Shown here one piece after another: positions 1-64,000 of a stretch of DNA of 64,000 nucleotides. The stretch is from Halorarius litoreus (GTDB lineage Archaea; Halobacteriota; Halobacteria; Halobacteriales; Haloarculaceae), in contig NZ_CP101454.1 in the NCBI RefSeq assembly GCF_024362405.1, positions 3,534,001 to 3,598,000 of the forward strand. The letters are read 5' to 3'. The translations under genes were made by a program, and so were the position numbers. Under the pieces are notes generated by a model. It ran no database searches and was not told the DNA's origin. It saw only the letters and a list, made by a program, of their open reading frames with translations. Numbering within the stretch: the stretch's first letter is position 1; every line of letters begins with the position of its first letter.

Positions 1-426
1 CTCCTCGGGAACCTGCTCGCGCTCGCCGGGGCGGTGCTCGCGGGGGCGTACGTCCTCGCGGGTCGTTCGGTGCGCCAGCGCGTCGCGCTCCTCCCGTACG
101 TGACCGTCGTCTACTCTGTCTGTGCGGTCACCCTGCTCGGCTACGTGCTCCTGTTGGGCGACCCCATCGTCGACTACCCCGGCCACGAGTGGCTGCTGTT
201 CCTCGGGATGGCCATCGGCCCGGGTGTGTTCGGCCACACGGTCATCAACTGGGCGCTCGAACACGTCGAGTCCTCCGTGGTGAGCGTCTCGCTCGTCGGC
301 GAACCCGTCGGGAGTACGCTCCTCGCGCTGGTGATTCTCAGCGAGGTGCCGGGGACCGTAACGGTGCTCGGCGGTGCGGTCGTGCTGACGGGGATCTACG
401 TGACGGCGTCTGCGCGGCGTGCGTGA
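1..426 (+). CDS. DMT (EamA) family transporter, C-terminal part
   Basis: The frame is open from the first base, so this is the last 141 residues of a gene that begins outside the window. The visible part is a string of hydrophobic helices ending in a short basic tail. The segment around GEPVGSTLLALVILSE followed by a final hydrophobic helix is typical of the second EamA repeat of drug/metabolite transporters, whose late helix often carries EP or EPV. These proteins move small metabolites across the cytoplasmic membrane; the substrate cannot be told from sequence. The family call is fairly sure. The following gene converges on it from the other strand. Confidence 0.8.
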   Translation, partial: LLGNLLALAGAVLAGAYVLAGRSVRQRVALLPYVTVVYSVCAVTLLGYVLLLGDPIVDYPGHEWLLFLGMAIGPGVFGHTVINWALEHVESSVVSVSLVGEPVGSTLLALVILSEVPGTVTVLGGAVVLTGIYVTASARRA

Positions 427-447
427 GCCGCGTCGTGCCGGGCGGGG

Positions 448-861
448 CTACCCGCGAGCAGCACGGTCGTGCGCGTCGCGGACGGCCGTCTGAAGCACGT
501 CGTGCTCGCTCGCGTAGGCGAGGTGGCTGCGACAGTCGCAGTCCGACGCACCGAAGCCGGAGACAGGGCCATCGGGTAGCGCGGCGGCGACGAGACACTC
601 CGCGTCGACCGCCGTCCGTGCGTCGGCGACGATGCGCGTCTCGGGCTGGCCCAGCAGGTAGTCGACGTGCCAGTGGCGAACCTCGCGGTCGCCGGCCGCG
701 AGGTCGTGGTGGCGGTCGACGCGGGAGAAGCCGCCCGTACCGAGCGCACTCCCGGTGTAGGCGTACCAGCCCGCGGGAAACGCGTGGCTGCCGAGTGCCC
801 CGACCTCGATGGTCGTTCCTTCGGGGAGTTCGACGAGCAGCGTGTAGGTGCCGCCGGTCAC
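448..861 (-). CDS. DUF123 / GIY-YIG-like protein
   Basis: A 137-residue protein of the archaeal DUF123 family, which resembles GIY-YIG nucleases and is sometimes fused to endonuclease III; its biochemical role is not settled. Visible family marks are an N-terminal beta strand (GTYTLLVEL), the GWYAYTGSALG motif near residue 35, HWHVDYLL near residue 68, and a C-terminal GFGASDCDCRSHL motif with closely spaced cysteines and a histidine. The start is taken as GTG at 861 because the homologous part begins there and no ATG lies close upstream in frame; this start is an inference. It runs convergent with the transporter and divergent from the methyltransferase. Confidence 0.8.
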   Translation of the reverse strand: MTGGTYTLLVELPEGTTIEVGALGSHAFPAGWYAYTGSALGTGGFSRVDRHHDLAAGDREVRHWHVDYLLGQPETRIVADARTAVDAECLVAAALPDGPVSGFGASDCDCRSHLAYASEHDVLQTAVRDAHDRAARG

Positions 862-954
862 ACTGGGTGTCGCCTCGGCAGGTACAAAAGGGTGTCCAGC
901 AGCGCCGCCTGCCAGTCCGAGGGGATTGATAGGGTCCCGACGGCTACCCGAAGT

Positions 955-1803
955 ATGGACGACGGTTCGCCGCCGCTCGACGTGGCAGCGTTCTACGACG
1001 CGTACGGCGAACGCGAGTGGAAGCGGCTGGCCCGCGACTTCCACCACCGACTGGAGTGGGAGGTCACCATCGAGTATCTCGACCAGCACCTCCCCGAGGC
1101 GGGCCCAGTGGTCGACGTCGGTGGGGGCGCCGGCCGCTACAGCATCTGGCTCGCCGAGCGTGGACACGACGTGACGCTGCTCGACGTGAGTGAGGCCCAA
1201 CTGGCGCTCGCCCGCGAGAAGGCCGCCGACCACGGCGTCGCCGATCGTATCACCGCCGGACGGGGCGACGTCCGTGACGTCCCGGTCGACGACGACGCGT
1301 TCGCCGCCACGCTCTGTCTCGGCGGCCCGCTGTCGCACGTCCTCGACGAGCAGGAGCGACGGGACGGCGCCGCGGAACTCCAGCGCATCACCCGCTCTGG
1401 CGGCCCGGTAGTCGTCTCGGTGATGGGCCTGCTCGCGAGCGTCACCCGGATGCTGCGGCACGCCGGAACCCTCCCGCCCGAGGAGGACGAGACCGAACTC
1501 CTCCCCGACCTCGTTCGAACCGGCGACTACGACGCCGACCTGTTAGAGCGGTTCGACCGCGAGCCGACGGTCCAGCAGATGCACCTGTTTCGCGCCGACG
1601 AGTTCGAGTCGTTGCTGGCGTCGGGCGGCCTCACGGTCGAGACGCTCGCCGCACTCGAAGGACCGTTCTCTCAGCGACGTGACCGACAGGACGCACTCTC
1701 TGCGGTGGACCGCGAGGCGATTCGCGAGACGCTCGCCGTCCTGCGCGAGGACCGCTGTGTCGTCGACCACTCGGCGCACATGCTCGCCGTGTGTCGCGCG
1801 TAA
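955..1803 (+). CDS. class I SAM-dependent methyltransferase
   Basis: A 282-residue Rossmann-type methyltransferase. Motif I is VVDVGGGAGRYS near residue 45, followed by the acidic strand end VTLLDVSEAQ that binds the SAM ribose and the region II/III strand FAATLCLGGPLSHV. The tail ends with the antiparallel strands usual in the family (HMLAVCRA). The N-terminal stretch with FYDAYGEREWKRL resembles SAM methyltransferases acting on small molecules, but the substrate is unknown. The ATG at 955 is chosen because the conserved part starts just after it; the frame is open further upstream but overlaps the divergent DUF123 gene. Confidence 0.85.
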   Translation: MDDGSPPLDVAAFYDAYGEREWKRLARDFHHRLEWEVTIEYLDQHLPEAGPVVDVGGGAGRYSIWLAERGHDVTLLDVSEAQLALAREKAADHGVADRITAGRGDVRDVPVDDDAFAATLCLGGPLSHVLDEQERRDGAAELQRITRSGGPVVVSVMGLLASVTRMLRHAGTLPPEEDETELLPDLVRTGDYDADLLERFDREPTVQQMHLFRADEFESLLASGGLTVETLAALEGPFSQRRDRQDALSAVDREAIRETLAVLREDRCVVDHSAHMLAVCRA

Positions 1804-1818
1804 GGCAGGCCTCCCTGT

Positions 1819-1881
1819 GGTAAGTTCGGTGGCTAGCGCGGTAAGTACGGGCGCTAGTGTGGTAAGTTCGGCAGTCATACG
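1819..1881. repeat. 21-base tandem repeat, three degenerate copies
   Basis: Three head-to-tail units begin with GGTAAGT at 1819, 1840 and 1861. The first two share the pattern GGTAAGT-CG---GCTAG. A fourth GGTAAGTGCG, with GCTAG further on, lies near 1914-1935. The repeat sits between the stop of the methyltransferase and the promoter of the cupredoxin gene. It is not in an expected coding frame. Confidence 0.7.
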
Positions 1882-1949
1882 GCGTAGAGAACACCTGCGG
1901 GCTGTTTCGTGTGGTAAGTGCGCTGTTCGCTGCTAGAACGGTCTTACGC

Positions 1950-1987
1950 GTTTAACCCCAGGTCCGTGCATCTGGTGGAGGAGGTGA
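1950..1987 (+). promoter_or_regulatory. TATA-like element and strong Shine-Dalgarno site of the cupredoxin gene
   Basis: GTTTAAC at 1950-1956 is a haloarchaeal TATA-like element about 40 bases before the ATG. A purine run GGAGGAGGTGA at 1977-1987 lies six bases before the ATG at 1994. This is one of the few genes here with a clear ribosome binding site and a short leader. Confidence 0.6.
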
Positions 1988-1993
1988 CTCACG

Positions 1994-3379
1994 ATGTCGA
2001 ACCAGCCATCTGACGAGCAGCGAACCCTGTTTTCGACCAGCCGTCGGCGGTTCCTCGGTGCGGCAGCGTTGACGGGCGCGGTGGCGACCGTCGGCGCCTT
2101 CGAAGCACGGTCACAGGAGGGGACGCAGACAGACGAGATTCACCCGGTGTACGGGTTCCCGGCGGCCAGCGGCGACGTGTCGCCACCGGTCGATCCGGAC
2201 CACGAGGTGACGCTAGACATCAGACCAGTCGAAGGCCGTGAACGGCCGGAGTTCCTGTTCGATCCGGTCGGCCTCGCGGTGGAGGCCGGGGACGTCGTCC
2301 GGTTCACCAACGCGCTCGGTGCGCACACGGTGACGGCGTATCATCCCGAACTGGAGCGAACCCTGCGGGTCCCCAACGGAGCAAATCCGTACTCGTCGCC
2401 GTTGCTGGCGACGGGTTCCTACTGGCTCTACCGGTTCGACCAGCCCGGCATCTACGACATGTACTGCATCCCCCACGAGGAGTTCGGGATGGTGGGGCGC
2501 GTGATGGTGGGGGAGCCACCCGCGACCGGGACCCCCGAGGAGACTGCGACCGGGACGGAGACAACAACAGCAGCCAGAACCGGCACAGCCACCGAAACCG
2601 GAACCGAGACGACGCCATCCCCGACAGGTACCCCCACCACAGGGACCGAGACAGGAACGCCCGAGGGAACACCCACGGAACCACCGTCCAACGGCGAGTT
2701 CGACCTCCCGCAGTTCCCGCCAACCGAGGCAGCAATGCGCGTGTTCGACGACCCGCTGCTAGCGCCCGAGAACATCGTCGAACAGGGGTCGGTCGCGTGG
2801 TCCGACCTCTCGAACGAGACCAGGGGGCTCCCGACCACTGAGGAGCCCACAGAGCAGACATTCACGGTTGATCTCTCCGGCGAGAACCAGGTGCCGCCAG
2901 TCGACACGGAGGCAGTGGGTGAGGGAGTGCTCACGCTATCCGGCACCAGTCTCGACTACGAAATCGGCGTTTCCGATATCGAAGACGTCACGCAGGCACA
3001 TATCCACGAGGGGGCAGCCGACGAGAACGGACCGGTTCTCTACACGCTGGTTGAGTACACCGGAAACGTCGACGGCTCGGGTGAGGGGCAGCCACGCTCC
3101 ATCATCGGGGACAACGTTCTCGTCATCGAAGGGACGGTCGAGGACGTCGACCCGACCCTGTTCGAGACGCCGGAGACTCTCTACGTCAACGTCCACACAG
3201 TCGACAACCCGAGCGGCGAGATCAGGGGGCAGTTGATGGACGAGGAGGCGACACCGACCGAGACGCCGAGTGGTGAGACGCCGACGACGGAAACCGAGAC
3301 CGGCACACCGAGTGGTGAGACAGAGACGGCAACCGGAACGGGAACCGCCACCGGAACTGAGACGACCGAGACCTCGTGA
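1994..3379 (+). CDS. Tat-exported cupredoxin (blue copper) protein with CHRD domain
   Basis: A 461-residue secreted protein. The N-terminus carries a twin-arginine signal (SRRRFLGAAALTG, about residues 16-28). Residues about 75-173 form a plastocyanin-like domain with a complete type I copper set: His111 (GAHTVTAY), Cys158, His161 and Met166 in CIPHEEFGM. A Thr/Pro/Gly-rich linker (about 175-235) follows, then a spacer with NIVEQGSVAW. A CHRD domain fills about residues 290-415 (GENQVPPVDTEA, HIHEG, NVHT, GEIRGQL). The C-terminus is another Thr/Glu/Gly-rich tail with no membrane anchor. The likely role is extracellular electron transfer; the job of CHRD is unknown. Confidence 0.88.
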   Translation: MSNQPSDEQRTLFSTSRRRFLGAAALTGAVATVGAFEARSQEGTQTDEIHPVYGFPAASGDVSPPVDPDHEVTLDIRPVEGRERPEFLFDPVGLAVEAGDVVRFTNALGAHTVTAYHPELERTLRVPNGANPYSSPLLATGSYWLYRFDQPGIYDMYCIPHEEFGMVGRVMVGEPPATGTPEETATGTETTTAARTGTATETGTETTPSPTGTPTTGTETGTPEGTPTEPPSNGEFDLPQFPPTEAAMRVFDDPLLAPENIVEQGSVAWSDLSNETRGLPTTEEPTEQTFTVDLSGENQVPPVDTEAVGEGVLTLSGTSLDYEIGVSDIEDVTQAHIHEGAADENGPVLYTLVEYTGNVDGSGEGQPRSIIGDNVLVIEGTVEDVDPTLFETPETLYVNVHTVDNPSGEIRGQLMDEEATPTETPSGETPTTETETGTPSGETETATGTGTATGTETTETS

Positions 3380-3398
3380 GGCCGGAGCCGGGCCGGGC

Positions 3399-4985
3399 TT
3401 ACCGCAGTCCCGGCACCTTGTCGAACAGGCGAAGGGCCCCCGAGGTGAGCTTCGCGTACAGCCAGAACGGGACCCCATCCGGGGGCGCCATCCCCTGTCC
3501 CTTCTGGACGGCGACGTTCTGTGACTCGGTGTACTTGAGGAGTCCTTCCTTCCCGTGACGGCGACCGATCCCCGAGTCCTTCATCCCGCCCATCGGCGCG
3601 TCGATGCTCGCGTAGGTCGCGCCGTACGCCTCGTTGACGTTGACCGTTCCTGCTCGAATGCGGCGGGCCACGTCGCGACCGAACTCCGTGTCCGAGGTCC
3701 AGACCGAGGCGTTCAGCCCGTAGTCGGTGTCGTTCGCCTCCTCGACGGCCTCCTCCGTCGTCGAGAACGGGTAGATTGAGACGACGGGGCCGAACGTCTC
3801 CTCACAGCAGAGGTCCATGTCGAGATCGACGTCGGTGAGCACCGTCGGCTCGAAGAAGTACGGGCCGAGGTCCGGGCGGGCCTCCCCGCCGACGTGGACC
3901 GTCGCGCCGCTCGCCTTCGCGTCCTCGACGTGGGCCGTGACCTTCTCCAACTGTTCCTCGGAGACGAGCGACCCCACGCCGGGTTTAAAGTCGTAGGTCG
4001 CACCCAGCTCCAGTTCCTCCGTCGCGGCGACGAACCGGTCGACGAACTCGTCGAAGATGTCCTCGTGGACGTAACAGCGCTCAATGGCGATACAGAGCTG
4101 GCCCGTGTTCGAGAACGCGCCCTGCACCATCCCCTCGACGGTGCGGTCGAGGTCGGCGTCGGGGAACACGAGCGCGGGGTTCTTCCCTCCGAGTTCCAGC
4201 GAGCACTTCTTTAGGTTACGCCCGGCCTGTTCGGCGACGATGCGGCCCGTCGCGGTCGAGCCGGTGAAGCCGACGTAGTCGACGGTCTCGGTCAGCGTCG
4301 GGCCGATGTCGGGGCCGGTGCCGGTGACGATCTGGAACAGGTCGGCGGGGAGGCCGGCCTCCTCGAGGAGCTGTTTGCCCTTCAGCGCGATGAACGAGGT
4401 CTGTTCGGCTGGCTTGATGACGACGGCGTTGCCAGCCAGGAGCGCGGGCAGCGCGTCGGAGAGCGCGAGTTCGAACGGATAGTTCCACGGCGAGATGAGC
4501 CCAGCGACCCCCACTGGAACGTGGTTCACCTCGACGTCGGTCAGGACGGGCATGACGCCCTTGCGTTTCTCACGGCCGAGGAATCTCTCGCCACGGTGCG
4601 AGTAGTAGCCGGCGGTGAGCGCGACGACCTGTACCTCTTCGAAGGCGGTCCTGCGGGCCTTCCCGGTCTCGAGCTGGATGATGTCGAGCAGTTCCTTCCG
4701 CCGGTCGAGTACGAGGTCCTGGAAGCGGCTGAGGACCTCCTCACGTTCGGCGATGTCGCGCTCGGCCCACGACCGCTGGGCCTCGCGGGCCCGCTCGACG
4801 GCGAGTTCGACGTCGGCTTCGCCACAGGCGGGGATCGCGCCGATGCGCTCACCGTCGAACGGCGCCTCGACGGGGATGGTCTCGGTCGTGGAGTCGGCGA
4901 CGGTCACGAGGTCGACGAGCCCCGCGATGCGCTCGTCTTCGGTGGCGATATCGAGCGACGCCGAGCCGGTCTCTGAGACGGTCAT
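3399..4985 (-). CDS. aldehyde dehydrogenase, succinate-semialdehyde dehydrogenase type
   Basis: A 528-residue NAD(P)-dependent aldehyde dehydrogenase. Asn168 (SPWNYP), the general base Glu264 (LELGGKNP) and the catalytic Cys298 (NTGQLCIAIERC) are all present, as are the cofactor-binding KPAEQTS and GFTGST motifs. The Gln-Leu-Cys-Ile form of the cysteine motif and the overall length fit the archaeal succinic-semialdehyde dehydrogenase group, which oxidises succinate semialdehyde to succinate. The exact substrate is inferred. It stands alone, convergent with the cupredoxin gene. A TATA-like element 27 bases before the ATG supports the start and a leaderless mRNA. Confidence 0.88.
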   Translation of the reverse strand: MTVSETGSASLDIATEDERIAGLVDLVTVADSTTETIPVEAPFDGERIGAIPACGEADVELAVERAREAQRSWAERDIAEREEVLSRFQDLVLDRRKELLDIIQLETGKARRTAFEEVQVVALTAGYYSHRGERFLGREKRKGVMPVLTDVEVNHVPVGVAGLISPWNYPFELALSDALPALLAGNAVVIKPAEQTSFIALKGKQLLEEAGLPADLFQIVTGTGPDIGPTLTETVDYVGFTGSTATGRIVAEQAGRNLKKCSLELGGKNPALVFPDADLDRTVEGMVQGAFSNTGQLCIAIERCYVHEDIFDEFVDRFVAATEELELGATYDFKPGVGSLVSEEQLEKVTAHVEDAKASGATVHVGGEARPDLGPYFFEPTVLTDVDLDMDLCCEETFGPVVSIYPFSTTEEAVEEANDTDYGLNASVWTSDTEFGRDVARRIRAGTVNVNEAYGATYASIDAPMGGMKDSGIGRRHGKEGLLKYTESQNVAVQKGQGMAPPDGVPFWLYAKLTSGALRLFDKVPGLR

Positions 4986-5007
4986 GGGCGTACGAGTGAC
5001 TGAACAA

Positions 5008-5016
5008 CTATAACAC
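5008..5016 (-). promoter_or_regulatory. TATA-like promoter element of the aldehyde dehydrogenase gene
   Basis: TGTTATAGT read on the minus strand, centred about 27 bases before the ATG at 4985. This spacing fits a leaderless haloarchaeal transcript. Confidence 0.55.
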
Positions 5017-5104
5017 TACGGGCGTGTTTGAACGGTGGCTTTTGGGTGCCGGCGCTCGGGGAGCGGCCAGCGAAAGAAGCGGAACCGCGACCGCGGCGTG
5101 CGGC

Positions 5105-6055
5105 TCAGTGGATGTCGAGCGCTTCGATCTGCTCCTGATACCGGTTGCGGATGGTGACCTCGGTCACCTGCGCGACATCCGCGACCTCCCGCTGTGTCTT
5201 CTTCTCGTTGCAGAGCAGCGAGGCGGCGTAGATGGCCGCGGCCGCGTAGCCGGTCGGGGACTTCCCGGAGAGCATCCCCTTCTCGGCGGTCACCTGGATG
5301 ATCTCGCGAGTCTTCTGTTCGACCTCCTCACTCAGCCCGAGCTCCGAGCAGAAGCGCGGGACGTACTGGACGGGGTCGACGGGTTCGAGCCCGAGCGAAA
5401 GTTCCTGTGCGATGTAGCGGTAGGTGCGACCGATCTCCTTCTGCTCGACACGCGCGACCTCTGCGACCTCGTCGAGCGACCGCGGGATGCCTTCCTGCCG
5501 GCAGGCGGCGTACAGCGCGGAGGTGGCGACGCCCTCGATGGAGCGGCCGCGGATGAGGTCCTCTTTGAGTGCACGTCGGTAGATGACGGAGGCGACCTCG
5601 CGGACCGAGCGCGGCACGCCCAGCGCGGAAGACATCCGGTCGATCTCGCTGAGTGCGAACTGGAGGTTGCGCTCGCCGGCGTCCTTGGTGCGGATGCGCT
5701 CCTGCCACTTGCGGAGGCGGTGCATCTGCGAGCGTTTCTCCGAGGAGATCGAGCGACCGTACGCGTCCTTGTCCTTCCAGTCGATCTGGGTGGTGAGCCC
5801 CTTGTCGTGCATCGTCTGCGTGGTCGGCGCGCCCACGCGGGACTTCGACTGGCGCTCGGAGTGGTTGAACGCGCGCCACTCCGGCCCCCGGTCGATGTTC
5901 TCCTCCTCGAGGATGAGTCCGCAGTCGTCACACATCAGCTCTCCATCACCCGTTTTGACGAGTGAATCGGACTCGCACTCCGGACAGCCGGCCTGTTCCT
6001 TCTCCTCCTGCTCGGTTTCGGCAGCGCGCTCTCGCTGACGTGTGGGCCCTGGCAT
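5105..6055 (-). CDS. tfb: transcription initiation factor TFB
   Basis: A 316-residue archaeal TFIIB homologue that binds the TBP-promoter complex and recruits RNA polymerase. The N-terminal zinc ribbon has Cys24, Cys27, Cys42 and Cys45 (CPEC, CDDC). The B-finger region follows ([19 protein letters not shown]), then two cyclin-like repeats of about 95 residues, the second with the [16 protein letters not shown] pattern. The last repeat ends in the helix-turn-helix that reads the BRE ([19 protein letters not shown]). Haloarchaea usually carry several TFBs, so a number cannot be assigned. An acidic leader of about 20 residues precedes the ribbon. A TATA box lies about 30 bases before the start codon. 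Confidence 0.95.
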
Positions 6056-6080
6056 TACGCTTTTATAGTGGAGTCACTCG

Positions 6081-6090
6081 ACATATAAAT
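6081..6090 (-). promoter_or_regulatory. TATA box of the tfb gene
   Basis: ATTTATATGT on the minus strand, centred about 30 bases before the ATG at 6055. The match to the archaeal TATA box is good and the leader would be only a few bases. Confidence 0.65.
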
Positions 6091-6198
6091 CCTTTGCTAA
6101 CGGAGGCTTTCGCGACCTGTGTGAGACGACGGAACAAACACAACGGTCGGTAGCGACGCCGAGAAACGCCTAAGGAGGGTCCGGCGGCAGACTCCCGT

Positions 6199-7938
6199 AT
6201 GCGACTACAGGAGTACTGGGGAGTGGGCCCGAAGACGGCCACGCTGCTCGAAGACGCACTGGGGGTCGAAGCCGCCGTTTCGGCCATCGAGTCGGCCGAC
6301 TCCCGGGCGCTCGTCGACGCGGGGCTCGCGCCGGGGCGCGCCACGCGCATCCTCCGGCGTGCGAACGGTGGGCCCGGCCTCGACGTACTGGCGACGGGCG
6401 ACGCGCGTGACGTGTATCGCGACCTGCTCGCGCTCGCCGAGGAGTACGCAGTCACGCGTCACGCCGCCGACCGCGTGCGCGTGCTGACGCCGCTTACCTC
6501 GCGTGAAGCCATCGAATCGCGGTTGGATGCCGTGGCCGAGGCGACCGAGTCGTGGCGTGCGCTCGACGACGAGACCCGCTCGGCGGTGCTGGACGCCTTC
6601 GCCGAGCGAGAAGGTGTCCACGGCGAGCTGTCGGCCGTCGAGACCGCTATCGCGCTCCGCGAGACGGGCGTCGAGTCGGGGGCGTTCGCGCCCCTCGTGG
6701 ACCTCGACGTCGAGCGGCTCGACGATGCCGCGGTCGCACTCCGCGCGCTCGGCGGCGACCGCCTAGGTGCGGGCGCGGACGACGACCTCGACCGCCTGCG
6801 CGACGCACTCGGGGCGGTCGAGGACATGGCAGCCGACCCCGCAGGCGTTCTGGAGACGGTCAAGGCTGACGCACGCGACGCCTCGGAGTTCCGCGATAGC
6901 TTCCTCCGGCACGTCGCGCGCGAGGCCGGGCTCCCCGAGAGCGAGTTCCGAGACAGCGTCGCGGACGATGCCGTCGACGCCGAGACGTTCGTCACCGAGT
7001 CGCTGCGGTCGCTCGCGGGCGACCTCCGCGCACGGGTGGACGGACGCGAAACGGCCGTCGCCGAATCCCTCCGCGAGACGGTCGAACGCTCGCGCGAGGC
7101 GGTCGACCGTGCCGTCGAGGTCGTCGACGACCTCGCCTTCGCGGTGTCGCTGGCACGGTTCACCGACGCCTATGGGCTGACGCGCCCGACGATCGTCGAC
7201 GGCGACGCGCTCGCCGTCCGCGGCGCGCGGAACCTCGACCTCCTCGACACGAGCGAGTCGGTCCAGCCCGTCGACTACGCCATCGGCGACCACTCGCTGG
7301 ATTCGATACCGACGGGCGACCGGGTCGCCGTCCTCACCGGGGCGAACTCGGGTGGGAAGACCACCCTGCTGGAGACACTGTGTCAGGTCCAGCTGCTCGC
7401 GATGCTGGGGTTGCCCGTCCCGGCCGAAGCGGCCGAGGTTGGGCTGGTCGACAGCGTGGTGTTCCACCGCCGCCACGCCTCGTTCAACGCCGGCGTGCTG
7501 GAGTCGACGCTCCGCTCGGTCGTGCCGCCGGTGACGAAGGAGGGCCGAACGCTGATGCTCGTCGACGAGTTCGAGGCCATCACCGAGCCGGGGAGCGCCG
7601 CGGACCTGCTCCACGGCCTCGTCACGCTCACCGTCGAACGCGGGGCGCTCGGTGCGTTCGTCACCCACCTCGCAGAGGACCTCGAACCGCTCCCAGACGT
7701 GGCCCGCGTCGACGGCATCTTCGCCGAAGGGCTCACGCCAGAGCTCGAACTCCAGGTCGACTACCAGCCCCGGTTCGGCCAGCTCGGAAAGTCCACGCCC
7801 GAGTTCATCGTCTCGCGGCTCGTCGCCGAGGCCAGCGACAGAAGCGAGCGCGCCGGCTACGAGCACCTCGCGGGCGCGGTCGGACAGGAAATCGTCCAGC
7901 GGACGCTGGCGGACGCGCGGTGGGCACCGGACGGCTGA
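6199..7938 (+). CDS. MutS-like (MutS5-type) DNA repair ATPase with N-terminal helix-hairpin-helix
   Basis: A 579-residue protein. The start resembles a helix-hairpin-helix (EYWGVGPKTATLLEDALG). The middle (about 60-330) is helical, rich in Arg/Glu/Asp and looks like the MutS core/lever region. The C-terminal third is the MutS-family ATPase with Walker A GANSGGKTT near residue 380 and Walker B LMLVDEFEAITEPG near 452. The mismatch-recognition domain with its Phe-x-Glu motif is absent, as in MutS2/MutS5-type proteins, so a role in recombination or branched-DNA handling is more likely than classical mismatch repair. It stands alone and is followed by an AT-rich spacer. Confidence 0.85.
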   Translation: MRLQEYWGVGPKTATLLEDALGVEAAVSAIESADSRALVDAGLAPGRATRILRRANGGPGLDVLATGDARDVYRDLLALAEEYAVTRHAADRVRVLTPLTSREAIESRLDAVAEATESWRALDDETRSAVLDAFAEREGVHGELSAVETAIALRETGVESGAFAPLVDLDVERLDDAAVALRALGGDRLGAGADDDLDRLRDALGAVEDMAADPAGVLETVKADARDASEFRDSFLRHVAREAGLPESEFRDSVADDAVDAETFVTESLRSLAGDLRARVDGRETAVAESLRETVERSREAVDRAVEVVDDLAFAVSLARFTDAYGLTRPTIVDGDALAVRGARNLDLLDTSESVQPVDYAIGDHSLDSIPTGDRVAVLTGANSGGKTTLLETLCQVQLLAMLGLPVPAEAAEVGLVDSVVFHRRHASFNAGVLESTLRSVVPPVTKEGRTLMLVDEFEAITEPGSAADLLHGLVTLTVERGALGAFVTHLAEDLEPLPDVARVDGIFAEGLTPELELQVDYQPRFGQLGKSTPEFIVSRLVAEASDRSERAGYEHLAGAVGQEIVQRTLADARWAPDG

Positions 7939-8233
7939 CCCGGTGACAGCCGGTCAGGGGACCCGCCAGAACGTATCCGATCATCCGACGGAACTCGAAA
8001 ACGTATACAGTTTCCCACACGTGAATCTATTCGAAATTTAATAATAACTTTCCAGATATGTCCAGATTAGATTAGACAGTAGGGTAGGATGAGTTCGATA
8101 TCTCGACCAAGTGAACCTGCAATGACTCCTGGTTTTGGCCATTATATAGACATTGTCCGGTGAACAGTCAAAACTCACTGACTAATCACGTCGTAAACTA
8201 TTTTAGAAGACCATTCAATCACTCCTTGAACCT
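7939..8233. other. AT-rich intergenic region upstream of the cohesin-dockerin operon
   Basis: Bases from about 7985 on are much richer in A and T than the rest of the window, with runs such as AATTTAATAATAAC near 8035 and ATTATATAGAC near 8140. I see no convincing gene. A TATA-like ACTATTTTA lies at 8197-8205, about 33 bases before the ATG at 8234. Confidence 0.6.
8197..8205 (+). promoter_or_regulatory. TATA-like element of the cohesin-dockerin operon
   Basis: ACTATTTTA lies about 33 bases before the ATG at 8234, leaving room for a leader of only a few bases. It is the nearest promoter-like element for the three genes to 20965, which have no larger gap between them. Confidence 0.5.
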
Positions 8234-10255
8234 ATGACAGGGGACAGACAGTCGCTTCGCCGCCGTGGCTTTCTCAAGGCCACCGGCGCAGCGGCCGCTG
8301 CGAGCGTTGCGGGGTGTCTGGGGCGAACCGAACAATCGGAAGACGAGGCGCGCGCCGGCTCGGCGAGCACGGCGCAAACGAGCGGAGGGACGTTGAACCT
8401 CTTCACCGAGAGCGTAGAGACGTTCGACCCGATCAGGTCGGTGAACACACAGTCCGGTGAAATCGTCCAGCAGCTGTTCGACGGGCTGACGAACTACGAG
8501 AACGCGTCGGCGACGAACATCACGAACCTGCTGGCGAGCTCCATCGAGGTCAGTAGCGACTTCACGACGTACACGATCACGCTGAAGTCGGGGGCGACGT
8601 TCCACGACGGCACGAGCGTCACGGCGAGCGACGTGGCGTACTCGTGGGAGCGACTGGCGCAGTCGCCGAACTCCAGCCGGGACTGGTTCATCCTCGACGT
8701 ACTCGGAATCAGTCACGACAGGGACAGCGACGGGAACTACGTGCCCGGGAGTCTGGCCGTTCGCACGCCGGACGCCTCGACGGTTGAGTTCGACCTGGAC
8801 CAGCCGTTCTACGCGACCGAGGAGATGCTCGCGTACTCGGCGTTCGCCGTCGTGCCCGAGGGCATCGTCGGTGACATCGAGGGCTACTCGGGGCAGATGA
8901 GCTACGACGAGTTCGCGACCGAGAACCCGATCGGTGCGGGACCCTTCCAACTCGACCACTACTACGATGGCGTCGAGATCGTCGCGAACGCCTTCGCGGA
9001 CTACCACGGCTCGGGACCGAACGTCGACCGGCTCTACTGGATGCACGAACTGGGCGCAGACGACCGGTGGGCGGACATCAACGACAAGGACGTCGAGCTG
9101 TTCGACATTCCGACCAAGTACTACGACCCGTCGAAGGTCTCGAACACGACGACGGACTCACAGGGGCGCATCACGGGGGAGTACGGTCCACTCGACAACG
9201 AAGAGACGGTACAGTACCAGCGCGTGACCGAACTGTCGACGTTCTACCTCGGGATGGACGTGCGACACGTCCCGAAAGCGGCTCGCCAGGCCATCGCGTA
9301 CCTGGTCGACCAGGACGACGTCGCGGCGACGACGCACAAGAACCGTGTTCGGCCGGCGTACCACCTCACGATGCCGAACATCTACCCCGGGGGGAGTAGC
9401 GAGTACGATTCACACGCGACCAACAACTATCCGTACAGCGAGCGGACGAGCGACCTGAGTTCGGCCCAGCAGGTGATGGAGGACGCGGGCTACGGCCCGG
9501 ACAACCGAGTCAGCATCACGTTCTCGCACTACACCAGTGAATCGTGGTCCGACTTCGCTACCGAACTGCAGACGAAGGCCACCGACGCCTACATCGACAT
9601 CACGGTCGAGCAGCAGACGTTCAGCGAGTTGCTCGAACAGGGGCGGCAGGGCAACCACGACATCTACACGCTGGGGTGGATCATCGACTATCCCGCGCCG
9701 GAGAACATACTCCAGCTCATCTACCCGCCGAACACGGACACCGCCAACTCCTCGCCGATGTCCTACACGAACTGGGACGACCTGAACACACAGGCGAAGC
9801 AGGACGCGACGGACGCGTACGAGACCATCCTGAACAATCCCGAGCCAACCTCGACCGACGAGAGTAACCGCGACAGCGCGGCCGTCACGATGGAGGAAGC
9901 CAACTGGGATGACGTCATCTTCCTCCCGATGTTCCACGGGGTGAGCGAGCGGTTCTACTACAACAGCGTCGACGTGCCGATCCACGGTCCGATGGGGCCG
10001 ACCCGGCAGAAGCTCAACGGCGTCACCATCAACACGGACATCGGGCCGGAGGGCTCGATGTCGCCGACCGACCCGGACGGCGACGGGCTGTACGAGGACG
10101 TGGACGGCGACGGGGAACGCGACGCGGACGACGCCCGACTGTTGTTCCAGGAGACGGACCAGTTCAGCGACCCGGCGAAGTACGACTTCAACGGTAACGG
10201 CGAGGTCAACGTCGCCGACGTGCAGGCGCTGAAGAACGAGAACGAGAACCAGTAG
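8234..10255 (+). CDS. dockerin-bearing Tat lipoprotein, family 5 extracellular solute-binding protein
   Basis: A 673-residue secreted lipoprotein. The Tat signal is RRRGFLKATG (residues 9-18) and the lipobox VAGC puts the lipid on Cys28. Residues about 50-590 match the oligopeptide/dipeptide solute-binding fold (SBP_bac_5): GGTLNLF, then EIVQQLFDGL, LKSGATFHDGTSVTASDV and YTLGWIIDYPAPEN. The last 65 residues are a type I dockerin with two calcium loops, DVDGDGERDADDA near 623 and DFNGNGEVNVAD near 652. A dockerin on a solute-binding protein is unusual. No ABC permease or ATPase is beside it. It is the first gene of a tight three-gene operon with two cohesin proteins. The ligand is unknown, probably a peptide or oligosaccharide. 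Confidence 0.9.
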   Translation: MTGDRQSLRRRGFLKATGAAAAASVAGCLGRTEQSEDEARAGSASTAQTSGGTLNLFTESVETFDPIRSVNTQSGEIVQQLFDGLTNYENASATNITNLLASSIEVSSDFTTYTITLKSGATFHDGTSVTASDVAYSWERLAQSPNSSRDWFILDVLGISHDRDSDGNYVPGSLAVRTPDASTVEFDLDQPFYATEEMLAYSAFAVVPEGIVGDIEGYSGQMSYDEFATENPIGAGPFQLDHYYDGVEIVANAFADYHGSGPNVDRLYWMHELGADDRWADINDKDVELFDIPTKYYDPSKVSNTTTDSQGRITGEYGPLDNEETVQYQRVTELSTFYLGMDVRHVPKAARQAIAYLVDQDDVAATTHKNRVRPAYHLTMPNIYPGGSSEYDSHATNNYPYSERTSDLSSAQQVMEDAGYGPDNRVSITFSHYTSESWSDFATELQTKATDAYIDITVEQQTFSELLEQGRQGNHDIYTLGWIIDYPAPENILQLIYPPNTDTANSSPMSYTNWDDLNTQAKQDATDAYETILNNPEPTSTDESNRDSAAVTMEEANWDDVIFLPMFHGVSERFYYNSVDVPIHGPMGPTRQKLNGVTINTDIGPEGSMSPTDPDGDGLYEDVDGDGERDADDARLLFQETDQFSDPAKYDFNGNGEVNVADVQALKNENENQ

Positions 10256-10267
10256 AGGGTACGAGGA

Positions 10268-13200
10268 ATGACGAACACATCCACGAACACATCCCTCGCC
10301 CTCGCGGCGACCGCGATGGCCGCCGTGCTGGTCTTCAGTGCGGCGTTCGCTGGGGTCACGCTCGGGACCGTCGGCGCGGCTTCGACGAGTACGCCGGCTA
10401 CGGGGCCGCTGAACGTCACGTACGCCGACTCCGTCGCGACGGCCGTCAGCGCCGACGGCGAGAGCCGGCAACCGAAAATCGTTTTTAACCAGTCACGGAC
10501 CATCGACGCCGCGGCAGGCGACGAGTTCGTCGTCGAGAACGTCGACACCGGCACGTCGGTCAGCGTCGTCCCGTCCGAGCAACTCAACGTCTCGGCCGGC
10601 GACGCCCTCGAACTCGAGGTCGTCGAAGGAGACGGCACCCAGTCGACTGACCCGACCATCCAGCTGGAACACAACGACACGGCGACGACGTACAACGCCA
10701 CGGTCAGCGGGGACTTCGCGAATACGTTCCAGGCGCCGTACTCGAATCTGACCGTCACGTTCGTCGACGACGGAGCGGCCGTCGACTCGACCGAGCGTGC
10801 AGCCATCCACCCGGTCGACTACGACGCGGCGTTCCAGCAGAACTCCACATCCGGCACCGTCTTGCTCTCGTTCGCGCGCGACGGGTTGCCCACGAACTCA
10901 CAGGTGGACTACACCCTGTTCGGCGAGAACGTCGACGTCCCGCTCTCGTACAACGCGACGAGCGACCGATTCGAGGGGACGCTCGACGTCTCCTCGCTCA
11001 ACGAATCGACGTACCCCGGTGGCGCGTTCTTCACCCATCCGGACGACGGCTTCTACTTCGGCGCGAACGGTGACCTCGTCGTCAACCGGAGCGGGAGTTC
11101 CGATGGCACCTCGTCCGGCGGCGGAGGGGGCGGCACTGGACCCGTCGACATCAGCCACTCGACCACCATCTTCGGGAAAGGCGATGCGAACGCAAGGGGT
11201 CGCCGCCCAGGCGTGACGTTCAACCAGTCGATCACACTCGATTCAGCCGACGACTTGGTCGTCACGAACGTCGAGTCTGGAGCACAGACACTGGTCGAAC
11301 CAACCGGTCCCATCAACGTCACCACTGACGACGACGTTGCGCTGAACGTCGTTCTCGGCGACGGTTCTGCCGACTCGACGCCAGAGCTCCAGTTACACAC
11401 GCCAGAGAACAACACCTACTTCACGGCGAACGTCAGCGGCAACGTCTCGGGAACGTTCCGTGGTCCGTACTCGAATCTCACCATCGCGTATGTCGACAAC
11501 GGCACGACGGTCGACACGACCGGTGAGTCAATACATCCCTACAACTACACGAAAGATCACCGGCAGAACTCGACGAACGGGACGGTTCGAGTCTCGCTTG
11601 CACGCGATGGCCTCCCCAAGAGTACCACCGTCGACTACTCGGTGTATCAGGAGAACGTGAGCGGTCAACTGACCTACAACGCTACGGAAGACGCGTTCGT
11701 CGGAACTGTCGATACCTCATCACTGCCGGACGGGACGTACTCCGTCTATCCGACGTTCCGGACGACTAGCGGCGAGTCGTACTTCTTCACGAGTAACGAG
11801 CTCGTTGTCAACGGGAGTTCTGACGGAGGGAGCACAGCGTCCGGTCCACTGTCGGTCACGTTCGACTCGTCGGTGTCGACGACGTCCTCGGGTGACGGTA
11901 CCCCCACGAGTAGTACCCCGTACGTCGTGTTCAACCAATCCCGGACGCTCGACGGGAGTGGCGGCGACTATCTGATACTGACGAACACGAACACCGGCGC
12001 GAACCTGACCGTCACGCCGACCGAACCGGTCAGCATCGACGCGATGTCCGAAGTCGGACTGGACATCTACAACGGGAGCGGCGCCATCAGGTCGCCGAGA
12101 CTCACCGTCAACAACGGAACGTGGAGCTACTACGACGTGGAGGTCTCGGGCAACGTCTCGGGGACCGTCACTGCCCCGTACGCGAACTACACCGTGACGT
12201 TCGTCAACGACACCACCGAGGTCACGACGACGCCCGAGGACATCATCCACCCCATCGGATACCTCGGGGAGGTCAGGCAGACGGGGACCACTGGCACCAT
12301 CGAGGTATCCGTCCCTCGCGACGGCCTCCCCCGGAATTCATCCGTGCGCGTTACTGTCCATGGTACGGCCGCCGACTCCTCACTCTCGTACAATTCGAGT
12401 GCGGACACGTTCGACGGTACCCTGGACGTCTCGGAGCTCTCTGACGGGACCTACCGAGCAGGAGTGTTGTTCGACACTGCAGAGGACGGCTTCTACTTCG
12501 CCTTCAGCAGCGACCTTCTCGTCGGTCAGGAGCCGTCGGCCACCTTCGCTGACCAGACCACCAACGGCACGTATGCGACCATCGACGCCGCGTACCTGCC
12601 GAATGGCGGGTTCCTGACCGTCCGCGACGACTCGCTGTCGAGCGGGGCAGTGTTCGACTCCGTACTCGGCGTCTCGCCGTACCTCTCGGCGGGCAACCAC
12701 AGCGACGTCACCGTCCGACTCGGTGACCCCATCGCGTACAACCAGACGCTCATCGCGATGCCGCACACGGACTCGAACGGCAACCAGCAGTTCGACTTCG
12801 TCGACTCCGAGGGTGCGGAAGACGGTCCGTACGTCGACACCGACGGCAACGTCATCACTGACAGCGCGAACGCGACCGTCGACCTGACGGGGGAGCCCGG
12901 CGACGCCTCGGTGTATCTGGAGCCGGCAAACCGAACGGTCGACGTCGGTGAGAACGTCACCTACCTCGTTCGCGTCGCGAACCCCGGCGCTGGAGTCGGT
13001 GCGCTGAACATCTCGGTCGCCCCGTCGACGACCGACGTCGAGATCGTCGACGCAGGGCTCCCACCCGGAACCGAGCTCACCGAGGTCGCGTATCGCTCTG
13101 ACGGCAGCGTGCAGCTGCGCGCGGCCGGCATGGACACCGGCACCACCGACCCCGTCGTCGCTGCCATCACGGTACAGGGCGCGCAGGCTGGCAACGGCAC

Positions 13201-14638
13201 GCTCGTCCCGACCGTCGACACGCTCGCCGACGAGCGCGGGCTGGAGTACAACGTCACGGCTGCAGCCAGCAGCAACTACACCGTCACGCGCCCGAGCCTG
13301 ACGCTCGACCTCGTCCCGTCGAACGCGGAGACGCGCGTCGGGGAACGGAACGCGTACACGCTCGTCGCGCGGAACGTCGACGACGGCGTCGGCGCGATGA
13401 ACGTGACGGTGACGCTCGACGACGCCAGCGTGGTGGACATCGTCGACAACGACGTCGCCGGGAGCCCCGACCTCCGGAGTTCAGTCCACGAGACCGCGAA
13501 CGGGACGGAGACGCTCACCATCCGCGCGGCTGGGATGGACACACCGGACACCGGAGACATGCCCATCGCGGCGGTCTACCTCGAAGGCGCCCAGCAGGGG
13601 AACGCGACGCTCACCCTCGAAGGGAACGTCGTCGCCACCGAGGCCGGCACGGAGTACGTCGTCTCGAACACGCCGACCGCACCGGTCGACGTGCCACAGC
13701 CGAAGGTCGACGTGTTCGTTGCCCCCGAGAACAACGACGTGCAGGCCGGTGAGACGTTCACGGTCGACATCGTCTCGGACACGAACACGCTCGGCGTCTA
13801 CGGCGAGGAGTTCACCCTCGCGTTCAACGAGACGTTGCTCAACGCGACCGAGGTGACCGAAGGGCCGTTCCTGAGCAAGGACGGTGCCGAGACGTTCGTC
13901 GCCTCCGAAGACATCGACAACACGAACGGCACCGTCGACGTGGGCATCAGCCGGAAGAACACCAGCACGACCGTCTCAGGGACTGGTGTCGTCGCATCGG
14001 TGACGTTCCGCGTCGACGAGAACGCGACTCGAGGGGTCGACTCACCGCTGGCGCTCACCACGGTGAAGGTCTCCGACGAGAACGCGAACGCGGTTCCCCA
14101 CCGCCGGTTCAACGGCACGGCCTACGTGCCGGTGAATCTCCCACCGGAGCTCAACGCGACGCTCGTCTCGACCGTCGTGAACGAGGGACAGCCGGTCAAG
14201 GTTCGTGCCGAGGCGACCGACTCTGACGGGAACGTCACGACCGTCTCGCTGCACGACCCGAACGGTACCGAACTCGATTCGGAGAGCTGTGAGTCCGTCT
14301 GTCTCCACACGCTCTCGGCGACGCCGAACTTCCACACGTGGAACGGCAGCGGCTACGGCACGACGACGGTCTACACCGTCGCCGTCGACGACGACGGCGC
14401 GGACGCCACCCGCGAATTGACGTTCAAGGTGTACACCGCTGGCGACGCCAACGGTGACGGCGTCGTCGACATCTTCGACGCGTCGACCATCGGCACCGCC
14501 TGGAACGCACAGCGCGGAGACGCCGCGTACTCGGATGCGGCCGACCAGAACAACGACGGCGTCGTCGACATCTTCGACGCCAGCATCCTCGGGACGAACT
14601 GGAACGACGAAGCGACGACCAACAGCACGAGCAGCTAA
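10268..14638 (+). CDS. secreted scaffold with three novel repeats, DUF7282, cohesin-like modules and dockerin
   Basis: A 1,456-residue protein starting 12 bases after the solute-binding gene, with a purine-rich GAGGA just before the ATG. A signal peptide fills about residues 1-38. Three related repeats of about 230 residues follow (about 45-275, 290-520, 530-755), each with VFNQS(R/I)T-D near the start, an IHP(V/Y/I) motif and a (DG)LP motif. About 757-870 is DUF7282 (LPNGGFLTVRDDS, LIAMPH). Two cohesin-like beta modules with an AAGMDT motif (about 880-1140) precede a clearer cohesin (about 1144-1289: VAPENNDVQAGETFTVDI, VASVTFRVD, VKVSDENANAVP). An Ig-like domain and a C-terminal dockerin (DANGDGVVDIFD, DQNNDGVVDIFD) end it. 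There is no membrane anchor. Many Asn-X-Ser/Thr sites suggest N-glycosylation. The repeat function is unknown. Confidence 0.88.
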   Translation: MTNTSTNTSLALAATAMAAVLVFSAAFAGVTLGTVGAASTSTPATGPLNVTYADSVATAVSADGESRQPKIVFNQSRTIDAAAGDEFVVENVDTGTSVSVVPSEQLNVSAGDALELEVVEGDGTQSTDPTIQLEHNDTATTYNATVSGDFANTFQAPYSNLTVTFVDDGAAVDSTERAAIHPVDYDAAFQQNSTSGTVLLSFARDGLPTNSQVDYTLFGENVDVPLSYNATSDRFEGTLDVSSLNESTYPGGAFFTHPDDGFYFGANGDLVVNRSGSSDGTSSGGGGGGTGPVDISHSTTIFGKGDANARGRRPGVTFNQSITLDSADDLVVTNVESGAQTLVEPTGPINVTTDDDVALNVVLGDGSADSTPELQLHTPENNTYFTANVSGNVSGTFRGPYSNLTIAYVDNGTTVDTTGESIHPYNYTKDHRQNSTNGTVRVSLARDGLPKSTTVDYSVYQENVSGQLTYNATEDAFVGTVDTSSLPDGTYSVYPTFRTTSGESYFFTSNELVVNGSSDGGSTASGPLSVTFDSSVSTTSSGDGTPTSSTPYVVFNQSRTLDGSGGDYLILTNTNTGANLTVTPTEPVSIDAMSEVGLDIYNGSGAIRSPRLTVNNGTWSYYDVEVSGNVSGTVTAPYANYTVTFVNDTTEVTTTPEDIIHPIGYLGEVRQTGTTGTIEVSVPRDGLPRNSSVRVTVHGTAADSSLSYNSSADTFDGTLDVSELSDGTYRAGVLFDTAEDGFYFAFSSDLLVGQEPSATFADQTTNGTYATIDAAYLPNGGFLTVRDDSLSSGAVFDSVLGVSPYLSAGNHSDVTVRLGDPIAYNQTLIAMPHTDSNGNQQFDFVDSEGAEDGPYVDTDGNVITDSANATVDLTGEPGDASVYLEPANRTVDVGENVTYLVRVANPGAGVGALNISVAPSTTDVEIVDAGLPPGTELTEVAYRSDGSVQLRAAGMDTGTTDPVVAAITVQGAQAGNGTLVPTVDTLADERGLEYNVTAAASSNYTVTRPSLTLDLVPSNAETRVGERNAYTLVARNVDDGVGAMNVTVTLDDASVVDIVDNDVAGSPDLRSSVHETANGTETLTIRAAGMDTPDTGDMPIAAVYLEGAQQGNATLTLEGNVVATEAGTEYVVSNTPTAPVDVPQPKVDVFVAPENNDVQAGETFTVDIVSDTNTLGVYGEEFTLAFNETLLNATEVTEGPFLSKDGAETFVASEDIDNTNGTVDVGISRKNTSTTVSGTGVVASVTFRVDENATRGVDSPLALTTVKVSDENANAVPHRRFNGTAYVPVNLPPELNATLVSTVVNEGQPVKVRAEATDSDGNVTTVSLHDPNGTELDSESCESVCLHTLSATPNFHTWNGSGYGTTTVYTVAVDDDGADATRELTFKVYTAGDANGDGVVDIFDASTIGTAWNAQRGDAAYSDAADQNNDGVVDIFDASILGTNWNDEATTNSTSS

Positions 14639-14641
14639 CCA

Positions 14642-17600
14642 ATGAGAACACGCGCACTCACACTCACGGCGCTCGTCGTGCTCGCCGCGTTCGTCCCCTT
14701 CGTCGGGGGCACAGCGGTCGCGTCGAGCCACGAGGGCGAGCTATCGCTCAACGAAAGCAACGTCACCCTGAGTCAGGGTGAATCAGTCTGGATCGCGGTG
14801 CAGTACGACACGGCTCCCGGGTCCGCTGGGCCACCGATAAACGCCATCCAGTTCCAGCTCCGGTTCAACAGCACGGTGCTGAACGCGTCGAACCCCCAAC
14901 CGGGACCGTATCTGACGCAGGACGGGGTTGGGTCGCTAAAACCGGGAGAGGGAACAGACAACTCGACCGGTGTCGTGGACTACGGCGAGGCCCGAAAAGA
15001 CGATAGCGGCGTGACGGGCGCCGGCGACGTGGCGTACGTGAAGTTCACCGCCACGGAGAACACGAGCAAGCCGCTCGGCGCGCTCACGTCGCTCACCTTC
15101 GAGACGGTGAAGGTCAGCGACCCGAACCAGAACTCCGTCCCGACGCAAGCAACCGGCGGCACCATCGACACGGTCGACACGGTCCCCCCGACCGCGAACG
15201 CCACGGTCCAGAAGACGACGGTGAACGTCTCCGAGGACGTCGCGTTCCACGCGGCCGACTCGACAGACAACCACCGCATCGACTCGTACGAGTGGGACTT
15301 CGACGGTGACGGCACGGCCGACGCCACCGGCTCGCAAGTGTCCACCAGCTTCGACTCGACCGGGACGAAGACCGTCGCGGTGACGGTCACGGACGCCGAC
15401 GGCAACACCGACACCGACACCGTCGATGTCCAGGTCGTCGACGAGGTCGACCCCACTGCAGCAGTCACGGCGACGACGACGACGGTCGAACTCGGTGACC
15501 CCGTGACACTCGACGGGAGCGATTCCACGGACAACGATGCCGTCGCGTCCTACGAGTGGGACTTCACCGACGACGGGACGGTCGACGAGACCACCACCTC
15601 GCCGTCGGTCGACTACACGTACGGCGACCGGGGGACGTTCACCGCGAACCTCACCGTCGTCGACCCGAGCGGCAACACCGACACTGCGACCGTGCAGGTG
15701 ACCGTCGAGGACACCACCACACCGAGCGTGTCGGTGGCGCCGAACACGACCGAACAGACGCTCGGCGCCCCCGTCGAGTTCGACGCCTCGGGAACGACCG
15801 ACAACGGCGCAGTCGCCTCCTACGCCTGGGACTTCGACGAGGACGGCCAGATCGAACAGAACACCATCGACCCGGTGGTCACTCACACCTTCGACACGCG
15901 CGGGACGTACAACGTGTCCGTCACGGCGACCGACGAGGCCGGCAACAGCGGTACGGGCACGGCCGCGACCGTCAGCATCGTCGACGGAACCGCCCCGATC
16001 GCGGTGGTCGAGGGCCCCGAGGGCGCGCTCAACGTCTCCGAAGCGGGGACGTTCGACGCCTCGAACTCGACTGACAACACCGAGATCGACTCCTACGAGT
16101 GGACGTTCGGTGACGGGTCGAGCGCGACCGGCGTGACCGTCGACCACGCCTACGACGCGAAGGGCAACTACACGGTGACGCTGACCGTCACCGACGTCGA
16201 CGGCAACACCGACACCGCTTCGACGAGCATCGAGGTCGGCGACGGTGTCCCGCCGAGCGCGAGCGCGACCGTCAACCGCACCAGCGCAGGGCTGAACGTC
16301 ACGACGGTCTCGTTCGACGCGAGCGGGTCGTCGGACAACGACGCCATCGCCTCCTACGAGTGGGACTTCGACGGCGACGGTGCCGTCGAGACGACGACGA
16401 CCGCGGCGACGACGACCTACGTCTACCCCGCAACGGGCACGTTCACGCCCGAGGTGACGGTCGTCGACGCAAGCGGGAACACCGACACCGCGACCACGGC
16501 CGACGTGACCGTCGCGGACACCACCGCACCGGACGCGAGCGCGACCGTCAACGCGACGGACGTGTTCCTGACGGACACCGTCGGCTTCGACGCCTCGCAG
16601 TCGACCGACAACGGTCAGATAGTCGCCTACCGCTGGGACGTGGACGGCGACGGTACGGTCGACGCGACGACCTCCTCGCCGACGTACGTCCACTCGTACG
16701 ACGCGCGTGGGTCGTACACCCCGACCGTGAGGGTCGTCGACGCGGCGAACAACAGCGCCACGGCGACGATGGCGACGGTCAACGTCACTGACGGCACGCC
16801 ACCGGAGGCGGCGGTCGCTACCCCGTCGCGGACGGTCGACGTGAACGTGACGACGACGTTCGACGCCTCACCCAGCACGGATAACACACAGATCGACTCG
16901 TACGCCTGGGCGTTCGGTGACGGGTCGAGCGCGACCGGCGTGACCTTCGACCACGCCTACGACGCGAAGGGCAACTACACGGTGACGCTGACCGTCACTG
17001 ACGTCGACGGCAACACGAACACGACGACGGCCTCGGTCGCAGTCGTCGACCGCGTGGCGCCGACGGCGACGGCGACGGTGAACCGGACGAGCGCGGAGCT
17101 CAACCGGACGACCGTCGCGTTCGACGCCTCTGGCAGCTCTGACAACGACGCCGTCGATTCCTACGAGTGGGACTTCGACGGCGACGACACGGTCGACGAG
17201 ACTACCACCTCACCCACGACGACGCACGTCTTCGCGGCGACGGGGACGTTCACGCCCGAGGTGACGGTCGTCGACGCCAGCGGCAACACCGACACCGCGA
17301 CCACGAGCGACGTGACGGTGAGCGACACCATCGCGCCGACGCCAGCCATCACTGGCCCGCAGCCAGCCGTCGTCAACATCACGTCGACGTTCGACGCCTC
17401 GAACACGACGGACAACGGTCCCATCGCGAGCTACGAGTGGGACTTCGACGGCGACGGCACGACGAACGCGACGACGGCCGACCCGACCGCCGACACCGTC
17501 TACACGGTGCCGGACCGGACGCTGACGGTCACCGTGACCGTCACCGACGAGGCCGGCAACACGGCGACGACGGAGATGACCGTCAACACGACGCGCGCAC

Positions 17601-20600
17601 CCGGCGTCTCGGTCGTCGACCCCACCGCGGGCGAGCACGTCAACGTGAGCGCGCCGACGGTCGCCTACGAGATCGCGAACCGCGACGCCGACGACGTTGA
17701 CCACGCGGAGTACCGCGTCGATGGCGGGACGTGGCAGACCGCCTCTGATAGTACGAGCGGGACGAACGGCACGGTGACGCTCGCGTCCCTCGCGGACGGC
17801 GAACACACCGTCGAGTTCCGCCTCGTGAACGGGAGCGGTGTGACGCTCCCCTACGCGTCGTCCACGACTGCACAGACGTTCACCGTCGACACGGTCGCGC
17901 CGGGCATCCAGCTCGTCGGCCCGCAGCAGGGCCGGGTCGCGTACGGGACGAACCTCTCGTTCGCGTACGACGACGCCAGCGCCGTGACCGCGACGTTCCA
18001 GCGCAACACCACGGGCGACGCGACGGCGAACGTCGACGACACCGTGGTGGCGACCGACGGCTGGCCGGAGGGGCCGACCGCGGTCACCGTCACCGCGACC
18101 GACGAGGCCGGCAACACCGCCAACGAGACGTTCACGTTCGACTTCGTCTCGGCGCCCGATGTCGATTCGGTGGCGCCTGCGAACGGGACGCTCCTGAACG
18201 ACACGACGCCCACCGTCGAGGTGACGTACAGCGACGACGACGTGGCTGGCGACAGCGGCATCGACCCCGCGTCGGTGACGCTCTCGGCGAACGGCCAGTC
18301 CGTCTCGCTGGCAGACGCGACGGTCACGCCCGACGGGCTGACCGTCACGCTCCCCGACCGCGCGGTCTCGGACACGAACACGCAGACGCTCGTCGCCGAG
18401 GTGGCGGACAACGCCTCGCACACGACGACTGCCTCGTGGACGTTCACCGTCGACAACCGCGCACCGCGTATCGCCGCGAGCGCGAACCACAGCGACCGTG
18501 TGAGCACGAACTACCCGGTCGCCGTGAGCGTCGACGTTACCGAGACGCACCCCGGAACGAGCACGGCCATCGTGCGCAACGCCTCGACCGGCACCCAGGT
18601 CGCGACGCTCGCCGCACCCCCGGCTGACGGGAGCGGCGTCGTGACGTGGAACGCGACCGACGACTCGGGCGTGGCCGTGGCGAGCGGCACGTACGAGGTC
18701 GTCGTCACGAGCGAGGACGCGGTGAACAACACCGCGACGAAGACGGTGAACGTCACCGTCGACACCGTCGCACCGACCGTCTCCATCACGGAGGTCACCG
18801 GCCCGAACGTCGTGGCCGGCACCGTCGTGACGAACGGGACGGTGACGTTCGCCGCGGACGCGGGCGGAACCCCCGGTGACGCGGAGAACGTGACGTTCGT
18901 CCTCTCCGCGTGGGACCAGAACTACGAACTCGCGGTGCCCGCGAGCCTCGACAACGGCTCGTGGACCGCGACCGCCGACATCTCGGGTCAGGTGCCCGAC
19001 GACGGCGCGTTCGCCGTCAGCGCAGTCGCGACCGACCCGGCGAAGAACACGAACACCGCCTCGTCCGGGACGCTAGTCGAACTCGACCGGCGTGACCCCG
19101 CGCTCGGCGCGACCGTCTCGCGGGTCAACACCTCGACGGCACAGGTGAACGTCTCCGTCACGAACGGCGACACCCTCGACACCGACTCGCTGGTCGTCCA
19201 GTTGCGGACGCCGAACGGCTCGACGACGAAGCTCGACGTCCAGCAGGTCGCACAGGGCCGCTACACGGCCACCTTCGCGGTGAACCAGAGCGGCCTCTAC
19301 AGCGGCATCGCGACCGCGACTGACGAGGCCGGCAACCGCGGCACCGACTCGTTCGGGACGGTGTTGGAGACGGTCTCGACGACGAACAAGACGGTCACCG
19401 TCTACGTCGAGAGCTCCGGCTCGTTCATCGAGTTCAACACGAGCGCCGAGGTGAACGACACGTTCGTCACCATCACCGACTCGTCGACGCCGCTCGAGCC
19501 GCTCGCCGCGGACCTCCGTGGCGCGCGGTTCATCGACGGCGAGCTCGGTGACGCGCTCGAACAGAACCTGACGAACGCGACCATCGGCCTCCCGGTCAAC
19601 GAGTCGGCGCTGCCGACCGGGGTCTCACCCAGCGACGTGGCGATCCGCTACTACAACCCGGACACCGACTCGTGGGAGGAGCAGCCGACGCGCATCGCCG
19701 AGGTAACCCTCGAAAACGGCGTCACCGACACGTACTACCTGACGACGGTCACCCACTTCTCGACGTACGGGGCGACCGTGCAGGACACCGCGGCACCGAC
19801 GCTCTCGTCGACGTCGCCGGCGTCCGGCACGGAGTACCCGGCGACGACCGACGAGGTGACCGCGCGGTTCGAGTACAGCGACGACCTCACCGGCGTGGAC
19901 GCGAGCGCGGTCACCGTCTCGTTCGACGGGACGGACGTGACCGACGCCGCGGGCGCACAGGTGACGAGCGAGTACGCCACCTACACGGCGACCGGGCTCC
20001 AGCCCGGTACGAGCCACACGGTGGCGGTGACGGTGGTCGACGAGGCAGGGAACAGCGACACGTTCACCACCGACTACACGGTCACTACCGACGAGACGCC
20101 GCCGACCGTCTCGCTCGACCCGAGCGACGGCGCGACCGTCAGCACGTCGAGCCCGACGCTGTCGGCGACCTACTCCGACGCCGCGTCGTCCATCGACACC
20201 GCCTCCGTCGAGGTGAAAGTCGACGGCCAGACGGTGACGGGCGCGGCATCCGTCTCCGCCAGCGGCGTCAGCTACGACGCGAGCGGGCTCTCGGACGGCA
20301 GCCACACGTTCACGGTCTCGGTCGCCGACGCGGTCGGCCAGACGACGACGAAGACCGCGTCGTTCACCGTCCAGACGGCGAGCGGCTCGACCGGCACCAG
20401 TTCGCCGAGCACCGGCACGAGCAGTCCGAGTTCCGGTAGCTCGGGTGGGTCGGCGCCGGTCGCTCCCTCGGGGACCCCGAACGTCACGCAGGTCGACGCC
20501 GGCGTCAGCACGACCGAGGTCGAGGTCGGCGACACACTGACTGTCACCGCGACGTTCGAGAACACCGGCACGGCCGACGCGGAGCAGACCGTCGAACTGT

Positions 20601-20965
20601 TCGTCGACGGCGAGCCTACCGGCGAGACCCGGACCGTCCGGGTGCCAGAGAACGGCTCCGCGACCGCGACGTTCGGCCGATCGTTCGACGCCGCGGGCAC
20701 CTACACCATCGCGGTGGGGAACCTGACCGCCGGCACCGTGACCGTCGTCGAGCCGACCACGGCGACGCCCACGGTGACGCCCGACGACAGCACGCCGACG
20801 ACACCGGCGACACCGGCATCGACGCCGTCCGAAACCATCACGGCAACGCCGACGCGGACGCCGACCGCGACCGGTACGCCGACGGCCTCCGATGGGCCGG
20901 GCTTCACCGCGCTGCTCGCGCTGGTGGGGCTGCTGGCTGCCGGGCTGCTCGCACGACGCGACTGA
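14642..20965 (+). CDS. giant cohesin / PKD / CARDB surface protein with PGF-CTERM anchor
   Basis: A 2,107-residue protein starting 3 bases after the preceding stop. A signal peptide (about 1-27) is followed by a cohesin module (about 30-178: VTLSQGESVWIAVQYDT, AIQFQLRFNSTVLNAS, VAYVKFTATEN, VKVSDPNQNSVPTQ). Nine PKD domains run to about residue 983, each with the DSYEWDFDGDG-type motif. Ig-like domains follow to about 1560. A PGF-pre-PGF-like region with AIRYYNPDTDSWEEQPTR ends at the THFSTYGA motif. Further Ig-like domains, a CARDB domain (about 1950-2040), a Thr/Pro linker and a PGF-CTERM (GPGF, hydrophobic helix, ARRD) end it. Archaeosortase A substrates carry this signal, which joins them to the envelope. 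It is the likely anchor for dockerin partners. Confidence 0.9.
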   Translation: MRTRALTLTALVVLAAFVPFVGGTAVASSHEGELSLNESNVTLSQGESVWIAVQYDTAPGSAGPPINAIQFQLRFNSTVLNASNPQPGPYLTQDGVGSLKPGEGTDNSTGVVDYGEARKDDSGVTGAGDVAYVKFTATENTSKPLGALTSLTFETVKVSDPNQNSVPTQATGGTIDTVDTVPPTANATVQKTTVNVSEDVAFHAADSTDNHRIDSYEWDFDGDGTADATGSQVSTSFDSTGTKTVAVTVTDADGNTDTDTVDVQVVDEVDPTAAVTATTTTVELGDPVTLDGSDSTDNDAVASYEWDFTDDGTVDETTTSPSVDYTYGDRGTFTANLTVVDPSGNTDTATVQVTVEDTTTPSVSVAPNTTEQTLGAPVEFDASGTTDNGAVASYAWDFDEDGQIEQNTIDPVVTHTFDTRGTYNVSVTATDEAGNSGTGTAATVSIVDGTAPIAVVEGPEGALNVSEAGTFDASNSTDNTEIDSYEWTFGDGSSATGVTVDHAYDAKGNYTVTLTVTDVDGNTDTASTSIEVGDGVPPSASATVNRTSAGLNVTTVSFDASGSSDNDAIASYEWDFDGDGAVETTTTAATTTYVYPATGTFTPEVTVVDASGNTDTATTADVTVADTTAPDASATVNATDVFLTDTVGFDASQSTDNGQIVAYRWDVDGDGTVDATTSSPTYVHSYDARGSYTPTVRVVDAANNSATATMATVNVTDGTPPEAAVATPSRTVDVNVTTTFDASPSTDNTQIDSYAWAFGDGSSATGVTFDHAYDAKGNYTVTLTVTDVDGNTNTTTASVAVVDRVAPTATATVNRTSAELNRTTVAFDASGSSDNDAVDSYEWDFDGDDTVDETTTSPTTTHVFAATGTFTPEVTVVDASGNTDTATTSDVTVSDTIAPTPAITGPQPAVVNITSTFDASNTTDNGPIASYEWDFDGDGTTNATTADPTADTVYTVPDRTLTVTVTVTDEAGNTATTEMTVNTTRAPGVSVVDPTAGEHVNVSAPTVAYEIANRDADDVDHAEYRVDGGTWQTASDSTSGTNGTVTLASLADGEHTVEFRLVNGSGVTLPYASSTTAQTFTVDTVAPGIQLVGPQQGRVAYGTNLSFAYDDASAVTATFQRNTTGDATANVDDTVVATDGWPEGPTAVTVTATDEAGNTANETFTFDFVSAPDVDSVAPANGTLLNDTTPTVEVTYSDDDVAGDSGIDPASVTLSANGQSVSLADATVTPDGLTVTLPDRAVSDTNTQTLVAEVADNASHTTTASWTFTVDNRAPRIAASANHSDRVSTNYPVAVSVDVTETHPGTSTAIVRNASTGTQVATLAAPPADGSGVVTWNATDDSGVAVASGTYEVVVTSEDAVNNTATKTVNVTVDTVAPTVSITEVTGPNVVAGTVVTNGTVTFAADAGGTPGDAENVTFVLSAWDQNYELAVPASLDNGSWTATADISGQVPDDGAFAVSAVATDPAKNTNTASSGTLVELDRRDPALGATVSRVNTSTAQVNVSVTNGDTLDTDSLVVQLRTPNGSTTKLDVQQVAQGRYTATFAVNQSGLYSGIATATDEAGNRGTDSFGTVLETVSTTNKTVTVYVESSGSFIEFNTSAEVNDTFVTITDSSTPLEPLAADLRGARFIDGELGDALEQNLTNATIGLPVNESALPTGVSPSDVAIRYYNPDTDSWEEQPTRIAEVTLENGVTDTYYLTTVTHFSTYGATVQDTAAPTLSSTSPASGTEYPATTDEVTARFEYSDDLTGVDASAVTVSFDGTDVTDAAGAQVTSEYATYTATGLQPGTSHTVAVTVVDEAGNSDTFTTDYTVTTDETPPTVSLDPSDGATVSTSSPTLSATYSDAASSIDTASVEVKVDGQTVTGAASVSASGVSYDASGLSDGSHTFTVSVADAVGQTTTKTASFTVQTASGSTGTSSPSTGTSSPSSGSSGGSAPVAPSGTPNVTQVDAGVSTTEVEVGDTLTVTATFENTGTADAEQTVELFVDGEPTGETRTVRVPENGSATATFGRSFDAAGTYTIAVGNLTAGTVTVVEPTTATPTVTPDDSTPTTPATPASTPSETITATPTRTPTATGTPTASDGPGFTALLALVGLLAAGLLARRD
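16111..16209 (+). repeat. near-identical PKD segment, copy 1
   Basis: The 99 bases match bases 16918-17016 with two differences, an in-frame offset of 807 bases (269 codons). They encode the core of PKD domain 4 (GSSATGVTVDHAYDAKGNYT). Neighbouring PKD domains 5 and 8 are also more alike than average, so a block of at least two modules was duplicated or homogenised. Confidence 0.8.
16918..17016 (+). repeat. near-identical PKD segment, copy 2
   Basis: Second copy of the 99-base segment at 16111, encoding the core of PKD domain 7 (GSSATGVTFDHAYDAKGNYT). Confidence 0.8.
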
Positions 20966-20987
20966 ACCCGAGAAACCGAGCGATTCC

Positions 20988-20992
20988 TTTTT
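20988..20992 (+). terminator. T-run after the cohesin-dockerin operon
   Basis: ATTCCTTTTT ends 27 bases after the stop of the giant cohesin gene. Archaeal transcription often ends at such T-runs. The convergent cohesin gene stops at 21015, only 49 bases from this gene's stop. Confidence 0.4.
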
Positions 20993-21014
20993 CGACGCTG
21001 CCTGCCGAGAGTCC

Positions 21015-22265
21015 TCAGTCTCGACGACCCAGTCCCACGCCGAGTCCGACCAGCGCGAGGAGTGCGGCGACGCCACCGAAGCCAGGGCCGAAGCCGTCGG
21101 TCGGTGAGCCGACGGTTCCCGGGGCGACGGGCGTCGGCGTCGCGGTCGTCTCCCCGCTTCCAGACCCGCTCACCGTTCGCGTCTCGGTCGCGTTGGGTTC
21201 GTACGCGACGGCGTACGTCGAGAGGCCGGGTGACCGCGCGGTGAACACGTAGGCGTCAGCAGTTGTATCGACCCGACTGGTCGGGAGTTTGCCCCACGTC
21301 CCGTTCTGTAGTCGGTAGAGCGCGACGCCCATGGGGGCAACACCGGCGTCGTCGAGCCGCGACGTCGCGACGGTGAACTGGAGCTCCGCGCTACCGTACT
21401 CGTCTGCAGAGAGCGACGGGTGCGTGACGTTGAACGCCGCCAGCATCGGGTCGTCGGGGCCGGAGAACCCCGCGGCGTCGGGAGAGACGGCCGTCACCGT
21501 CGCGTCGAACTCGCTTGCGGTCACGTCACGGACCGTGAGCCCGGTGAGTTGGACGCCGACCGTCTCGCCGGCTTCCGTGGGCGGCAGGGAAGCGACGACC
21601 GTCCCCTCGCCCGTCGCGGTGAACGTCACCGACCCCGGCGACGTCTTGGTCGCCGTCACGCGTGCAGCGTCGTCGGGGGCCGAAGGCGTGGGGCCGACGG
21701 GCGTCGCGGTCGGCTCGGCGCCGGGTGTAGAGTCGCTGGCCTCGCCGTCAGTACCACCAGTTGCGCCAGTAGCGCCCTCGATGTCGATGGTAGTACCCGC
21801 CGTCTCGACCGGAACCGACGAGCCGTTCGAAGCCGCCACTTTCACGTCCGAGAGCCCGAGCGTGACCGACCCGGACGCGTCAGCGGGCAGGGTCACGTCG
21901 ACGGTCGCGAGTGTTCCCGAGCCGGTCACGCCCGTCTGGGTCTCGCGGCGACTCTCGCCGAAGCTGACGCGCCCGTCGTCGACCTGGTTCGCGACGACGA
22001 ACGTGCTCGCGTTCTGCGAGAGGAAGTTTCCGGGGGTGGCGTGCGTCGCCGACCCGGCAGTCGGGAAGGAGAGGCCGAACTGCGCGGCGTAGACGGGCGT
22101 GTCCGTCGCGATGTCGACGGTCACGGTCACGGTCTCGCCCGGCGACGCGGTCTCAGGAGCGTCGACGCTCACCGTCGCGGGGACGGCGGTCGCGGTCGCG
22201 ACGCCGAGACAGAGGCCGAGGAGGAGTGCGACGACGAGGACGCGACGATAGCTCACGCCGACCAC
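21015..22265 (-). CDS. cohesin-domain PGF-CTERM surface protein with PGF-pre-PGF domain
   Basis: A 416-residue protein convergent with the cohesin-dockerin operon. A signal peptide (about 1-27) precedes a cohesin-like module (about 28-165: VSVDAPETASPGETVTVTVDI, YAAQFGLSF, TLATVDVTLPADASG, LSDVKVAASNGSSVPV). A Ser/Thr/Pro linker leads to a PGF-pre-PGF domain (about 210-365: LQFTVATSRLDD, ALYRLQNGTWGKLPTS, SPGLSTYAVAYE). A PGF-CTERM tail (GFGPGFGG, hydrophobic helix, GRRD) ends it, so it should be processed by archaeosortase and fixed to the S-layer. The start is uncertain: GTG at 22265, or GTG at 22256 directly before SYRRVLVVALLL. It could be a second docking site for the dockerin proteins next door. 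Confidence 0.88.
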   Translation of the reverse strand: MVGVSYRRVLVVALLLGLCLGVATATAVPATVSVDAPETASPGETVTVTVDIATDTPVYAAQFGLSFPTAGSATHATPGNFLSQNASTFVVANQVDDGRVSFGESRRETQTGVTGSGTLATVDVTLPADASGSVTLGLSDVKVAASNGSSVPVETAGTTIDIEGATGATGGTDGEASDSTPGAEPTATPVGPTPSAPDDAARVTATKTSPGSVTFTATGEGTVVASLPPTEAGETVGVQLTGLTVRDVTASEFDATVTAVSPDAAGFSGPDDPMLAAFNVTHPSLSADEYGSAELQFTVATSRLDDAGVAPMGVALYRLQNGTWGKLPTSRVDTTADAYVFTARSPGLSTYAVAYEPNATETRTVSGSGSGETTATPTPVAPGTVGSPTDGFGPGFGGVAALLALVGLGVGLGRRD

Positions 22266-22388
22266 CTCGGTCGAGGCGTCGGGCGGGCGTTCGGTACAGC
22301 GAAACGGAGTCCGGACCTCATTCGTCCCGGTCTGTGGTGTCAGGCCGGTTAACGGTACCGGGAGACGCGGCGGGTGAGTCCCGGCACG

Positions 22389-22574
22389 TCAGTCCCGATA
22401 CCGCGCGGCAACGAACGGGAGGGCCGCGAGGAGCGGCGCCAGCGGTGGGACCGTCAGGACGGCGACGACTGCGAGCGGGAGGGCCACGGTCAGCGCCAGC
22501 GAGGTTACCGCGCGGGGGGCGGGTCGAGACAGTTGGTAGTCGGTTCGGCGTGTGGATGTGCGTCGGTGTGACAT
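22389..22574 (-). CDS. small membrane protein, hypothetical
   Basis: A 61-residue frame with a basic N-terminus (about 20 residues with five arginines) and one long hydrophobic stretch that could form two helices (VTSLALTVALPLAVVAVL, then PPLAPLLAALPFVAARY). I do not recognise it. It lies 37 bases downstream of the next small gene on the same strand, which makes co-transcription possible. Its size and the GC-rich sequence leave real doubt that it is a gene. Confidence 0.4.
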   Translation of the reverse strand: MSHRRTSTRRTDYQLSRPAPRAVTSLALTVALPLAVVAVLTVPPLAPLLAALPFVAARYRD

Positions 22575-22611
22575 TGGTAGCTTGGTGTGTGCATGGTTGC
22601 AGGCTGTGCGA

Positions 22612-22896
22612 TCATCGGACGTCGAGGCGCTCGACGTCGGTGACGCCGAAGCCGTCGCGCAGGAGCGCGACGAGGTCAGCGTGGTTGGCCTCCGGCTCGG
22701 CGTCGAGCCGGAGTTGAGCGACGACGTCGACGTAGAGGTCGAAGGCGTCGGGGCGCATCCCGTCGATGCGCTCGACGTCGACCTCGCGGACGCAGTCGAT
22801 CTTCGCTAACACCGTGCGAGCGCCTTGGTCGAGGCTGCCGGCCTCGCCTCGGGGAACCCGAAGCTCGAGGGCGGCGGTCACCTCGACGTCTGCCAT
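22612..22896 (-). CDS. conserved hypothetical protein, 94 residues
   Basis: An acidic protein with alternating strand and helix pattern: VEVTAALELRVPRG, an amphipathic helix ending in VLAKIDCVREVDVERIDGMRP, then the strand FDLYVDVVAQLRL, a second helix (LVALLRDGFGV) and a last strand VTDVERLDVR. This looks like a small ferredoxin-like (beta-alpha-beta) fold, but I cannot name the family. The start is placed at the second in-frame ATG (22896), where the conserved-looking part begins; an ATG at 22908 would add four residues. A tRNA 3' fragment begins 16 bases upstream. Confidence 0.6.
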   Translation of the reverse strand: MADVEVTAALELRVPRGEAGSLDQGARTVLAKIDCVREVDVERIDGMRPDAFDLYVDVVAQLRLDAEPEANHADLVALLRDGFGVTDVERLDVR

Positions 22897-22911
22897 GTGG
22901 AGTGACATGGA

Positions 22912-22963
22912 CGCTCCCGGCGCGATTCGAACGCGCGACCCGTCGTGACGGACGGGACACCGG
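22912..22963 (-). pseudogene. 3' fragment of a tRNA-Ser gene
   Basis: Read on the minus strand, the fragment begins with CCGGTGTCCCGT, has a variable arm (CCCGTC / GACGGG around a 6-base loop), a perfect T arm (GCGCG-TTCGAAT-CGCGC), seven bases CGGGAGC of the acceptor 3' strand and a G discriminator. The long variable arm and G discriminator point to tRNA-Ser. I found no D arm, anticodon stem 5' half or matching GCTCCCG acceptor strand in the next 300 bases, so the gene is incomplete. Such 3' remnants are commonly left by element integration. Confidence 0.6.
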
Positions 22964-23462
22964 TGGCTGTCGGGAGTGGGGGAGTGCTGCGGCTGGTCGA
23001 TGGGCGGTCGACGCCGACCGAGTGGTCGACGTCACACGGGCGTCACGAGCGACGGACTGCCGGCTCGAAGACGAGAGGGTCGAAGAAGCGTGGTGCGTCC
23101 CCGACCCGTCGCCTTCGTGGCGGCGGGTCGGATGACCCGCCTACGCGGCGTGAGTCGGGGACGCGACACCGATGTTCGCCCAGCCCCGACCCGGCCCCTC
23201 GCCGTCGCTACCGGCAGCGACGAACGCGGGAATGTGGGTCCAGAGCGTCATGGCGAATCGGTTCCGTGTTCACCTGTGCATGATACTGGATTTGTATTAA
23301 AATTTTGGTAGGAGTGTCACAGTCTGTCAAACAGCCGAAAGTCGCATCCACCGGCCGACTCGACGGCAGGTATGCACATCGAGTCGACAGATGTCCTCAT
23401 CAATGGACAGGTCCGCGAATCGGGAGTGCGGCTGCTTCGGCAGCTGGGAGAGCGGACGCCGG
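22964..23462. other. about 500-base stretch without a convincing gene, hairpin-rich
   Basis: No frame here looks like a protein. Bases 23095-23105 (GCGTCCCCGAC) are a perfect 11-base complement of 23154-23164. Within the enclosed loop, 23122-23129 pairs with 23134-23141 over eight bases around a GGAT loop. Another 6-base hairpin lies at 23204-23221. An AT-rich patch (TTGTATTAAAATTTTGG) sits at about 23294-23310; read on the minus strand it could be a promoter for leftward transcription through the hairpins. This could be a structured RNA or the remains of an element. Confidence 0.4.
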
Positions 23463-23648
23463 TCACGGCCGGCTACGTCGGTAGCCGTCGACGAGCGTCA
23501 GGGCCGCGAGCACGAGGATTGCGACCGGGAACAGCAGCCAGGCGTTCAGTTCGAAGTACGAGACGACGACCAACGCGCTGACCGCTGCGAGAAGACAGAA
23601 CCCGAAGAATACGGTGTCCGAGGGCCGTTCGAAGTGCTCGATGCTCAC
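23463..23648 (-). CDS. small two-helix membrane protein, hypothetical
   Basis: A 61-residue protein with two clear membrane segments (VFFGFCLLAAVSALVVVSYF and WLLFPVAILVLAALTLV), a polar N-terminus (SIEHFERPSDT) and a basic tail (DGYRRSRP). I do not recognise the family. The GTG at 23648 is chosen as start because a TATA-like CTCTTTTACC lies about 28 bases upstream, which fits a leaderless transcript; a GTG at 23660 would add four residues. Confidence 0.6.
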   Translation of the reverse strand: MSIEHFERPSDTVFFGFCLLAAVSALVVVSYFELNAWLLFPVAILVLAALTLVDGYRRSRP

Positions 23649-23729
23649 CACCTGAGACACACCACGCTCCGGTAAAAGAGTTCGTCACGGCGAGATCGGT
23701 GGGTCAGTCCGCCGCCCCGCGAGACTCGT

Positions 23730-24914
23730 TCACGGAAGGTCGTCTTCGTGGACGAGTGCATCCTCGTCCAGGTCCGCGACCGAGTCGTGACCCGCGAGCC
23801 CGAGCGAGAGGTCGAACTCCGCGAGGAAGTTCTTGAGCACGCTCTCGACGCCGTTCTCGCCGTCGACCGCGAGCCCATAGACGTACGGCCGCCCGAGGAG
23901 GACGGCGTCGGCCCCGAGCGCGAGCGCCTTGATGGCGTGGGCGCCGTTCCGAATTCCCGAATCGAACAGCACCGTCGCCTCGTCGCCGATCTCGTCAACG
24001 ACGCTCGGGAGCATCTCGACCGCGGCGACCGAGCCGTCGACCTGCCGGCCGCCGTGGTTCGAGACGACGACGCCCTCCGCACCGTGCTCGACTGCCCGCC
24101 GAGCGTCGGCGGGGTCGAGGATGCCTTTCACGACGATGGGGAGGTCGGTCTGCTCGCCGAGCCAGTCGAGGTCCTCGAACGTCAGCGAGGCGTCGCCGAA
24201 CACGTCGAGGAACTGCTGGGCCGCAGCCAAGGTGTTCTCCTCGGGTGGCTGGTCGAGCAGGTCGCGGAACACCGCATCCGAGAAGTAGTTCTGCGTGCCG
24301 ATGCCTTCGAGGTACGGGAGATACCCCTGCTGGAGGTCCTGTGGCCGCCACCCCGGAATCGGCGTGTCGACGGTGACGACGATGGCCTCGTAGCCCGCGT
24401 CTTCGGCGCGGTCGAGGAACGATGTCGTCAGGTCGCGGTTCGGCGACCAGTAGAGCTGGAACCACCGGGGGGTGTCGCCGAGTTCGTCGGCGACCTCCTC
24501 CATCGTGTACGATGAGACTGTGGAGAGACACAGCGGTACGTCCTGGTTCGCTGCGGCACGGGCCGACGCGAGTTCGCCCTCTTCGTGGAGGATGGATTGA
24601 CAGCCGATCGGCGCGAGCACGACCGGCACGTCGAGTTCGGTGCCGAACAGCTCGACTGAGAGGTCGCGTTCCTCGACCCCCCGGAGCATCTTCGGGAGGA
24701 TGCGCCAGCGGTCGAACGCCGCGACGTTGTTGTCGTCGGTACCGCCCGACCCCGCCGAGCCGACGACGTACCCCTCGGCCTTCTCGTCCATCGCCTCGAT
24801 GGCCGCGGCTTCGAGCGCCGAGAACTCGGTCGGGACGTCCGGCGTGATGTCGGCGAGCCCGTTGACGTAGATCTCGGTTATTCGCTGGCGGCCTCTCGTC
24901 TCGCTGTCGCTCAT
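23730..24914 (-). CDS. FMN-dependent alpha-hydroxy-acid oxidase (lactate 2-monooxygenase-like)
   Basis: A 394-residue TIM-barrel flavoprotein. Family marks are VVLAPIGCQSILHEEGELASARAA, STVSSYTMEEVA, the Trp-Phe-Gln-Leu-Tyr strand, VVTVDTPIPGWRPQDL, the FMN-binding lysine in PIVVKGILDP, the catalytic histidine in VVSNHGGRQVDG and the phosphate-binding SGIRNGAHAIKALALGADAVLLGR. The enzyme oxidises an L-2-hydroxy acid, probably lactate. The PIPGWRPQDL segment and the length are closer to lactate 2-monooxygenase-type proteins than to glycolate oxidases; the product is not certain. A separate FAD/Fe-S D-lactate-type dehydrogenase is encoded 5 kb away. Confidence 0.88.
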   Translation of the reverse strand: MSDSETRGRQRITEIYVNGLADITPDVPTEFSALEAAAIEAMDEKAEGYVVGSAGSGGTDDNNVAAFDRWRILPKMLRGVEERDLSVELFGTELDVPVVLAPIGCQSILHEEGELASARAAANQDVPLCLSTVSSYTMEEVADELGDTPRWFQLYWSPNRDLTTSFLDRAEDAGYEAIVVTVDTPIPGWRPQDLQQGYLPYLEGIGTQNYFSDAVFRDLLDQPPEENTLAAAQQFLDVFGDASLTFEDLDWLGEQTDLPIVVKGILDPADARRAVEHGAEGVVVSNHGGRQVDGSVAAVEMLPSVVDEIGDEATVLFDSGIRNGAHAIKALALGADAVLLGRPYVYGLAVDGENGVESVLKNFLAEFDLSLGLAGHDSVADLDEDALVHEDDLP

Positions 24915-24964
24915 GGACTGGAGTCCGCTGGCGCGTCGAAAAAGCTACCGCCGGTGTGGACGGG

Positions 24965-25546
24965 TCAGCGCCGCGCGAGCGTCTCGCCAGCCCGTACCGA
25001 ATCGCCCGTCTCGACGACGAGGTCCTCGCGGGTCACGTCAGGGGGCATCACCACGTCCGCACGCGAGCCGTAGCTGATGTGACCCACCCGCTCACCGCTC
25101 GTCAGGTCGTCGCCCGCCTCGACGTACGGGTGGATGCGGCGGGCGAACCAGCCGGCGATGAGCACGAGCGTCCAGTCGTCGCTCTCGACTCTGACCCGCT
25201 CGTTCCGGTCCGAGTCCTTCGAGAACGCCGGCTTGTACGCGCCCGGAACGTGTTCGACCGATTCGACTGGCCCGCCGAGCGGCGCGCGGTTCACGTGGAC
25301 CGAAAGCGGGCTCATGAACACGCCCACTCTGAGTCGGCCGTCCTCCTCACGGATGACCGACACTGTTCCCTCCGCAGGGGAGACGACACCATCGCCCGTA
25401 GGGCGTTCGGGGTCACGGTGGAACCAGACGGAGGCGATACCGAGCGCGAGAAGTACCACTCCCGCGGGCGCGAAGAGGAGCGTCGCGGGGATTGCGAGGA
25501 CGAAGATGGGCGTGGCGAGTCGCCACGTGCCGGGCGCGAGGTCCAT
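24965..25546 (-). CDS. asd: archaetidylserine decarboxylase (phosphatidylserine decarboxylase family)
   Basis: A 193-residue pyruvoyl enzyme that turns archaetidylserine into archaetidylethanolamine in membrane lipid synthesis. Two N-terminal membrane helices precede the family motif FHRDPER. SPAEGTVS, VFMSPLSVHVNRAPLGG and GAYKPAFSKDSDRNER follow. The self-cleavage site is Gly-Ser in GHISYGSRADVVMP, near residue 160, which yields the pyruvoyl group. The short single-domain form matches the archaeal type. A TATA-like GGCTTTTCGCC lies about 28 bases before the ATG. Confidence 0.92.
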   Translation of the reverse strand: MDLAPGTWRLATPIFVLAIPATLLFAPAGVVLLALGIASVWFHRDPERPTGDGVVSPAEGTVSVIREEDGRLRVGVFMSPLSVHVNRAPLGGPVESVEHVPGAYKPAFSKDSDRNERVRVESDDWTLVLIAGWFARRIHPYVEAGDDLTSGERVGHISYGSRADVVMPPDVTREDLVVETGDSVRAGETLARR

Positions 25547-25591
25547 ACCCCGCGTTCTCGAACGAGGGCGAAAAGCCCCGCGGTCGTGTGC

Positions 25592-25882
25592 TCACTCGGT
25601 GGGGTCGAGGTCCTCGCCCGCGTCCCCCGACAGCTCCGAGGTGACGGTCTCGACGGCTGCGACCTCCGCGGGAAGCGCGTCGAGGAGGTCGGCGACCGCG
25701 GGCTCGGGGAGCGTGACGTGGAGGTTGCCGAACCGGGTCTCCTGGTCGAGTTCGCCCGCGCTGGCTTCGACCGCGGCGAGTGTCGCTTCGGTGTCCGCGG
25801 CGTCCGGGCGGACGAGCAGCGTCACCGCGACACCGGACGTCGGGTCGTCGCGCATGGTCCGCACCGCGGGTGAGAGATACAT
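25592..25882 (-). CDS. conserved hypothetical protein, 96 residues
   Basis: An acidic protein with a beta-alpha-beta pattern: VAVTLLVRPDAAD, helix TEATLAAVEASAGEL, strand FGNLHVTLPEPA, helix VADLLDALPAEV, strand AAVETVTSEL, and an acidic tail. I cannot assign a family; a small ferredoxin-like fold is likely. The start may be ATG at 25882 or the GTG just before it at 25885; a TATA-like CGTTTATCC about 28 bases upstream favours a leaderless start here. It lies 45 bases upstream of the decarboxylase on the same strand. Confidence 0.65.
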   Translation of the reverse strand: MYLSPAVRTMRDDPTSGVAVTLLVRPDAADTEATLAAVEASAGELDQETRFGNLHVTLPEPAVADLLDALPAEVAAVETVTSELSGDAGEDLDPTE

Positions 25883-26027
25883 CACCAGCCGCTACGGCTG
25901 GGGTCGGATAAACGCTGTCGCACTCGGAGTGGGTGGATTCAAGACCCGATGGCGGCAGGAGGAAGACGATGACGCGCCGAGCGCGACCGGTCGCCCGCTT
26001 CCCACCACGCAACGCCCCAGAGGACCG

Positions 26028-26513
26028 ATGCTAGTCGTCGTCTGTGGCCTCCCCGGCGCGGGCAAGACGACCGTCTCCGAAGCCGTCGCCGACCGACTCG
26101 ATGCACCGCGACTCCGGACGGACGTCGTCCGCAAGGCCGTCCTCGACGACCCCGACTACACCCCGGAGGAGACCCGCCAGGTGTACGCCGCGCTGCTCGA
26201 CCGCGCTCGCGAGACCGTCGACCGCGAAGGCGCGGCCGTCCTCGACGGGACGTTCAAGTACGAACGCCAGCGTGAGGCAGCACGCGAGACCGCCGCCGAA
26301 CTCGGTGTGCCGTTCCGGCTGGTCAAAGTCGAGTGCAGCGAGGCGGTCGTCCGGGAGCGCATCGCCGCCCGCGAGGGCGACGAGAGCGATGCGGACTTCG
26401 ACGTCCACCAGCTCCACCGCGAGCAGTTCGAGCCGCTCGACGGTGAGCACGTCGTCGTCGACAACGACGGCTCGCTCGACGAGACGATGGCGCAAGTCGA
26501 CGCGGTGTTCTGA
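26028..26513 (+). CDS. P-loop kinase-like ATPase (AAA family, zeta-toxin/chloramphenicol-phosphotransferase-like)
   Basis: A 161-residue single-domain P-loop protein. Walker A is CGLPGAGKTT at the N-terminus. LRTDVVRKAVLDD matches the Asp-containing substrate region of small-molecule and polynucleotide kinases, VLDGTFKYERQREAAR the second strand with its following arginines, and VRERIAAREGDESDADFDVHQ the lid. Proteins like this phosphorylate small molecules or nucleic-acid ends; the substrate is not evident. The frame is open far upstream, but the ATG at 26028 is directly before the P-loop strand. It stands alone and converges with the next gene. Confidence 0.75.
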   Translation: MLVVVCGLPGAGKTTVSEAVADRLDAPRLRTDVVRKAVLDDPDYTPEETRQVYAALLDRARETVDREGAAVLDGTFKYERQREAARETAAELGVPFRLVKVECSEAVVRERIAAREGDESDADFDVHQLHREQFEPLDGEHVVVDNDGSLDETMAQVDAVF

Positions 26514-26522
26514 CCCCGGGAA

Positions 26523-27959
26523 TCACTGTCTGAAGTACTGCCCGGTGACGTAGAGCGACGCGCCGAGGATGAACACGGCGCCGACGAGGACCACGATGCG
26601 GGCGGGGTCGAACAGGACTTCGGCCCCGGTCGTCGCGTCGGGGGTCGACGTACGGGCTTGCGCGACGTCCTCCCCGACCTCGATGCGACCTGCCTCGACC
26701 CCTTCCACGGCGACGGTCCCAGCGACGGCCTCGAACGGGATGGTCACGTTGCGCTGCTCGTTCGGGCCGAGCGAGACGGTCTCGTTCGCCACGGACTGCC
26801 CGTCGACGGTCACCGTGAGCGTCCGGTTCGCCGCCAGGCTCGCCTCGTTCACCACGGTCGCTCGCACGCTGGCTTCGAACCCCGTGGCGACCCACTCGGC
26901 CGGGAGCGAGGCGCCGACGACCCGGACCGCGTCCGAGCTCGCGGTCATGGCCGTCACGGTCAGCGTGCCGAGCGGCCGGTCGTCGACCGCCAGTTCGTAC
27001 TCACCGGGAGTGTCGAACTGCTGTTCGAAGCCGACCGTTCCAGTTCCACCGGCCTCGACGAACACCGTCTCGGTGGCGACGATCTCGCCGTCCACGAGCA
27101 GGTCGGCCTCGAACGTCCCATCGCGCCCGCCGACGTTCTCGACCTGCATGGAGACCTGCACGGTCTCACCAGCGGAGATCGTCGTCCGGTCGAGCGTCGC
27201 CGTGGAGACGCTGAAGCTCGCGGCGGTCGAGGCTGACGTCGACGCCGGTGTCGGCGAGGGGCTGGGGGTTGCCGTCGGATTTGGCTCGTCACGCGAGCCG
27301 CTGGACCCGCTCCGTGTATCCGACGGCTCGTCCCGTTCGGTGGGACTCGCTGTGGGCGTGGCAGAGGCGGTGGGGGTTGCTGTGGGCGTCGACGTCGGTG
27401 TCCCATTCGCTGTCGGGGTTGCTGTCGGGGTTGCTGTAGGCGTCGGGGTCGACGTCACTGTTGGGATCGTAGACGGTGTCGGCGACGGTGTCTGTGTGGC
27501 CGTCGGCGTCGGAGTGGGGTTCGGCGTCGCTGTTGGGGTTGGTGATGGGGTTGGAGGTGGTGTTGCGGTTGCCGTCGCAGTCGCGGTTGCCGTCGCGGTC
27601 GCGGTTGCCGTTGGGGTTGCCGTCGCGGTCGCGGTTGCCGTTGGGGTTGCCGTCGCGGTCGCTGTCGGCGTCGGGGTTGGGATGGGGGTCGCGGTCGCTG
27701 TCGGTATCGGTGCGGCCGTCGCAGTCGCCGTTGGGGTGTCAGTCGCGGTCGCTGTCGGCGTGTCGGTTGCTTCCTGGGTGGGGGTCGCTGTCGTCGTCAG
27801 GAGCTGTGCGGACGACGAGTCGACCATCAGCGCCGAACCACTCGCAAATTCGTTCCCCCCAGTGGCGAGCAACGAACCGCCGGAGATCGTTCCACCGACG
27901 CTGCCGCTCGCGATAACAAGCACCACGAACACGAACGTCACGACGATACCCCCTTTCAT
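26523..27959 (-). CDS. secreted CARDB protein with long Thr/Pro/Ala linker and C-terminal membrane helix
   Basis: A 478-residue surface protein. The N-terminal helix ([21 protein letters not shown]) may be a signal peptide or anchor. Residues about 60-240 are almost entirely Thr, Pro and Ala (PTATAT-type) and could be O-glycosylated; the DNA here is tandemly repeated. Residues about 250-345 form a CARDB-like domain ([53 protein letters not shown]), and about 350-430 a second related domain ([36 protein letters not shown]). A final helix ([18 protein letters not shown]) anchors the C-terminus. There is no PGF-CTERM motif. The role is unknown, perhaps a cell-surface spacer. Confidence 0.8.
27601..27660. 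repeat. two exact 30-base tandem units in the Thr/Pro/Ala linker
   Basis: The same 30 bases (starting GCGGTTGCCGTTGGGG) occur at 27601 and 27631 without a mismatch, in a wider run (about 27330-27790) of shorter related units. They are in frame and encode Thr/Pro/Ala repeats, so copy changes would alter linker length without breaking the protein. Confidence 0.75.
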
Positions 27960-27981
27960 TGGCTGGCGTAGCCCGTTGTGA

Positions 27982-27991
27982 GGAATAGTTA
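27982..27991 (-). promoter_or_regulatory. TATA-like element of the CARDB/linker gene
   Basis: TAACTATTCC on the minus strand lies about 28 bases before the ATG at 27959, fitting a leaderless start. Confidence 0.5.
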
Positions 27992-28192
27992 GTGGCCTTC
28001 ATTCACCGAGTAACTGAACGGTTACAGCCATGGGTTCCGGTAGGGTATCGTTTCCTCGGTGGTGCAAACTCGGCGACGACAGTCGGTAGGAAGCTCCACC
28101 ACCAGCGAAACGGTCAGCAAACTATCTCGTCGCTCGAAGGGTCGCGGGAAGGATTCGAACTACGATCGCACGACCTCGCTTCGACAGAAGAG

Positions 28193-28267
28193 TGCTCCGT
28201 CAGGGATTCGAACCCTGGTCCTTGCCGTGAGAGGGCAAGATGATTGGCCGGACTACACCAACGGAGC
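28193..28267 (-). tRNA. tRNA-Glu (anticodon CTC)
   Basis: A complete cloverleaf on the minus strand. The acceptor GCTCCGT pairs with ACGGAGC, the D arm is present, the anticodon arm TTGCC-CTCTCAC-GGCAA has anticodon CTC, and the T arm CAGGG-TTCGAAT-CCCTG is perfect. The discriminator is A and CCA is not encoded. There is no intron. Confidence 0.95.
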
Positions 28268-28432
28268 GTGTAACAGGTCGGTTCGACCTATCCATCGGTA
28301 GCGGAGTGGACGGTATAACGGTTGCGTTTCACGGCCGCCGTGGCCCGGTTTCACATCGTTTCTACCGGGCGTCGATAGGGACACGACCGCAGGGCTGTGC
28401 AGTCCCGTGAGACACAGCGACGACCGGACCGC

Positions 28433-29584
28433 TCACTCCTCGTCGTCGAACGGTGAGCCTGCGGCCTCGGGTTCCTGCCCAGCGATGGAGACGATGTTCT
28501 CGCGGCCGACCCGGAGCTTCGAGATGAGCCCCTCCTCCTCCATATCCGAGAGGAGCATCGACACCTTCGACTTCGACCAGTCGGTCTCCTCGACGATGTT
28601 CACCTGCTTCATGCGGCCGCCCCGCTCCTCCAGCATCTTCATGACGCGGTCGTCGTCGCTCAACAGCTCCTCGTCGCTGATTTCCGGTTCGGGTGGGGCC
28701 GCTGCAGCCGCGCTCCCGCCGTCGTCCGACTCGTCGTCAGTGCGGGCCGCCGCCGTGCTCCCGCCGTCGAACGCCCCCGAACGGTAGGCGTAGGCTGCAC
28801 CGCCACCGAGCCCGAGGACGACGAGGAGCGCGACGACCGGCAGGAGACCCATCCCACCGTCGGACGGTGGGGTCGGGCTCCCGCCGTCACCGCCATCGCC
28901 ACCGCCACCGCCGCCATCGCCATCGCCACCGTCGGAACCATCCGGGGGGGCGAACACCACGCGGGGACGGTTGTCCGCGAACGAGCGCTCGCCGCGGTAC
29001 GTCAGGGTGTCGTCCGAGCGGTCGTCCGGCGTCGGCTGGACGTCGGTCACGGTGAGGACCTCACCGTGAGTCACGACGAGCATCTGGCTGGGGCCGATGT
29101 AGAGCCCCCCTTCGAACACGTCGCCGATGATGACCTGTTGGCCGTCGACGACCCCGAAGCCGGTCCAGCGGAACGACATCTCGACGACACCGAGGTTGTC
29201 GTCGAGCCCGGTGATATACGCGCGCTTTCGGAAGTCGGTCGCGGTCATCTCGCGGCCGGTGACGTTCTGTCCACTCGCCACGAGTGACTGCGACCGGGAC
29301 TGAAAGTCCGTGTAGAGCGTCGTCTCGTTCTCGTTGAACTCGTCGGCGAACGTCTGGAACTCCGCGCGCTCGGAGTCGTTCTGGAGCGTCTGCCGGTAGC
29401 GGAACGTCCACCGCGCGGAGCCGTTGTTGGCGACTGCGATGCGGAACTCCGTCTGGTCGAACTCGCCCTGCGTCGTCAACGCTTCGGGTGCGCTGTCGCT
29501 CTCTGCGAGCGCCAAACCCGTAGACAGCGCCGCGGTGGCGACGAGAAGGGCGAAGAGGATACCGACGAGGGCCGACCGGCTCAT
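28433..29584 (-). CDS. membrane-anchored winged-helix transcriptional regulator
   Basis: A 383-residue protein. A signal peptide or anchor (SRSALVGILFALLVATAALS) is followed by an extracellular beta-rich domain of about 190 residues, a Gly/Asp-rich linker (GGDGDGGGGGGDGGDGG), one membrane helix (LPVVALLVVLGLGGGAAYAY) and a cytoplasmic acidic linker. The last 80 residues are a winged helix-turn-helix (VMKMLEERGGRMKQVNIVEETDWSKSKVSMLLSDMEEEGLI). This layout is seen in haloarchaeal membrane-bound regulators (DUF7345/DUF7343-type). It may sense an outside signal and bind DNA from the membrane. The ATG at 29584 is chosen because a TATA box lies 28 bases upstream. Confidence 0.85.
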   Translation of the reverse strand: MSRSALVGILFALLVATAALSTGLALAESDSAPEALTTQGEFDQTEFRIAVANNGSARWTFRYRQTLQNDSERAEFQTFADEFNENETTLYTDFQSRSQSLVASGQNVTGREMTATDFRKRAYITGLDDNLGVVEMSFRWTGFGVVDGQQVIIGDVFEGGLYIGPSQMLVVTHGEVLTVTDVQPTPDDRSDDTLTYRGERSFADNRPRVVFAPPDGSDGGDGDGGGGGGDGGDGGSPTPPSDGGMGLLPVVALLVVLGLGGGAAYAYRSGAFDGGSTAAARTDDESDDGGSAAAAAPPEPEISDEELLSDDDRVMKMLEERGGRMKQVNIVEETDWSKSKVSMLLSDMEEEGLISKLRVGRENIVSIAGQEPEAAGSPFDDEE

Positions 29585-29607
29585 ATTGGCGAAACACCAG
29601 CGCCTGC

Positions 29608-29617
29608 GTATAAAAAA
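29608..29617 (-). promoter_or_regulatory. TATA box of the membrane-anchored regulator gene
   Basis: TTTTTATACG on the minus strand, about 28 bases before the ATG at 29584. It supports that ATG over one 36 bases upstream, which would lie inside the promoter. Confidence 0.6.
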
Positions 29618-29653
29618 CATCTGAACCGTACACCCGAGTGACAGTCGTTTGAA

Positions 29654-32600
29654 CTATTCCAGCGCCTCCGCGAGTTTCTCGACGGGGTGGGGAACCCGGG
29701 CTGCAGTCCCGTGGTCTGCGATCTGTGACCGGCAGGAGGCGCCGGGGGCGACGACCGTCTCGCCGTCGCTGTCGGCGATCTGGTCGAGCAGGATGCCCGC
29801 GATGGCACTACTCATCGAGCGGTGTTCCGCCTCGTAACCGAACGACCCGGCCATCCCACAGCAGCCGGAGTCGAGCGGGTCGACCGCGTAGCCCGCTCGC
29901 CGCAGGACACCGACCGCATGATGGTCCTTCTTCGTCGCCTTCTGGTGACAGTGGCCGTGGTACGTGAGCGTCGACGCTGGGGCGTTCCAGTCGATACGCT
30001 CGTCCAGTCGGAAGCGGTCGAGATACTCACACAACCCGTAGCTGTGCTCGGCGATGGGGGCCGCGCGCTCGCCGAGCAGGTCGCGGTAGTCTCGCTGGAA
30101 CATCACGGCGTCGGAGGGCTCGACCGTCACCACGTCCCAGCCGTCGTCGATTTTCTCCCCGAGCCGGTCGAGGTTCGTCTCCGCGCGGTCACGCGCAGCG
30201 CCGAGAAAGCCCTTCGAGTGCGCCGCCCGACCGGAGGGCGCGACCTCCGGGACTTCGACGCGGACGTTCGCCGCTTCGAGGACGGCGACCGCAGCCTTCG
30301 CCACCGACGGGTCGACGTAGTTCGAGTAGGTGTCCGGGAACAGGAGAGCCGTCCGGTCGGCGTCTTCGTGGGTGATTGCAGGGCCACGCTCGGCGTACCA
30401 CGCCGCGAACGACTGGCCGGCGAACCGCGGGAAGCTCGCTTCCCGGGCGATACCGAGGGTCTTCTCGGCGAGCAACCCGGAGCCGGGGAGCCACGACAGC
30501 AGGTTCGAGAGCGGCGCCAGTCGACTGCCGAGCCGAGAGACCGCGTCGATGTTGCCGAACAGGTGGTCGCGGGCCGTCGCGCCGTGTTCCTGGTGGTGGG
30601 CGTGTTCGACCTCGGCTTTCAGCTTCGCCATGTCCACCTCGCTCGGGCAGTCGTTCGCACAGCCCTTGCAGCCGAGACAGAGGTCCATCACCTCCCGCAG
30701 GAACTCGGGGTCGGTCGCCTCGTCGTCGAGGTCGCCGGTCATCGCCTGCCGCAGGAGGTTCGCCCGCCCCCGGGTCGACAGCGACTCCTCCTCAGCAGCC
30801 CGATAGGTCGGACACATCGTCCCGCCGGTCGTCTCCTGCGGGCCGCGACAGCCCCCGCAGCCGTGGCAGAGCTCGACCATCCCCTGCATCCCGTTGTCGT
30901 TCTCCCACTGCAGGGTCGGCTCCAGTCCCAGATCGAGGTCGTACTCCGGGTCGAACCGGAGGTTCTCGGTCATCGAGACGTCGCCGCACACCTGACCCGG
31001 GTTGAGAATCCAGTCGGGGTCGAACGCCGTCTTCAACTCGTGGAACAGCTCGAACACCTCGTCGCCGTACAGTTTCCGGTTCCACTGGGTCCGCGCACGA
31101 CCGTCGCCGTGTTCGCCCGAGACCGACCCGCCGTACTCGACGACGAGGTCCGTCGCGGCGTCCGCGATGGCTTCCATCTGCTCGACGCCCGTCTCGGTCT
31201 TCGTGTTGATGAGCGGGCGGATGTGGAGACAGCCGGGGCCGGCGTGCGCGTAGAACGACGCGAACGTCCCGTTGTCCGCGAGGACCTGCTGGAAGTCCGC
31301 GACGTACTCGGGGAGGTGCTCGGGCGGGACCGCCGTGTCCTCGATGAAGGAGATGTGCTTCTCGTCGCTGGTCCGCCCGAGCAGAATCGGGAGGCCGGAC
31401 TTCCGGAGCTTCCAGAACCGTGCCCGGTCGTCGTCGTCGTGCGCCTCGTCCGCCGAGAGCGCCAGCACCGGAGCCTCGGTCGTCGTCGCGTCGTCGCCCG
31501 GGCTGGCGGTCGTTTCCGTCTCCGGATAGCGGTCGGCGATGAGCTCGGCGACCTTCTGTTCACCTGCCGCGTCGTGCTCGGCGTAGAACTCGACGAGCAG
31601 CATCGCCTCGGCGCCCTCGGGCACCATCTCGTCGACGAGCGCGCCGAACTCCTGTGTCTCGCTCGCGAGCCCCAGCAGCACGTCGTCCATCACCTCCACG
31701 GCACACGGCTCGTGAGCGAGGATGGGCTGGACGTCCTCCATCGCGGTGACGAGGTCGGGGTAGCCCAGCAGCGCGACCGACTTCGTCTCGGGGACGGGCT
31801 CCAGCGCGACCGTCGCCTCGGTGACGATTGCGAGCGTCCCCTCCGAACCGGCGAGCAGTCGGGCGACGTTGACCGTGCCCGACGCCGCGTCCTCGACCAG
31901 TGTGTCGAGACTGTACCCCGAGACGTTCCGCTTGAGGTGGGGGTAGGCCTCACGAACCGTCTCGTGTTCCTCGTCGACGACTCGCGAGAGGAACGCGTAG
32001 ATGTCACCCTCCAGCCCGTCGCGGTCGGCACGCTCGTGGAGCTCCTCGACCGACAGCTCGCCGAACCGCGCCACGGAGCCGTCCGCGAGGACGCACTCCA
32101 GTTCCTCGACGTAGGCGTCGGTCTTCCCGTAGACGAGCGAGTGCGAGCCCGTCGAGTTGTTGCCGATGGCCCCCCCGAGTGCCGACTTCTCGCCCCACGC
32201 GGGGTCGGGCGCGAACTTCAGGTCGTGGGTGGCGAGCGCGGCGTTCAGGTCGCCGAGTCGGAGCCCCGGCTGGGCCGTCGCCTCACGCGCGTCGGGGTCG
32301 ACCGTCAGGAGGTCGGCCATGTACTTCGAGAAGTCGAGGACGACCGCCTCGTTCACCGACTGGCCGGCGAGCGACGTGCCACCGCCGCGCGGCAACACCG
32401 GGAGCTCGCGGGTGGCACAGTAGGAGACGACGCTCTCGACGTCCGCGCGGTGGCGGGGGAACACGACCCCGACGGGCGTCACCTCGTAGGCGGAGGCGTC
32501 GGTGGCGTACAGCTGGCGGGTGTAGTCGTCGAACCGGACGTCACCGTCGACGCGGGGCGCGAGGTCGTCGACGACCGCTGGGCGGGCGATATCGTCGGAG

Positions 32601-32656
32601 ACGTAGTCGTAGTCGGCCCGCGGGTCACCTGCGGGGTCCGACTCGTCGGTAGCCAT
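29654..32656 (-). CDS. FAD- and Fe-S-containing D-lactate-type dehydrogenase
   Basis: A 1,000-residue fusion. Residues about 45-500 are a GlcD-type FAD-linked oxidase: PRHRADVESVVSYC, the FAD loop LPRGGGTSLAGQ, IGNNSTGSHS, LLAGSEGTLAIVTEATV and the C-terminal HAGPGCLHIRP and SGEHGDGRARTQW motifs. Residues about 570-680 hold two 4Fe-4S sites (CHGCGGC, then CLGCKGCANDCP). The rest is a GlpC/CCG-type heterodisulfide-reductase-like part with HGHCHQKA and DSGCCGMAGSFG. Proteins of this build oxidise D-lactate or D-2-hydroxyglutarate and pass electrons to the membrane. The substrate is an inference. The ATG at 32656 follows a TATA-like GCGTTTTTCAC by about 28 bases; the frame is open for 200 codons more but overlaps the divergent gene. 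Confidence 0.9.
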   Translation of the reverse strand: MATDESDPAGDPRADYDYVSDDIARPAVVDDLAPRVDGDVRFDDYTRQLYATDASAYEVTPVGVVFPRHRADVESVVSYCATRELPVLPRGGGTSLAGQSVNEAVVLDFSKYMADLLTVDPDAREATAQPGLRLGDLNAALATHDLKFAPDPAWGEKSALGGAIGNNSTGSHSLVYGKTDAYVEELECVLADGSVARFGELSVEELHERADRDGLEGDIYAFLSRVVDEEHETVREAYPHLKRNVSGYSLDTLVEDAASGTVNVARLLAGSEGTLAIVTEATVALEPVPETKSVALLGYPDLVTAMEDVQPILAHEPCAVEVMDDVLLGLASETQEFGALVDEMVPEGAEAMLLVEFYAEHDAAGEQKVAELIADRYPETETTASPGDDATTTEAPVLALSADEAHDDDDRARFWKLRKSGLPILLGRTSDEKHISFIEDTAVPPEHLPEYVADFQQVLADNGTFASFYAHAGPGCLHIRPLINTKTETGVEQMEAIADAATDLVVEYGGSVSGEHGDGRARTQWNRKLYGDEVFELFHELKTAFDPDWILNPGQVCGDVSMTENLRFDPEYDLDLGLEPTLQWENDNGMQGMVELCHGCGGCRGPQETTGGTMCPTYRAAEEESLSTRGRANLLRQAMTGDLDDEATDPEFLREVMDLCLGCKGCANDCPSEVDMAKLKAEVEHAHHQEHGATARDHLFGNIDAVSRLGSRLAPLSNLLSWLPGSGLLAEKTLGIAREASFPRFAGQSFAAWYAERGPAITHEDADRTALLFPDTYSNYVDPSVAKAAVAVLEAANVRVEVPEVAPSGRAAHSKGFLGAARDRAETNLDRLGEKIDDGWDVVTVEPSDAVMFQRDYRDLLGERAAPIAEHSYGLCEYLDRFRLDERIDWNAPASTLTYHGHCHQKATKKDHHAVGVLRRAGYAVDPLDSGCCGMAGSFGYEAEHRSMSSAIAGILLDQIADSDGETVVAPGASCRSQIADHGTAARVPHPVEKLAEALE

Positions 32657-32734
32657 GGCGGCCGTTCGCGGGGCGAGGTGAAAAACGCACGCCACGCCCG
32701 AACACCGATATAGCTCCGGCGTGGACTGGCGGGC

Positions 32735-33088
32735 ATGGCCGAAGGCGATACCCTCCTGAACGCCGCCATCGGGGCGGCCGTGTCCATCGTGCTGTCCTTC
32801 CTCCCGTTCGCCGCCGTCCTCGGTGGGGCGGTCGCGGGCTACCTCCAGGTGCGCGAACAAGACGTCGGCGAAGGCGCTCGCGTGGGCGCCATCTCCGGGC
32901 TCATCGCGCTCGTTCCCGTCGTGCTGTTGCTGTTCGCCATCGGGAGCTTCCTCCCGTTCCTCCCGCTGGAGGTCGGGGCGTTCACGACCATCGCGCTCGT
33001 CGTCGTGCTCGTGGTCGCCACGCTCTACATGGTTGCTGCGGGTGCGGTCGGTGGCGCTATCGGCGCGTACCTCGTCGACGAGTTCTGA
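32735..33088 (+). CDS. DUF5518 membrane protein
   Basis: A 117-residue membrane protein with four hydrophobic segments and glycine-rich turns: LLNAAIGAAVSIVLSFLPFAAVLGGAVAGYLQ, GARVGAISGLIALVPVVLLL and a last pair ending GGAIGAYLVDEF. The repeated GG-(A/I)-(V/I)-AGYLQ and GGxxGAYL motifs are those of the haloarchaeal DUF5518 family. The function is unknown. A TATA-like GATATAGC is about 28 bases before the ATG. The lipoprotein gene starts two bases after the stop codon, so the two are probably co-transcribed. A paralogue lies at 33768. Confidence 0.8.
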   Translation: MAEGDTLLNAAIGAAVSIVLSFLPFAAVLGGAVAGYLQVREQDVGEGARVGAISGLIALVPVVLLLFAIGSFLPFLPLEVGAFTTIALVVVLVVATLYMVAAGAVGGAIGAYLVDEF

Positions 33089-33089
33089 G

Positions 33090-33710
33090 ATGGCCCGAAC
33101 GCGTCTGTCGCGACGAGCGACGCTCTCGATGCTCGGTGCTGCCGTGTTCGCCGGCTGTTCGAGGGAGGGACCGACGCGAGCATCGAGTCCATCCGCCGAG
33201 GCGACCCCCTCGGGAACACCCACGCCCGACCCCGGTATCGTGCCACCCGCTCGGGTGTTCTCGCCGACCGCGCGTGGCGCCGACGGCCACACGCTCACCG
33301 TCGAGCGATGGTTCGCCCTGCCGAGCGTGCGCTACCGAACCGACGGCAGCCACGAGCGCGTCGAGCCGTTCGCCGACCGGTTCGTCGGCTACGACTTCCG
33401 GCTCGAGAACGTCGGCAACGAGCCGCTCGATTCCCTTCCCGACACCGAGTTCACGCTCCGCGTCGCCGGCGAGACGTTCGACCACGTCCACGCGCTCAGG
33501 GGGGAGGTGGCGTTCTCACGTACCGACCAGCCGGACGGCGAACCCGAAATCCGGCCGCTGACGTGGTACGAGACGCTCGAACCCGGCGAGAGCGCTCGAC
33601 TTCAGCTGGTGTTCGACGTGCCGGCGTTCCCCGAGTTCCGCCACTATCTCGCGTGGGACCACCGCGTCGCCGTCGAGGGCCGCACCGAACCCGCGTTTCT
33701 CCACCCGTAG
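33090..33710 (+). CDS. Tat-type lipoprotein with immunoglobulin-like domain, hypothetical
   Basis: A 206-residue protein. The N-terminus LSRRATLSMLGAAVFAGC has twin arginines and a lipobox ending at Cys23. A short Ser/Thr/Pro linker is followed by one beta-sandwich domain (about 55-200): LTVERWFALPSVRY, YDFRLENVGNEPLDSLPDTEFTL, then WYETLEPGESARLQLVFDVP. The last pattern resembles DUF4352-type domains of lipoproteins. The role is unknown. It sits between two DUF5518 genes in the same direction, two bases after the first. Confidence 0.75.
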   Translation: MARTRLSRRATLSMLGAAVFAGCSREGPTRASSPSAEATPSGTPTPDPGIVPPARVFSPTARGADGHTLTVERWFALPSVRYRTDGSHERVEPFADRFVGYDFRLENVGNEPLDSLPDTEFTLRVAGETFDHVHALRGEVAFSRTDQPDGEPEIRPLTWYETLEPGESARLQLVFDVPAFPEFRHYLAWDHRVAVEGRTEPAFLHP

Positions 33711-33767
33711 CGCCACGCTATCACGGTTCCCGCAGCAGTTATCCTCTCGGTCGTACTACACGTTTGG

Positions 33768-34181
33768 ATGGCAACCACTACCTCGACAACCGAGACCGAG
33801 CGGCCGCCGAGCACCGTCGTCAACGCACTGCTCGGCGCGGTCGTCGGCGTCGTCTTCGGGTTCATCCCGTTCTCCACCGTCATCGGCGGCGGCATCGCCG
33901 GCTACCTGCAGGGCGCTGACCGCCGAGCCGGCCTCCGCGTCGGCGCGCTCGCTGGCGTGATCATGGCGATTCCGTTCGCGCTGGTCGCGTTCGCCATTCT
34001 CGGCATCGGGACGTTCACCGTGGTGTCGAGCGGCCCCGGCATGCCCGCATCGAGCCCCGGCATCCCGCTGCGGTTCGTCGTGCTCCTGCTCACCCTCGTG
34101 CTGGTCTCCGTCCTCTACACGGTCGGGGGCGCAGCCCTCGGTGGCTACCTCGGCGCCTACCTGAAAGAAGAGCGTTCGTAA
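33768..34181 (+). CDS. DUF5518 membrane protein, second copy
   Basis: A 137-residue paralogue of the gene at 32735. It has the same layout: a short polar N-terminus rich in Thr, LLGAVVGVVFGFIPFSTVIGGGIAGYLQG, GLRVGALAGVIMAIPFALVAF, a loop with Ser/Pro (SSGPGMPASSPGIPL) and a last pair ending GGYLGAYLKEE. It is slightly longer because of the loop. Function unknown. Confidence 0.8.
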   Translation: MATTTSTTETERPPSTVVNALLGAVVGVVFGFIPFSTVIGGGIAGYLQGADRRAGLRVGALAGVIMAIPFALVAFAILGIGTFTVVSSGPGMPASSPGIPLRFVVLLLTLVLVSVLYTVGGAALGGYLGAYLKEERS

Positions 34182-34186
34182 CGCCG

Positions 34187-34191
34187 TTTTT
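34187..34191 (+). terminator. T-run after the second DUF5518 gene
   Basis: GCCGTTTTTCCC lies 6 bases after the stop, in the 33-base gap between two converging genes. It is a simple T-run without a hairpin. Confidence 0.35.
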
Positions 34192-34214
34192 CCCGATTCG
34201 TTCGTCCTCCCGTG

Positions 34215-35258
34215 TCAGCCCATCATCTCGTCGCCGAGCGAGACGACGGGGCAGTTGACCGTCGCCGCGCCCGACGCGAGCTGGTTCGCGGCCATCGCCG
34301 AGTCGAGGTCGGCGACCATCTCGAAGTCCGCGTTGTCGTAGATGTTCACCAGCCAGAGCGGCGAGTACCCCTCGTCGCCCGGAACGGTCGCGACCACGTT
34401 GTGCGTCCGGTCGGTGCCGGACTCGGTCTTGAAGCCCGAGGGCGGCCCGCCACCGTCCTCGCCGGGGTTGACGTTGAACGTGACGTAGATGGGCGACACC
34501 GGGACCGACTCACCACTCGAGGAGAGCGGTGCCTCGCTGAACTCGAAGTACGAGACGACCTGCCCATCGTACCACCCCTCCACGAGTCCGGCGTCGCCGT
34601 CGCCGACGCGCATCGAGGCCGTCGAGCCGTCCGGGACCACCGGACAGTTCACGAGGATATCGGTCTCGGTGATCTCGTAGCCCGCCTCGCGGATGGCGCC
34701 CACGCTCGTCAGGGTGTTCGCCTCGTACGACTCGGGCACCGTCACGGCGTGGACGTGCCAGAAGTCGTTGTACCCCTCGTCGCCCGGCACCACGTCGATG
34801 ACGTTGAGTTGCCCGTCGACGGGCGTGTCTTCGCCCTCGCGGAACAGTACGAAGATGGGTGCCGGCGTCGTCGGCTGGACGTCGAAGTTGTAGTACGAGA
34901 CGTGGCTGCCGTCGGGGCCGAGCCCCTTCGTGATGAACGGCGCCTGGTCGAAGTCCACCGGCTCGTTCGGGCCGGGAAGCCCGTTCTCGTCGGTGCGGAC
35001 CATCAAGGTGCCCGCGGCCTCGCTGAAGCGGTCGACCTCGACGCGCGGGGCCATCTCGGGGTCCGTCGGCGTCCCCTCCATCATCCCGTCGTCGGTCTCG
35101 GTCATTCCGCTGTCCGTCTCCGTCATTCCGCCGTCCGTCTCGGTGTCCGTGTCGACGCCGCCGCCACCGCCGCCGGTGCAGCCGGCCAGCAAGGCCGCAC
35201 CGGTGAGACCGGTCGTCGTCACGAATCGTCGCCGCGTCAGCCTCGGAGTCATGGTCAT
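34215..35258 (-). CDS. Tat lipoprotein with two repeats, haloarchaeal surface protein
   Basis: A 347-residue lipoprotein. The signal LTRRRFVTTTGLTGAALLAGC has twin arginines and a lipobox. A glycine run and a Thr/Glu/Met-rich linker follow. The mature part holds two related halves of about 130 residues: the first has SYYNFDVQPTTPAPIFVLFRE, VIDVVPGDEGYNDFWHVHAVTVP and LVNCPVVPDG; the second has SYFEFSEAPLS, VVATVPGDEGYSPLWLVNIYDN and TVNCPVVSLG. The duplicated VPGDEGY-(D/S)-(F/L)W and VNCPVV motifs suggest two copies of one domain, perhaps ligand- or metal-binding. I cannot name the family. It is convergent with the DUF5518 gene. Confidence 0.78.
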   Translation of the reverse strand: MTMTPRLTRRRFVTTTGLTGAALLAGCTGGGGGGVDTDTETDGGMTETDSGMTETDDGMMEGTPTDPEMAPRVEVDRFSEAAGTLMVRTDENGLPGPNEPVDFDQAPFITKGLGPDGSHVSYYNFDVQPTTPAPIFVLFREGEDTPVDGQLNVIDVVPGDEGYNDFWHVHAVTVPESYEANTLTSVGAIREAGYEITETDILVNCPVVPDGSTASMRVGDGDAGLVEGWYDGQVVSYFEFSEAPLSSSGESVPVSPIYVTFNVNPGEDGGGPPSGFKTESGTDRTHNVVATVPGDEGYSPLWLVNIYDNADFEMVADLDSAMAANQLASGAATVNCPVVSLGDEMMG

Positions 35259-35370
35259 CCGACCGGACGCGAACGGGGTACATCCCAATTTTTCAAGGTC
35301 TCCTCGGGGTTTGGTCGAACAGCTCCCAGGCTCCGGGTCAACTCTCACCAAAATCTCTCTCGGAAGTCGG

Positions 35371-35856
35371 TCAGCGCCGCTTGTAGGTGACGAACGACAG
35401 CGCTTCGCGGTCGTCACGTTCGAGTTCGACCCACGCCTCGCGGTCCCACTCGGGGAAGTGGGTGTCGCCCTCGTGCGACTCGTGGATCTCCGTGAGCACC
35501 AGCCGGTCGGCGCGGTCGAGCAGTTGCTCGTACACCGTCGCGCCACCGACGACGAACACCTCGTCGTCCTCCTCGGCTGCGAGTGCCAGCGCCTCCTCGA
35601 TGGACGCCGCGTGGACCGCGCCCTCGGGGAGGTCGAGGTCCTGCGAGGAGAGCACGACGTTCAGCCGACCCGGGAGCGGTTCACCGAGGCGGGCGACGAT
35701 GGACTCGTAGGTGGTCCGGCCCATCACCACGGGATGACCCATCGTCGTCTCCTTGAAGTGCTTCATGTCCTCGGGGTAGTACCACGGCATCTCCCCTTCG
35801 GAGCCGATGACCCCGTTCTCGGCGACTGCGGCGACGAGCGTTATCGTCGGGCTCAT
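35371..35856 (-). CDS. folA: dihydrofolate reductase
   Basis: A 161-residue enzyme that reduces dihydrofolate to tetrahydrofolate with NADPH. Visible are the N-terminal strand ITLVAAVAENGVIG, the Met20-loop region EGEMPWYYPEDMKHF with the catalytic acidic residue, VVMGRTTYES, LNVVLSS, VFVVGGATVYEQLL and THFPEWD. Its ATG overlaps the stop of thyA by four bases, so the two are translated together. This fits the pathway: thymidylate synthase of the ThyA type makes dihydrofolate, which this enzyme recycles. Confidence 0.95.
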   Translation of the reverse strand: MSPTITLVAAVAENGVIGSEGEMPWYYPEDMKHFKETTMGHPVVMGRTTYESIVARLGEPLPGRLNVVLSSQDLDLPEGAVHAASIEEALALAAEEDDEVFVVGGATVYEQLLDRADRLVLTEIHESHEGDTHFPEWDREAWVELERDDREALSFVTYKRR

Positions 35857-36851
35857 TCGGCGACCGCGAACTCGATACCCGGCGCGGGGTCGTAGCCCGT
35901 GAGCTCGAAGTCCTCGAACGTCAGGTCGTCGAGGGGCTTGTTCGCGATGTCGATGCGCGGTCGCTCGCGGGGCTCGCGCGACAGCTGGGTGAGGAGGCCG
36001 GGAACGTGGTCGTAGCCGTCGCGCTCCTCGGCCGGGGCCGCAGATTCGAGCCAGTCGCGCACATCGCGGTACTCGGCACGGTCGTCTACATCGGTGAGCC
36101 GCGTCTGGAGCGCGTCGAGGTTGTCCGCGTACCACTCGCCGCGGGCACCCTCCCCACAGTAGACGTGGGCGTCGACGACGGTGTGGCCGAACTGCCCGAC
36201 GTCGAGGTCGACGCGCTGGGCGATGGCGTGCGTCAGCAGCGAGTAGGCGGCGATGTTGAACGGGATGCCGAGCGCGATGTCGCCCGAGCGCTGGGTGAGG
36301 TGGGTGTTCAGTCGCCCGTCCTGCACGTTGAACACGAAGGTGTAGTGACACGGTGGGAGCGTCGAGACGGTGGCGTTCGCGGGGTGCCAGGCGTTGACGA
36401 CGATGCGCCGGGAGTTCGGGTTCTCGCGGAGCGTGTCGAGGACGTACGCGAGCTGGTCGAACGTGCCGTCGTCGTTCAGCCAGCGATGGTCGTCGTCGGG
36501 CCACGACTCGCCCGGCAAGCGAGCGTCGCCCTCGGGGACGGGGTAGCGCCGCCAGAACCGCCCGTATGCGGTGTCGAGGTGGCCGTCGGCGTCGGCCCAC
36601 GCGTCCCAGATACCGGTCTCCTCGCGCAGGGTCCGGATATGCTCCTCGCCGGAGAGATACCAGACGAGTTCGTGGATGAGCGAGTTCCAGCGGAACCCCG
36701 AGAGGTCCTTCGTCGTGAGGAGCGGGAACCCCTCGGCGAGGTCGACGGTGTAGTGCCGCGAGAAGCCCGAGACGGTGTCCACGCCCGTCCGGTTCGGCTT
36801 GTACGTCCCGGAGGAGAGCACGCCGGCGACGAGGTCGAGATACTGCTGCAT
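35853..36851 (-). CDS. thyA: thymidylate synthase (ThyA type)
   Basis: A 332-residue enzyme that methylates dUMP to dTMP using methylene-tetrahydrofolate. The motifs run in order: NRTGVDTVSGFSRHY, FPLLTTKDLSGFRWNSLIHELVWYLSG, the catalytic cysteine in LPPCHYTFVFNV, the dUMP phosphate and base region LTQRSGDIALGIPFNIAAYSLL and the final HVY and YDPAP segments. It contains a lineage insertion near the C-terminus (about residues 225-275). The ATG at 36851 begins the conserved QQYLDLVAGVL helix. It overlaps folA by four bases. Confidence 0.95.
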   Translation of the reverse strand: MQQYLDLVAGVLSSGTYKPNRTGVDTVSGFSRHYTVDLAEGFPLLTTKDLSGFRWNSLIHELVWYLSGEEHIRTLREETGIWDAWADADGHLDTAYGRFWRRYPVPEGDARLPGESWPDDDHRWLNDDGTFDQLAYVLDTLRENPNSRRIVVNAWHPANATVSTLPPCHYTFVFNVQDGRLNTHLTQRSGDIALGIPFNIAAYSLLTHAIAQRVDLDVGQFGHTVVDAHVYCGEGARGEWYADNLDALQTRLTDVDDRAEYRDVRDWLESAAPAEERDGYDHVPGLLTQLSREPRERPRIDIANKPLDDLTFEDFELTGYDPAPGIEFAVAE

Positions 36852-36934
36852 CTGTTGTCTTGAGGGGGTGAGCGAGGGCACATAATCGTTCCGCGAGCGG
36901 GGCGCTTTTCGCGGGGGGCACTCTCGTATGTGGT

Positions 36935-37738
36935 ATGCCAGGTGAGATGCCGCGACTCGGCCTCGGGACGTACGAACAGACCGACCCGGACGTCTGTGCT
37001 GCGAGCGTCGAGACCGCACTGAACCTCGGGTACCGACACGTCGACACCGCACAGGGCTACGACAACGAGGCAGCCGTCGGCGAGGGGATCGAACGCGCCG
37101 ACGTCGACCGTGAGGACGTGTTCCTCGCGACGAAGCTCACGCCCGAGAACCTCGCGTACGACGACGTCGTCCACTCGACGAAAGCGTCGATGGACCGACT
37201 CGGCGTCGACCGTATCGACCTGCTGTACGTCCACTGGCCGCTGTCCGCCTACGACCCTGCGGACACCTTGCCCGCGCTCGACGAGCTCCGAGATCGGGGG
37301 TGGATCGACCACGTCGGACTCTCGAACTTCCTGCCCGAGCAACTGGACGAGGCCCGCGACCACCTCGACAGCCCTATCTTCGCCCACCAGGTCGAGTGCC
37401 ACCCACTCTTCCAGCAGGACGAACTTCGCGAGTACGCCCGGGAGGACGACCACTGGCTCGTCGCCTACTCGCCGCTCGGGAAAGCCGAAATCTTCGACCA
37501 CCCGGTCATCGCAGCCGTCGCCGAGAGCCACGACCTGCCGCCCGCACAGGTCTGTCTCGCGTGGCTGCTCTCGAAGGACGAGGTCGCCCCGATTCCGAAA
37601 GCGACCGGCGACCACATCGCGGAGAACTTCGGGGCACTGGACGCGACGCTCTCCGAGGAGGCCATAGAGCGCATCGACGAGATCGAAGCAGAACAGCGAA
37701 AGGTCGACTTCGAGGCGGCTCCCTGGAACCAGCACTGA
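36935..37738 (+). CDS. aldo/keto reductase
   Basis: A 267-residue NADPH-dependent TIM-barrel reductase. The catalytic tetrad is visible: Asp in HVDTAQGYDNE, Tyr in the same motif, Lys in LATKLTPEN and His in LYVHWPL. The cofactor end has SPLGKAE and IPKATGDHIAENF. It is slightly short, as many prokaryotic 2,5-diketo-D-gluconate-reductase-like members are. The substrate cannot be told. A TATA-like GCTTTTCG about 28 bases before the ATG at 36935 supports this start. It diverges from thyA. Confidence 0.92.
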   Translation: MPGEMPRLGLGTYEQTDPDVCAASVETALNLGYRHVDTAQGYDNEAAVGEGIERADVDREDVFLATKLTPENLAYDDVVHSTKASMDRLGVDRIDLLYVHWPLSAYDPADTLPALDELRDRGWIDHVGLSNFLPEQLDEARDHLDSPIFAHQVECHPLFQQDELREYAREDDHWLVAYSPLGKAEIFDHPVIAAVAESHDLPPAQVCLAWLLSKDEVAPIPKATGDHIAENFGALDATLSEEAIERIDEIEAEQRKVDFEAAPWNQH

Positions 37739-37787
37739 CGCGACTCGGTAGCTGAACCCGAGTGCGTGCCATTTTCTGTCAATGCGA

Positions 37788-37798
37788 GTATATTTTCG
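37788..37798 (+). promoter_or_regulatory. TATA box upstream of the exported protein at 37819
   Basis: GTATATTTTCG is centred about 27 bases before the ATG at 37819. It fits a leaderless transcript and supports that ATG. Confidence 0.6.
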
Positions 37799-37818
37799 CA
37801 GAGCACGTACTCCGTCGT

Positions 37819-38460
37819 ATGAACCGTGTCCCTCCTGTCGCGCTCGTCGTCGCGCTCGTGTTCACCGTTCTCGTCGGGAGTGCGTTCTCGTTCGCTGACT
37901 TCGGTGCCACCCAGAGTGCCACCAGCGTCCAGTCCGGCGTGTCGACGTCGTCGATCGGTGACGAGACGGTCGACCTCTCGGGCGGCCTCTACGTCTTCGT
38001 CGCGGGAGACGACCCCGCCGACCGGGAGTTCGCCACGGCTCTCGTCGACGAGCTCCGGGCACGCGGGGTCGACGCGGAGGAGGTCACGGAGCTCCGAGAG
38101 CAGTTCGACCGCCCCGTCATCCTCGTCGGCCACGAGGTGTGGCGACTGGACTACACGCCGGTCCGGGCCGACGCGACCGTCGACTGGCAGTTCCTCTACG
38201 TCCAGTCGGGGACGCTCACGCAGTTCGGGAGTTCGACCCCGTGGGACGACGACTTCACGCCTACCAGACTGCTCGAACGGCTCGCAGCTGACGACTTCAG
38301 GCCGATCATCCTCTCGAACGAAACGACCGTCGTCGTCGACGGCCATTTCACGCTGACCGACGAGACGACGGGCGTGTTGTCGTTGCCGCACTACGACCGC
38401 CACGTTCGGGACGCCGTCGCGGTAGCGACCGTCGATGCGTTGCTCCCCGACAGCCGCTGA
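37819..38460 (+). CDS. exported or membrane-anchored protein, hypothetical
   Basis: A 213-residue protein with an N-terminal hydrophobic segment (VALVVALVFTVLVGSAFSF) that is a signal peptide or anchor. The rest is an acidic alpha/beta domain: GGLYVFVAGDDPADREFATALVDELRARGVDAEEVTEL, then PVILVGHEVWRLDYTPVRADATVDWQFLYV and a C-terminal helix. The first strand-helix-strand unit looks like a flavodoxin- or Rossmann-like fold, but no family is recognised. A TATA box supports the start. Confidence 0.7.
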   Translation: MNRVPPVALVVALVFTVLVGSAFSFADFGATQSATSVQSGVSTSSIGDETVDLSGGLYVFVAGDDPADREFATALVDELRARGVDAEEVTELREQFDRPVILVGHEVWRLDYTPVRADATVDWQFLYVQSGTLTQFGSSTPWDDDFTPTRLLERLAADDFRPIILSNETTVVVDGHFTLTDETTGVLSLPHYDRHVRDAVAVATVDALLPDSR

Positions 38461-38504
38461 GCCATCGGCCCGTCGCGTTCTGTCACTGCACTCGAGTCAC
38501 TCCG

Positions 38505-39669
38505 TCACCGTTCGTCGGCAGGAATCGCCCGCGAGATGACGACCGCGCCCTCGGTCGTGCCGTCGTCGGTGACCAGCGCGGAGATGTCGAGCTCCGAGCG
38601 GACCGGTCCAACCGTGGTTTCGATGTCGAAACGCACCCGTTCGTTCCTCGACCGCTCCTCGAGAACGTTCGTGAGCGCCGTGATGAACAGGTCGCGGGCA
38701 GCCTCATCCTCGATCATTTCCTCGGTCAACTCTCGGACGTCGGTTCCCTCGATCGCCGACCGGGGGACACCGGCGTAGTCGATCGACGCCCGATTGACCA
38801 GCGTGACGTGGAACGACTGGTCGACCGTGTACGCGACGTCCGACATGTTCTCGACGATGGCCGCGTACTGGCGGAGCGTTCGCTCGCGGGCTTTCCGCGC
38901 CGTGATGTCTCGCGTGTAGGCGACGACGCCGTGCACGTCGGGGTCATCACGGAGGATCTTCCCCCGGTTCTCGACCCAGACCCACGTGCCGTCGGCGTGT
39001 CTGAGTCGAATGTCCCTCGGCGCTGCCTCCGCTGCACCCGCGAGCAAGTCGGTGAACTGTGCCCACATCTCGTCCGTGTCGTCGGGGTGGATGTAGTCGA
39101 ACGCGTGTGTTCCGAGGAGGGCGTCGGCCGTGTAGCCAAGGAGCGGTTCGATCGCCGGAGAGACGTAGGTGAACGTGCCGGTGTCGTCGACGACGGTGAT
39201 GAGGTCAACCGCATCTTCGATGAGTTTCGTGAACCGTCGCCGTGTCGCGGCGGTCTGCTGTTCCGCACGGAACCCCTCGACGAGGTTCGCGATGCGGTTG
39301 GCCAGCACCGTGTATCGCTCCGTGCCGGTCCCCTTCTGGAGGTAGTCGCTCACACCCTACACCCTCGGAGATGGCCGCCGAAGCGATCTCTTCGCTTCCC
39401 TGTGCGGTGAACAGGACGAACGGTAGGTCGGGGAACTCCGTACGGACGGCTCGAAGGAACGCCAGCCCGTCCATCTCGGGCATATCGTAGTCGCTGACGA
39501 TGCAGTCGATCTCCTCGGTGGCGAGGCGGTCGAGGCCCGCGGACGCGCTCTGTTCAGTGAGGACTGTCAGTGCCTCGGATTCACGTTCGAGGAACGCCCG
39601 TGCCATGTCGACGAACCCCGGTTCGTCGTCGACGTGGAGTACCGTGATGCCTCCAGCGGCCACCCACAT
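38505..39669 (-). pseudogene. receiver-PAS-PAS sensor gene, frameshifted by a 7-base tandem duplication
   Basis: Read on the minus strand, the first part (from 39669) encodes a response-regulator receiver domain: acidic pair in VLHVDDEPGF, phospho-acceptor Asp in CIVSDYDMPEMDG, and FVLFTAQGSEE. At ISEG the frame breaks. In the other frame the same protein continues with SDYLQKGTGTERY, which holds the conserved receiver Lys, then two PAS domains (LIEDAVDLITVVDDTGTFTYVS, RDITARKARE; second to the end). No histidine-kinase domain follows. ACACCCT is repeated twice at 39352-39365 (plus strand); removing one copy restores EGVSDYLQKG. The downstream frame could start from GTG at 39353. Confidence 0.85.
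39352..39365. repeat. perfect 7-base tandem duplication causing a frameshift
   Basis: ACACCCT occurs twice in a row. Seven is not a multiple of three, so the second copy shifts the reading frame inside the receiver domain. Confidence 0.9.
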
Positions 39670-39805
39670 AGTACGGCGGCCGAGTATTATTAATTATCCG
39701 CCGACGTTATCTGGAAGAGATATTACCGAATGCGACCCTGACTCGATGACCCGTCAGTTCTGGACGGGGGAGAGGGCTTTTGACCCCGGCGGCTGTGCCC
39801 CTGCT

Positions 39806-40141
39806 ATGGCATACACGACCGCCAGCACCGACGATATCGACTCGGTCGTTCCCGAAGAGTGGGGTGGGATGTGGTTCTTCCGCAACGCGCTCGGCTGTGA
39901 GCAAGTGGGACTCACGCTCCTCGAACTCGAACCCGGAGGGAAGGGCAAACAGCACAGCCACGAGGGGACCGACCACGAGGAGGTGTATCTCGTCGTGGCC
40001 GGCGAGTTGACGGTCGAACTCGACGACGAGACGCTCACGCTCGGCGACGGCGAGGCTGTCCGTGTCGACCCGGGGACGACACGCCAGCTGTTCAACCGGG
40101 GTGACGACCGGCTCCGGGTCGTCATCGCCGGAGCACCCTGA
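39806..40141 (+). CDS. cupin-domain protein
   Basis: A 111-residue single cupin. The two cupin motifs are visible: GKQHSHEGTDHEEVYLVVAGELTVEL (metal-binding His, His and Glu) and GEAVRVDPGTTRQLFNRGDDRLRVVIAG. The second motif has no histidine where many cupins have one (PGTTRQ), so metal binding may be altered. Such proteins are isomerases, dioxygenases or sugar-binding; none can be chosen. The ATG at 39806 is preceded by a TATA-like CTTTTGA at about 28 bases. Confidence 0.82.
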   Translation: MAYTTASTDDIDSVVPEEWGGMWFFRNALGCEQVGLTLLELEPGGKGKQHSHEGTDHEEVYLVVAGELTVELDDETLTLGDGEAVRVDPGTTRQLFNRGDDRLRVVIAGAP

Positions 40142-40149
40142 TTTTTCAC
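40140..40149 (+). promoter_or_regulatory. T-rich element: TATA-like site of the SLC13-RCK gene, perhaps also terminator of the cupin gene
   Basis: GATTTTTCAC overlaps the cupin stop codon and lies about 27 bases before the ATG at 40171. Confidence 0.45.
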
Positions 40150-40170
40150 TCCCCCCTTCCATCCCTGGGT

Positions 40171-42000
40171 ATGCCGCCGGTCACGTCGGGGATGCTCGTC
40201 GTCTTCGCCCTCATCTTTCTCGCGTTGCTCATGTTCGTCACGGAGTGGCTCCCACCCGACATGACGGCGCTCGCCGTACTCGTCGGGCTCGTCGTGCTCC
40301 AGCCGTTCACCGGAGTACCACTGGAAGCAGCACTCTCGGGGTTTGCCTCACCGGCCGTCCTCACCATCCTCGCGATGTACGCCCTCTCGGAGGGCGTCCG
40401 CAAGACGGGGCTCGTCGAGCGGCTAGGCGCGTATCTCGCAAAGGTGACCCGTGGCAGCGAGCGCCGGCTGCTCGGTGCGACCGTCGGGACGACCGGCATC
40501 GCCGCCGGGTTCATCAACAACACCCCCGTCGTCGCCGTGTTCATCCCGATGATTCGCGGCCTCGCGGACGACGCGGGCGTCTCCCCCTCGAAGCTCCTGT
40601 TGCCGCTCTCGTACGCAGCGATGCTCGGCGGGACGCTCACGCTCGTCGGGACGGCGACGAACCTTCTCGCGTCGGACTTCGCGCGGGAGATCCCGGGGCG
40701 TGGCCCCATCGGGATGTTCGAGTTCACCGCATTGGGCGTCATCGTCCTCCTCGTGGGCGGGTTCTACCTGTTGACGGTGGGAAGGCGGCTCACGCCCGCT
40801 CGGGTCATCCCTCGCGCCGACCCCGCGGACTTCGACCTCGACGACCACCTCCGCCGGCTCCGGGTGCGCGAGGAATCACCGCTCGTCGGAATGCCCGCCG
40901 AAGACGCCGTCGCGGCGTTCCGTGCTGCCGAAGAGTTCGACGTCCACCTCATCCACGTCACCAACGAAGAGGAGGGGACGACGCTGGCGGCCACGACCGA
41001 CCAGATGCTCGTCCCCGGCGACACGCTCGTCGTCCGCTCGACGCTCCAGGACGTCAACCGCCTCGCCGAAGCGTACGACCTCCAGCAGCTCTCCCGCGAG
41101 GAGGTGACGGCGCTCGACCTCGACCGTGCCGGCGAGCTGCTGACGGCCGTGGTGCCACAGGACTCCGATTTCGCGAACCGCAAGCTGGGCTCGCTCCGAC
41201 TCCAGAACGTCTTCGACACGACCGTCCTCGCGGTTCGCCGCGAGGGTGAGTCCATCACTCGCGACCTCGACGACCTCGTGTTGGGCGTCGGTGACACCCT
41301 GTTGCTCCAGACCACCGCGCGCAACGCCGAGTACTTCGCCGACGAGGGGCATCTACTCGTCACCGACGTGCTTCGAGCGCCCGAAGCTGCGGACGGCCCC
41401 CCCGAACTCTCCGAGAAGACGCCGCTCGCGCTCGGAATCCTCGGGGGCGTGCTCGCGGTCTCCGCGCTCGGCCTCCTGCCCGTCGTCATCGCGGCGCTCG
41501 GCGGCGTCGTCCTCATGGTCGCCACCGGCTGTCTCTCGACGACCGAAGCGTACGACGCCGTCTCGTGGAACGTCGTGTTCCTGCTCGCGGGCATCCTTCC
41601 GCTCGGCGTCGCGATGCAGGCGACCGGTGGCTCGGCGCTCGTCGCCGACCTGCTGAGCGACCTCGCGGCGACGCTCCCGCCGGTCGCGGCGCTCGCGGTC
41701 GTGTATCTCGCCACCGCAGTCGCGGCGAGCATTATCACGCCCGTCGCCGCCGTAGTCTTGTTGGCACCCATCGCCATCGACACCGCCGCGCAGGTCGGTG
41801 CCGACGGCTTCGCGTTCCTGCTCGCGGTGACGTTCGCCGCCAGCGGCGCGTTCCTCACCCCCATCGGCTACCAGACGAACCTGATGGTGTACGGCCCCGG
41901 CGGCTACAAGTTCACCGACTACTTCCGCGTCGGCGCGCCGCTCCAGTTGCTCCTGGCAGTGGTGGTGCCGTTCGGCATCCTGTTCCTGTTCGGGGTGTGA
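40171..42000 (+). CDS. SLC13/DASS family transporter with two TrkA-C (RCK-C) domains
   Basis: A 609-residue permease. The N-terminal membrane part includes the re-entrant region FINNTPVVAVFIPMI and GTLTLVGTATNLLAS; the C-terminal part repeats the pattern with SIITPVAAVVLLAPIA and GAFLTPIGYQTNLMVYGPGGYKF. Between them (about 220-410) two TrkA-C domains are inserted: the first from LRVREESPLVGM to LVVRSTLQDV, the second from LLTAVVPQDSDF to LLLQTT. This layout marks the divalent-anion/sodium symporter branch often annotated for sulfate, phosphate or dicarboxylate. RCK-C domains usually regulate transport by binding a ligand. The substrate is unknown. Confidence 0.88.
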   Translation: MPPVTSGMLVVFALIFLALLMFVTEWLPPDMTALAVLVGLVVLQPFTGVPLEAALSGFASPAVLTILAMYALSEGVRKTGLVERLGAYLAKVTRGSERRLLGATVGTTGIAAGFINNTPVVAVFIPMIRGLADDAGVSPSKLLLPLSYAAMLGGTLTLVGTATNLLASDFAREIPGRGPIGMFEFTALGVIVLLVGGFYLLTVGRRLTPARVIPRADPADFDLDDHLRRLRVREESPLVGMPAEDAVAAFRAAEEFDVHLIHVTNEEEGTTLAATTDQMLVPGDTLVVRSTLQDVNRLAEAYDLQQLSREEVTALDLDRAGELLTAVVPQDSDFANRKLGSLRLQNVFDTTVLAVRREGESITRDLDDLVLGVGDTLLLQTTARNAEYFADEGHLLVTDVLRAPEAADGPPELSEKTPLALGILGGVLAVSALGLLPVVIAALGGVVLMVATGCLSTTEAYDAVSWNVVFLLAGILPLGVAMQATGGSALVADLLSDLAATLPPVAALAVVYLATAVAASIITPVAAVVLLAPIAIDTAAQVGADGFAFLLAVTFAASGAFLTPIGYQTNLMVYGPGGYKFTDYFRVGAPLQLLLAVVVPFGILFLFGV

Positions 42001-42008
42001 GCGGGCGC

Positions 42009-42014
42009 TTTTTT
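42009..42014 (+). promoter_or_regulatory. T6 run between the SLC13-RCK and MscS genes
   Basis: GCGCTTTTTTCC lies 9 bases after one stop and about 28 bases before the next start at 42040. It could be a terminator, a TATA-like element, or both. Confidence 0.4.
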
Positions 42015-42039
42015 CCCCGGTCGAAACGCACCCTCGGTC

Positions 42040-42918
42040 GTGCTCGCACAACTCTCGCCAGCAGGGGGCGTCCCCGAACCGCTCCAGCCGTACAGCCAGG
42101 CAGCGACCGAACTGTTCGCGTTCCTCCTCGTCGCCGCTGTCGTCTACTTCGTCGGCCGGGTCGCCGTCGTGCCGCTGCTGTTGCGTGGGGTCCGCCGGCG
42201 CAACCGGAACAACCCGACGCTGTTGACTGCGACCGAGACGTATCTGCAGGTCCTCCTCGTGGGGCTCGCACTCCTGTTCGGGCTCGTGGCCGCCGGCTAC
42301 GGCGACTACCTCGTCGACACGGACTCGGCCATCGTCATCGCCGCGCTCACCTTCGCGCTCGGTGTGGCGGGCCAGGAGGTGTTCGGGTCCCTCATCAGCG
42401 GCATCTTCCTCGTCGCGGACCCGGACTTCAACGTCGGCGACTGGATCTCCTGGTCGGGCGGCGAGGGCACCGTCGAAGCGGTCGACTTCCGGGTGACGCG
42501 CATCCGTACCCCGAACAACGAGACCATCACCGTCCCGAACACGGCGCTCACGACGAACGCGCTCACCCGGCCGTTCGGCCGCGATACCTTCCGCGTCACC
42601 GAACAGGTGTTCGTCTCGTACGCCGAGGACACCGAACACGCTCTCATGGAGCTCCAGCAGGTGGCCGCGAACCACGACCGCGTCATGGAGGAGCCCGCCC
42701 CGAGCGCCCGCATTCTCGACCTCGGCCCGGACAGTATCACCGCCCAAGCGGAGTTCTGGGTCGACGCCCCCGCCCGCGAGGGCATCGCCGACCTCCGTTC
42801 CGATTTCCGACGACGCGTCAAGCGACGGTTCGACGAGGAGGCGTTGACGCTCGCGCCACCGTCCGGCCAAGAGCTGTCGGGGGAGGTGTCGGTCAAGGGG
42901 GCCGACACAGACGCCTGA
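42040..42918 (+). CDS. mscS: MscS-type mechanosensitive channel
   Basis: A 292-residue channel of the small-conductance MscS family, which opens on hypo-osmotic shock. Membrane helices occupy about residues 20-45 and 65-125. The pore helix and following segment contain LTFALGVAGQEVFGSLISGIFLV. The beta domain follows (FNVGDWISWSGGEGTVEAVDFRVTRIRTPNNETITVPN), with the conserved GTVE and PN motifs, then a C-terminal alpha/beta domain. The GTG at 42040 is the only sensible start, 39 bases after the previous stop. The transporter gene upstream is in the same direction. Confidence 0.92.
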   Translation: MLAQLSPAGGVPEPLQPYSQAATELFAFLLVAAVVYFVGRVAVVPLLLRGVRRRNRNNPTLLTATETYLQVLLVGLALLFGLVAAGYGDYLVDTDSAIVIAALTFALGVAGQEVFGSLISGIFLVADPDFNVGDWISWSGGEGTVEAVDFRVTRIRTPNNETITVPNTALTTNALTRPFGRDTFRVTEQVFVSYAEDTEHALMELQQVAANHDRVMEEPAPSARILDLGPDSITAQAEFWVDAPAREGIADLRSDFRRRVKRRFDEEALTLAPPSGQELSGEVSVKGADTDA

Positions 42919-42958
42919 GCGGTGGCGACGCGGGCGGGCATTTGGAGTGGACGCGGTC

Positions 42959-43576
42959 TCAGACGACGCGGAACACGCGAACCGTGTCGCGGGCGGTCGG
43001 CTTCCGGAGCAGTTCTGCGAGGCCGAGGCCGGTGAAGACGTCGTGCCAGTCGCGGTGGTACAGCGGGAACTCGTCGTCGACGTAGCTCACCTCGGTCCCC
43101 GAGCGCCCACGCTCCGGGCCGTTGCCCTCGTTCTCGGCGGTGACGACGAGGTCCGAGGAGACGCGCGTAATCTCCTCGAACACCCACGTATCGTCGGGGT
43201 GGACGTGCTGGAGCGTCTCCACCGAGTAGACCACGTCGAACGCGTCGTCGGGCACGTCCGGGAGGTAGTCCTCGATAGCACCGGCGTGGAACGTCCCGGT
43301 CTCGGCGAGCCGGGGGTAGTGGTCGGCCATCACCACGAACGACTCGTCGTTCAGGTCGATGCCGGTGAGGTTCTCGTAGCCAGCGTCGCGGAGCGTGGCG
43401 AGATGCCGTCCCGAACTGCAGCCGAGTTCGAGCACCTTGGCGTCCGTGGAGACGTAGTGGGCGAACACGTCGACGAGCGTCTCGCTCACCTCGTTCGGGC
43501 CGATGTCGGCGTAGTACGCCGGGGAGTACGCCCCGGAGCGCTCGGCCCAGTCGCGGCGGTTCTCGCCCGGGTCCAT
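42959..43576 (-). CDS. class I SAM-dependent methyltransferase
   Basis: A 205-residue methyltransferase. Motif I is VLELGCSSGRHLATL near residue 50, followed by the ribose-binding LTGIDLNDESFVVM, the acidic FDVVYSVETLQHVHPDD (motif IV/post-I) and LVVTAENEGNGPERGRS. The C-terminal part has YHRDWHDVFTGLGLAELLRKP. The GCSSGRHL motif resembles methyltransferases of the UbiE/Trm type, but the substrate is unclear. The start is placed at the ATG before DPGENRRDW; an ATG 57 bases upstream is possible but would overlap the promoter of the divergent creatininase gene. Confidence 0.8.
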   Translation of the reverse strand: MDPGENRRDWAERSGAYSPAYYADIGPNEVSETLVDVFAHYVSTDAKVLELGCSSGRHLATLRDAGYENLTGIDLNDESFVVMADHYPRLAETGTFHAGAIEDYLPDVPDDAFDVVYSVETLQHVHPDDTWVFEEITRVSSDLVVTAENEGNGPERGRSGTEVSYVDDEFPLYHRDWHDVFTGLGLAELLRKPTARDTVRVFRVV

Positions 43577-43665
43577 ACTGGCGTGAACGCCGGCCGGGGG
43601 TTTAGGGGTCGCGGTCCGGGGTGGCGACGCCATAGCGTTTTCCCGCCCGGGTACGTGCGTCGGGT

Positions 43666-44436
43666 ATGTATCTCGCCGACGAAGCGTGGCCCGACCTGCA
43701 GTCGTACTTCGCGTCGGAGTCGCTGGCGCTCGTTCCGCTGGGCTCGACCGAACAGCACGGCCCCGCGCTCCCCGAGTCGACCGACCACGTCATCGCCGAG
43801 TCGCTCGCCCGTGAGGCTGCCCGACGGACCGGCTACCTCTGTACCCCGACCGTGAACATCGGGGTCTCCCCGCACCACCGGCAGTTCCCGGGGACGATGT
43901 GGGTCTCCTCCGACGCCTTTCGGAGCTACGTCGAGAGCTTCACGCGGAACCTCACCTACCACGGCATCGACCGCGTCATCTACGTCAACGCTCACGGCGG
44001 GAACGTCGAGGAGCTTCGGGAGGTCGGTCGCACCCTCCACGGCGAGGACGTCTGTTACGCCATCGAGTGGATGTGGGACGAGTCGATTCCCGACCTCGTC
44101 ACCGACCTGTTCTCGCAGCCGGGCCCCCACGGTGGCCCGAAAGAGACCTCGATGCTCATGCACCTCACCGACCTCGTCCACGAGGACCGCCTCGAGGACG
44201 CTCGGGACGGCGGCTGTGTCGACATCGAATCGGACACGACGCTCACCCACCACGGGGCACGGACGTTCTTCGACGCGAGAGAGAACAGCGAGAACGGCGT
44301 GTTCGGCGACCAGACCGACGCCTCCGCGGCGAAGGGCGAACGACTGTTCGAGGCCGCCTGCGAGCAGCTCTGTGAGCTGTGTGACTGGCTGGCGGCGAGA
44401 GATCCGGCCGATCTACGGCCGGCGCAACGGGTCTGA
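43666..44436 (+). CDS. creatininase (creatinine amidohydrolase) family protein
   Basis: A 256-residue metalloenzyme of the creatininase superfamily. The first metal motif is PLGSTEQHGPALPESTD, with Glu, His and Asp ligands kept. The usual His in HGPHLP is Ala here. The second motif is YVNAHGGNVEEL. The family includes creatininase and the amidohydrolases of riboflavin and F420 synthesis (2-amino-5-formylamino-6-ribosylaminopyrimidinone formamide hydrolase, ArfB), so a cofactor role is possible. The substrate is not fixed. A TATA-like GCGTTTTCCC about 28 bases upstream supports the start. Confidence 0.88.
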   Translation: MYLADEAWPDLQSYFASESLALVPLGSTEQHGPALPESTDHVIAESLAREAARRTGYLCTPTVNIGVSPHHRQFPGTMWVSSDAFRSYVESFTRNLTYHGIDRVIYVNAHGGNVEELREVGRTLHGEDVCYAIEWMWDESIPDLVTDLFSQPGPHGGPKETSMLMHLTDLVHEDRLEDARDGGCVDIESDTTLTHHGARTFFDARENSENGVFGDQTDASAAKGERLFEAACEQLCELCDWLAARDPADLRPAQRV

Positions 44437-44567
44437 GTCGGGGCCCGAGCCACCCGCTCTCCCCGTGTTCCCGTCACCTGCCTCGTAGCTGTCGATTGCG
44501 CATCAGGTGATTGCTCGCTACGGCCCCGGAGCCGTACGGCTATGCTCTCGGCTAGCGTACGCCGCGC

Positions 44568-45068
44568 ATGGCCAGTGAGTTCCGACGGCCCCGCAGTCTC
44601 GCGGTCGCTCGCACGGTGGTGTATCTCGCCGCTGGCGTCGCGCTCCTCTTCCTGTTCGGGGTGACGCTAGTGTTCCTCGTGGCGATGGGGACGCTCGGCG
44701 TCGTCTCGGTCGCACTGTTCGAATCCGGAAACGCGCTCGCCGTACTCGGTGTCGGCCTGTCCGGGCTCCTCGTGAGCGGGGCCGTCGCCTACGGGGTGCT
44801 GTCGGTCACGCGGCGTGCGGACCACTGGCTCGTGGCCGCGGCTCGCCGGTCGGACCCGCTCGAGGAACTGGCGGCGAGCTACGTCGAGGGCACCCTGGAC
44901 GAGCGCACGTTCGAGCGGCGAGTCGAACGGGTTCTGGAGGGCGGTTCGGAGACAGGGGGGCACTCATCGATGGACCGACCTCGTCTCGGAGACGAGCCGC
45001 CGGTCACGATTCGGGTCGGGGACGACGAACGCATCGAGGGGTCGGGTCGGGACGCGGAGGTCCGGTAG
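44568..45068 (+). CDS. membrane protein with SHOCT domain
   Basis: A 166-residue protein. Two membrane helices (about 15-40 and 50-75) precede a cytoplasmic part. Residues about 92-120 (DPLEELAASYVEGTLDERTFERRVERVLE) match the SHOCT motif, a short C-terminal oligomerisation domain with the pattern L-LA-Y--G-I-EEEFE. The rest of the tail is charged (MDRPRLGDEPPVTIRVGDDERIEG). The function is unknown. It converges on the AI-2E-family permease gene. Confidence 0.72.
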   Translation: MASEFRRPRSLAVARTVVYLAAGVALLFLFGVTLVFLVAMGTLGVVSVALFESGNALAVLGVGLSGLLVSGAVAYGVLSVTRRADHWLVAAARRSDPLEELAASYVEGTLDERTFERRVERVLEGGSETGGHSSMDRPRLGDEPPVTIRVGDDERIEGSGRDAEVR

Positions 45069-45084
45069 CCCCGTCACAGCCACG

Positions 45085-46374
45085 TCAGGCGTCGGTTGTG
45101 TCGTCGCTCGGCGTGTCGTCGACACCGTCTCCCTCTCCGAAAATATCGTCGGGGACCAGCCGACTGCGCCCGGTCTCGGCGTCTCCGGCTACTTCCGGCG
45201 TCGACAGCACGTCCTCGCGGGTGGGTGTCTCAGCGGTGGACGACTCGGCTATCGACGCGAGGCCGTCCGGCAGCCGGTCGGCGTCGACGAGCCACGGCAG
45301 GACGACACGTGCGAACTCGAAGACGAGCACGAGCACGAGCGGGCCGAAGAAGATGCCGTACCAGCCGAACAGCAGCGGGCCGAAGATGTACGCGAGCATG
45401 ATGGCGCCGACGTGGAGGCTCCGGCCCGAGATGTACGGCCGCAGCAACTGGTCGGGGATGTAGTCGATGACGACGACCGAGACGAGCGCGAATAGGACGG
45501 GAAACCACGCGGTCTGTGGGTCCGACAGGAGTGAATCGGCCAGCATCAACAGCGCGACGGGGACCCAGACGAGTTTCATCCCGATGACGGGCACGAGGCT
45601 CGCGACCCCGGTCAACAGCCCCAGCAGCACGGGGTTGGGAATCGGCACGACGTCCGGGGCGACGAGGTTCATCGTGGAGTAGACGACGGCGCCGAGCAGC
45701 CCGGTCATGAGCGCGTTCAGGATGTTGCCGAAGTAGACGTTCTTGAGGTCGCGGTCGACCGCGCCGAAGTACGCCAGCAGCACGCCCTCCTCGTCGAAGA
45801 ACGTCCGGCGTGCCCACGCGGCGATCCGGTAATCGTCCCGGAGCAGGTAGAACGTGATGACGACCACGATAAACAGGTGCAGCCCGGCGTTCGCGACGAG
45901 CAACAGGGAGCCGAACAGCGCCTCCATGACACCGTCGAGCGCGCCGAAGTCGAGCCTCGCGAGTTGGTTCGGGTCTGCGATGACGAGCTGGATCGCGTCC
46001 TCGACCTGCTGGCGAATCTGCGTGACGTCGAGATACGGTTCGAGGACGACCGCGACCTGTCCGAACGCCCCCGAATCGGCCAGCGAAGCGAGTTCCTGGA
46101 CGGCGATCGTGACGGTCCACGCGACGAGCAGGAGCACCGGGAGCGTCACCGTCACGATCGCCGTAGCGACAGCGAGCGTCCGGTTCCGCACCCGCTGGTG
46201 GATGCGACGGAACACTGGCCGGGTGACGTAGTAGACGAACAGTCCGAGCACGACGGTGCCGACGTACCGCCACGCGACGAACACCAGCACGCCGAAGAAG
46301 AGCGCCGCTATCGCCCAGAGGCCGGCTCGCGTCCGGTCGAACCCCGGGACCGACACGACGCTCACACGGACCAC
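45085..46374 (-). CDS. AI-2E family (PerM/UPF0118) permease
   Basis: A 429-residue membrane protein with about eight helices. It has the family's long hydrophobic N-terminal pairs, a large soluble loop between helices 3 and 4 (about 95-165) and the conserved FFDEEGVLLAYFGAVDRDLKNVYFGNILNALMTGLLG segment. Near the end come VIDYIPDQLLRPYISGRSLHVGAIMLAYIFGPLLFGWYGIFFGPLVLVL. The C-terminal 60 residues are an acidic tail (GEGDGVDDTPSDDTTDA). The family includes transporters of autoinducer-2 and sodium/proton antiporters; the cargo is not known. GTG at 46374 is the start. Confidence 0.88.
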   Translation of the reverse strand: MVRVSVVSVPGFDRTRAGLWAIAALFFGVLVFVAWRYVGTVVLGLFVYYVTRPVFRRIHQRVRNRTLAVATAIVTVTLPVLLLVAWTVTIAVQELASLADSGAFGQVAVVLEPYLDVTQIRQQVEDAIQLVIADPNQLARLDFGALDGVMEALFGSLLLVANAGLHLFIVVVITFYLLRDDYRIAAWARRTFFDEEGVLLAYFGAVDRDLKNVYFGNILNALMTGLLGAVVYSTMNLVAPDVVPIPNPVLLGLLTGVASLVPVIGMKLVWVPVALLMLADSLLSDPQTAWFPVLFALVSVVVIDYIPDQLLRPYISGRSLHVGAIMLAYIFGPLLFGWYGIFFGPLVLVLVFEFARVVLPWLVDADRLPDGLASIAESSTAETPTREDVLSTPEVAGDAETGRSRLVPDDIFGEGDGVDDTPSDDTTDA

Positions 46375-46638
46375 CTCAGCGGCGACTCACGACCGAAATC
46401 GAGCCCCGACTCGTCAGCAGCGTGTGATACCGCGGGGCGGGCAGTGACCGTCTCGGCTGTCGCTGTGTGACGCATGAATCGCTCGCGACAGGTAGGGCCG
46501 TGGACGACAATAAGTCGGACAATCGTTCAGGACAGTACGCGACAACTTACTCGCCCGTTCCTGTCAGCAACTGGTACTCAGGCGGTTGCCAGCTCGTGTC
46601 AGCACACTTCAGAGACGGGCGCTCGAGCCGACTCGCGG

Positions 46639-46866
46639 TCACCGCGTGTACAGTTTCGTCCCGAGCATCGTATCGACCACGACGCCCGACCGCGGCGAGA
46701 CCGCGACGTACGGCCGGTCGACGGGGCCGAACACGTCGACGATACGCCCCGCCGTGTCGAGCGACTCGTCGAGGACCGATGCCCCGATGTCGGGGACCTC
46801 GCGGTCCGAACACCGGGCGATAGCGAGCCCCTGTGCCGTGCGGACGACCTCGCCCACACGCTTCAT
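46639..46866 (-). CDS. gar1: H/ACA ribonucleoprotein subunit Gar1
   Basis: A 75-residue RNA-guided pseudouridylation factor. The small beta-barrel is recognisable: KRVGEVVRTAQGLAIARC, then PDIGASVLDESLDTAGRIVDVFGPVDRPYVAVSP, where the Gly-(R/T)-(I/V)-VDVFGPV-PYV pattern is the archaeal Gar1 signature, and a last strand TKLYTR. The length fits archaeal Gar1, which lacks eukaryotic RGG tails. It binds Cbf5 in the H/ACA complex. Its neighbour srp19 lies two genes upstream on the same strand, separated by two membrane protein genes. Confidence 0.88.
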   Translation of the reverse strand: MKRVGEVVRTAQGLAIARCSDREVPDIGASVLDESLDTAGRIVDVFGPVDRPYVAVSPRSGVVVDTMLGTKLYTR

Positions 46867-46937
46867 GGGGCACCCCGCGAGCGTCTGTGCATACCACTGC
46901 TCGACGACCGAGGGATAAATCGCTTTCCGGACGCGAC

Positions 46938-47399
46938 TCACTGCTCCCCGGGGGTGAGCCGTGCCCCGAGCCGGAGGAGCGACCGGTCGAGCAGGGCGAA
47001 CCCGACGCCGATGACCCCGCCGATGATGGCGGCGACGACCGCCCCGATGAACGCGAAGATGAGCACCGAGAGGACCTGCCCGCCGAGCAGGAGCGCGGCC
47101 ACGAACCCCCCGACGAGCACGACGAGCAGAAAGCCGACGCCCGTGAGCGCGCCGTAGACGGCGCCGCGCTGGAGGAGCCTGCGCGTCGAACTCTCGGTCG
47201 GCGGGGCGGCGTCGAACGCACGGCCCGTCGCCAGCCAGACGATTCCCCACAGCACGGCGTACAGCGCGAGCCCGACGAGGGTGTCGAGCCCGCCGAGCAG
47301 GTCGCGGAGGGCATCCGAGAGGTGGATGAGCCACACGGCGAGCAGGACGAGCAGGCCCGTGTGGAACGTCGCGAACGTCCACCGTCGCAGGTCAGCCAT
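46938..47399 (-). CDS. membrane protein, hypothetical, four or more helices
   Basis: A 153-residue protein with at least four hydrophobic segments: FHTGLLVLLAVWLIHLSD, LVGLALYAVLWGIVWLATG, GALTGVGFLLVVLVGGFVAALLL and VLSVLIFAFIGAVVAAIIGGVIGVGFALL. The third and fourth are glycine-rich. The C-terminus is LLRLGARLTPGEQ. I do not recognise the family. Its start overlaps the stop of the CopD-like gene by 8 bases, so the two are co-translated. Confidence 0.72.
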   Translation of the reverse strand: MADLRRWTFATFHTGLLVLLAVWLIHLSDALRDLLGGLDTLVGLALYAVLWGIVWLATGRAFDAAPPTESSTRRLLQRGAVYGALTGVGFLLVVLVGGFVAALLLGGQVLSVLIFAFIGAVVAAIIGGVIGVGFALLDRSLLRLGARLTPGEQ

Positions 47400-47844
47400 G
47401 CGCCAGTACCTCCGCGAGCGCGACGACGACCCCGAGTGACAGCGCTGTCAGGGCGTAGCTCCGGGCGAGGAGCGTCCGGATGGCTGCGTTGTGCGCGACG
47501 GGCACGCGGTCGATGCCGTCGACAATAGCGGTGCGGACGACCGAGCCTAGGAAAAAGAGGAGAACGACGAACAGTTTCACCGCGAGCGTCTGCCCCCACG
47601 CTGTTCCCGGCCCTTCGACACCGGCACCGAGCGCGCCGAGGTTGCCGACGCCCGTCGCGACGACTAGCCCCATCGCTCCCCAGAAGAGCCACTCGTAGCC
47701 GACGGCCGTCGAGAGCACCACGGCTGTTTCGTTGGCGGCCCTGGCGCGCTGGAACCCGAGCCAGAGCACCACGGCACCACCGGTGACGAACGCCATCGCG
47801 AGGACGTGGAGGAGACGGACGCTGAGATGGAGGGACTCGACCAT
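47392..47844 (-). CDS. CopD-like membrane protein
   Basis: A 150-residue membrane protein with four helices. The first has SVRLLHVLAMAFVTGGAVVLWLGF, where the conserved His faces the membrane core. The second is EWLFWGAMGLVVATGVGNLGALG; the third (WGQTLAVKLFVVLLFFLGSVVRTAIV) carries a conserved Lys. The pattern fits the CopD family of putative copper-resistance proteins, although many members have no known link to copper. The ATG at 47844 starts the homologous part; an upstream ATG at 47928 would overlap srp19. Confidence 0.72.
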   Translation of the reverse strand: MVESLHLSVRLLHVLAMAFVTGGAVVLWLGFQRARAANETAVVLSTAVGYEWLFWGAMGLVVATGVGNLGALGAGVEGPGTAWGQTLAVKLFVVLLFFLGSVVRTAIVDGIDRVPVAHNAAIRTLLARSYALTALSLGVVVALAEVLAHG

Positions 47845-47890
47845 TCGCCACGAGGTTCTCACGGCTGGGTGATAGGTGCTACGGCAGCCG

Positions 47891-48169
47891 TCAGGTTCGA
47901 AGCGCTTGCAGGTAGGCGGCGACCGCACCGATCATGTCCGACTTGCCCGCGTCGTCGGCGTTCTGCACGAGGACGCGCCCCCGTGGCTCCCACTCGCGGG
48001 AGTACTGTTTGTCGCGCTCGATGACCGCGTCGTAGCCGACCTGCTGGACGGCCTTCGCGATCTCGTCGACCGTCGGCTCCTCGACGGCGAGGTCCAATGG
48101 GACGCGGCGCCCCTCCGAGCGGGAGAGCGCCGCGTCGAACTGCGCGGGCCACAGCACGTTCTCGACCAT
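47891..48169 (-). CDS. srp19: signal recognition particle 19 kDa protein
   Basis: A 92-residue RNA-binding protein that joins helices 6 and 8 of 7S RNA and helps SRP54 bind. The archaeal SRP19 motifs are clear: [64 protein letters not shown]. The basic [11 protein letters not shown] segment contacts RNA. A TATA-like GGTATAGG is about 26 bases before the ATG. Confidence 0.95.
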
Positions 48170-48191
48170 GTCGGAAGCGACTCGGTCGGGC

Positions 48192-48199
48192 CCTATACC
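48192..48199 (-). promoter_or_regulatory. TATA-like element of srp19
   Basis: GGTATAGG on the minus strand, about 26 bases before the ATG at 48169. Confidence 0.5.
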
Positions 48200-48206
48200 T
48201 CTAACG

Positions 48207-49331
48207 CTACTCGCGTCGACCGAGGAGGGCCACACCGACGAGCGCGAGCAGCGCCGCAACGAGCCCGAATCCGAGCCCGTCACCCGACGTCGGGGTCGAC
48301 GAGGGCGTCGGCGTCACGGACGCCGGCGTCGTCACCCCGTCGTCCGTTTGCGTCGGACTCGGCGACACCGTGGCCGTCGGCGTCTGCGTGGGGCTCGGAG
48401 TCGGCGTCGGGGATGGTTCAGGGGTCGCCGTGCTCGTCGGTGTCGCCATCGGCGTCCCAGGCGTCATCGTGGCCGTGGGGCTGGGCGTCGAGGCACTGCT
48501 GCCGCCACTCGACCCACCGCTACTGCCGCCACTCCCTCCCGAGGTTCCGCCCGTGCTGCCGCCACCGGATTTCGGTGCCTCGGTGGGGGTTGGCGTGGGG
48601 TCTGTCACGGTCAGGGTGTAGTGATCGCTGACACCGACGAGTACCTTCTGTCCGTCCTTCGTCTCTTGGTCACCGTGCGCGACCGCGTAGGCGTCATATT
48701 CACCCGGAGACAGCGAGTCGGTCGGAACTTCGGCGACGTAGCCGTCGGCCGTCTGCGTAGCGTTGACCCGGACGATACTGTCGGCGTTACCGACGACAAT
48801 CTCGACACGGCTGGGGTCCCCGCTGCTCGCGGTTGTGCTGACCGACGCCGTCACGCTGGCTGGCTCGCCCTGCTGGACGCTCGACGGCACGTCGGCTGTG
48901 ATGTCGTAGCCGGTAACGACGATCGGGACGATCTCTCGGATGCCGCCGTCGTACACTGCAGCAAAGTACGACCCGGGAGAGAGATTCTCGGTCGGGAACG
49001 AAGCGGTGGCGTCCCCGTCGTGGTTGTTGTCCGTCTGTTCGATCTGGACCCCGCTCGAGGTCACCCGGTAGAGGTAGATGTCGTAGTCGGAGTCGTCAGT
49101 CGTGACCGACACCGAGATGGCTTCCCCCTGTGGCGTCCGGCCGAGCTCCGAGACGGCGTAGTCGTCACCCTCGACGGAGACTGTGCGTTCCGGGATGTCG
49201 ATACTGTCACCACTAGTAATCGTGTACTGCACCTGCGAGGCACCGACGCTGAGACCTGACGTGACGACGAGCACGCAGATAACGAGGGTCGTGATTAGCC
49301 CGACGCTCTCTGCGCGAGAGGGACATCTCAT
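48207..49331 (-). CDS. PGF-CTERM-like surface protein
   Basis: A 374-residue secreted protein. A signal peptide ([21 protein letters not shown]) is followed by two beta-sandwich parts (about 40-130 and 135-235), with [40 protein letters not shown] and [39 protein letters not shown] long Gly/Ser then Thr/Pro-rich linker (about 260-345) precedes the C-terminal [25 protein letters not shown]. This is a PGF-CTERM-type sorting signal with the motif Gly-Leu-Gly-Phe in place of Pro-Gly-Phe. It may still be processed by archaeosortase. ATG at 49331 is chosen; the frame has another ATG upstream at 49358. Confidence 0.82.
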
Positions 49332-49407
49332 ATCGTCAACCAACAAACCGCGGGGCATAGTGTTATGGTTTTACGCTGAACTTATCGCTAGTAGGAACAC
49401 CCAAACT

Positions 49408-49416
49408 GTTTTTATC
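49408..49416 (+). promoter_or_regulatory. TATA box of the large beta-helix protein gene
   Basis: GTTTTTATC is centred about 29 bases before the ATG at 49442. It supports that ATG over the one at 49430. Confidence 0.6.
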
Positions 49417-49441
49417 TCTGTGTTAGCACTTGGGGTATAAC

Positions 49442-52400
49442 ATGACAACACGGTCCGAAGTGCCGGTATCAAAGGTGCTTTTCGTCGTGGCTCTGGTGGG
49501 GGTACTCGCCCTGGCTCCATCGCCCGTGGCGGCGGCCGGGGATACCATCATAGTTGACAACGGAGCGACTGATTGTGCGGGGGTAGATAACGTAACGATT
49601 CAGGGGGCTATCAACGTCGCCAACCCCGGCGACACGATTCTCGTCTGTTCGGGGACCTACGCCGAGAACGTGGTCGTCAACGAGTCTGTGACCATCAAGG
49701 GGGCCAACGACTCCAGCGGCTCGGGGGTAGCGAAGCTCGGAGGGCTCTCCGGTGACGCGTTCACCGTCGAAGCGAATGACGTGGCCATCGAGAACGTGGC
49801 AATCGGCTCGTACGACGGTGCGGCGATTCACGTCGCAGACGCGCAGGGAGTAAACGTTTCGAACGTCGCGATCAACAACACGTCGACCGGCATCCACCTC
49901 CAGCCGTCCGGTTCCGGTGTCGTGTCCGACGTGAACGTTCGAAACGTTTCGATCAAGAATAGCACTGTCTACGGGGTGCATCTCGATGCGACCAGCGGTA
50001 CCAGCCCCGAAATACGCGGGGTCGACATCACGGAGAGTGAGGTCAACCAGACCAGTGGAGCTGCGCTCCACGTAGTGGGAGCCAGTTCCGGTCTCGTCGA
50101 CGACGTCTCCGTCACGGAAGTTCGGTTCGGCAGCAACCAGCGGGCACTCGCGGTTTCGCTCGCTGATTCGGCCGCCGCGACCGACATCGACGTTTCGCGC
50201 GTCGCCATCGACGACACGACCACCGAGGCGGTTTACGTCGACGAGTCGAGCAGTGCAACCTCCGACGTCTCGGTTCGCGAATCGCTCGTCACCGATGCGA
50301 ACACGGCTGTCTGGCTCAGTTCGACGACTGCGCCAGAGACGCTCGACTTCCGTGTGAACATCCTCCGTGGCGTCACCGTCGGTGTGAACAACCAGAACGT
50401 CGGCGCGAACTTCACGGCACGACAGAACTACTGGGGTGCGGATAGCGGCCCGGCGAGCGCGACGGGCACGCTTGAAGACCCCAAGACGGGGACACTCGCC
50501 GACGGCTCGGGCGCGACGGTCTCGGAAGGCTCGACGAGTGGCGTGTCGAACGTCGTATTCGACCCGTGGCTCGGCAAGGCCGTCTGTGACGGCACTCAGT
50601 TCACTCCCGTCGCATCGAAGCTGGTGAACTTCCCGACCGTCGACGGCGTCTCGACGGAACAGCTCCTCCCGGTCTGCGTGTGGGAGCGGTCGGTCCTTCC
50701 CTTCCGGGCGAACGACTCGAGTGCAGCGACGAGTATCGACCTCCCAGCGACGTTCGTCGACTCCACTGACATCGGGTCGAGCGTCCCCATCAACCGAGAC
50801 ACGTTCTCGGTGTACCAGCAGGGACAGGCAGTCACGCTAGAGTTCGCGGACACGACCGGTGCCAACACCGATCAGTTCGCGAACGACGACGCGCAGTTAC
50901 TCGTCGTGAGCGCCGACAAGAGTTCGCAGCTGTCGAGTCTCGTCGGCTCCGCGTCGTACAACGAATCGACGTACACGGCAGTCCTGTCGAGCGAAAACGT
51001 TTCCGCCGAGGTCGTCGACCCCGGCTCGTTCGACGGTAACGGCGAACTCACGGTCACGCACACCCCGAGCGAATCGAACGTGTACGCGTACGTGCTCGTG
51101 CGCCGGAGCTTCGGTGAGGGCGTCGGCGTCGACGGAAACGGGGACGTGACGATCAACGGTGGCGTCGACGTGGTCGGTTTCGACGTCATCACGGTACAGG
51201 AGACGGCGTCGACCGCGTCGCCGCGGAACACCTCTGTCGCCGCCGGCAACAACGTAACGTTCGACGTCGACTCGAACCTCGGCGCGGGAACGACCCGCCA
51301 CGGTGTCATCATCTACAACGAATCGCGACTCGCCGACCAGACGGTCGAGCTGGTTCTCGACGTGACGACCGACGACCTCGTCGCGCTCGACGTCAGCAGC
51401 AGTGACCTGACAGTCCGGACGAGCATCGAAGGGTTCAACGGTGTCGTCAACACGACCGACGACGCGACGTTGCTCGGCATATCGCTGCAGTCCGGGACGA
51501 CATCCGGATTCATCTCGACGCAACAGATGCTCGACGAGACGGCATCTGGCGCGACGCTCGACCTGACGAGCAACCCGACGCGGCTCAACGCGTCGGCGAC
51601 GGTCGTCGCGACTGGCACCGAGACGGACGTGGTTGATGTCGCGACGCTACCGAACTGGGGAACTGGCACGTACCGGTACGTCCACATCGCGCAGAACGAC
51701 GGGGACATCAGCTCCACCAGCGGCACGGTACAGGTCACGTCGCCGACCCCGACGCCCACACCGACCCCGACACCCCCGACGGGTGGGGACGGTGGGGACG
51801 GCGGCGTCTCGCCGCCGTCCGGCGGTAGCGGTGGTGGTGGCGGCGGTGCGGTCCCGCCGGCCCAGCCGCGCGCGTCGGTCAACGTCACTCACGACGGCAC
51901 GAACACGACGGTCATCATCACGCAGCTGCAGGCCGGCTTCCAGCTGGTCATCGACACGTCTCAGCTCAAGAGCGACGGGCCGTTCGACCTGACCCGCATC
52001 GAGTTCACGCCGACGGTCGGTGACGACATCCGGCTCGACATCGGCCGGCGAGAGCAGGTGCCGCAGGGAACACCGTCGCTGCGGCAGGCCAACGGTAACT
52101 CGCTCGGGTACATCACTATCGGTCACAGCATCAACAACTCCGACGTCAAGAACGTCCAGTTCCGCTTCCGCGTCTCGCGGGAGCGGCTCGAGGACCGCGG
52201 CATCCCGGCCGGAAACGTCGTCCTCTACCGCTATAACAACGGGTCCTGGACGAAACTCCCCACCAGCATCGTCGCGACGAGCGACGGGTCGATCGTCTAC
52301 GAGGCCGAGTCTCCGGGTCTTTCGGTGTTCGCGTTCGGCACCGAGCGCGGGGCCGTCAGCGTGACCGACGCGTCGCTCAGTCAACAGACGATCGAAGCCG

Positions 52401-52819
52401 GCGCGTCCGTCGACGTGACCGCAGCCGTCGAGAACGACGGCCAGTCGCGAGCGAACCGGACGCTCGAACTCACCGTCGACGGTGAGACGGTCTCGACCCG
52501 GACGGTGACACTCGAAGCGGGCGAGAGCAGGGACGTGACGTTCACCCGGACGTTCGACGACGCCGGCTCGTACGATATCGCTGTTGACGGTGTCAGCGCT
52601 GGAACCCTGACGGTCGAGGCGGACACACCGACCACCACGCCGTCTCCCACGCCGACGGTCGACGCTCCGGACGACACACCGACCCCGACGCCGGGTGATG
52701 ACGGCGGCTCCGGACTGACGTTCATCGTCGTCCTCCTGGTCATCATCCTCGCCAGTGGGGTCGCGGCGGTCTCTTACCTCTACTACACGGGGAGCCTCGA
52801 CGACCTGTTCGCACAGTAG
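49442..52819 (+). CDS. beta-helix / PGF-pre-PGF / CARDB surface protein with C-terminal membrane helix
   Basis: A 1,125-residue protein. A signal peptide (about 1-32) precedes a right-handed beta-helix region (about 35-330) that starts with IQGAINVANPGDTILVCSGTYAENVVVNESVTIKG, the usual opening of NosD/pectate-lyase-like repeats, and ends at NYWGADSGPASATG. Beta-rich domains follow to about 760. A Thr/Pro and Gly-rich linker leads to a PGF-pre-PGF domain (about 815-970: VVLYRYNNGSWTKLPTS, SPGLSVFAFG) and a CARDB domain (about 975-1060). It ends with one plain membrane helix (LTFIVVLLVIILASGVAAVSYLYY), not a PGF-CTERM. It lies 52 bases upstream of a MacB-type ABC exporter in the same direction. 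Confidence 0.85.
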   Translation: MTTRSEVPVSKVLFVVALVGVLALAPSPVAAAGDTIIVDNGATDCAGVDNVTIQGAINVANPGDTILVCSGTYAENVVVNESVTIKGANDSSGSGVAKLGGLSGDAFTVEANDVAIENVAIGSYDGAAIHVADAQGVNVSNVAINNTSTGIHLQPSGSGVVSDVNVRNVSIKNSTVYGVHLDATSGTSPEIRGVDITESEVNQTSGAALHVVGASSGLVDDVSVTEVRFGSNQRALAVSLADSAAATDIDVSRVAIDDTTTEAVYVDESSSATSDVSVRESLVTDANTAVWLSSTTAPETLDFRVNILRGVTVGVNNQNVGANFTARQNYWGADSGPASATGTLEDPKTGTLADGSGATVSEGSTSGVSNVVFDPWLGKAVCDGTQFTPVASKLVNFPTVDGVSTEQLLPVCVWERSVLPFRANDSSAATSIDLPATFVDSTDIGSSVPINRDTFSVYQQGQAVTLEFADTTGANTDQFANDDAQLLVVSADKSSQLSSLVGSASYNESTYTAVLSSENVSAEVVDPGSFDGNGELTVTHTPSESNVYAYVLVRRSFGEGVGVDGNGDVTINGGVDVVGFDVITVQETASTASPRNTSVAAGNNVTFDVDSNLGAGTTRHGVIIYNESRLADQTVELVLDVTTDDLVALDVSSSDLTVRTSIEGFNGVVNTTDDATLLGISLQSGTTSGFISTQQMLDETASGATLDLTSNPTRLNASATVVATGTETDVVDVATLPNWGTGTYRYVHIAQNDGDISSTSGTVQVTSPTPTPTPTPTPPTGGDGGDGGVSPPSGGSGGGGGGAVPPAQPRASVNVTHDGTNTTVIITQLQAGFQLVIDTSQLKSDGPFDLTRIEFTPTVGDDIRLDIGRREQVPQGTPSLRQANGNSLGYITIGHSINNSDVKNVQFRFRVSRERLEDRGIPAGNVVLYRYNNGSWTKLPTSIVATSDGSIVYEAESPGLSVFAFGTERGAVSVTDASLSQQTIEAGASVDVTAAVENDGQSRANRTLELTVDGETVSTRTVTLEAGESRDVTFTRTFDDAGSYDIAVDGVSAGTLTVEADTPTTTPSPTPTVDAPDDTPTPTPGDDGGSGLTFIVVLLVIILASGVAAVSYLYYTGSLDDLFAQ

Positions 52820-52871
52820 GTCAGTCGACACCTTTCTGTATTCGACCCCGTACGTTCACACAGCACGATAG

Positions 52872-53594
52872 ATGTCTGCCACTTCGTCTCCCCACCCGGT
52901 CGTCCGTGCCGAGGCCGTGACCCGACGGTACGGCGGCACTAACGGCGGGCTGTTCACTCGAGGGACAACCCGGACCGCGGTGACCGCGCTCGACGGCGTT
53001 TCCCTCCGGGTCGATCGCGGTGAGGTCCTCGGGCTCACCGGCGCCAGCGGGAGCGGAAAATCCACGCTGCTCCACCTGCTCGCTGCGCTCGACACGCCCA
53101 CCTCTGGTACCGTCGAACTGCTCGACACCGATATCTCGAATCTGTCAGAGAAGCGCCGTACTGCGCTCCGACTCGACCACGTCGGCGTCGTCTTCCAGCG
53201 GTTCCACCTCCTACCTGCGCTCTCGGCGCGATCGAACGTTGCCCTCCCACTCGTCGAACGTGGCATCGGGAAGACCACGCGGCGCGAGCGCGCGGCCGAC
53301 CTGCTCGAACAGGTAGGTCTCGGTGACCGACTCACCCATCGCCCCGGTGAGCTTTCGGGGGGCGAACAGCAGCGGGTCGCCGTTGCGAGAGCACTGGTCA
53401 CCGACCCGGACTTGCTCGTCGCCGACGAGCCGACCGGCGAGCTGGACACCCAGTCCGGCCGGACGGTCCTCGACCTGTTGCGCGAGGTCGCAACCGACCG
53501 GGCCGTGGTCCTCGCATCTCACGACGACGCGGCCGTCGCGGCCGCGGACCGCGTCGTCGAACTCCGCGACGGCAGGGTGGTGGAGAGTGGGTAG
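52872..53594 (+). CDS. MacB/LolD-type ABC transporter ATPase
   Basis: A 240-residue ATPase. Walker A is GASGSGKST near residue 57, the Q-loop is in VGVVFQRFHLLPALSA, the signature is LSGGEQQRVAVARALV near residue 155, Walker B is LLVADEPTGELD and the H-loop is ASHDD. The set, with LLHLLAALDTPTSG and the TGELD form, matches the MacB/LolD/FtsE group that powers exporters with FtsX-type permeases. An N-terminal extension of about 30 residues contains the A-loop. Its stop overlaps the first permease by 8 bases. Confidence 0.93.
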   Translation: MSATSSPHPVVRAEAVTRRYGGTNGGLFTRGTTRTAVTALDGVSLRVDRGEVLGLTGASGSGKSTLLHLLAALDTPTSGTVELLDTDISNLSEKRRTALRLDHVGVVFQRFHLLPALSARSNVALPLVERGIGKTTRRERAADLLEQVGLGDRLTHRPGELSGGEQQRVAVARALVTDPDLLVADEPTGELDTQSGRTVLDLLREVATDRAVVLASHDDAAVAAADRVVELRDGRVVESG

Positions 53595-54786
53595 ACTCGC
53601 CCGCTGGCGCGGGCTCGTCGAGATCGGTGTCCGGAACACCGTCGTCAAACTCGGTGGGGGCGGCCAGAGCACCCTGAGCGTCGTGGGGGTAGCTGTCGCC
53701 GTCGGCCTCATGCTGACGGTTTCGAGTATCGCACTCGGCATCGCGACCGGTGGCGTCGCTGCAGACACGTCGACGGACTACCTCATCACGCCCGAAGGCG
53801 ACGCGGGGAGCGTCGTCGCGCAGGTCGAGGGGCAGCAGCTCGGACAGGTCCACGCCACGACCGCCCGCATCGAGTCGTTCGACGGCGTCGAGTGGGCGAC
53901 GCCCGTCCTCGTGACTATCGGTGGCGTCGACGTGGACGGTGAGCGAGAGTATCTGCTCGTCGTCGGAGTCATCCCCGAACAGCAGGTCCGCGTCGCGGGC
54001 CTGACCGCCTCCGGGTTGACGCCCGGCGATCCGATGTTCGACGGTGGGCCGCGGACAGGCGAGGCAGTCGTCTCACAGGCCGCTGCCGAGGAACTCGGGT
54101 ACACCTCGGGCGACCGATTTCAGCTCGTGAATGGCGCGTCCGATGCGAACCGGACGTTCAGCGTTGTGGAAGTTTCCGAACCGACCGAGCCGGGACTGGG
54201 CCAGCTCCCGGTCGCCGTCGTGCACCTGAGCGAACTGCAGGCAATCACCGGTGGCAACGAGGCAGACGTGGCGAGTCGCATTCTCGTCAGCGGGTCTGGT
54301 GAGGACCTTCCGGGCAAGCTTCAACGCGTCTACCCGGGGTCGGAGGTCCAGACCCGCGAACAACTCCTCCAAGAACGGGCACTCGACTCGCAGTTGACGC
54401 TCGCGGTCGGCGTCGGCGCCTTCCTCGTCGCCGTGGTCGTGGGCGTCCTGTTCATCGCGACGACGATGGGGTTCGAGCTCGCGGCCGAGCGGACTGACCG
54501 GCTCGTCATGCGAGCCGTGGGTGTTTCGCGTCGGAGCCGACTAACGCTCGTGGCAGTCCGCACGTTCGTCGTCTGTCTGTTCGGCGGCGTCGGTGGGGTG
54601 TTGCTGTGGCTCCTCACCTCCGGGCTGGTGAACGTGGTCGCTCGGCGCGTCAGTGGCGGCGTCGCCGTCGCCGTCGTACGGCCGGAGTTGGCGGCACTCG
54701 GACTGGTCGCCGCGCTGCTCATCGGCCTGCTCACGACACCGTATCTCCTCGTGTCGAGTCGCCTCGGGAAGGAGGTGATGCCGTGA
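53587..54786 (+). CDS. FtsX/MacB-like ABC transporter permease 1
   Basis: A 399-residue permease. An N-terminal helix (STLSVVGVAVAVGLMLTVSSIALGIATGGVA) is followed by an extracellular MacB-type periplasmic-core-like domain of about 220 residues (with AAEELGYTSGDRFQLVNG and VHLSELQAITGG), then three helices to the end (LAVGVGAFLVAVVVGVLFIATTMGF; RTFVVCLFGGVGGVLLWLLTSG; LGLVAALLIGLLTTPYLLVSS). The GERTDRLVMRAVGVSRRSRL-like segment (here AAERTDRLVMRAVGVS) is the conserved loop that contacts the ATPase. GTG at 53587 overlaps the ATPase gene; GTGA overlap joins it to the next. Confidence 0.88.
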   Translation: MGRLARWRGLVEIGVRNTVVKLGGGGQSTLSVVGVAVAVGLMLTVSSIALGIATGGVAADTSTDYLITPEGDAGSVVAQVEGQQLGQVHATTARIESFDGVEWATPVLVTIGGVDVDGEREYLLVVGVIPEQQVRVAGLTASGLTPGDPMFDGGPRTGEAVVSQAAAEELGYTSGDRFQLVNGASDANRTFSVVEVSEPTEPGLGQLPVAVVHLSELQAITGGNEADVASRILVSGSGEDLPGKLQRVYPGSEVQTREQLLQERALDSQLTLAVGVGAFLVAVVVGVLFIATTMGFELAAERTDRLVMRAVGVSRRSRLTLVAVRTFVVCLFGGVGGVLLWLLTSGLVNVVARRVSGGVAVAVVRPELAALGLVAALLIGLLTTPYLLVSSRLGKEVMP

Positions 54787-56006
54787 GCCGCCGTCGCGCG
54801 CTGGTCGGGCTCGCCAGCGTGCAGTTACGCCATCACTGGGGTCGCGGCGTGCTGGCGGTCGTCGGGGTTGCGCTCGCCGTGCTACTGGTGACGCTCCTGT
54901 TGGGCCTTGGGTTCGGGCTGTTCTCGACTGGGGGCGAGGCCATCTCGTGGATCAACCGCGACCTCTGGGTGACCGGCGGTGGCCTCGGCATCCAGGCGGG
55001 GAGCGTCGGCGGCGTCGAGAACCCCATCCAGAACTCCCATCAGGTGGCCGCGTCGATTAGCGCCGACGGCCGGGTCGCTGCGGCCCAGCCGCTCGCGCTG
55101 ATGACGGTGTACGTCAGCCCGAACGGCTCGGAATTCGACACGACCATCGGCGTGGGAACGGTCGGAGAGCAGGACCCAAACGTGGGTGACAATCAGGGAT
55201 TACGTCTCAACGACAGCCACTACGCCAACGGGACCTACGACGGGGCGATGCGCCACGAGGTGATCATCTCACCTGAAACCGCCGAGAAGTACGACGTGGG
55301 CGTGAACGACACGCTCTACATCGGCGGCACGCTGAGTCAGGCGCGGGCGAACGAGTTCCGGATTATCGCAGTGAGCGGCCGCTTCTCGACGTTCCTCGGG
55401 ACGAGTTCGGTGGCCATCCCGCTGAGCGAACTACAGGAGATAACTGGGACGACCGGTACCGACCGCGCGGCACTCATCGGTGTCACGCTCGAGCCGGGCG
55501 CGGACGCCGACGCCGTCGAGCGCGATATCGAACGCGAGTATCCGGAACTGGAGGTCCGAGGCAACAGCGAACAGGTTCGTCAAATCGTCGGCGGGCAGGC
55601 CGCCGTCGTCGTGGGCGTCGTGTCGCTCGTCGTGCTCGCGGTCGTCTCGGGTGTGATGCTCGTGGTGAACGTGCTGGCGACACTCGTCCGGGGGCAGCGT
55701 GCGGAGCTGGCAGCGCTCAAAGCGTCGGGCGTTTCCGGGGGATCGCTCGTCTTCCTGGTGCTCGCACAGGGGCTGCTGCTCGGGATCGTCGGTGGAGTGG
55801 CTGGTGTGGCTGCGGGCCCTCTCGCCGTCGACGGACTCAATCTGGTCCTCAAAGATCTCTCGGGGTTCGCGAACCTCATCAAGACGCCGTGGTGGGTCTA
55901 CGGGTTCGGCGTCGGGCTCGCGGTGACGATGGGCGTGCTCGGCGCGACGGTCGCCGGGCGGCAGGTGGCGAAGCTCTCGCCACTCGACCACCTCCGGGCA
56001 CCGTGA
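54783..56006 (+). CDS. FtsX/MacB-like ABC transporter permease 2
   Basis: A 407-residue permease with the same layout as its neighbour: an N-terminal helix (GVLAVVGVALAVLLVTLLLGLGFGLF), a MacB-type extracellular domain (with ISPETAEKYDVGVNDTLYIGG and VAIPLSELQEITG), and three C-terminal helices. The coupling loop is RGQRAELAALKASGVSGGSLVFL and the tail is AKLSPLDHLRAP, which is typical of FtsX/LolC-type permeases. The GTG start overlaps the previous TGA by four bases. The pair probably forms a heterodimer with the ATPase upstream; cargo unknown. Confidence 0.88.
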   Translation: MSRRRALVGLASVQLRHHWGRGVLAVVGVALAVLLVTLLLGLGFGLFSTGGEAISWINRDLWVTGGGLGIQAGSVGGVENPIQNSHQVAASISADGRVAAAQPLALMTVYVSPNGSEFDTTIGVGTVGEQDPNVGDNQGLRLNDSHYANGTYDGAMRHEVIISPETAEKYDVGVNDTLYIGGTLSQARANEFRIIAVSGRFSTFLGTSSVAIPLSELQEITGTTGTDRAALIGVTLEPGADADAVERDIEREYPELEVRGNSEQVRQIVGGQAAVVVGVVSLVVLAVVSGVMLVVNVLATLVRGQRAELAALKASGVSGGSLVFLVLAQGLLLGIVGGVAGVAAGPLAVDGLNLVLKDLSGFANLIKTPWWVYGFGVGLAVTMGVLGATVAGRQVAKLSPLDHLRAP

Positions 56007-56084
56007 TCCGACGCGCCATAGCGGCCTGCTACTTATTGGCACGGACGGCGTAGAATCGGGGGTCAGTCCGGCTGGCGGGGTCGC

Positions 56085-56492
56085 ATGCACGTTCACACGT
56101 TCAACTTCACCGAGTTCGGGGGCGGCGTCCGCGAACTGTTAGAGCGAGTCATCGACGCGCTCTTTCACGTCCGAAGCACCGACGGCTGCTCCGCGCTGGT
56201 CGTGAGCCTCTTCCTGCCCGACGCCCAGTGTCACGTCCTCGTCGAACTCGACGACGAGGACCCGGACTACTGTGACGTCACCATCATCGAACAGAACCCC
56301 GAGACTGTAGAGGTGTTGCGCGAGCTCACGGGCAAGGAGTACGACGAGACCGTCGGCTACGTCCGACACATCGTCGAGACGTTCCTGAAGCGGACGGACG
56401 TCTCGAACGTGCTGGTCACGACCGACGGTCGGCGGATTCAGGACGTCACGAGCAAACTGGGCCGGAAGGCCCCGAGAGAGACAGAGCGGTAG
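56085..56492 (+). CDS. conserved hypothetical protein, 135 residues
   Basis: A soluble acidic protein. It starts with MHVHTFNFTEFGGGVRELLERVIDALFHVRS and continues with strands ALVVSLFLPDAQCHVLVELDDED and CDVTIIEQNPETVEVLRELTGKEYDETVGYVRHIVETFLKRTDVSNVLVTTDGRRIQD. The alternating strands and helices suggest a small alpha/beta fold, but I cannot name a family. It follows the ABC operon by 78 bases in the same direction. Confidence 0.68.
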   Translation: MHVHTFNFTEFGGGVRELLERVIDALFHVRSTDGCSALVVSLFLPDAQCHVLVELDDEDPDYCDVTIIEQNPETVEVLRELTGKEYDETVGYVRHIVETFLKRTDVSNVLVTTDGRRIQDVTSKLGRKAPRETER

Positions 56493-56499
56493 TCGGATC

Positions 56500-56958
56500 T
56501 CATGGCCACGCCGGGAGCGACTCGGCGACCACCAGATAGTCGCGGATGTGGTCGTGTAGCGGGTCGGATGCCGACTCGAACACCCGGAGGTCGCTGTGCT
56601 GTTCGTCCGTCGTGAGTTCGCCGTCGGTCACGTCTACCACGTAGCCGTTCGCGAGGTAGTGTTTGGTGTCGACGCCCTCGACGTCCGACGTGTCGTAGAA
56701 GTGCTCGAACGCGCCGAGCGACTCGACGATGTCCACCTCGATGCCCAGCTCCTCGCGGGCAACCCGGTGGACGGCCTCGGTTCGCGTCTCGCCCTTGTGG
56801 ACGCGGCCACCCGGCAGGAACCACCAGCCCTTCACCGGCTCGTTCTGTCGCTTGCCGAAGACGAGGCCGCCGTCGTACCGAACAAGCAGGTCGACGGAAA
56901 CGATGGGAGCGTTGGCGACGATGGTGCGCCAGTCGTCGTCGGGAATCCAGGCAGTCAC
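56500..56958 (-). CDS. NUDIX hydrolase, GDP-mannose mannosyl hydrolase-like
   Basis: A 152-residue NUDIX enzyme. The NUDIX box runs from GGRVHKGETRTEAVHRVAREELGIEVD (Gly-x5-Glu-x7-Arg-Glu-x-x-Glu-Glu-x-Gly pattern, with the metal-binding REELG). The approach PIVSVDLLVRYDGGLVFGKRQNEPVKGWWFLPGG is typical of the GDP-mannose mannosyl hydrolase group. The start is placed at GTG 56958 because homologues begin near TAWIPDDDW and a TATA-like CATACTT lies about 28 bases upstream. The frame remains open and GC3-rich for about 45 codons further, so a longer protein cannot be excluded. Confidence 0.78.
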   Translation of the reverse strand: MTAWIPDDDWRTIVANAPIVSVDLLVRYDGGLVFGKRQNEPVKGWWFLPGGRVHKGETRTEAVHRVAREELGIEVDIVESLGAFEHFYDTSDVEGVDTKHYLANGYVVDVTDGELTTDEQHSDLRVFESASDPLHDHIRDYLVVAESLPAWP

Positions 56959-57301
56959 GAGTGGTTCGTCCGGGTCACAGACCAAGTATGCACGGAAAAT
57001 GTCTGCTCGGGGGGTGAAGATGGTGAACGACCCGGTCGCCTGTACCACCAGCGCGTCGTCGATCGTCAGCGTCGACTCGAGGTACGCGACTCGGCGCTGG
57101 CACCGAAACGTCTGTCTCGCAGGTGACGGTTCCCTCGGTGACCGAGCCCAAGCCGCTGACTGGATATCGATGGCCACACAGCGTTCGTCTCCCGTGTCCC
57201 CCGAGACAACACCGTATCTATTCCGGGGATTCGATTGACAGTCGAAGCTGATAGGAAGTTGTTTGAGGGCAGAAGTGAGGGTTCCGGAACCGCCTGCTCG
57301 G
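56959..57301. other. 343-base gap between the NUDIX and beta-helix genes
   Basis: I see no separate gene. On the minus strand the NUDIX frame stays open through most of it; the part nearest the NUDIX start has coding-like third-base GC, the rest does not. It also holds the promoter of the NUDIX gene. Confidence 0.4.
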
Positions 57302-58363
57302 TTACGCCGATGTGAGCGGGTTCTCGCCGAGTGCGTCGTCGAAGTGGACGTTTGAGACCCCGTCGTGCGGACCCTCAGAGACGGCGCCACCGCTGCCGTC
57401 GGCCGGTTCGTCCGTCACCGGGTCGACGAACGGTGCGTCGGCGTCCGCAGCACTCGACGGTCCGTCGCTCGTCCCCCAGTAGTTCCACGTGGCATTGAGG
57501 GTCATGTCAGCGTCGTTGTTGACTGCGTACTCGCGGTTGTCGACGAACGCGTTACGGTGGACCGCTGCTTGTGCGAGTGGTGGGTCCTGGCAGTCGTCAG
57601 CCCACTTCTGGTTCGTGGAGTAGACGTGGATGCCGTCGGTGTTCGCCGTGAAGGCGTTGCCGCTGACGGTGAGGTTGTCCGCGTTGTTGACCCAGAGACC
57701 GTCGTCGTTCGCACGGAGGGTGTTCCCTTCGACGACCACGCTGCTCTCGTCGTCCATCAACAGCCGGACGCCCTGTCGATTGTTCGTGAGTTCGTTACCC
57801 ACGAGCCGGGTGTGATAGTCGGTTCCGTACGCCGAGCCGGTGACCTGAATACCGGCCCAGGAACTGTTCGAGACCGTGCTGTTCGCGACCGTGATGGAGG
57901 CTTTGCTGAGCGAGATGCTCCACTTGCTGTCGGTCACGGTCACGTTCTCGATGCGACCGCTCTCGAAGGCCTTGTACTCGACGCCGAACTGCCAGTTGGT
58001 GACGGTGACGTTGGCCACGGTCACGTTCGACCGGAGGCGAGAGACGAGCGGCGTGGTGATGCCCGAGCCCTCGGTCGCGTTCACACCGTCGATGACGTGG
58101 CCGTTACCGTCGAACACGACGTCGTCGGCCGTGATCCGGATGCACGCGTCGGTCGACCCGTTGGTGATGTCTGTGGTCAGTTCATACCGGCCGGGCTCGT
58201 CGATGGTGCGACACGATGTGACTCCAGTGGCGTTCGATGCGGTCATCGCCTGCGATGCATCGTCGAAGGAGCCAGGCAAGAGCCCGACGCCAGCCGCGGT
58301 GAGCGGGCTCATCACCAGCACCCCGACGAGTACGGGGACGAGAATCGAGTACTGTCGTGACAT
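57302..58363 (-). CDS. secreted right-handed beta-helix (NosD-like) protein
   Basis: A 353-residue protein. A signal peptide (VPVLVGVLVMSPLTAAGVG) precedes a beta-helix: CRTIDEPGRYELTTDITN and CIRITADDVVFDGNGHVIDG are the standard opening of NosD-type repeats, followed by VTVANVTVTNWQFGVEY, VVVEGNTLRANDDGLWVNNADNLTVSGNAFTANTDGIHVYS and NYWGTSDGPSSAADAD. The end (GGAVSEGPHDGVSNVHFDDALG) resembles the same point in the large protein at 49442 (GATVSEGSTSGVSNVVFDPWLG), so the two share a domain pair. There is no C-terminal anchor. Many Asn-X-Thr sites suggest glycosylation. It is divergent from the 967-residue permease. Confidence 0.85.
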   Translation of the reverse strand: MSRQYSILVPVLVGVLVMSPLTAAGVGLLPGSFDDASQAMTASNATGVTSCRTIDEPGRYELTTDITNGSTDACIRITADDVVFDGNGHVIDGVNATEGSGITTPLVSRLRSNVTVANVTVTNWQFGVEYKAFESGRIENVTVTDSKWSISLSKASITVANSTVSNSSWAGIQVTGSAYGTDYHTRLVGNELTNNRQGVRLLMDDESSVVVEGNTLRANDDGLWVNNADNLTVSGNAFTANTDGIHVYSTNQKWADDCQDPPLAQAAVHRNAFVDNREYAVNNDADMTLNATWNYWGTSDGPSSAADADAPFVDPVTDEPADGSGGAVSEGPHDGVSNVHFDDALGENPLTSA

Positions 58364-58458
58364 TTGACTGCCACTACACCACGTCCCAGAGCTGCATTAG
58401 TTAGAGTTCGGGTAAATCGGAGTGATACGAACGAGTGGGCGCCGACGTCTGGACGAAG

Positions 58459-58467
58459 CCTTTATCC
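58459..58467 (+). promoter_or_regulatory. TATA-like element of the large permease gene
   Basis: CCTTTATCC lies about 67 bases before the ATG at 58530 but 35 bases before an ATG at 58498 that begins an 11-codon reading frame. Confidence 0.45.
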
Positions 58468-58497
58468 ACGCAATGACGGATTGGTAACACAGTTAGT

Positions 58498-58533
58498 ATG
58501 CCAGCCGTCGCTGCCCTCCACGCCCGTCGATGA
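58498..58533 (+). CDS. possible 11-codon leader peptide (MPAVAALHARR)
   Basis: A short frame starts at ATG 58498, near the predicted transcript start, and ends at TGA 58531-58533. Its stop overlaps the ATG of the 967-residue permease (ATGA at 58530-58533). Such overlap usually means translational coupling. It may be chance, since GC-rich DNA often contains short open frames. Confidence 0.35.
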   Translation: MPAVAALHARR

Positions 58534-61433
58534 GCTACCGACGGGCGCTGCTGACGCGCTGGTCGCGCCGCGACCGGCTGGCAGTCCTCGTCGTCGCCGT
58601 CGCCGTCGCCTTCCTCACGGGCACCACGCTGGTCGTCCTTGCCGTCGGCTCCTCGACGGCGGGTATCGCTGCGGAGTTCTCCGCGGGCGCCGCCGTAACC
58701 GAGCATCAATCCGTCGCGGACGCCGAGGCTGCTGCCGGCCCCGACGCTGTCGTCGTTCCGCTCGCGACCGTCGAAACCGCCAACGGAACCGCGACGGTCG
58801 TGGGCGTTCCGTCGAACGCGAGCGTCGGCGAGGTGGAATTGCGGGGTGGGGGAGAGCCATCAGTCGGGACGCTCGACACGGCCCAAAACGTCACGCTCGC
58901 GGGCAACGCAGAGACGGTCTCGCTGCAGGTCGTCCCTCGCGGGCAGTCACCCTTCCCGAGCGACTGGTACGTGACCGACCCCGCGACCACGTCGGCGCTC
59001 GGCACCAGCGGCGCACTCGTCGTCGAACCGGCAGACGGCGTTCCGTCCGCGGGGGTTCCGCTCCAAGGTGCGCTCGCGTTCTTCCTCGCCGGCACCCGGA
59101 GCGCGCTCTCGACGCTCGTCGTCGCCGCGGGCGTCGGCGCGGTGCTCGTTGGCGTCACCGTGTACTCGGTGACGCGGATGCTCGTCCGTGACCGTATCCG
59201 CGAGTTGTTCGTGCTACGCGCGACGGGCCGTACCCGGTGGCAGGTCCGCCGGCTGTTCTGTGCACGAGGCGTACTGATGCTCGCTATCGGCATCGCACTC
59301 GGTTACGCCATGGGCGTCATCGTGACGAACATCGCGGTCAACGTGGCCGTCGCCGTCGGCCTGCCCACGTCGCTGTCGACGCGCGTCACCGGCGAGGCCG
59401 CACGCTTCCTCGCCGCAACCTACGCGGGCGTGTTCACAGTCGGCCTCGCCGCAACGCTGCTCGCCGTCCAACCCGAGGTGGCGAAGTCACCGGCGAACAT
59501 CGAGACCTCGAGTAGCACCTATCGACTCTCCGGGATTCGCCCGCAGGTGCTCTCGGAGCGGACCGCGATTCCGACCGCCGCGACGCTCGCGGCGTTCGTG
59601 ACGTTCCTGCTCGTCGTCGCTGGGATGGCGGGCGTCGCGGGACCGCTCGCGACGACCGACGACGCGACGTTCACCGAACCGGGGAGCACGCACCCCATCG
59701 CCAGTAAGGTGCCCGCGAACTACGCCGAACCTCTCCGAAACCAGGGCATCGCCGCGAGCCCCGAGATACTCCTCTTTGCCGTGCACGACGGCCAGCCGTT
59801 TCCGGCCCGAGGCGCGAACTACTCGGCGTTCTCCGAGTTGAGTGACGCGCGGCTGGTTGCGGGACGCACTCCCGAGGGACCAGACGAAGCCGTCATCGGC
59901 GCCGACCTTGCCGAGACGCTCGGCGTCGACGTGGGTGAGTCGATGCTCGTCGGGGGGAGCGTTCGGCCTGCGGTGACTCGCGTCGAAATCGTCGGGGCCT
60001 TCGAAGCCGGTGGCGCGGACGACGACCAGCTCATCGTCGGGCTGGAGACGGCCCGACATCTGAGCAACGTCCGTAGCGGACAGGTGAACTTCATCCGCGC
60101 GGAGCGACTGCCGTCACAGAACATGATGGCCCGCCCCACGGGCCCGACGGGGGTGACGGACCTCTCGGCACCCGCGTCCGTCGCCGCGGGTGAATCCTTC
60201 CAGGTACGGGTGACGCTCCGCAACGACGCGCTCCAGCAGCAGGCCGTCGAGACAACGCTCCGGGTCGGCGACCAGACGCGACACATCTCGACCACGGTCC
60301 CCGCGACGGGCCAGCGAACGGTGACGGAGACCTTCACGGTCGACGACCCGGGGAAGTACGGCGTGTCCGCCGACGGCGTGTCGTCGGTCCTTCGTGTCCA
60401 CAAGCGCGACCGGCTCCGACTCGTGGGCGTTCCTGACCGGGCACCGCCCGGCAGTCAGCCACAGATACGCGTCGTCAACGGGACGGGCAAGGGCGTCGGT
60501 GACGTGACGGTCACAGTCGGAGACTGGCAGGGGAAAACGGCAGCGGACGGCTCGGTTCGGGTCAGGTTGCCCGAGGGTGGGTGGACCGAGGTTCGAGCCT
60601 CGCAGGGGAATCAGACCGTCACCGAGCGTGCCACCGTCGCCGGAGGCGCGCTCCGCTCCCTCGACACGACGCTGCAGGTCAGTCCGAGCCAGCCGTCGAT
60701 GCTCACCGAGCCGACGCTCACGGTCACGCTGACGAACCGCTGGGCGACGCCGCTCGACCGGACGCTGACGATAGCTGCACCCGGCGGCCCCTACGAGCGA
60801 ACCGTGACGGTGCCGCCGAGCGAGACGCGACGCATCAGCCTCGACCTCCCACGTCAGCCACGGGGACGCTACGACGTTACTGTCTCGTCCGAGGAGCAGG
60901 AACTCGCTGCAACGAGCTATCGTGTCACGGGTGACGACCGCATCCTCTCGGCGCTCGCGACGAGCGGCCGGTCGGGCACCACCGGCGTCGGGCAGGCCGT
61001 CGCCGTCGCGCTCGGGAACCTCGAACTGGCGCTCGGGGCGTTGATTCTGCTCGGGGCGGGAATGACCGTTGGCGGGGCCGCTGCGACCTTCGCCGGGGCG
61101 GTTCACGCGAACCGCGAGGTTCTCGGGCTCCACCGTGCGGTCGGTGCGACGCGCTTCCAGGTAGGCAAACTCGTGTTCGGCGACGCCCTCCGACTCGGCC
61201 TGCTGGCGGTCGCGGTCGCCATCGCGGCCGGAGTGCTGGCGCTCGAACTCCTCGACCGGCTCGGCCTGCTGACCGTCTACGGGGTCCAGATTTCGACCAC
61301 GCCATCGGTTCCGCTGCTACTGGGGGTCGCTGCGGCGAGTCTGGTCGTCGTGGGGGCGGGCGCGGGTGTCGCTGTCAGTGCCCTGCTCGCCAAACAGCCC
61401 GCCGATCTCGTCGACGGAGGTGAACAGCTATGA
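58530..61433 (+). CDS. large FtsX-type ABC permease with CARDB-like ectodomains
   Basis: A 967-residue membrane protein. An N-terminal helix (about 15-45) is followed by a MacB-core-like extracellular region, then three helices around 180-310 with the coupling segment RDRIRELFVLRATGRTRWQVRRLF. A helix near 355 starts the second half with its own extracellular core (EAVIGADLAETLGVDVGESMLVGG). About 545-800 are two or three CARDB/Ig-like domains (SAPASVAAGESFQVRVTLRNDALQQQ; LTVTLTNRWATPLDRTLTIAAPGG). The last three helices have HANREVLGLHRAVGATRFQVGKL. The double FtsX layout is like LolCE fusions or bacteriocin exporters. No ATPase is adjacent; the one at 52872 might serve. The next gene overlaps by four bases. 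Confidence 0.85.
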   Translation: MSYRRALLTRWSRRDRLAVLVVAVAVAFLTGTTLVVLAVGSSTAGIAAEFSAGAAVTEHQSVADAEAAAGPDAVVVPLATVETANGTATVVGVPSNASVGEVELRGGGEPSVGTLDTAQNVTLAGNAETVSLQVVPRGQSPFPSDWYVTDPATTSALGTSGALVVEPADGVPSAGVPLQGALAFFLAGTRSALSTLVVAAGVGAVLVGVTVYSVTRMLVRDRIRELFVLRATGRTRWQVRRLFCARGVLMLAIGIALGYAMGVIVTNIAVNVAVAVGLPTSLSTRVTGEAARFLAATYAGVFTVGLAATLLAVQPEVAKSPANIETSSSTYRLSGIRPQVLSERTAIPTAATLAAFVTFLLVVAGMAGVAGPLATTDDATFTEPGSTHPIASKVPANYAEPLRNQGIAASPEILLFAVHDGQPFPARGANYSAFSELSDARLVAGRTPEGPDEAVIGADLAETLGVDVGESMLVGGSVRPAVTRVEIVGAFEAGGADDDQLIVGLETARHLSNVRSGQVNFIRAERLPSQNMMARPTGPTGVTDLSAPASVAAGESFQVRVTLRNDALQQQAVETTLRVGDQTRHISTTVPATGQRTVTETFTVDDPGKYGVSADGVSSVLRVHKRDRLRLVGVPDRAPPGSQPQIRVVNGTGKGVGDVTVTVGDWQGKTAADGSVRVRLPEGGWTEVRASQGNQTVTERATVAGGALRSLDTTLQVSPSQPSMLTEPTLTVTLTNRWATPLDRTLTIAAPGGPYERTVTVPPSETRRISLDLPRQPRGRYDVTVSSEEQELAATSYRVTGDDRILSALATSGRSGTTGVGQAVAVALGNLELALGALILLGAGMTVGGAAATFAGAVHANREVLGLHRAVGATRFQVGKLVFGDALRLGLLAVAVAIAAGVLALELLDRLGLLTVYGVQISTTPSVPLLLGVAAASLVVVGAGAGVAVSALLAKQPADLVDGGEQL

Positions 61434-63049
61434 GACGCAGTCGCTGGGGGCTGCTCGTCGTCGCAGCGCTCGCCGTCGGTATCGCCGCGCGAGCGTCGTT
61501 CCTGGTCTGGAGCCCACTGCCCGCGACCCTGGACGGCTTCCGGTACGCACGGCTGGCCGACCACATCGTTGCCACGGGGGAGGTGCTCGGCGCCGGCGTG
61601 GAGTCCGACGAGGTGGTGACGACGCTCCTACTCGGCATCGGGAGCGAGGTGACCGGACTGCGGCCGTTGTATCTCGCCCAGCCGCTCGTCGCGTGTATCG
61701 GTGGCGCGTCCGTCCTCGCCGGCATCGTCCTCGTTCGCGGACTCGGCCGGGCGCGCGACTGGCCGGCTCGCCGGACGTTCCACGCCAGCGTCGTCGCCGC
61801 ACTCGGGCTCGCCGTGAGCGGGATGTATCTGCGACGGACGGGCGTGCCCGACGAGGAGGCGCTCGCCCTGCTGTTCCTCCCGCTGTTCGCGCTGGCGAGC
61901 CATCGAGCCTTGGCGTCGCGGCGAGTCGCGTGGGCCGTGTCTGCAATCGTGATTGGCCTCGTCTACCCGCCAACGCACAACATGAGTTCGCTCGTCGCTG
62001 CGTTCACGCTGACAGGGCTCGTCGTCGTGCACGTCGTCACGGCACGGAGCCGGCGGGACGTCGCGGTGCCGTTGCTCGCGGGCGGCGCGTTCTGGGCGTA
62101 TTTCTTCGGGTACTTCCTCGCGGCCGAGTACCTCGGGCTGAAGCTGACGTACTCCGGACTTCTCTCCGACCATCTGGGTGCGTTCCTCGCGTGGTTGGTC
62201 GTGCTCGTCGTGGGTCTGGTGTGGCTCCGGTCGACGTCGCCGCGGGCGATTCACTCGCTGTTCGGGGTCAGCATCGGTTCGTGGTTCGTCGCGGCGACAG
62301 CGAACCTCTTTATTCCCGTGTTCCCCGGCACCATCCAGACCCCGCCGCTCGTTCTCGGGCTGGCCGGGCTCTATATCGTCCCCGTCGCGCTGTTCGCGTG
62401 GTGGCTTCCGTCGGTTGTTCGTGATGGGGGCGACGTCCCAGTCGTCGTCGCGCTGCTCGTTGGCCCGGTGGCACTGAGCTGGTTCACCTTCTCCACCTCG
62501 CTGAGCCCAGAGTTCTTCGACGCGGTGATGCGCGTACAGGTCCACGCGCACATCGCGGTCTTCGTGCTCGCTGCGGCTGGTACCGTGGGTCTTGCCGCAA
62601 CGCGGCCACGGATTGGTCGCGCTGTGGTTCTCGCGCTCGTTCTCGCCTCCGTGCTCTCCGCCCCGTTCGCGTTCGTCCACCTCGACACCGGAACCGCACC
62701 GCGAACGGTCCACAGTTCAGAGTTCGCGGCCGTCTCGTTCGCGTCGACGAACGGTGTGTACGCTTCCGATCACCGGCTCGCTCGACCAGGACCGCAGTAT
62801 TACGGCGACGTGTCAAGAGCGGTCGGACCCACCCGAACGTGGCTCGAAGGCGGTCCGCCTCCGAACTGTCTCACCCTCGCGCAGCGGGCGTGGAGCACCG
62901 ACGGAGCACACTTCTATCCGACGCCACCGAAAACGCTCGACTCGGCACGGTTCGAGCAGTGGCACGAACAGGGGAACCTCGTCTACAGCGTCGGTGGCAC
63001 GACGGAGACGTACGTCGTCGCGCCGCTCGATAGCGCGAACGGTTGTTGA
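61430..63049 (+). CDS. multi-spanning membrane protein, GT-C glycosyltransferase-like
   Basis: A 539-residue protein with about 12 helices in the first 440 residues and an extracellular C-terminal domain of about 100 residues (SSEFAAVSFASTNGVYASDHRLARPGPQYYGDV). The first loop, after helix 1, has PATLDGFRYARLADHIV, which is like the Asp-containing first loop of GT-C enzymes such as oligosaccharyltransferases and PMT/ArnT types. The layout (many helices, soluble C-terminal domain) fits. Whether it transfers sugar is inferred. It starts at ATG 61430, overlapping the permease stop, so the two are coupled. Confidence 0.68.
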   Translation: MRRSRWGLLVVAALAVGIAARASFLVWSPLPATLDGFRYARLADHIVATGEVLGAGVESDEVVTTLLLGIGSEVTGLRPLYLAQPLVACIGGASVLAGIVLVRGLGRARDWPARRTFHASVVAALGLAVSGMYLRRTGVPDEEALALLFLPLFALASHRALASRRVAWAVSAIVIGLVYPPTHNMSSLVAAFTLTGLVVVHVVTARSRRDVAVPLLAGGAFWAYFFGYFLAAEYLGLKLTYSGLLSDHLGAFLAWLVVLVVGLVWLRSTSPRAIHSLFGVSIGSWFVAATANLFIPVFPGTIQTPPLVLGLAGLYIVPVALFAWWLPSVVRDGGDVPVVVALLVGPVALSWFTFSTSLSPEFFDAVMRVQVHAHIAVFVLAAAGTVGLAATRPRIGRAVVLALVLASVLSAPFAFVHLDTGTAPRTVHSSEFAAVSFASTNGVYASDHRLARPGPQYYGDVSRAVGPTRTWLEGGPPPNCLTLAQRAWSTDGAHFYPTPPKTLDSARFEQWHEQGNLVYSVGGTTETYVVAPLDSANGC

Positions 63050-63064
63050 GGGGAGAAGAGCGGG

Positions 63065-64000
63065 TTACTTCGCAAGCTGGTGTTTGACGAACCGGGCGAC
63101 GAGCGAGAGGTCACCGCGGTGGATGAGCTTCGCGATGGCGAAGGGGTTGCCAGCGTTCGCCTTGCTCATCGTATCGGGGTCCATCCGGCGGAGGTCGCGC
63201 ATGAACTGGTCGTAGCGCTCGTTCGTCGCCAGATACATCAGCTCGGTCATCTGGAGCCGGCGCTTCATCTCCGGGGCGACCTCCTCGTGCCACAGCTCGT
63301 TGTACAGCTGCATGTTCTCGGCGGAGGTGTCCGGCGTCTTCGGCGTGAGGCAGTGGTCGACTGTGATGGCCGCAGCGCGGGCGGACTTCATTCCGTTATG
63401 GATGCCCTCGCCCCACAGCGGGTCGACCGTCGGGACGGTGTCGCCGATGGCCATGAAGTTGTCCGTCGAGAGTTCGCCCGGCATCTGGATGTGCGCCGAA
63501 CCGCGGTGTTGCTTGCCCTCGATGGGGACGGCGTCCTCGAACCGGGGGTCGGTCTCCATCCAGTGTTCGAGATAGCCGTCGACCGTCCGGTCAGCGGTGG
63601 CGTACTTCTGGAAACTGTCGTTCTGGATGAAACAGACACCGACCTTCGCCGTGTCCGCGCCGGTGTGGAAGATCCACGCGTAGCCGCCAGGGGCGTAGCG
63701 GTGGTCGAGCCGGAGCATCATCGAGTCCGTGAGGTCCGCGTACCCCTCGCAGTCGAAGGTGACGTTCTCGTACTCGCGCTCGATGCCGATGGCCTGGTTC
63801 TGGCGTTCGAGGTTGGTCACACCGAGTTTCTTCGCGAGCGGGGCGGCCGGGCCGGTGGCGTCGATGATGATGTCGCCGAATAGCTGCTCGGAGCCGTTGT
63901 ACTCGACGCCGACGATCGTTCCGTCCTCCATGATGGGCTTCGAGACGCGCGAGTCGAAGCGATACTCGGCCCCCTTCTCGCGGCTGTCCTTCACGAGGAA
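63065..64000 (-). CDS. geranylgeranyl reductase family protein, partial
   Basis: The last 311 residues of a flavoprotein whose N-terminus lies beyond the window; the frame is open to base 64000. Visible are VGVEYNGSEQLFGDIIIDATGPAAPLAKKLG, the YAWIFHTGADTAKVGVCFI strand, and the second FAD motif AIGDTVPTVDPLWGEGIHNGMKSA. This fits the archaeal geranylgeranyl reductase family (digeranylgeranylglycerophospholipid reductases), which saturates the isoprenoid chains of membrane lipids or quinones. The Rossmann GxGxxG motif is outside the window. It converges on the GT-C-like gene with 15 bases between stops. Confidence 0.88.
   Translation of the reverse strand, partial: FLVKDSREKGAEYRFDSRVSKPIMEDGTIVGVEYNGSEQLFGDIIIDATGPAAPLAKKLGVTNLERQNQAIGIEREYENVTFDCEGYADLTDSMMLRLDHRYAPGGYAWIFHTGADTAKVGVCFIQNDSFQKYATADRTVDGYLEHWMETDPRFEDAVPIEGKQHRGSAHIQMPGELSTDNFMAIGDTVPTVDPLWGEGIHNGMKSARAAAITVDHCLTPKTPDTSAENMQLYNELWHEEVAPEMKRRLQMTELMYLATNERYDQFMRDLRRMDPDTMSKANAGNPFAIAKLIHRGDLSLVARFVKHQLAK

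Follow-up and report, generated by a model that had tools for sequence, protein, structure and literature searches.

The window, a 64,000-nucleotide stretch of the Halorarius litoreus genome (NZ_CP101454.1, positions 3,534,001 to 3,598,000), contains a cluster of four genes, P0001 to P0004, that encode cohesin and dockerin modules (Table 1). We confirmed the gene calls of the initial annotation, including all four sets of coordinates, the spacers of 12 and 3 bases that separate P0001, P0002 and P0003, and the convergent orientation of P0004. A Pfam profile scan of the whole 4.17 Mb genome found four cohesins and three dockerins. Three of these cohesins and two of the dockerins lie within the four-gene locus, a clustering that excludes chance as its origin. 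The remaining cohesin and dockerin form a second pair (C1:268.8-269.5 kb). This second locus (L008:347-8050, C1:262.3-270.0 kb) encodes a large PQQ/PKD/CARDB/TED-like protein, a 410-aa dockerin protein and a cohesin-CARDB-like protein with a PGF-like C-terminus, and it is present in a congener as well (L247).

Table 1. Genes and modules of the cohesin-dockerin locus, in positions of the window.
Feature	Position	Strand	Description
P0001	8234..10255	+	Tat lipoprotein-type family-5 solute-binding protein (SBP; oligopeptide-binding-like), C-terminal dockerin
P0001 dockerin (GVGA class)	10091..10237	+	PF00404; class scores 60.1 (GVGA) vs 26.9 bits (classical-partner)
P0002	10268..14638	+	Adaptor: three N-terminal repeats, DUF7282, GVGA1, GVGA2, cohesin, Ig-like, dockerin
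P0002 GVGA1, residues 879-1007	12902..13288	+	GVGA HMM 73 bits; divergent cohesin-fold module (predicted)
P0002 GVGA2, residues 1010-1143	13295..13696	+	GVGA HMM 129 bits; module itself among the HMM training sequences
P0002 classical cohesin, residues 1154-1282	13727..14113	+	PF00963 37.5-44.8 bits
P0002 dockerin (third class), GDANGDGVVDIFDA...DQNNDGVVDIFDA	14438..14590	+	PF00404 29-36 bits
P0003	14642..20965	+	N-terminal cohesin, PKD/Big array, PGF-CTERM
P0003 classical cohesin	14771..15166	+	PF00963 32.7-32.8 bits
P0004	21015..22265	-	Convergent cohesin protein; PGF-pre-PGF domain, PGF-like C-terminus
P0004 classical cohesin	21804..22175	-	PF00963 38.6 bits

We searched the four proteins with Pfam profiles, using cutoffs of 22.9 bits for Dockerin_1 (PF00404) and 24.1 bits for Cohesin (PF00963). 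As initially proposed, P0001 and P0002 carry C-terminal type I dockerins. The P0002 dockerin (residues 1391-1441) scored 29.0-36.0 bits. The P0001 dockerin (residues 620-668) scored 22.2 bits in the full-length protein, which is below the cutoff, 29.8 bits when the C-terminus was scanned alone, and 26.9 bits in the genome scan. Each dockerin contains two calcium-loop repeats as read from its sequence (DVDGDGERDADD/DFNGNGEVNVAD in P0001 and DANGDGVVDIFD/DQNNDGVVDIFD in P0002). The three proposed cohesin proteins each exceeded the cohesin cutoff, P0002 at residues 1154-1282 (37.5-44.8 bits), P0004 at residues 31-153 (35-38.6 bits), and P0003 at residues 44-175 (32.7 bits). The last score comes from the N-terminus scanned alone, as this module was missed by the full-length scan, where the PKD repeats dominate (PKD_4, E=1.4e-104). 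P0002 bears both module types, in agreement with its description as an adaptor. Archaeoglobus 2xdh was a profile match of the window's classical cohesins; P0004 itself gave no match in the PDB. Two PGF-CTERM ends had been described. P0003 has one (34.0 versus a cutoff of 24.5), but P0004 scored below the cutoff (18.7) and was instead recognized as PGF-pre-PGF (41.1 versus 28; PGF_pre_PGF E=1.7e-10). Pfam called no glycoside hydrolase or CBM over cutoff in P0001-P0004, which upholds the non-cellulosomal reading; the features that define a cellulosome, namely glycoside hydrolases with dockerins and a scaffoldin with a CBM, are absent from the four proteins.

P0001 is a full-length SBP (SBP_bac_5, E=5.1e-54). 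Its N-terminus reads as a lipobox-like VAGC downstream of an RRxFL-type Tat motif, and this Tat-lipoprotein signal supports the earlier view of P0001 as a lipid-anchored protein. Among solved structures, those closest to it belong to proteins that bind murein peptide and oligopeptides, which makes a peptide the likely ligand. No permease adjoins P0001, and hence no complete Opp/Dpp importer operon is found there. A dockerin-free paralogue, 50% identical to P0001 and present in both the host and congener genomes, heads an operon that reads, by layout and sequence rather than by Pfam, as two permeases and two ATPases (L109). In a search of 392 genomes, the other P0001 homologues among the matches listed end near P0001 residue 600-620, before the dockerin, so the dockerin tail appears to be a genus-level addition among these matches. 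At the loci examined here, an SBP as dockerin payload is so far confined to this genus. We rejected one candidate for a second dockerin-tagged SBP, in genome G111, whose match extends to residue 648 and whose tail is no dockerin.

The module list of the initial annotation was incomplete: P0002 contains two further modules with a predicted cohesin fold, which together span residues 879-1143 and share the motifs GVGAYxxTV and MDTxDTGSVTVATVTVEG. This region gave no PF00963 match, with neither copy, GVGA1 or GVGA2, over the cutoff. Three of 28 GVGA family members matched PF00963 at E<=1 (best 1.1e-4), NCBIfam cohesin models did not match GVGA, and the GVGA profile had no match among PDB sequences. 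Using larger alignments, hhalign related GVGA to all collected haloarchaeal cohesins with 98% probability. This value was 96.5% without the intermediate cohesins of the second locus and 96% without the cohesins of the window and its congener, and controls gave at most 5% (dockerin, PKD, DUF7282, CARDB in a thin alignment of three sequences, and reversed cohesins). Small alignments of the window's own three classical cohesins gave no significant match to GVGA (1.7% and 15%, the latter with a six-sequence profile); it is other haloarchaeal cohesins that connect GVGA to the cohesin family. In the congener, the cohesin of the second locus was recognized by both models, at 64.5 bits for cohesin and 30.7 bits for GVGA.

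We modeled GVGA modules from Halomicroarcula rubra (L167) and Halorussus marinus (L169) with AF2, with a pLDDT of about 97 in one of them. Foldseek searches of the PDB returned only cohesins among the top 36 and top 39 matches of the two models, including 2xdh. The modeled proteins are relatives (identity is 31-36% between the modeled GVGA and the two copies in P0002), and it is these relatives that argue for a cohesin fold in GVGA modules. Both models included a dockerin together with GVGA, as a read-through chain of the two for L167 and as a natural GVGA-dockerin protein for L169. The GVGA folds were good, and the dockerin was not confidently placed (pTM 0.64 and 0.68).

GVGA is present in 148 of the 392 genomes of the order, compared with 143 for the Pfam cohesin and 170 for dockerin. 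Among 55 fetched loci picked by GVGA alone (the independent ones are slightly fewer, since L176-L215 overlaps a little with L161-L175 from the same genomes), a dockerin lies no more than 3 kb away in 48, counted from six-frame matches. A typical locus encodes a payload protein with a dockerin, serial GVGA-GVGA-dockerin adaptors, and an end gene that carries between one and three GVGA modules, as in Halomicroarcula rubra (L167) and Haloarcula pellucida (L170); a two-gene form occurs elsewhere. Payloads beside GVGA are mixed, mainly PKD, malectin and Ig-like proteins, along with a small number of subtilases, and with PQQ propellers and 5'-nucleotidase C-termini. Beside classical cohesins, subtilases (peptidase S8) make up 23 of 28 dockerin proteins. 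At five loci (L192, L197, L202, L209 and L210), the dockerin of a very long protein lies close to its N-terminus, at about residue 95; in several cases the gene is divergent to a GVGA gene, which makes the layout an inverted one. Two proteins of about 590 aa (L213:2176-3939 and L233:5912-7684) carry a GVGA-class dockerin with no GVGA or cohesin gene nearby.

We built one dockerin HMM from 55 dockerins beside GVGA and another from 33 beside classical cohesins, so that each class is defined by the neighboring gene rather than by binding. Dockerin sequence predicted the local cohesin class in 88 of 88 cases with loci held out, and again in 88 of 88 with whole taxonomic families held out. Both classes occur within one genome, for example G281 (L124 and L181). 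The P0001 dockerin scored 60.1 bits with the GVGA class versus 26.9 bits with the classical-partner class, and GVGA remained ahead when its own family was left out (59.5 versus 25.7 bits). The earlier proposal that the SBP docks to surface cohesins thus retains its dockerin and cohesin parts but loses the classical cohesins as partner: by this sequence rule, the likely partners of P0001 are the two GVGA modules of P0002. The P0002 dockerin fits neither class (20.7 bits GVGA versus 23.0 bits classical-partner), and elimination leaves the locus's classical cohesins, three in number, as its candidate partners.

Conservation of gene order had been suggested as a check, and a congener (G392) keeps all four genes in the order SBP, adaptor, cohesin-PKD protein and convergent cohesin protein. 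Contamination is estimated at 6-7% for both genomes, but an artifact is made less likely by the recurrence of the locus, in synteny, in both assemblies. The congener SBP is 64% identical across all 673 residues, dockerin included, and the C-terminal modules of the adaptor follow the same order as in P0002. Dockerin identity between the two species is 78% for P0001 and 86% for P0002, where the dockerin is the best-conserved module. Identity is 62% for the SBP domain, 34% for the adaptor N-terminus, 46-65% for the other adaptor modules, and 84% for a flanking MutS-like gene. The P0002 N-terminus (window 10268-12530) consists of three repeats of about 250 residues and the congener has about one, so that repeat number varies between species. 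P0002 is not conserved as a whole protein: the 392 genomes contain no full-length homologue, and only DUF7282, GVGA and the N-terminal repeats recur.

Based on these observations, we consider it probable, with real room for doubt, that the locus encodes a non-cellulosomal, envelope-anchored, two-tier cohesin-dockerin assembly that presents a peptide-type SBP, with binding predicted. In the first tier, the two GVGA modules of P0002 would receive the GVGA-class dockerin of lipid-anchored P0001, allowing up to two SBPs per adaptor. In the second, the P0002 dockerin would plug into the classical cohesin of P0003, P0004 or another P0002, the last of which would extend the chain. SBPs would thereby be concentrated in an array at the plane of the S-layer and membrane, capturing peptides that may be handed to an Opp importer encoded elsewhere. 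Within this scheme we infer the physical binding, the choice of second-tier partner, the ligand and the importer. Several observations count against it: (i) the locus lacks a permease; (ii) P0001 has its own lipid anchor and hence does not need docking to stay on the cell; (iii) the modeled dockerin was not confidently placed on GVGA; (iv) the second tier is assigned by elimination; (v) GVGA matches the window's classical cohesins weakly; and (vi) the folded GVGA modules are those of relatives.

The first of these points would be expected if the locus encoded a structural or adhesive S-layer appendage, in which docking joins PKD/Ig-rich proteins and the SBP is a receptor or building block with no role in uptake. 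P0002 and P0003 consist mostly of repeat and Ig domains, and at other loci GVGA-class dockerins are attached mostly to PKD, malectin and Ig-like proteins. We nonetheless regard an appendage as unlikely, if worth serious weight, because the close SBP paralogue heads a complete Opp-like operon and the SBP domain of P0001 is full length and conserved. We give still less credence to the wiring of the initial annotation, in which the P0001 dockerin would bind the classical cohesins of P0002, P0003 and P0004 directly and GVGA modules would be spacers. All of these modules share one locus, both P0001 dockerin repeats look calcium-competent, and this dockerin does score with the classical-partner class, but the GVGA class scores 33 bits better, GVGA-class dockerins adjoin GVGA in 55 of 55 cases, and GVGA is predicted to have a cohesin fold. 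Very improbable is a set of evolutionary leftovers that have lost binding, as the title "enigmatic vestige" might suggest for archaeal cohesin-dockerin sequences (Bayer 1999, as cited in PMC9012536), because the dockerin is better conserved than any other module in P0002 and, in P0001, better conserved than the SBP, dockerin class follows partner class across families, and archaeal dockerin-cohesin pairs are reported to bind in literature cited in the relevant section of PMC9012536.

More broadly, the balance of evidence tips slightly toward a haloarchaeal docking code of at least two, and here probably three, cohesin/dockerin classes, in which GVGA builds serial scaffolds and P0002 acts as a bilingual adaptor. 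P0002 carries two cohesin classes plus a dockerin of a third kind, and GVGA, unrecognized by Pfam and NCBIfam, is present in more than a third of the searched genomes. The window would represent this code applied to nutrient capture. A cohesin family missed by standard libraries, together with a dockerin sequence rule, supplies candidate partners for haloarchaeal dockerins. The rule allows a two-gene binding assay, and some host organisms are cultivated.

The function of non-cellulosomal archaeal cohesins and dockerins is an open question in the literature. Our search of the open-access literature turned up no description of a cohesin-dockerin system in haloarchaea; in two recent papers on haloarchaea, the dockerin is regarded as a substrate-binding part and cohesin goes unmentioned (PMC10963439, PMC13260240). 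The layout had been thought undescribed, which does not hold for two of its elements: the relevant section of PMC9012536 describes, in ANME archaea, dockerin-tagged OppA/NikA/TroA SBPs and proteins with a dockerin and up to five cohesins, for which attachment to the outer layer is proposed (Chadwick et al. 2022). P0001, with SBP_bac_5 and PF00404, fits the ANME-type definition of a dockerin-tagged SBP. ANME are another lineage, however, and operon wiring and module classes do not figure in that section. The adaptor of the present locus combines cohesins of two classes, and the locus has PGF-type anchors.

The two-tier layout also resembles cellulosomal ScaA/ScaB-type scaffoldins, in which the adaptor's dockerin differs in specificity from its cohesins, and which include anchoring cohesins. 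Unlike these, the four proteins have an SBP payload, archaeal PGF-type C-termini, and no glycoside hydrolase or CBM. The Archaeoglobus fulgidus non-cellulosomal cohesin (PDB 2xdh) is archaeal and among the top Foldseek matches of the GVGA models (TMt 0.73), but identity is 16-18%. We know of no adaptor or SBP in the A. fulgidus cohesin system. Within haloarchaea, a widely conserved gene pair (L119-L125, L227-L232) encodes first a subtilase (S8)-cohesin-dockerin protein of about 1,100 aa and then a small cohesin protein whose C-terminus is hydrophobic. These pairs share the two-tier layout, with an anchored cohesin and a C-terminal dockerin, but differ in their peptidase S8 payload (23 of 28), classical cohesin and classical-partner dockerin class. 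Amid subtilase-cohesin-dockerin genes (L117/L118 of genome G264; L115/L116 of G087), we observed a secreted protein of 2,087 aa with 14 cohesins (L117:7162-13425, minus strand). This haloarchaeal protein is a large protease scaffoldin, and its cohesin count far exceeds the five described in ANME.

Follow-up and report, generated by a model that had tools for sequence, protein, structure and literature searches.

A receiver-PAS-PAS regulator gene of Halorarius litoreus broken by a 7-bp tandem duplication, probably a recent frameshift

Response regulators of the REC-(PAS)n type, which carry a receiver and PAS domains but no output domain, are a described archaeal class, listed in table 2 of Galperin et al. 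2018 (PMC5847659). According to the passages of that survey that treat them, these regulators are expected to act via dimerisation or protein contact, and none has been studied experimentally; truncated or frameshifted REC proteins were few and were excluded from the count (PMC5847659). Insertions and deletions at short direct repeats are also on record in haloarchaea. In Halobacterium salinarum, 42 pyrE2 mutants shared the same 7-nt deletion, located at a direct repeat of 9 nt, and the authors, in the account cited here, regarded it as either a hotspot or a pre-existing mutation (PMC2816208). We investigated a REC-PAS-PAS gene of Halorarius litoreus that is interrupted by a 7-bp tandem duplication. 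It lies in a stretch of 64,000 nucleotides, referred to below as the window.

The duplication and the two reading frames

The duplication occupies positions 39352-39365, where the plus strand reads ACACCCTACACCCT, a perfect tandem of two ACACCCT units (AGGGTGT twice on the coding minus strand). It adds a net 7 bases and moves the frame by one. An exact search of the 4.17-Mb genome returned a single match to this 14-mer. The run of period-7 matches is exactly 14 bases long, and a search for microhomology beyond the 7-bp unit at this site found none, leaving the duplicate itself as the only predisposing repeat. The tract thus consists of two copies of 7 bp and is not a hypermutable multi-copy tract.

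The broken gene spans 38505-39669 on the minus strand and is divided into two overlapping frames. ORF1 (39669-39205, minus strand, 154 aa) starts at an ATG and matches Response_reg over residues 10-103 (E 1.1e-17). Its receiver is cut after V104 and is followed by a tail of ~50 out-of-frame residues. ORF1 retains D14/D15, D60 and T88, whose roles we assume by analogy with CheY-type receivers, and is without K110 and the other residues at the receiver's end. By the same analogy we take K110 to be the receiver lysine, which agrees with the conserved alignment column. An A/T-only stretch at 39685-39697, noticed by eye 16-28 bases upstream of the ORF1 ATG on the minus strand, may be the TATA box of a leaderless or near-leaderless transcript.

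ORF2 (39353-38505, minus strand, 282 aa) starts at a GTG within the second copy of the unit and ends at the normal stop of the gene. It encodes the end of the receiver, which ORF1 does not, followed by two PAS domains. The first of these gave a strong Pfam match (residues 40-150, E 7.1e-22), and the second is weak, with a PAS_7 match at residues 167-243 that falls under its curated cut-off; TIGR00229 matches ORF2 in two stretches. No Pfam match to HisKA, HATPase or HTH was found in ORF2, which ends after the second PAS. A GAGG stands nine bases upstream of the GTG, so weak independent translation of ORF2 is possible.

When one copy of the unit is removed, a single open frame of 385 codons runs from the ATG of ORF1 through to the stop of ORF2; it reads REC-PAS-PAS, with AISEGVSDYLQKG at the join and without HisKA, HATPase or HTH. 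Counted on this one-copy translation, the frame break falls after V104, six residues ahead of K110. Since ORF1 leaves the receiver frame ahead of K110, the sequenced gene has no frame that encodes a whole receiver. Both frames are otherwise free of stops and frame breaks. The initial annotation, made from the sequence alone, had described the ACACCCT duplication at these positions, a joined receiver-PAS-PAS frame on removal of one copy and a break just before the conserved receiver lysine, and these three descriptions hold.

Homologues, neighbourhood and coding signal

To place the one-copy reading among its relatives, we collected 21 homologous ORFs, 17 of which were aligned with it. The alignment was gapless across the break in all 17, and 11 of them carried a lysine in the K110 column. 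The six without it (L150-L153, L159 and L160) are REC-PAS-PAS-like proteins of 397-421 aa, and their receivers perhaps form a degenerate group, as judged from the alignment. Receiver and PAS lay in one unbroken frame at 28 of the 29 family loci examined (L020-L048); in the exception, L030, no receiver was matched in the frame. L029 was the closest homologue across the receiver and the first PAS, with 54% identity over 251 aa. Intact REC-PAS-PAS proteins of 393-421 aa that have no C-terminal kinase exist elsewhere (for example L033, which continues for 48 residues past the query end, and L150-L153, these five measuring 393-398 aa), and the ancestral product therefore looks complete. Many other homologues run on for 190-450 more residues.

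Searches for an orthologue or a one-copy allele were negative at every level. A DNA search of the two genomes of the genus matched nothing but short pieces of paralogues (67-88%), and a protein search of 146 family genomes found nothing outside the own genome better than 37-38% over 264 residues. A one-copy allele was not found with the neighbourhood DNA among 195 relatives, in which the matches were mostly to the aldo-keto reductase, nor on genome contigs (best 43-52%), and no place on plasmids covered 80%. Since no orthologue was found, the one-copy ancestor is deduced from homologues of 30-54% identity.

The neighbours of the broken gene all lie on the plus strand: on one side a gene of 232 aa at 37762-38460, for which NCBIfam gave no match, preceded by the aldo-keto reductase (36935-37738), and on the other a small cupin-like gene (about 39806-40141, named by eye). 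The flanking DNA is collinear, at 78-83% identity, with that of G001, a second genome of the genus, but there the 2.7 kb between the flanks carries other genes, including a PAS sensor with a kinase-like C-terminus (named by eye); the broken gene therefore has no orthologue there. Comparison of the interval between thymidylate synthase and cupin (window 36902-39801; L149 5630-8361) showed that its gene content differs entirely between the two genomes of the genus: the aldo-keto reductase, the gene of unknown function and the REC-PAS-PAS gene here, a phosphotransferase-like gene and the PAS sensor in L149. This interval is a small replacement site.

We next asked how much the tandem itself says. 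The window contains seven perfect 7-bp tandems, whereas 50 first-order Markov sequences had 8.6 on average (range 2-14). The host, marked as a haloarchaeon by its homologues, has a G+C content of 66.8%. Such tandems are common in DNA this rich in G+C, so the tandem alone proves nothing, and the coding gain was therefore scored across all out-of-frame tandems. The window and a sample of twenty 20-kb stretches from the same genome served to train a codon model, and every perfect tandem with a unit length not divisible by 3 was scored with and without one copy over 464 kb. The tandem at 39352-39365 ranked first of 2,180 (491 of which have a unit of 5 or more) for coding gain without one copy. When ten high-gain tandems were viewed, it alone clearly united two halves of one protein; the other nine were judged by eye to be gene ends, gene starts or weak open frames.

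An independent frameshift-aware gene model placed a shift at 39348. Across the sample and the window, this model reported 39 events; 11 at ~31 bases or less from the end of a stretch were set aside, 28 were viewed and five of these were viewed more closely. Many had an upstream stop a few bases from the new start, as gene junctions do.

A recent frameshift and its alternatives

The explanation that we favor, with a probability of roughly 0.7, is that a REC-PAS-PAS response regulator was frameshifted by a recent tandem duplication that destroyed its function and was unselected or acquired in culture. Outside the duplication the gene shows no sign of decay, and the duplication is therefore probably recent. 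One copy of the unit would be ancestral, and polymerase slippage or local repair would be the likely source of the second. The gain of 7 would shift the frame after V104 and leave a receiver fragment that, lacking the last strand, the helix and the lysine, is presumably non-functional, together with a PAS-PAS fragment that would be translated at most weakly, from the internal GTG. Loss of one copy could reverse the event at a low rate, as for any short tandem duplication. As an ordinary frameshift the event is of small import: an annotation lists two truncated genes in place of one regulator. Programmed +1 frameshifting was also considered and rejected; no known slippery motif was seen by eye, and two extra residues would stand before the last receiver strand.

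Among the alternatives, a sequencing or assembly error, with a true chromosome that carries one copy and an intact gene, is the one that survives best, and we regard it as unlikely. The undamaged remainder of the gene is what an intact gene would give. Base-calling errors, on the other hand, do not typically take the form of a clean duplication of 7 bases away from any homopolymer, and the frameshift-aware model reported only one other event in the window, at 27733, where no gene is broken.

A reversible on/off switch had been proposed in the initial annotation, which itself named a fixed mutation and an error as other possibilities. In such a phase switch, the regulator would be silenced in the population when a 7-bp copy is gained and restored when it is lost, and the two alleles might sit together among the many chromosome copies of one haloarchaeal cell. 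Of the initial interpretation, disruption of one receiver-PAS-PAS gene by the duplication stands, on the evidence of frame, homology and coding signal, but reversible switching found no positive evidence, and we consider it very unlikely. The geometry does permit exact restoration of the frame. Spontaneous tandem duplications inside pneumococcal capsule genes have been described as controlling phase variation (Waite 2001, 2003, as cited in a passage of PMC4022640), and H. salinarum is reported, in the account cited above, to carry ~20 copies of its chromosome in each cell (PMC2816208). Against a switch, there are two copies only and no longer array, no second allele was seen, and breaks do not recur in the homologues, the one locus of 29 without a receiver in its frame having no receiver at all. 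For pneumococcal capsule mutants whose insertions do not exceed 9 bp, the passage cited expects reversion at 10^-5 or so at most (PMC4022640). Judged by this figure, the site could revert, though not more rapidly than a duplication that arose by chance. No haloarchaeal tandem-repeat switch appeared among the matches listed in a search of the open-licence literature. Nothing marks 39352-39365 as an evolved switch. The more specific proposal, that a haloarchaeal signaling gene is toggled by one 7-bp unit with on and off alleles coexisting within a single polyploid cell, is to be given little credence. If true, such a switch would make a haloarchaeal two-component protein phase-variable, which would be unusual, and polyploidy would add a further twist.

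Similarly improbable is an arrangement in which the receiver and PAS-PAS fragments are both made, with their functions parted and ORF2 translated from its own GTG. The position of this GTG inside the second copy, nine bases downstream of the GAGG, would allow some independent initiation. The product of ORF1, in contrast, would have no receiver end and would carry the ~50-residue out-of-frame tail. ORF1 also extends 149 bases beyond the ORF2 start, which makes coupled re-initiation unlikely, and no examined homologue is split in this way: 28 of 29 are joined, and the other has no receiver.

Least probable of all is a 7-bp target-site duplication that an insertion sequence would have left on excision: exactly two copies without extra microhomology resemble a target duplication, but among the five DDE_Tnp_1 family matches in the genome no element with 7-bp target duplications was found, and the one with clear ends has a target duplication of 9 bp, CACGCTCTG. 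This DDE transposase element (L183 1441-2391; G000:C1 about 2251340-2252290) has the ends GGCCTTGTTTAGACG. A 141-bp stretch elsewhere on the same contig (G000:C1:2577150-2577290) has the same inverted ends and is probably a transposase-less derivative of it.

Comparison with described systems

We compared the recent frameshift that we favor with the three described systems closest to it. The pneumococcal capsule genes are alike in that a tandem duplication inside an open frame silences the gene, and its loss is possible in principle. There, variation is reported as observed, in the passage that cites Waite 2001 and 2003 (PMC4022640), whereas one allele is known here.

The pyrE2 mutation of H. 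salinarum is a deletion selected with 5-FOA, and its independence is doubted in the account cited, whereas the change here is a duplication (PMC2816208). Both are 7-nt changes at a short direct repeat with loss of function.

The REC-(PAS)n class, as described in the passages cited from Galperin et al. 2018, has the same REC-PAS-PAS order and no obvious output domain, and differs from the present copy in that the latter is frameshifted (PMC5847659). On its predicted domain order, the gene at 38505-39669 is a frameshifted member of this known class.
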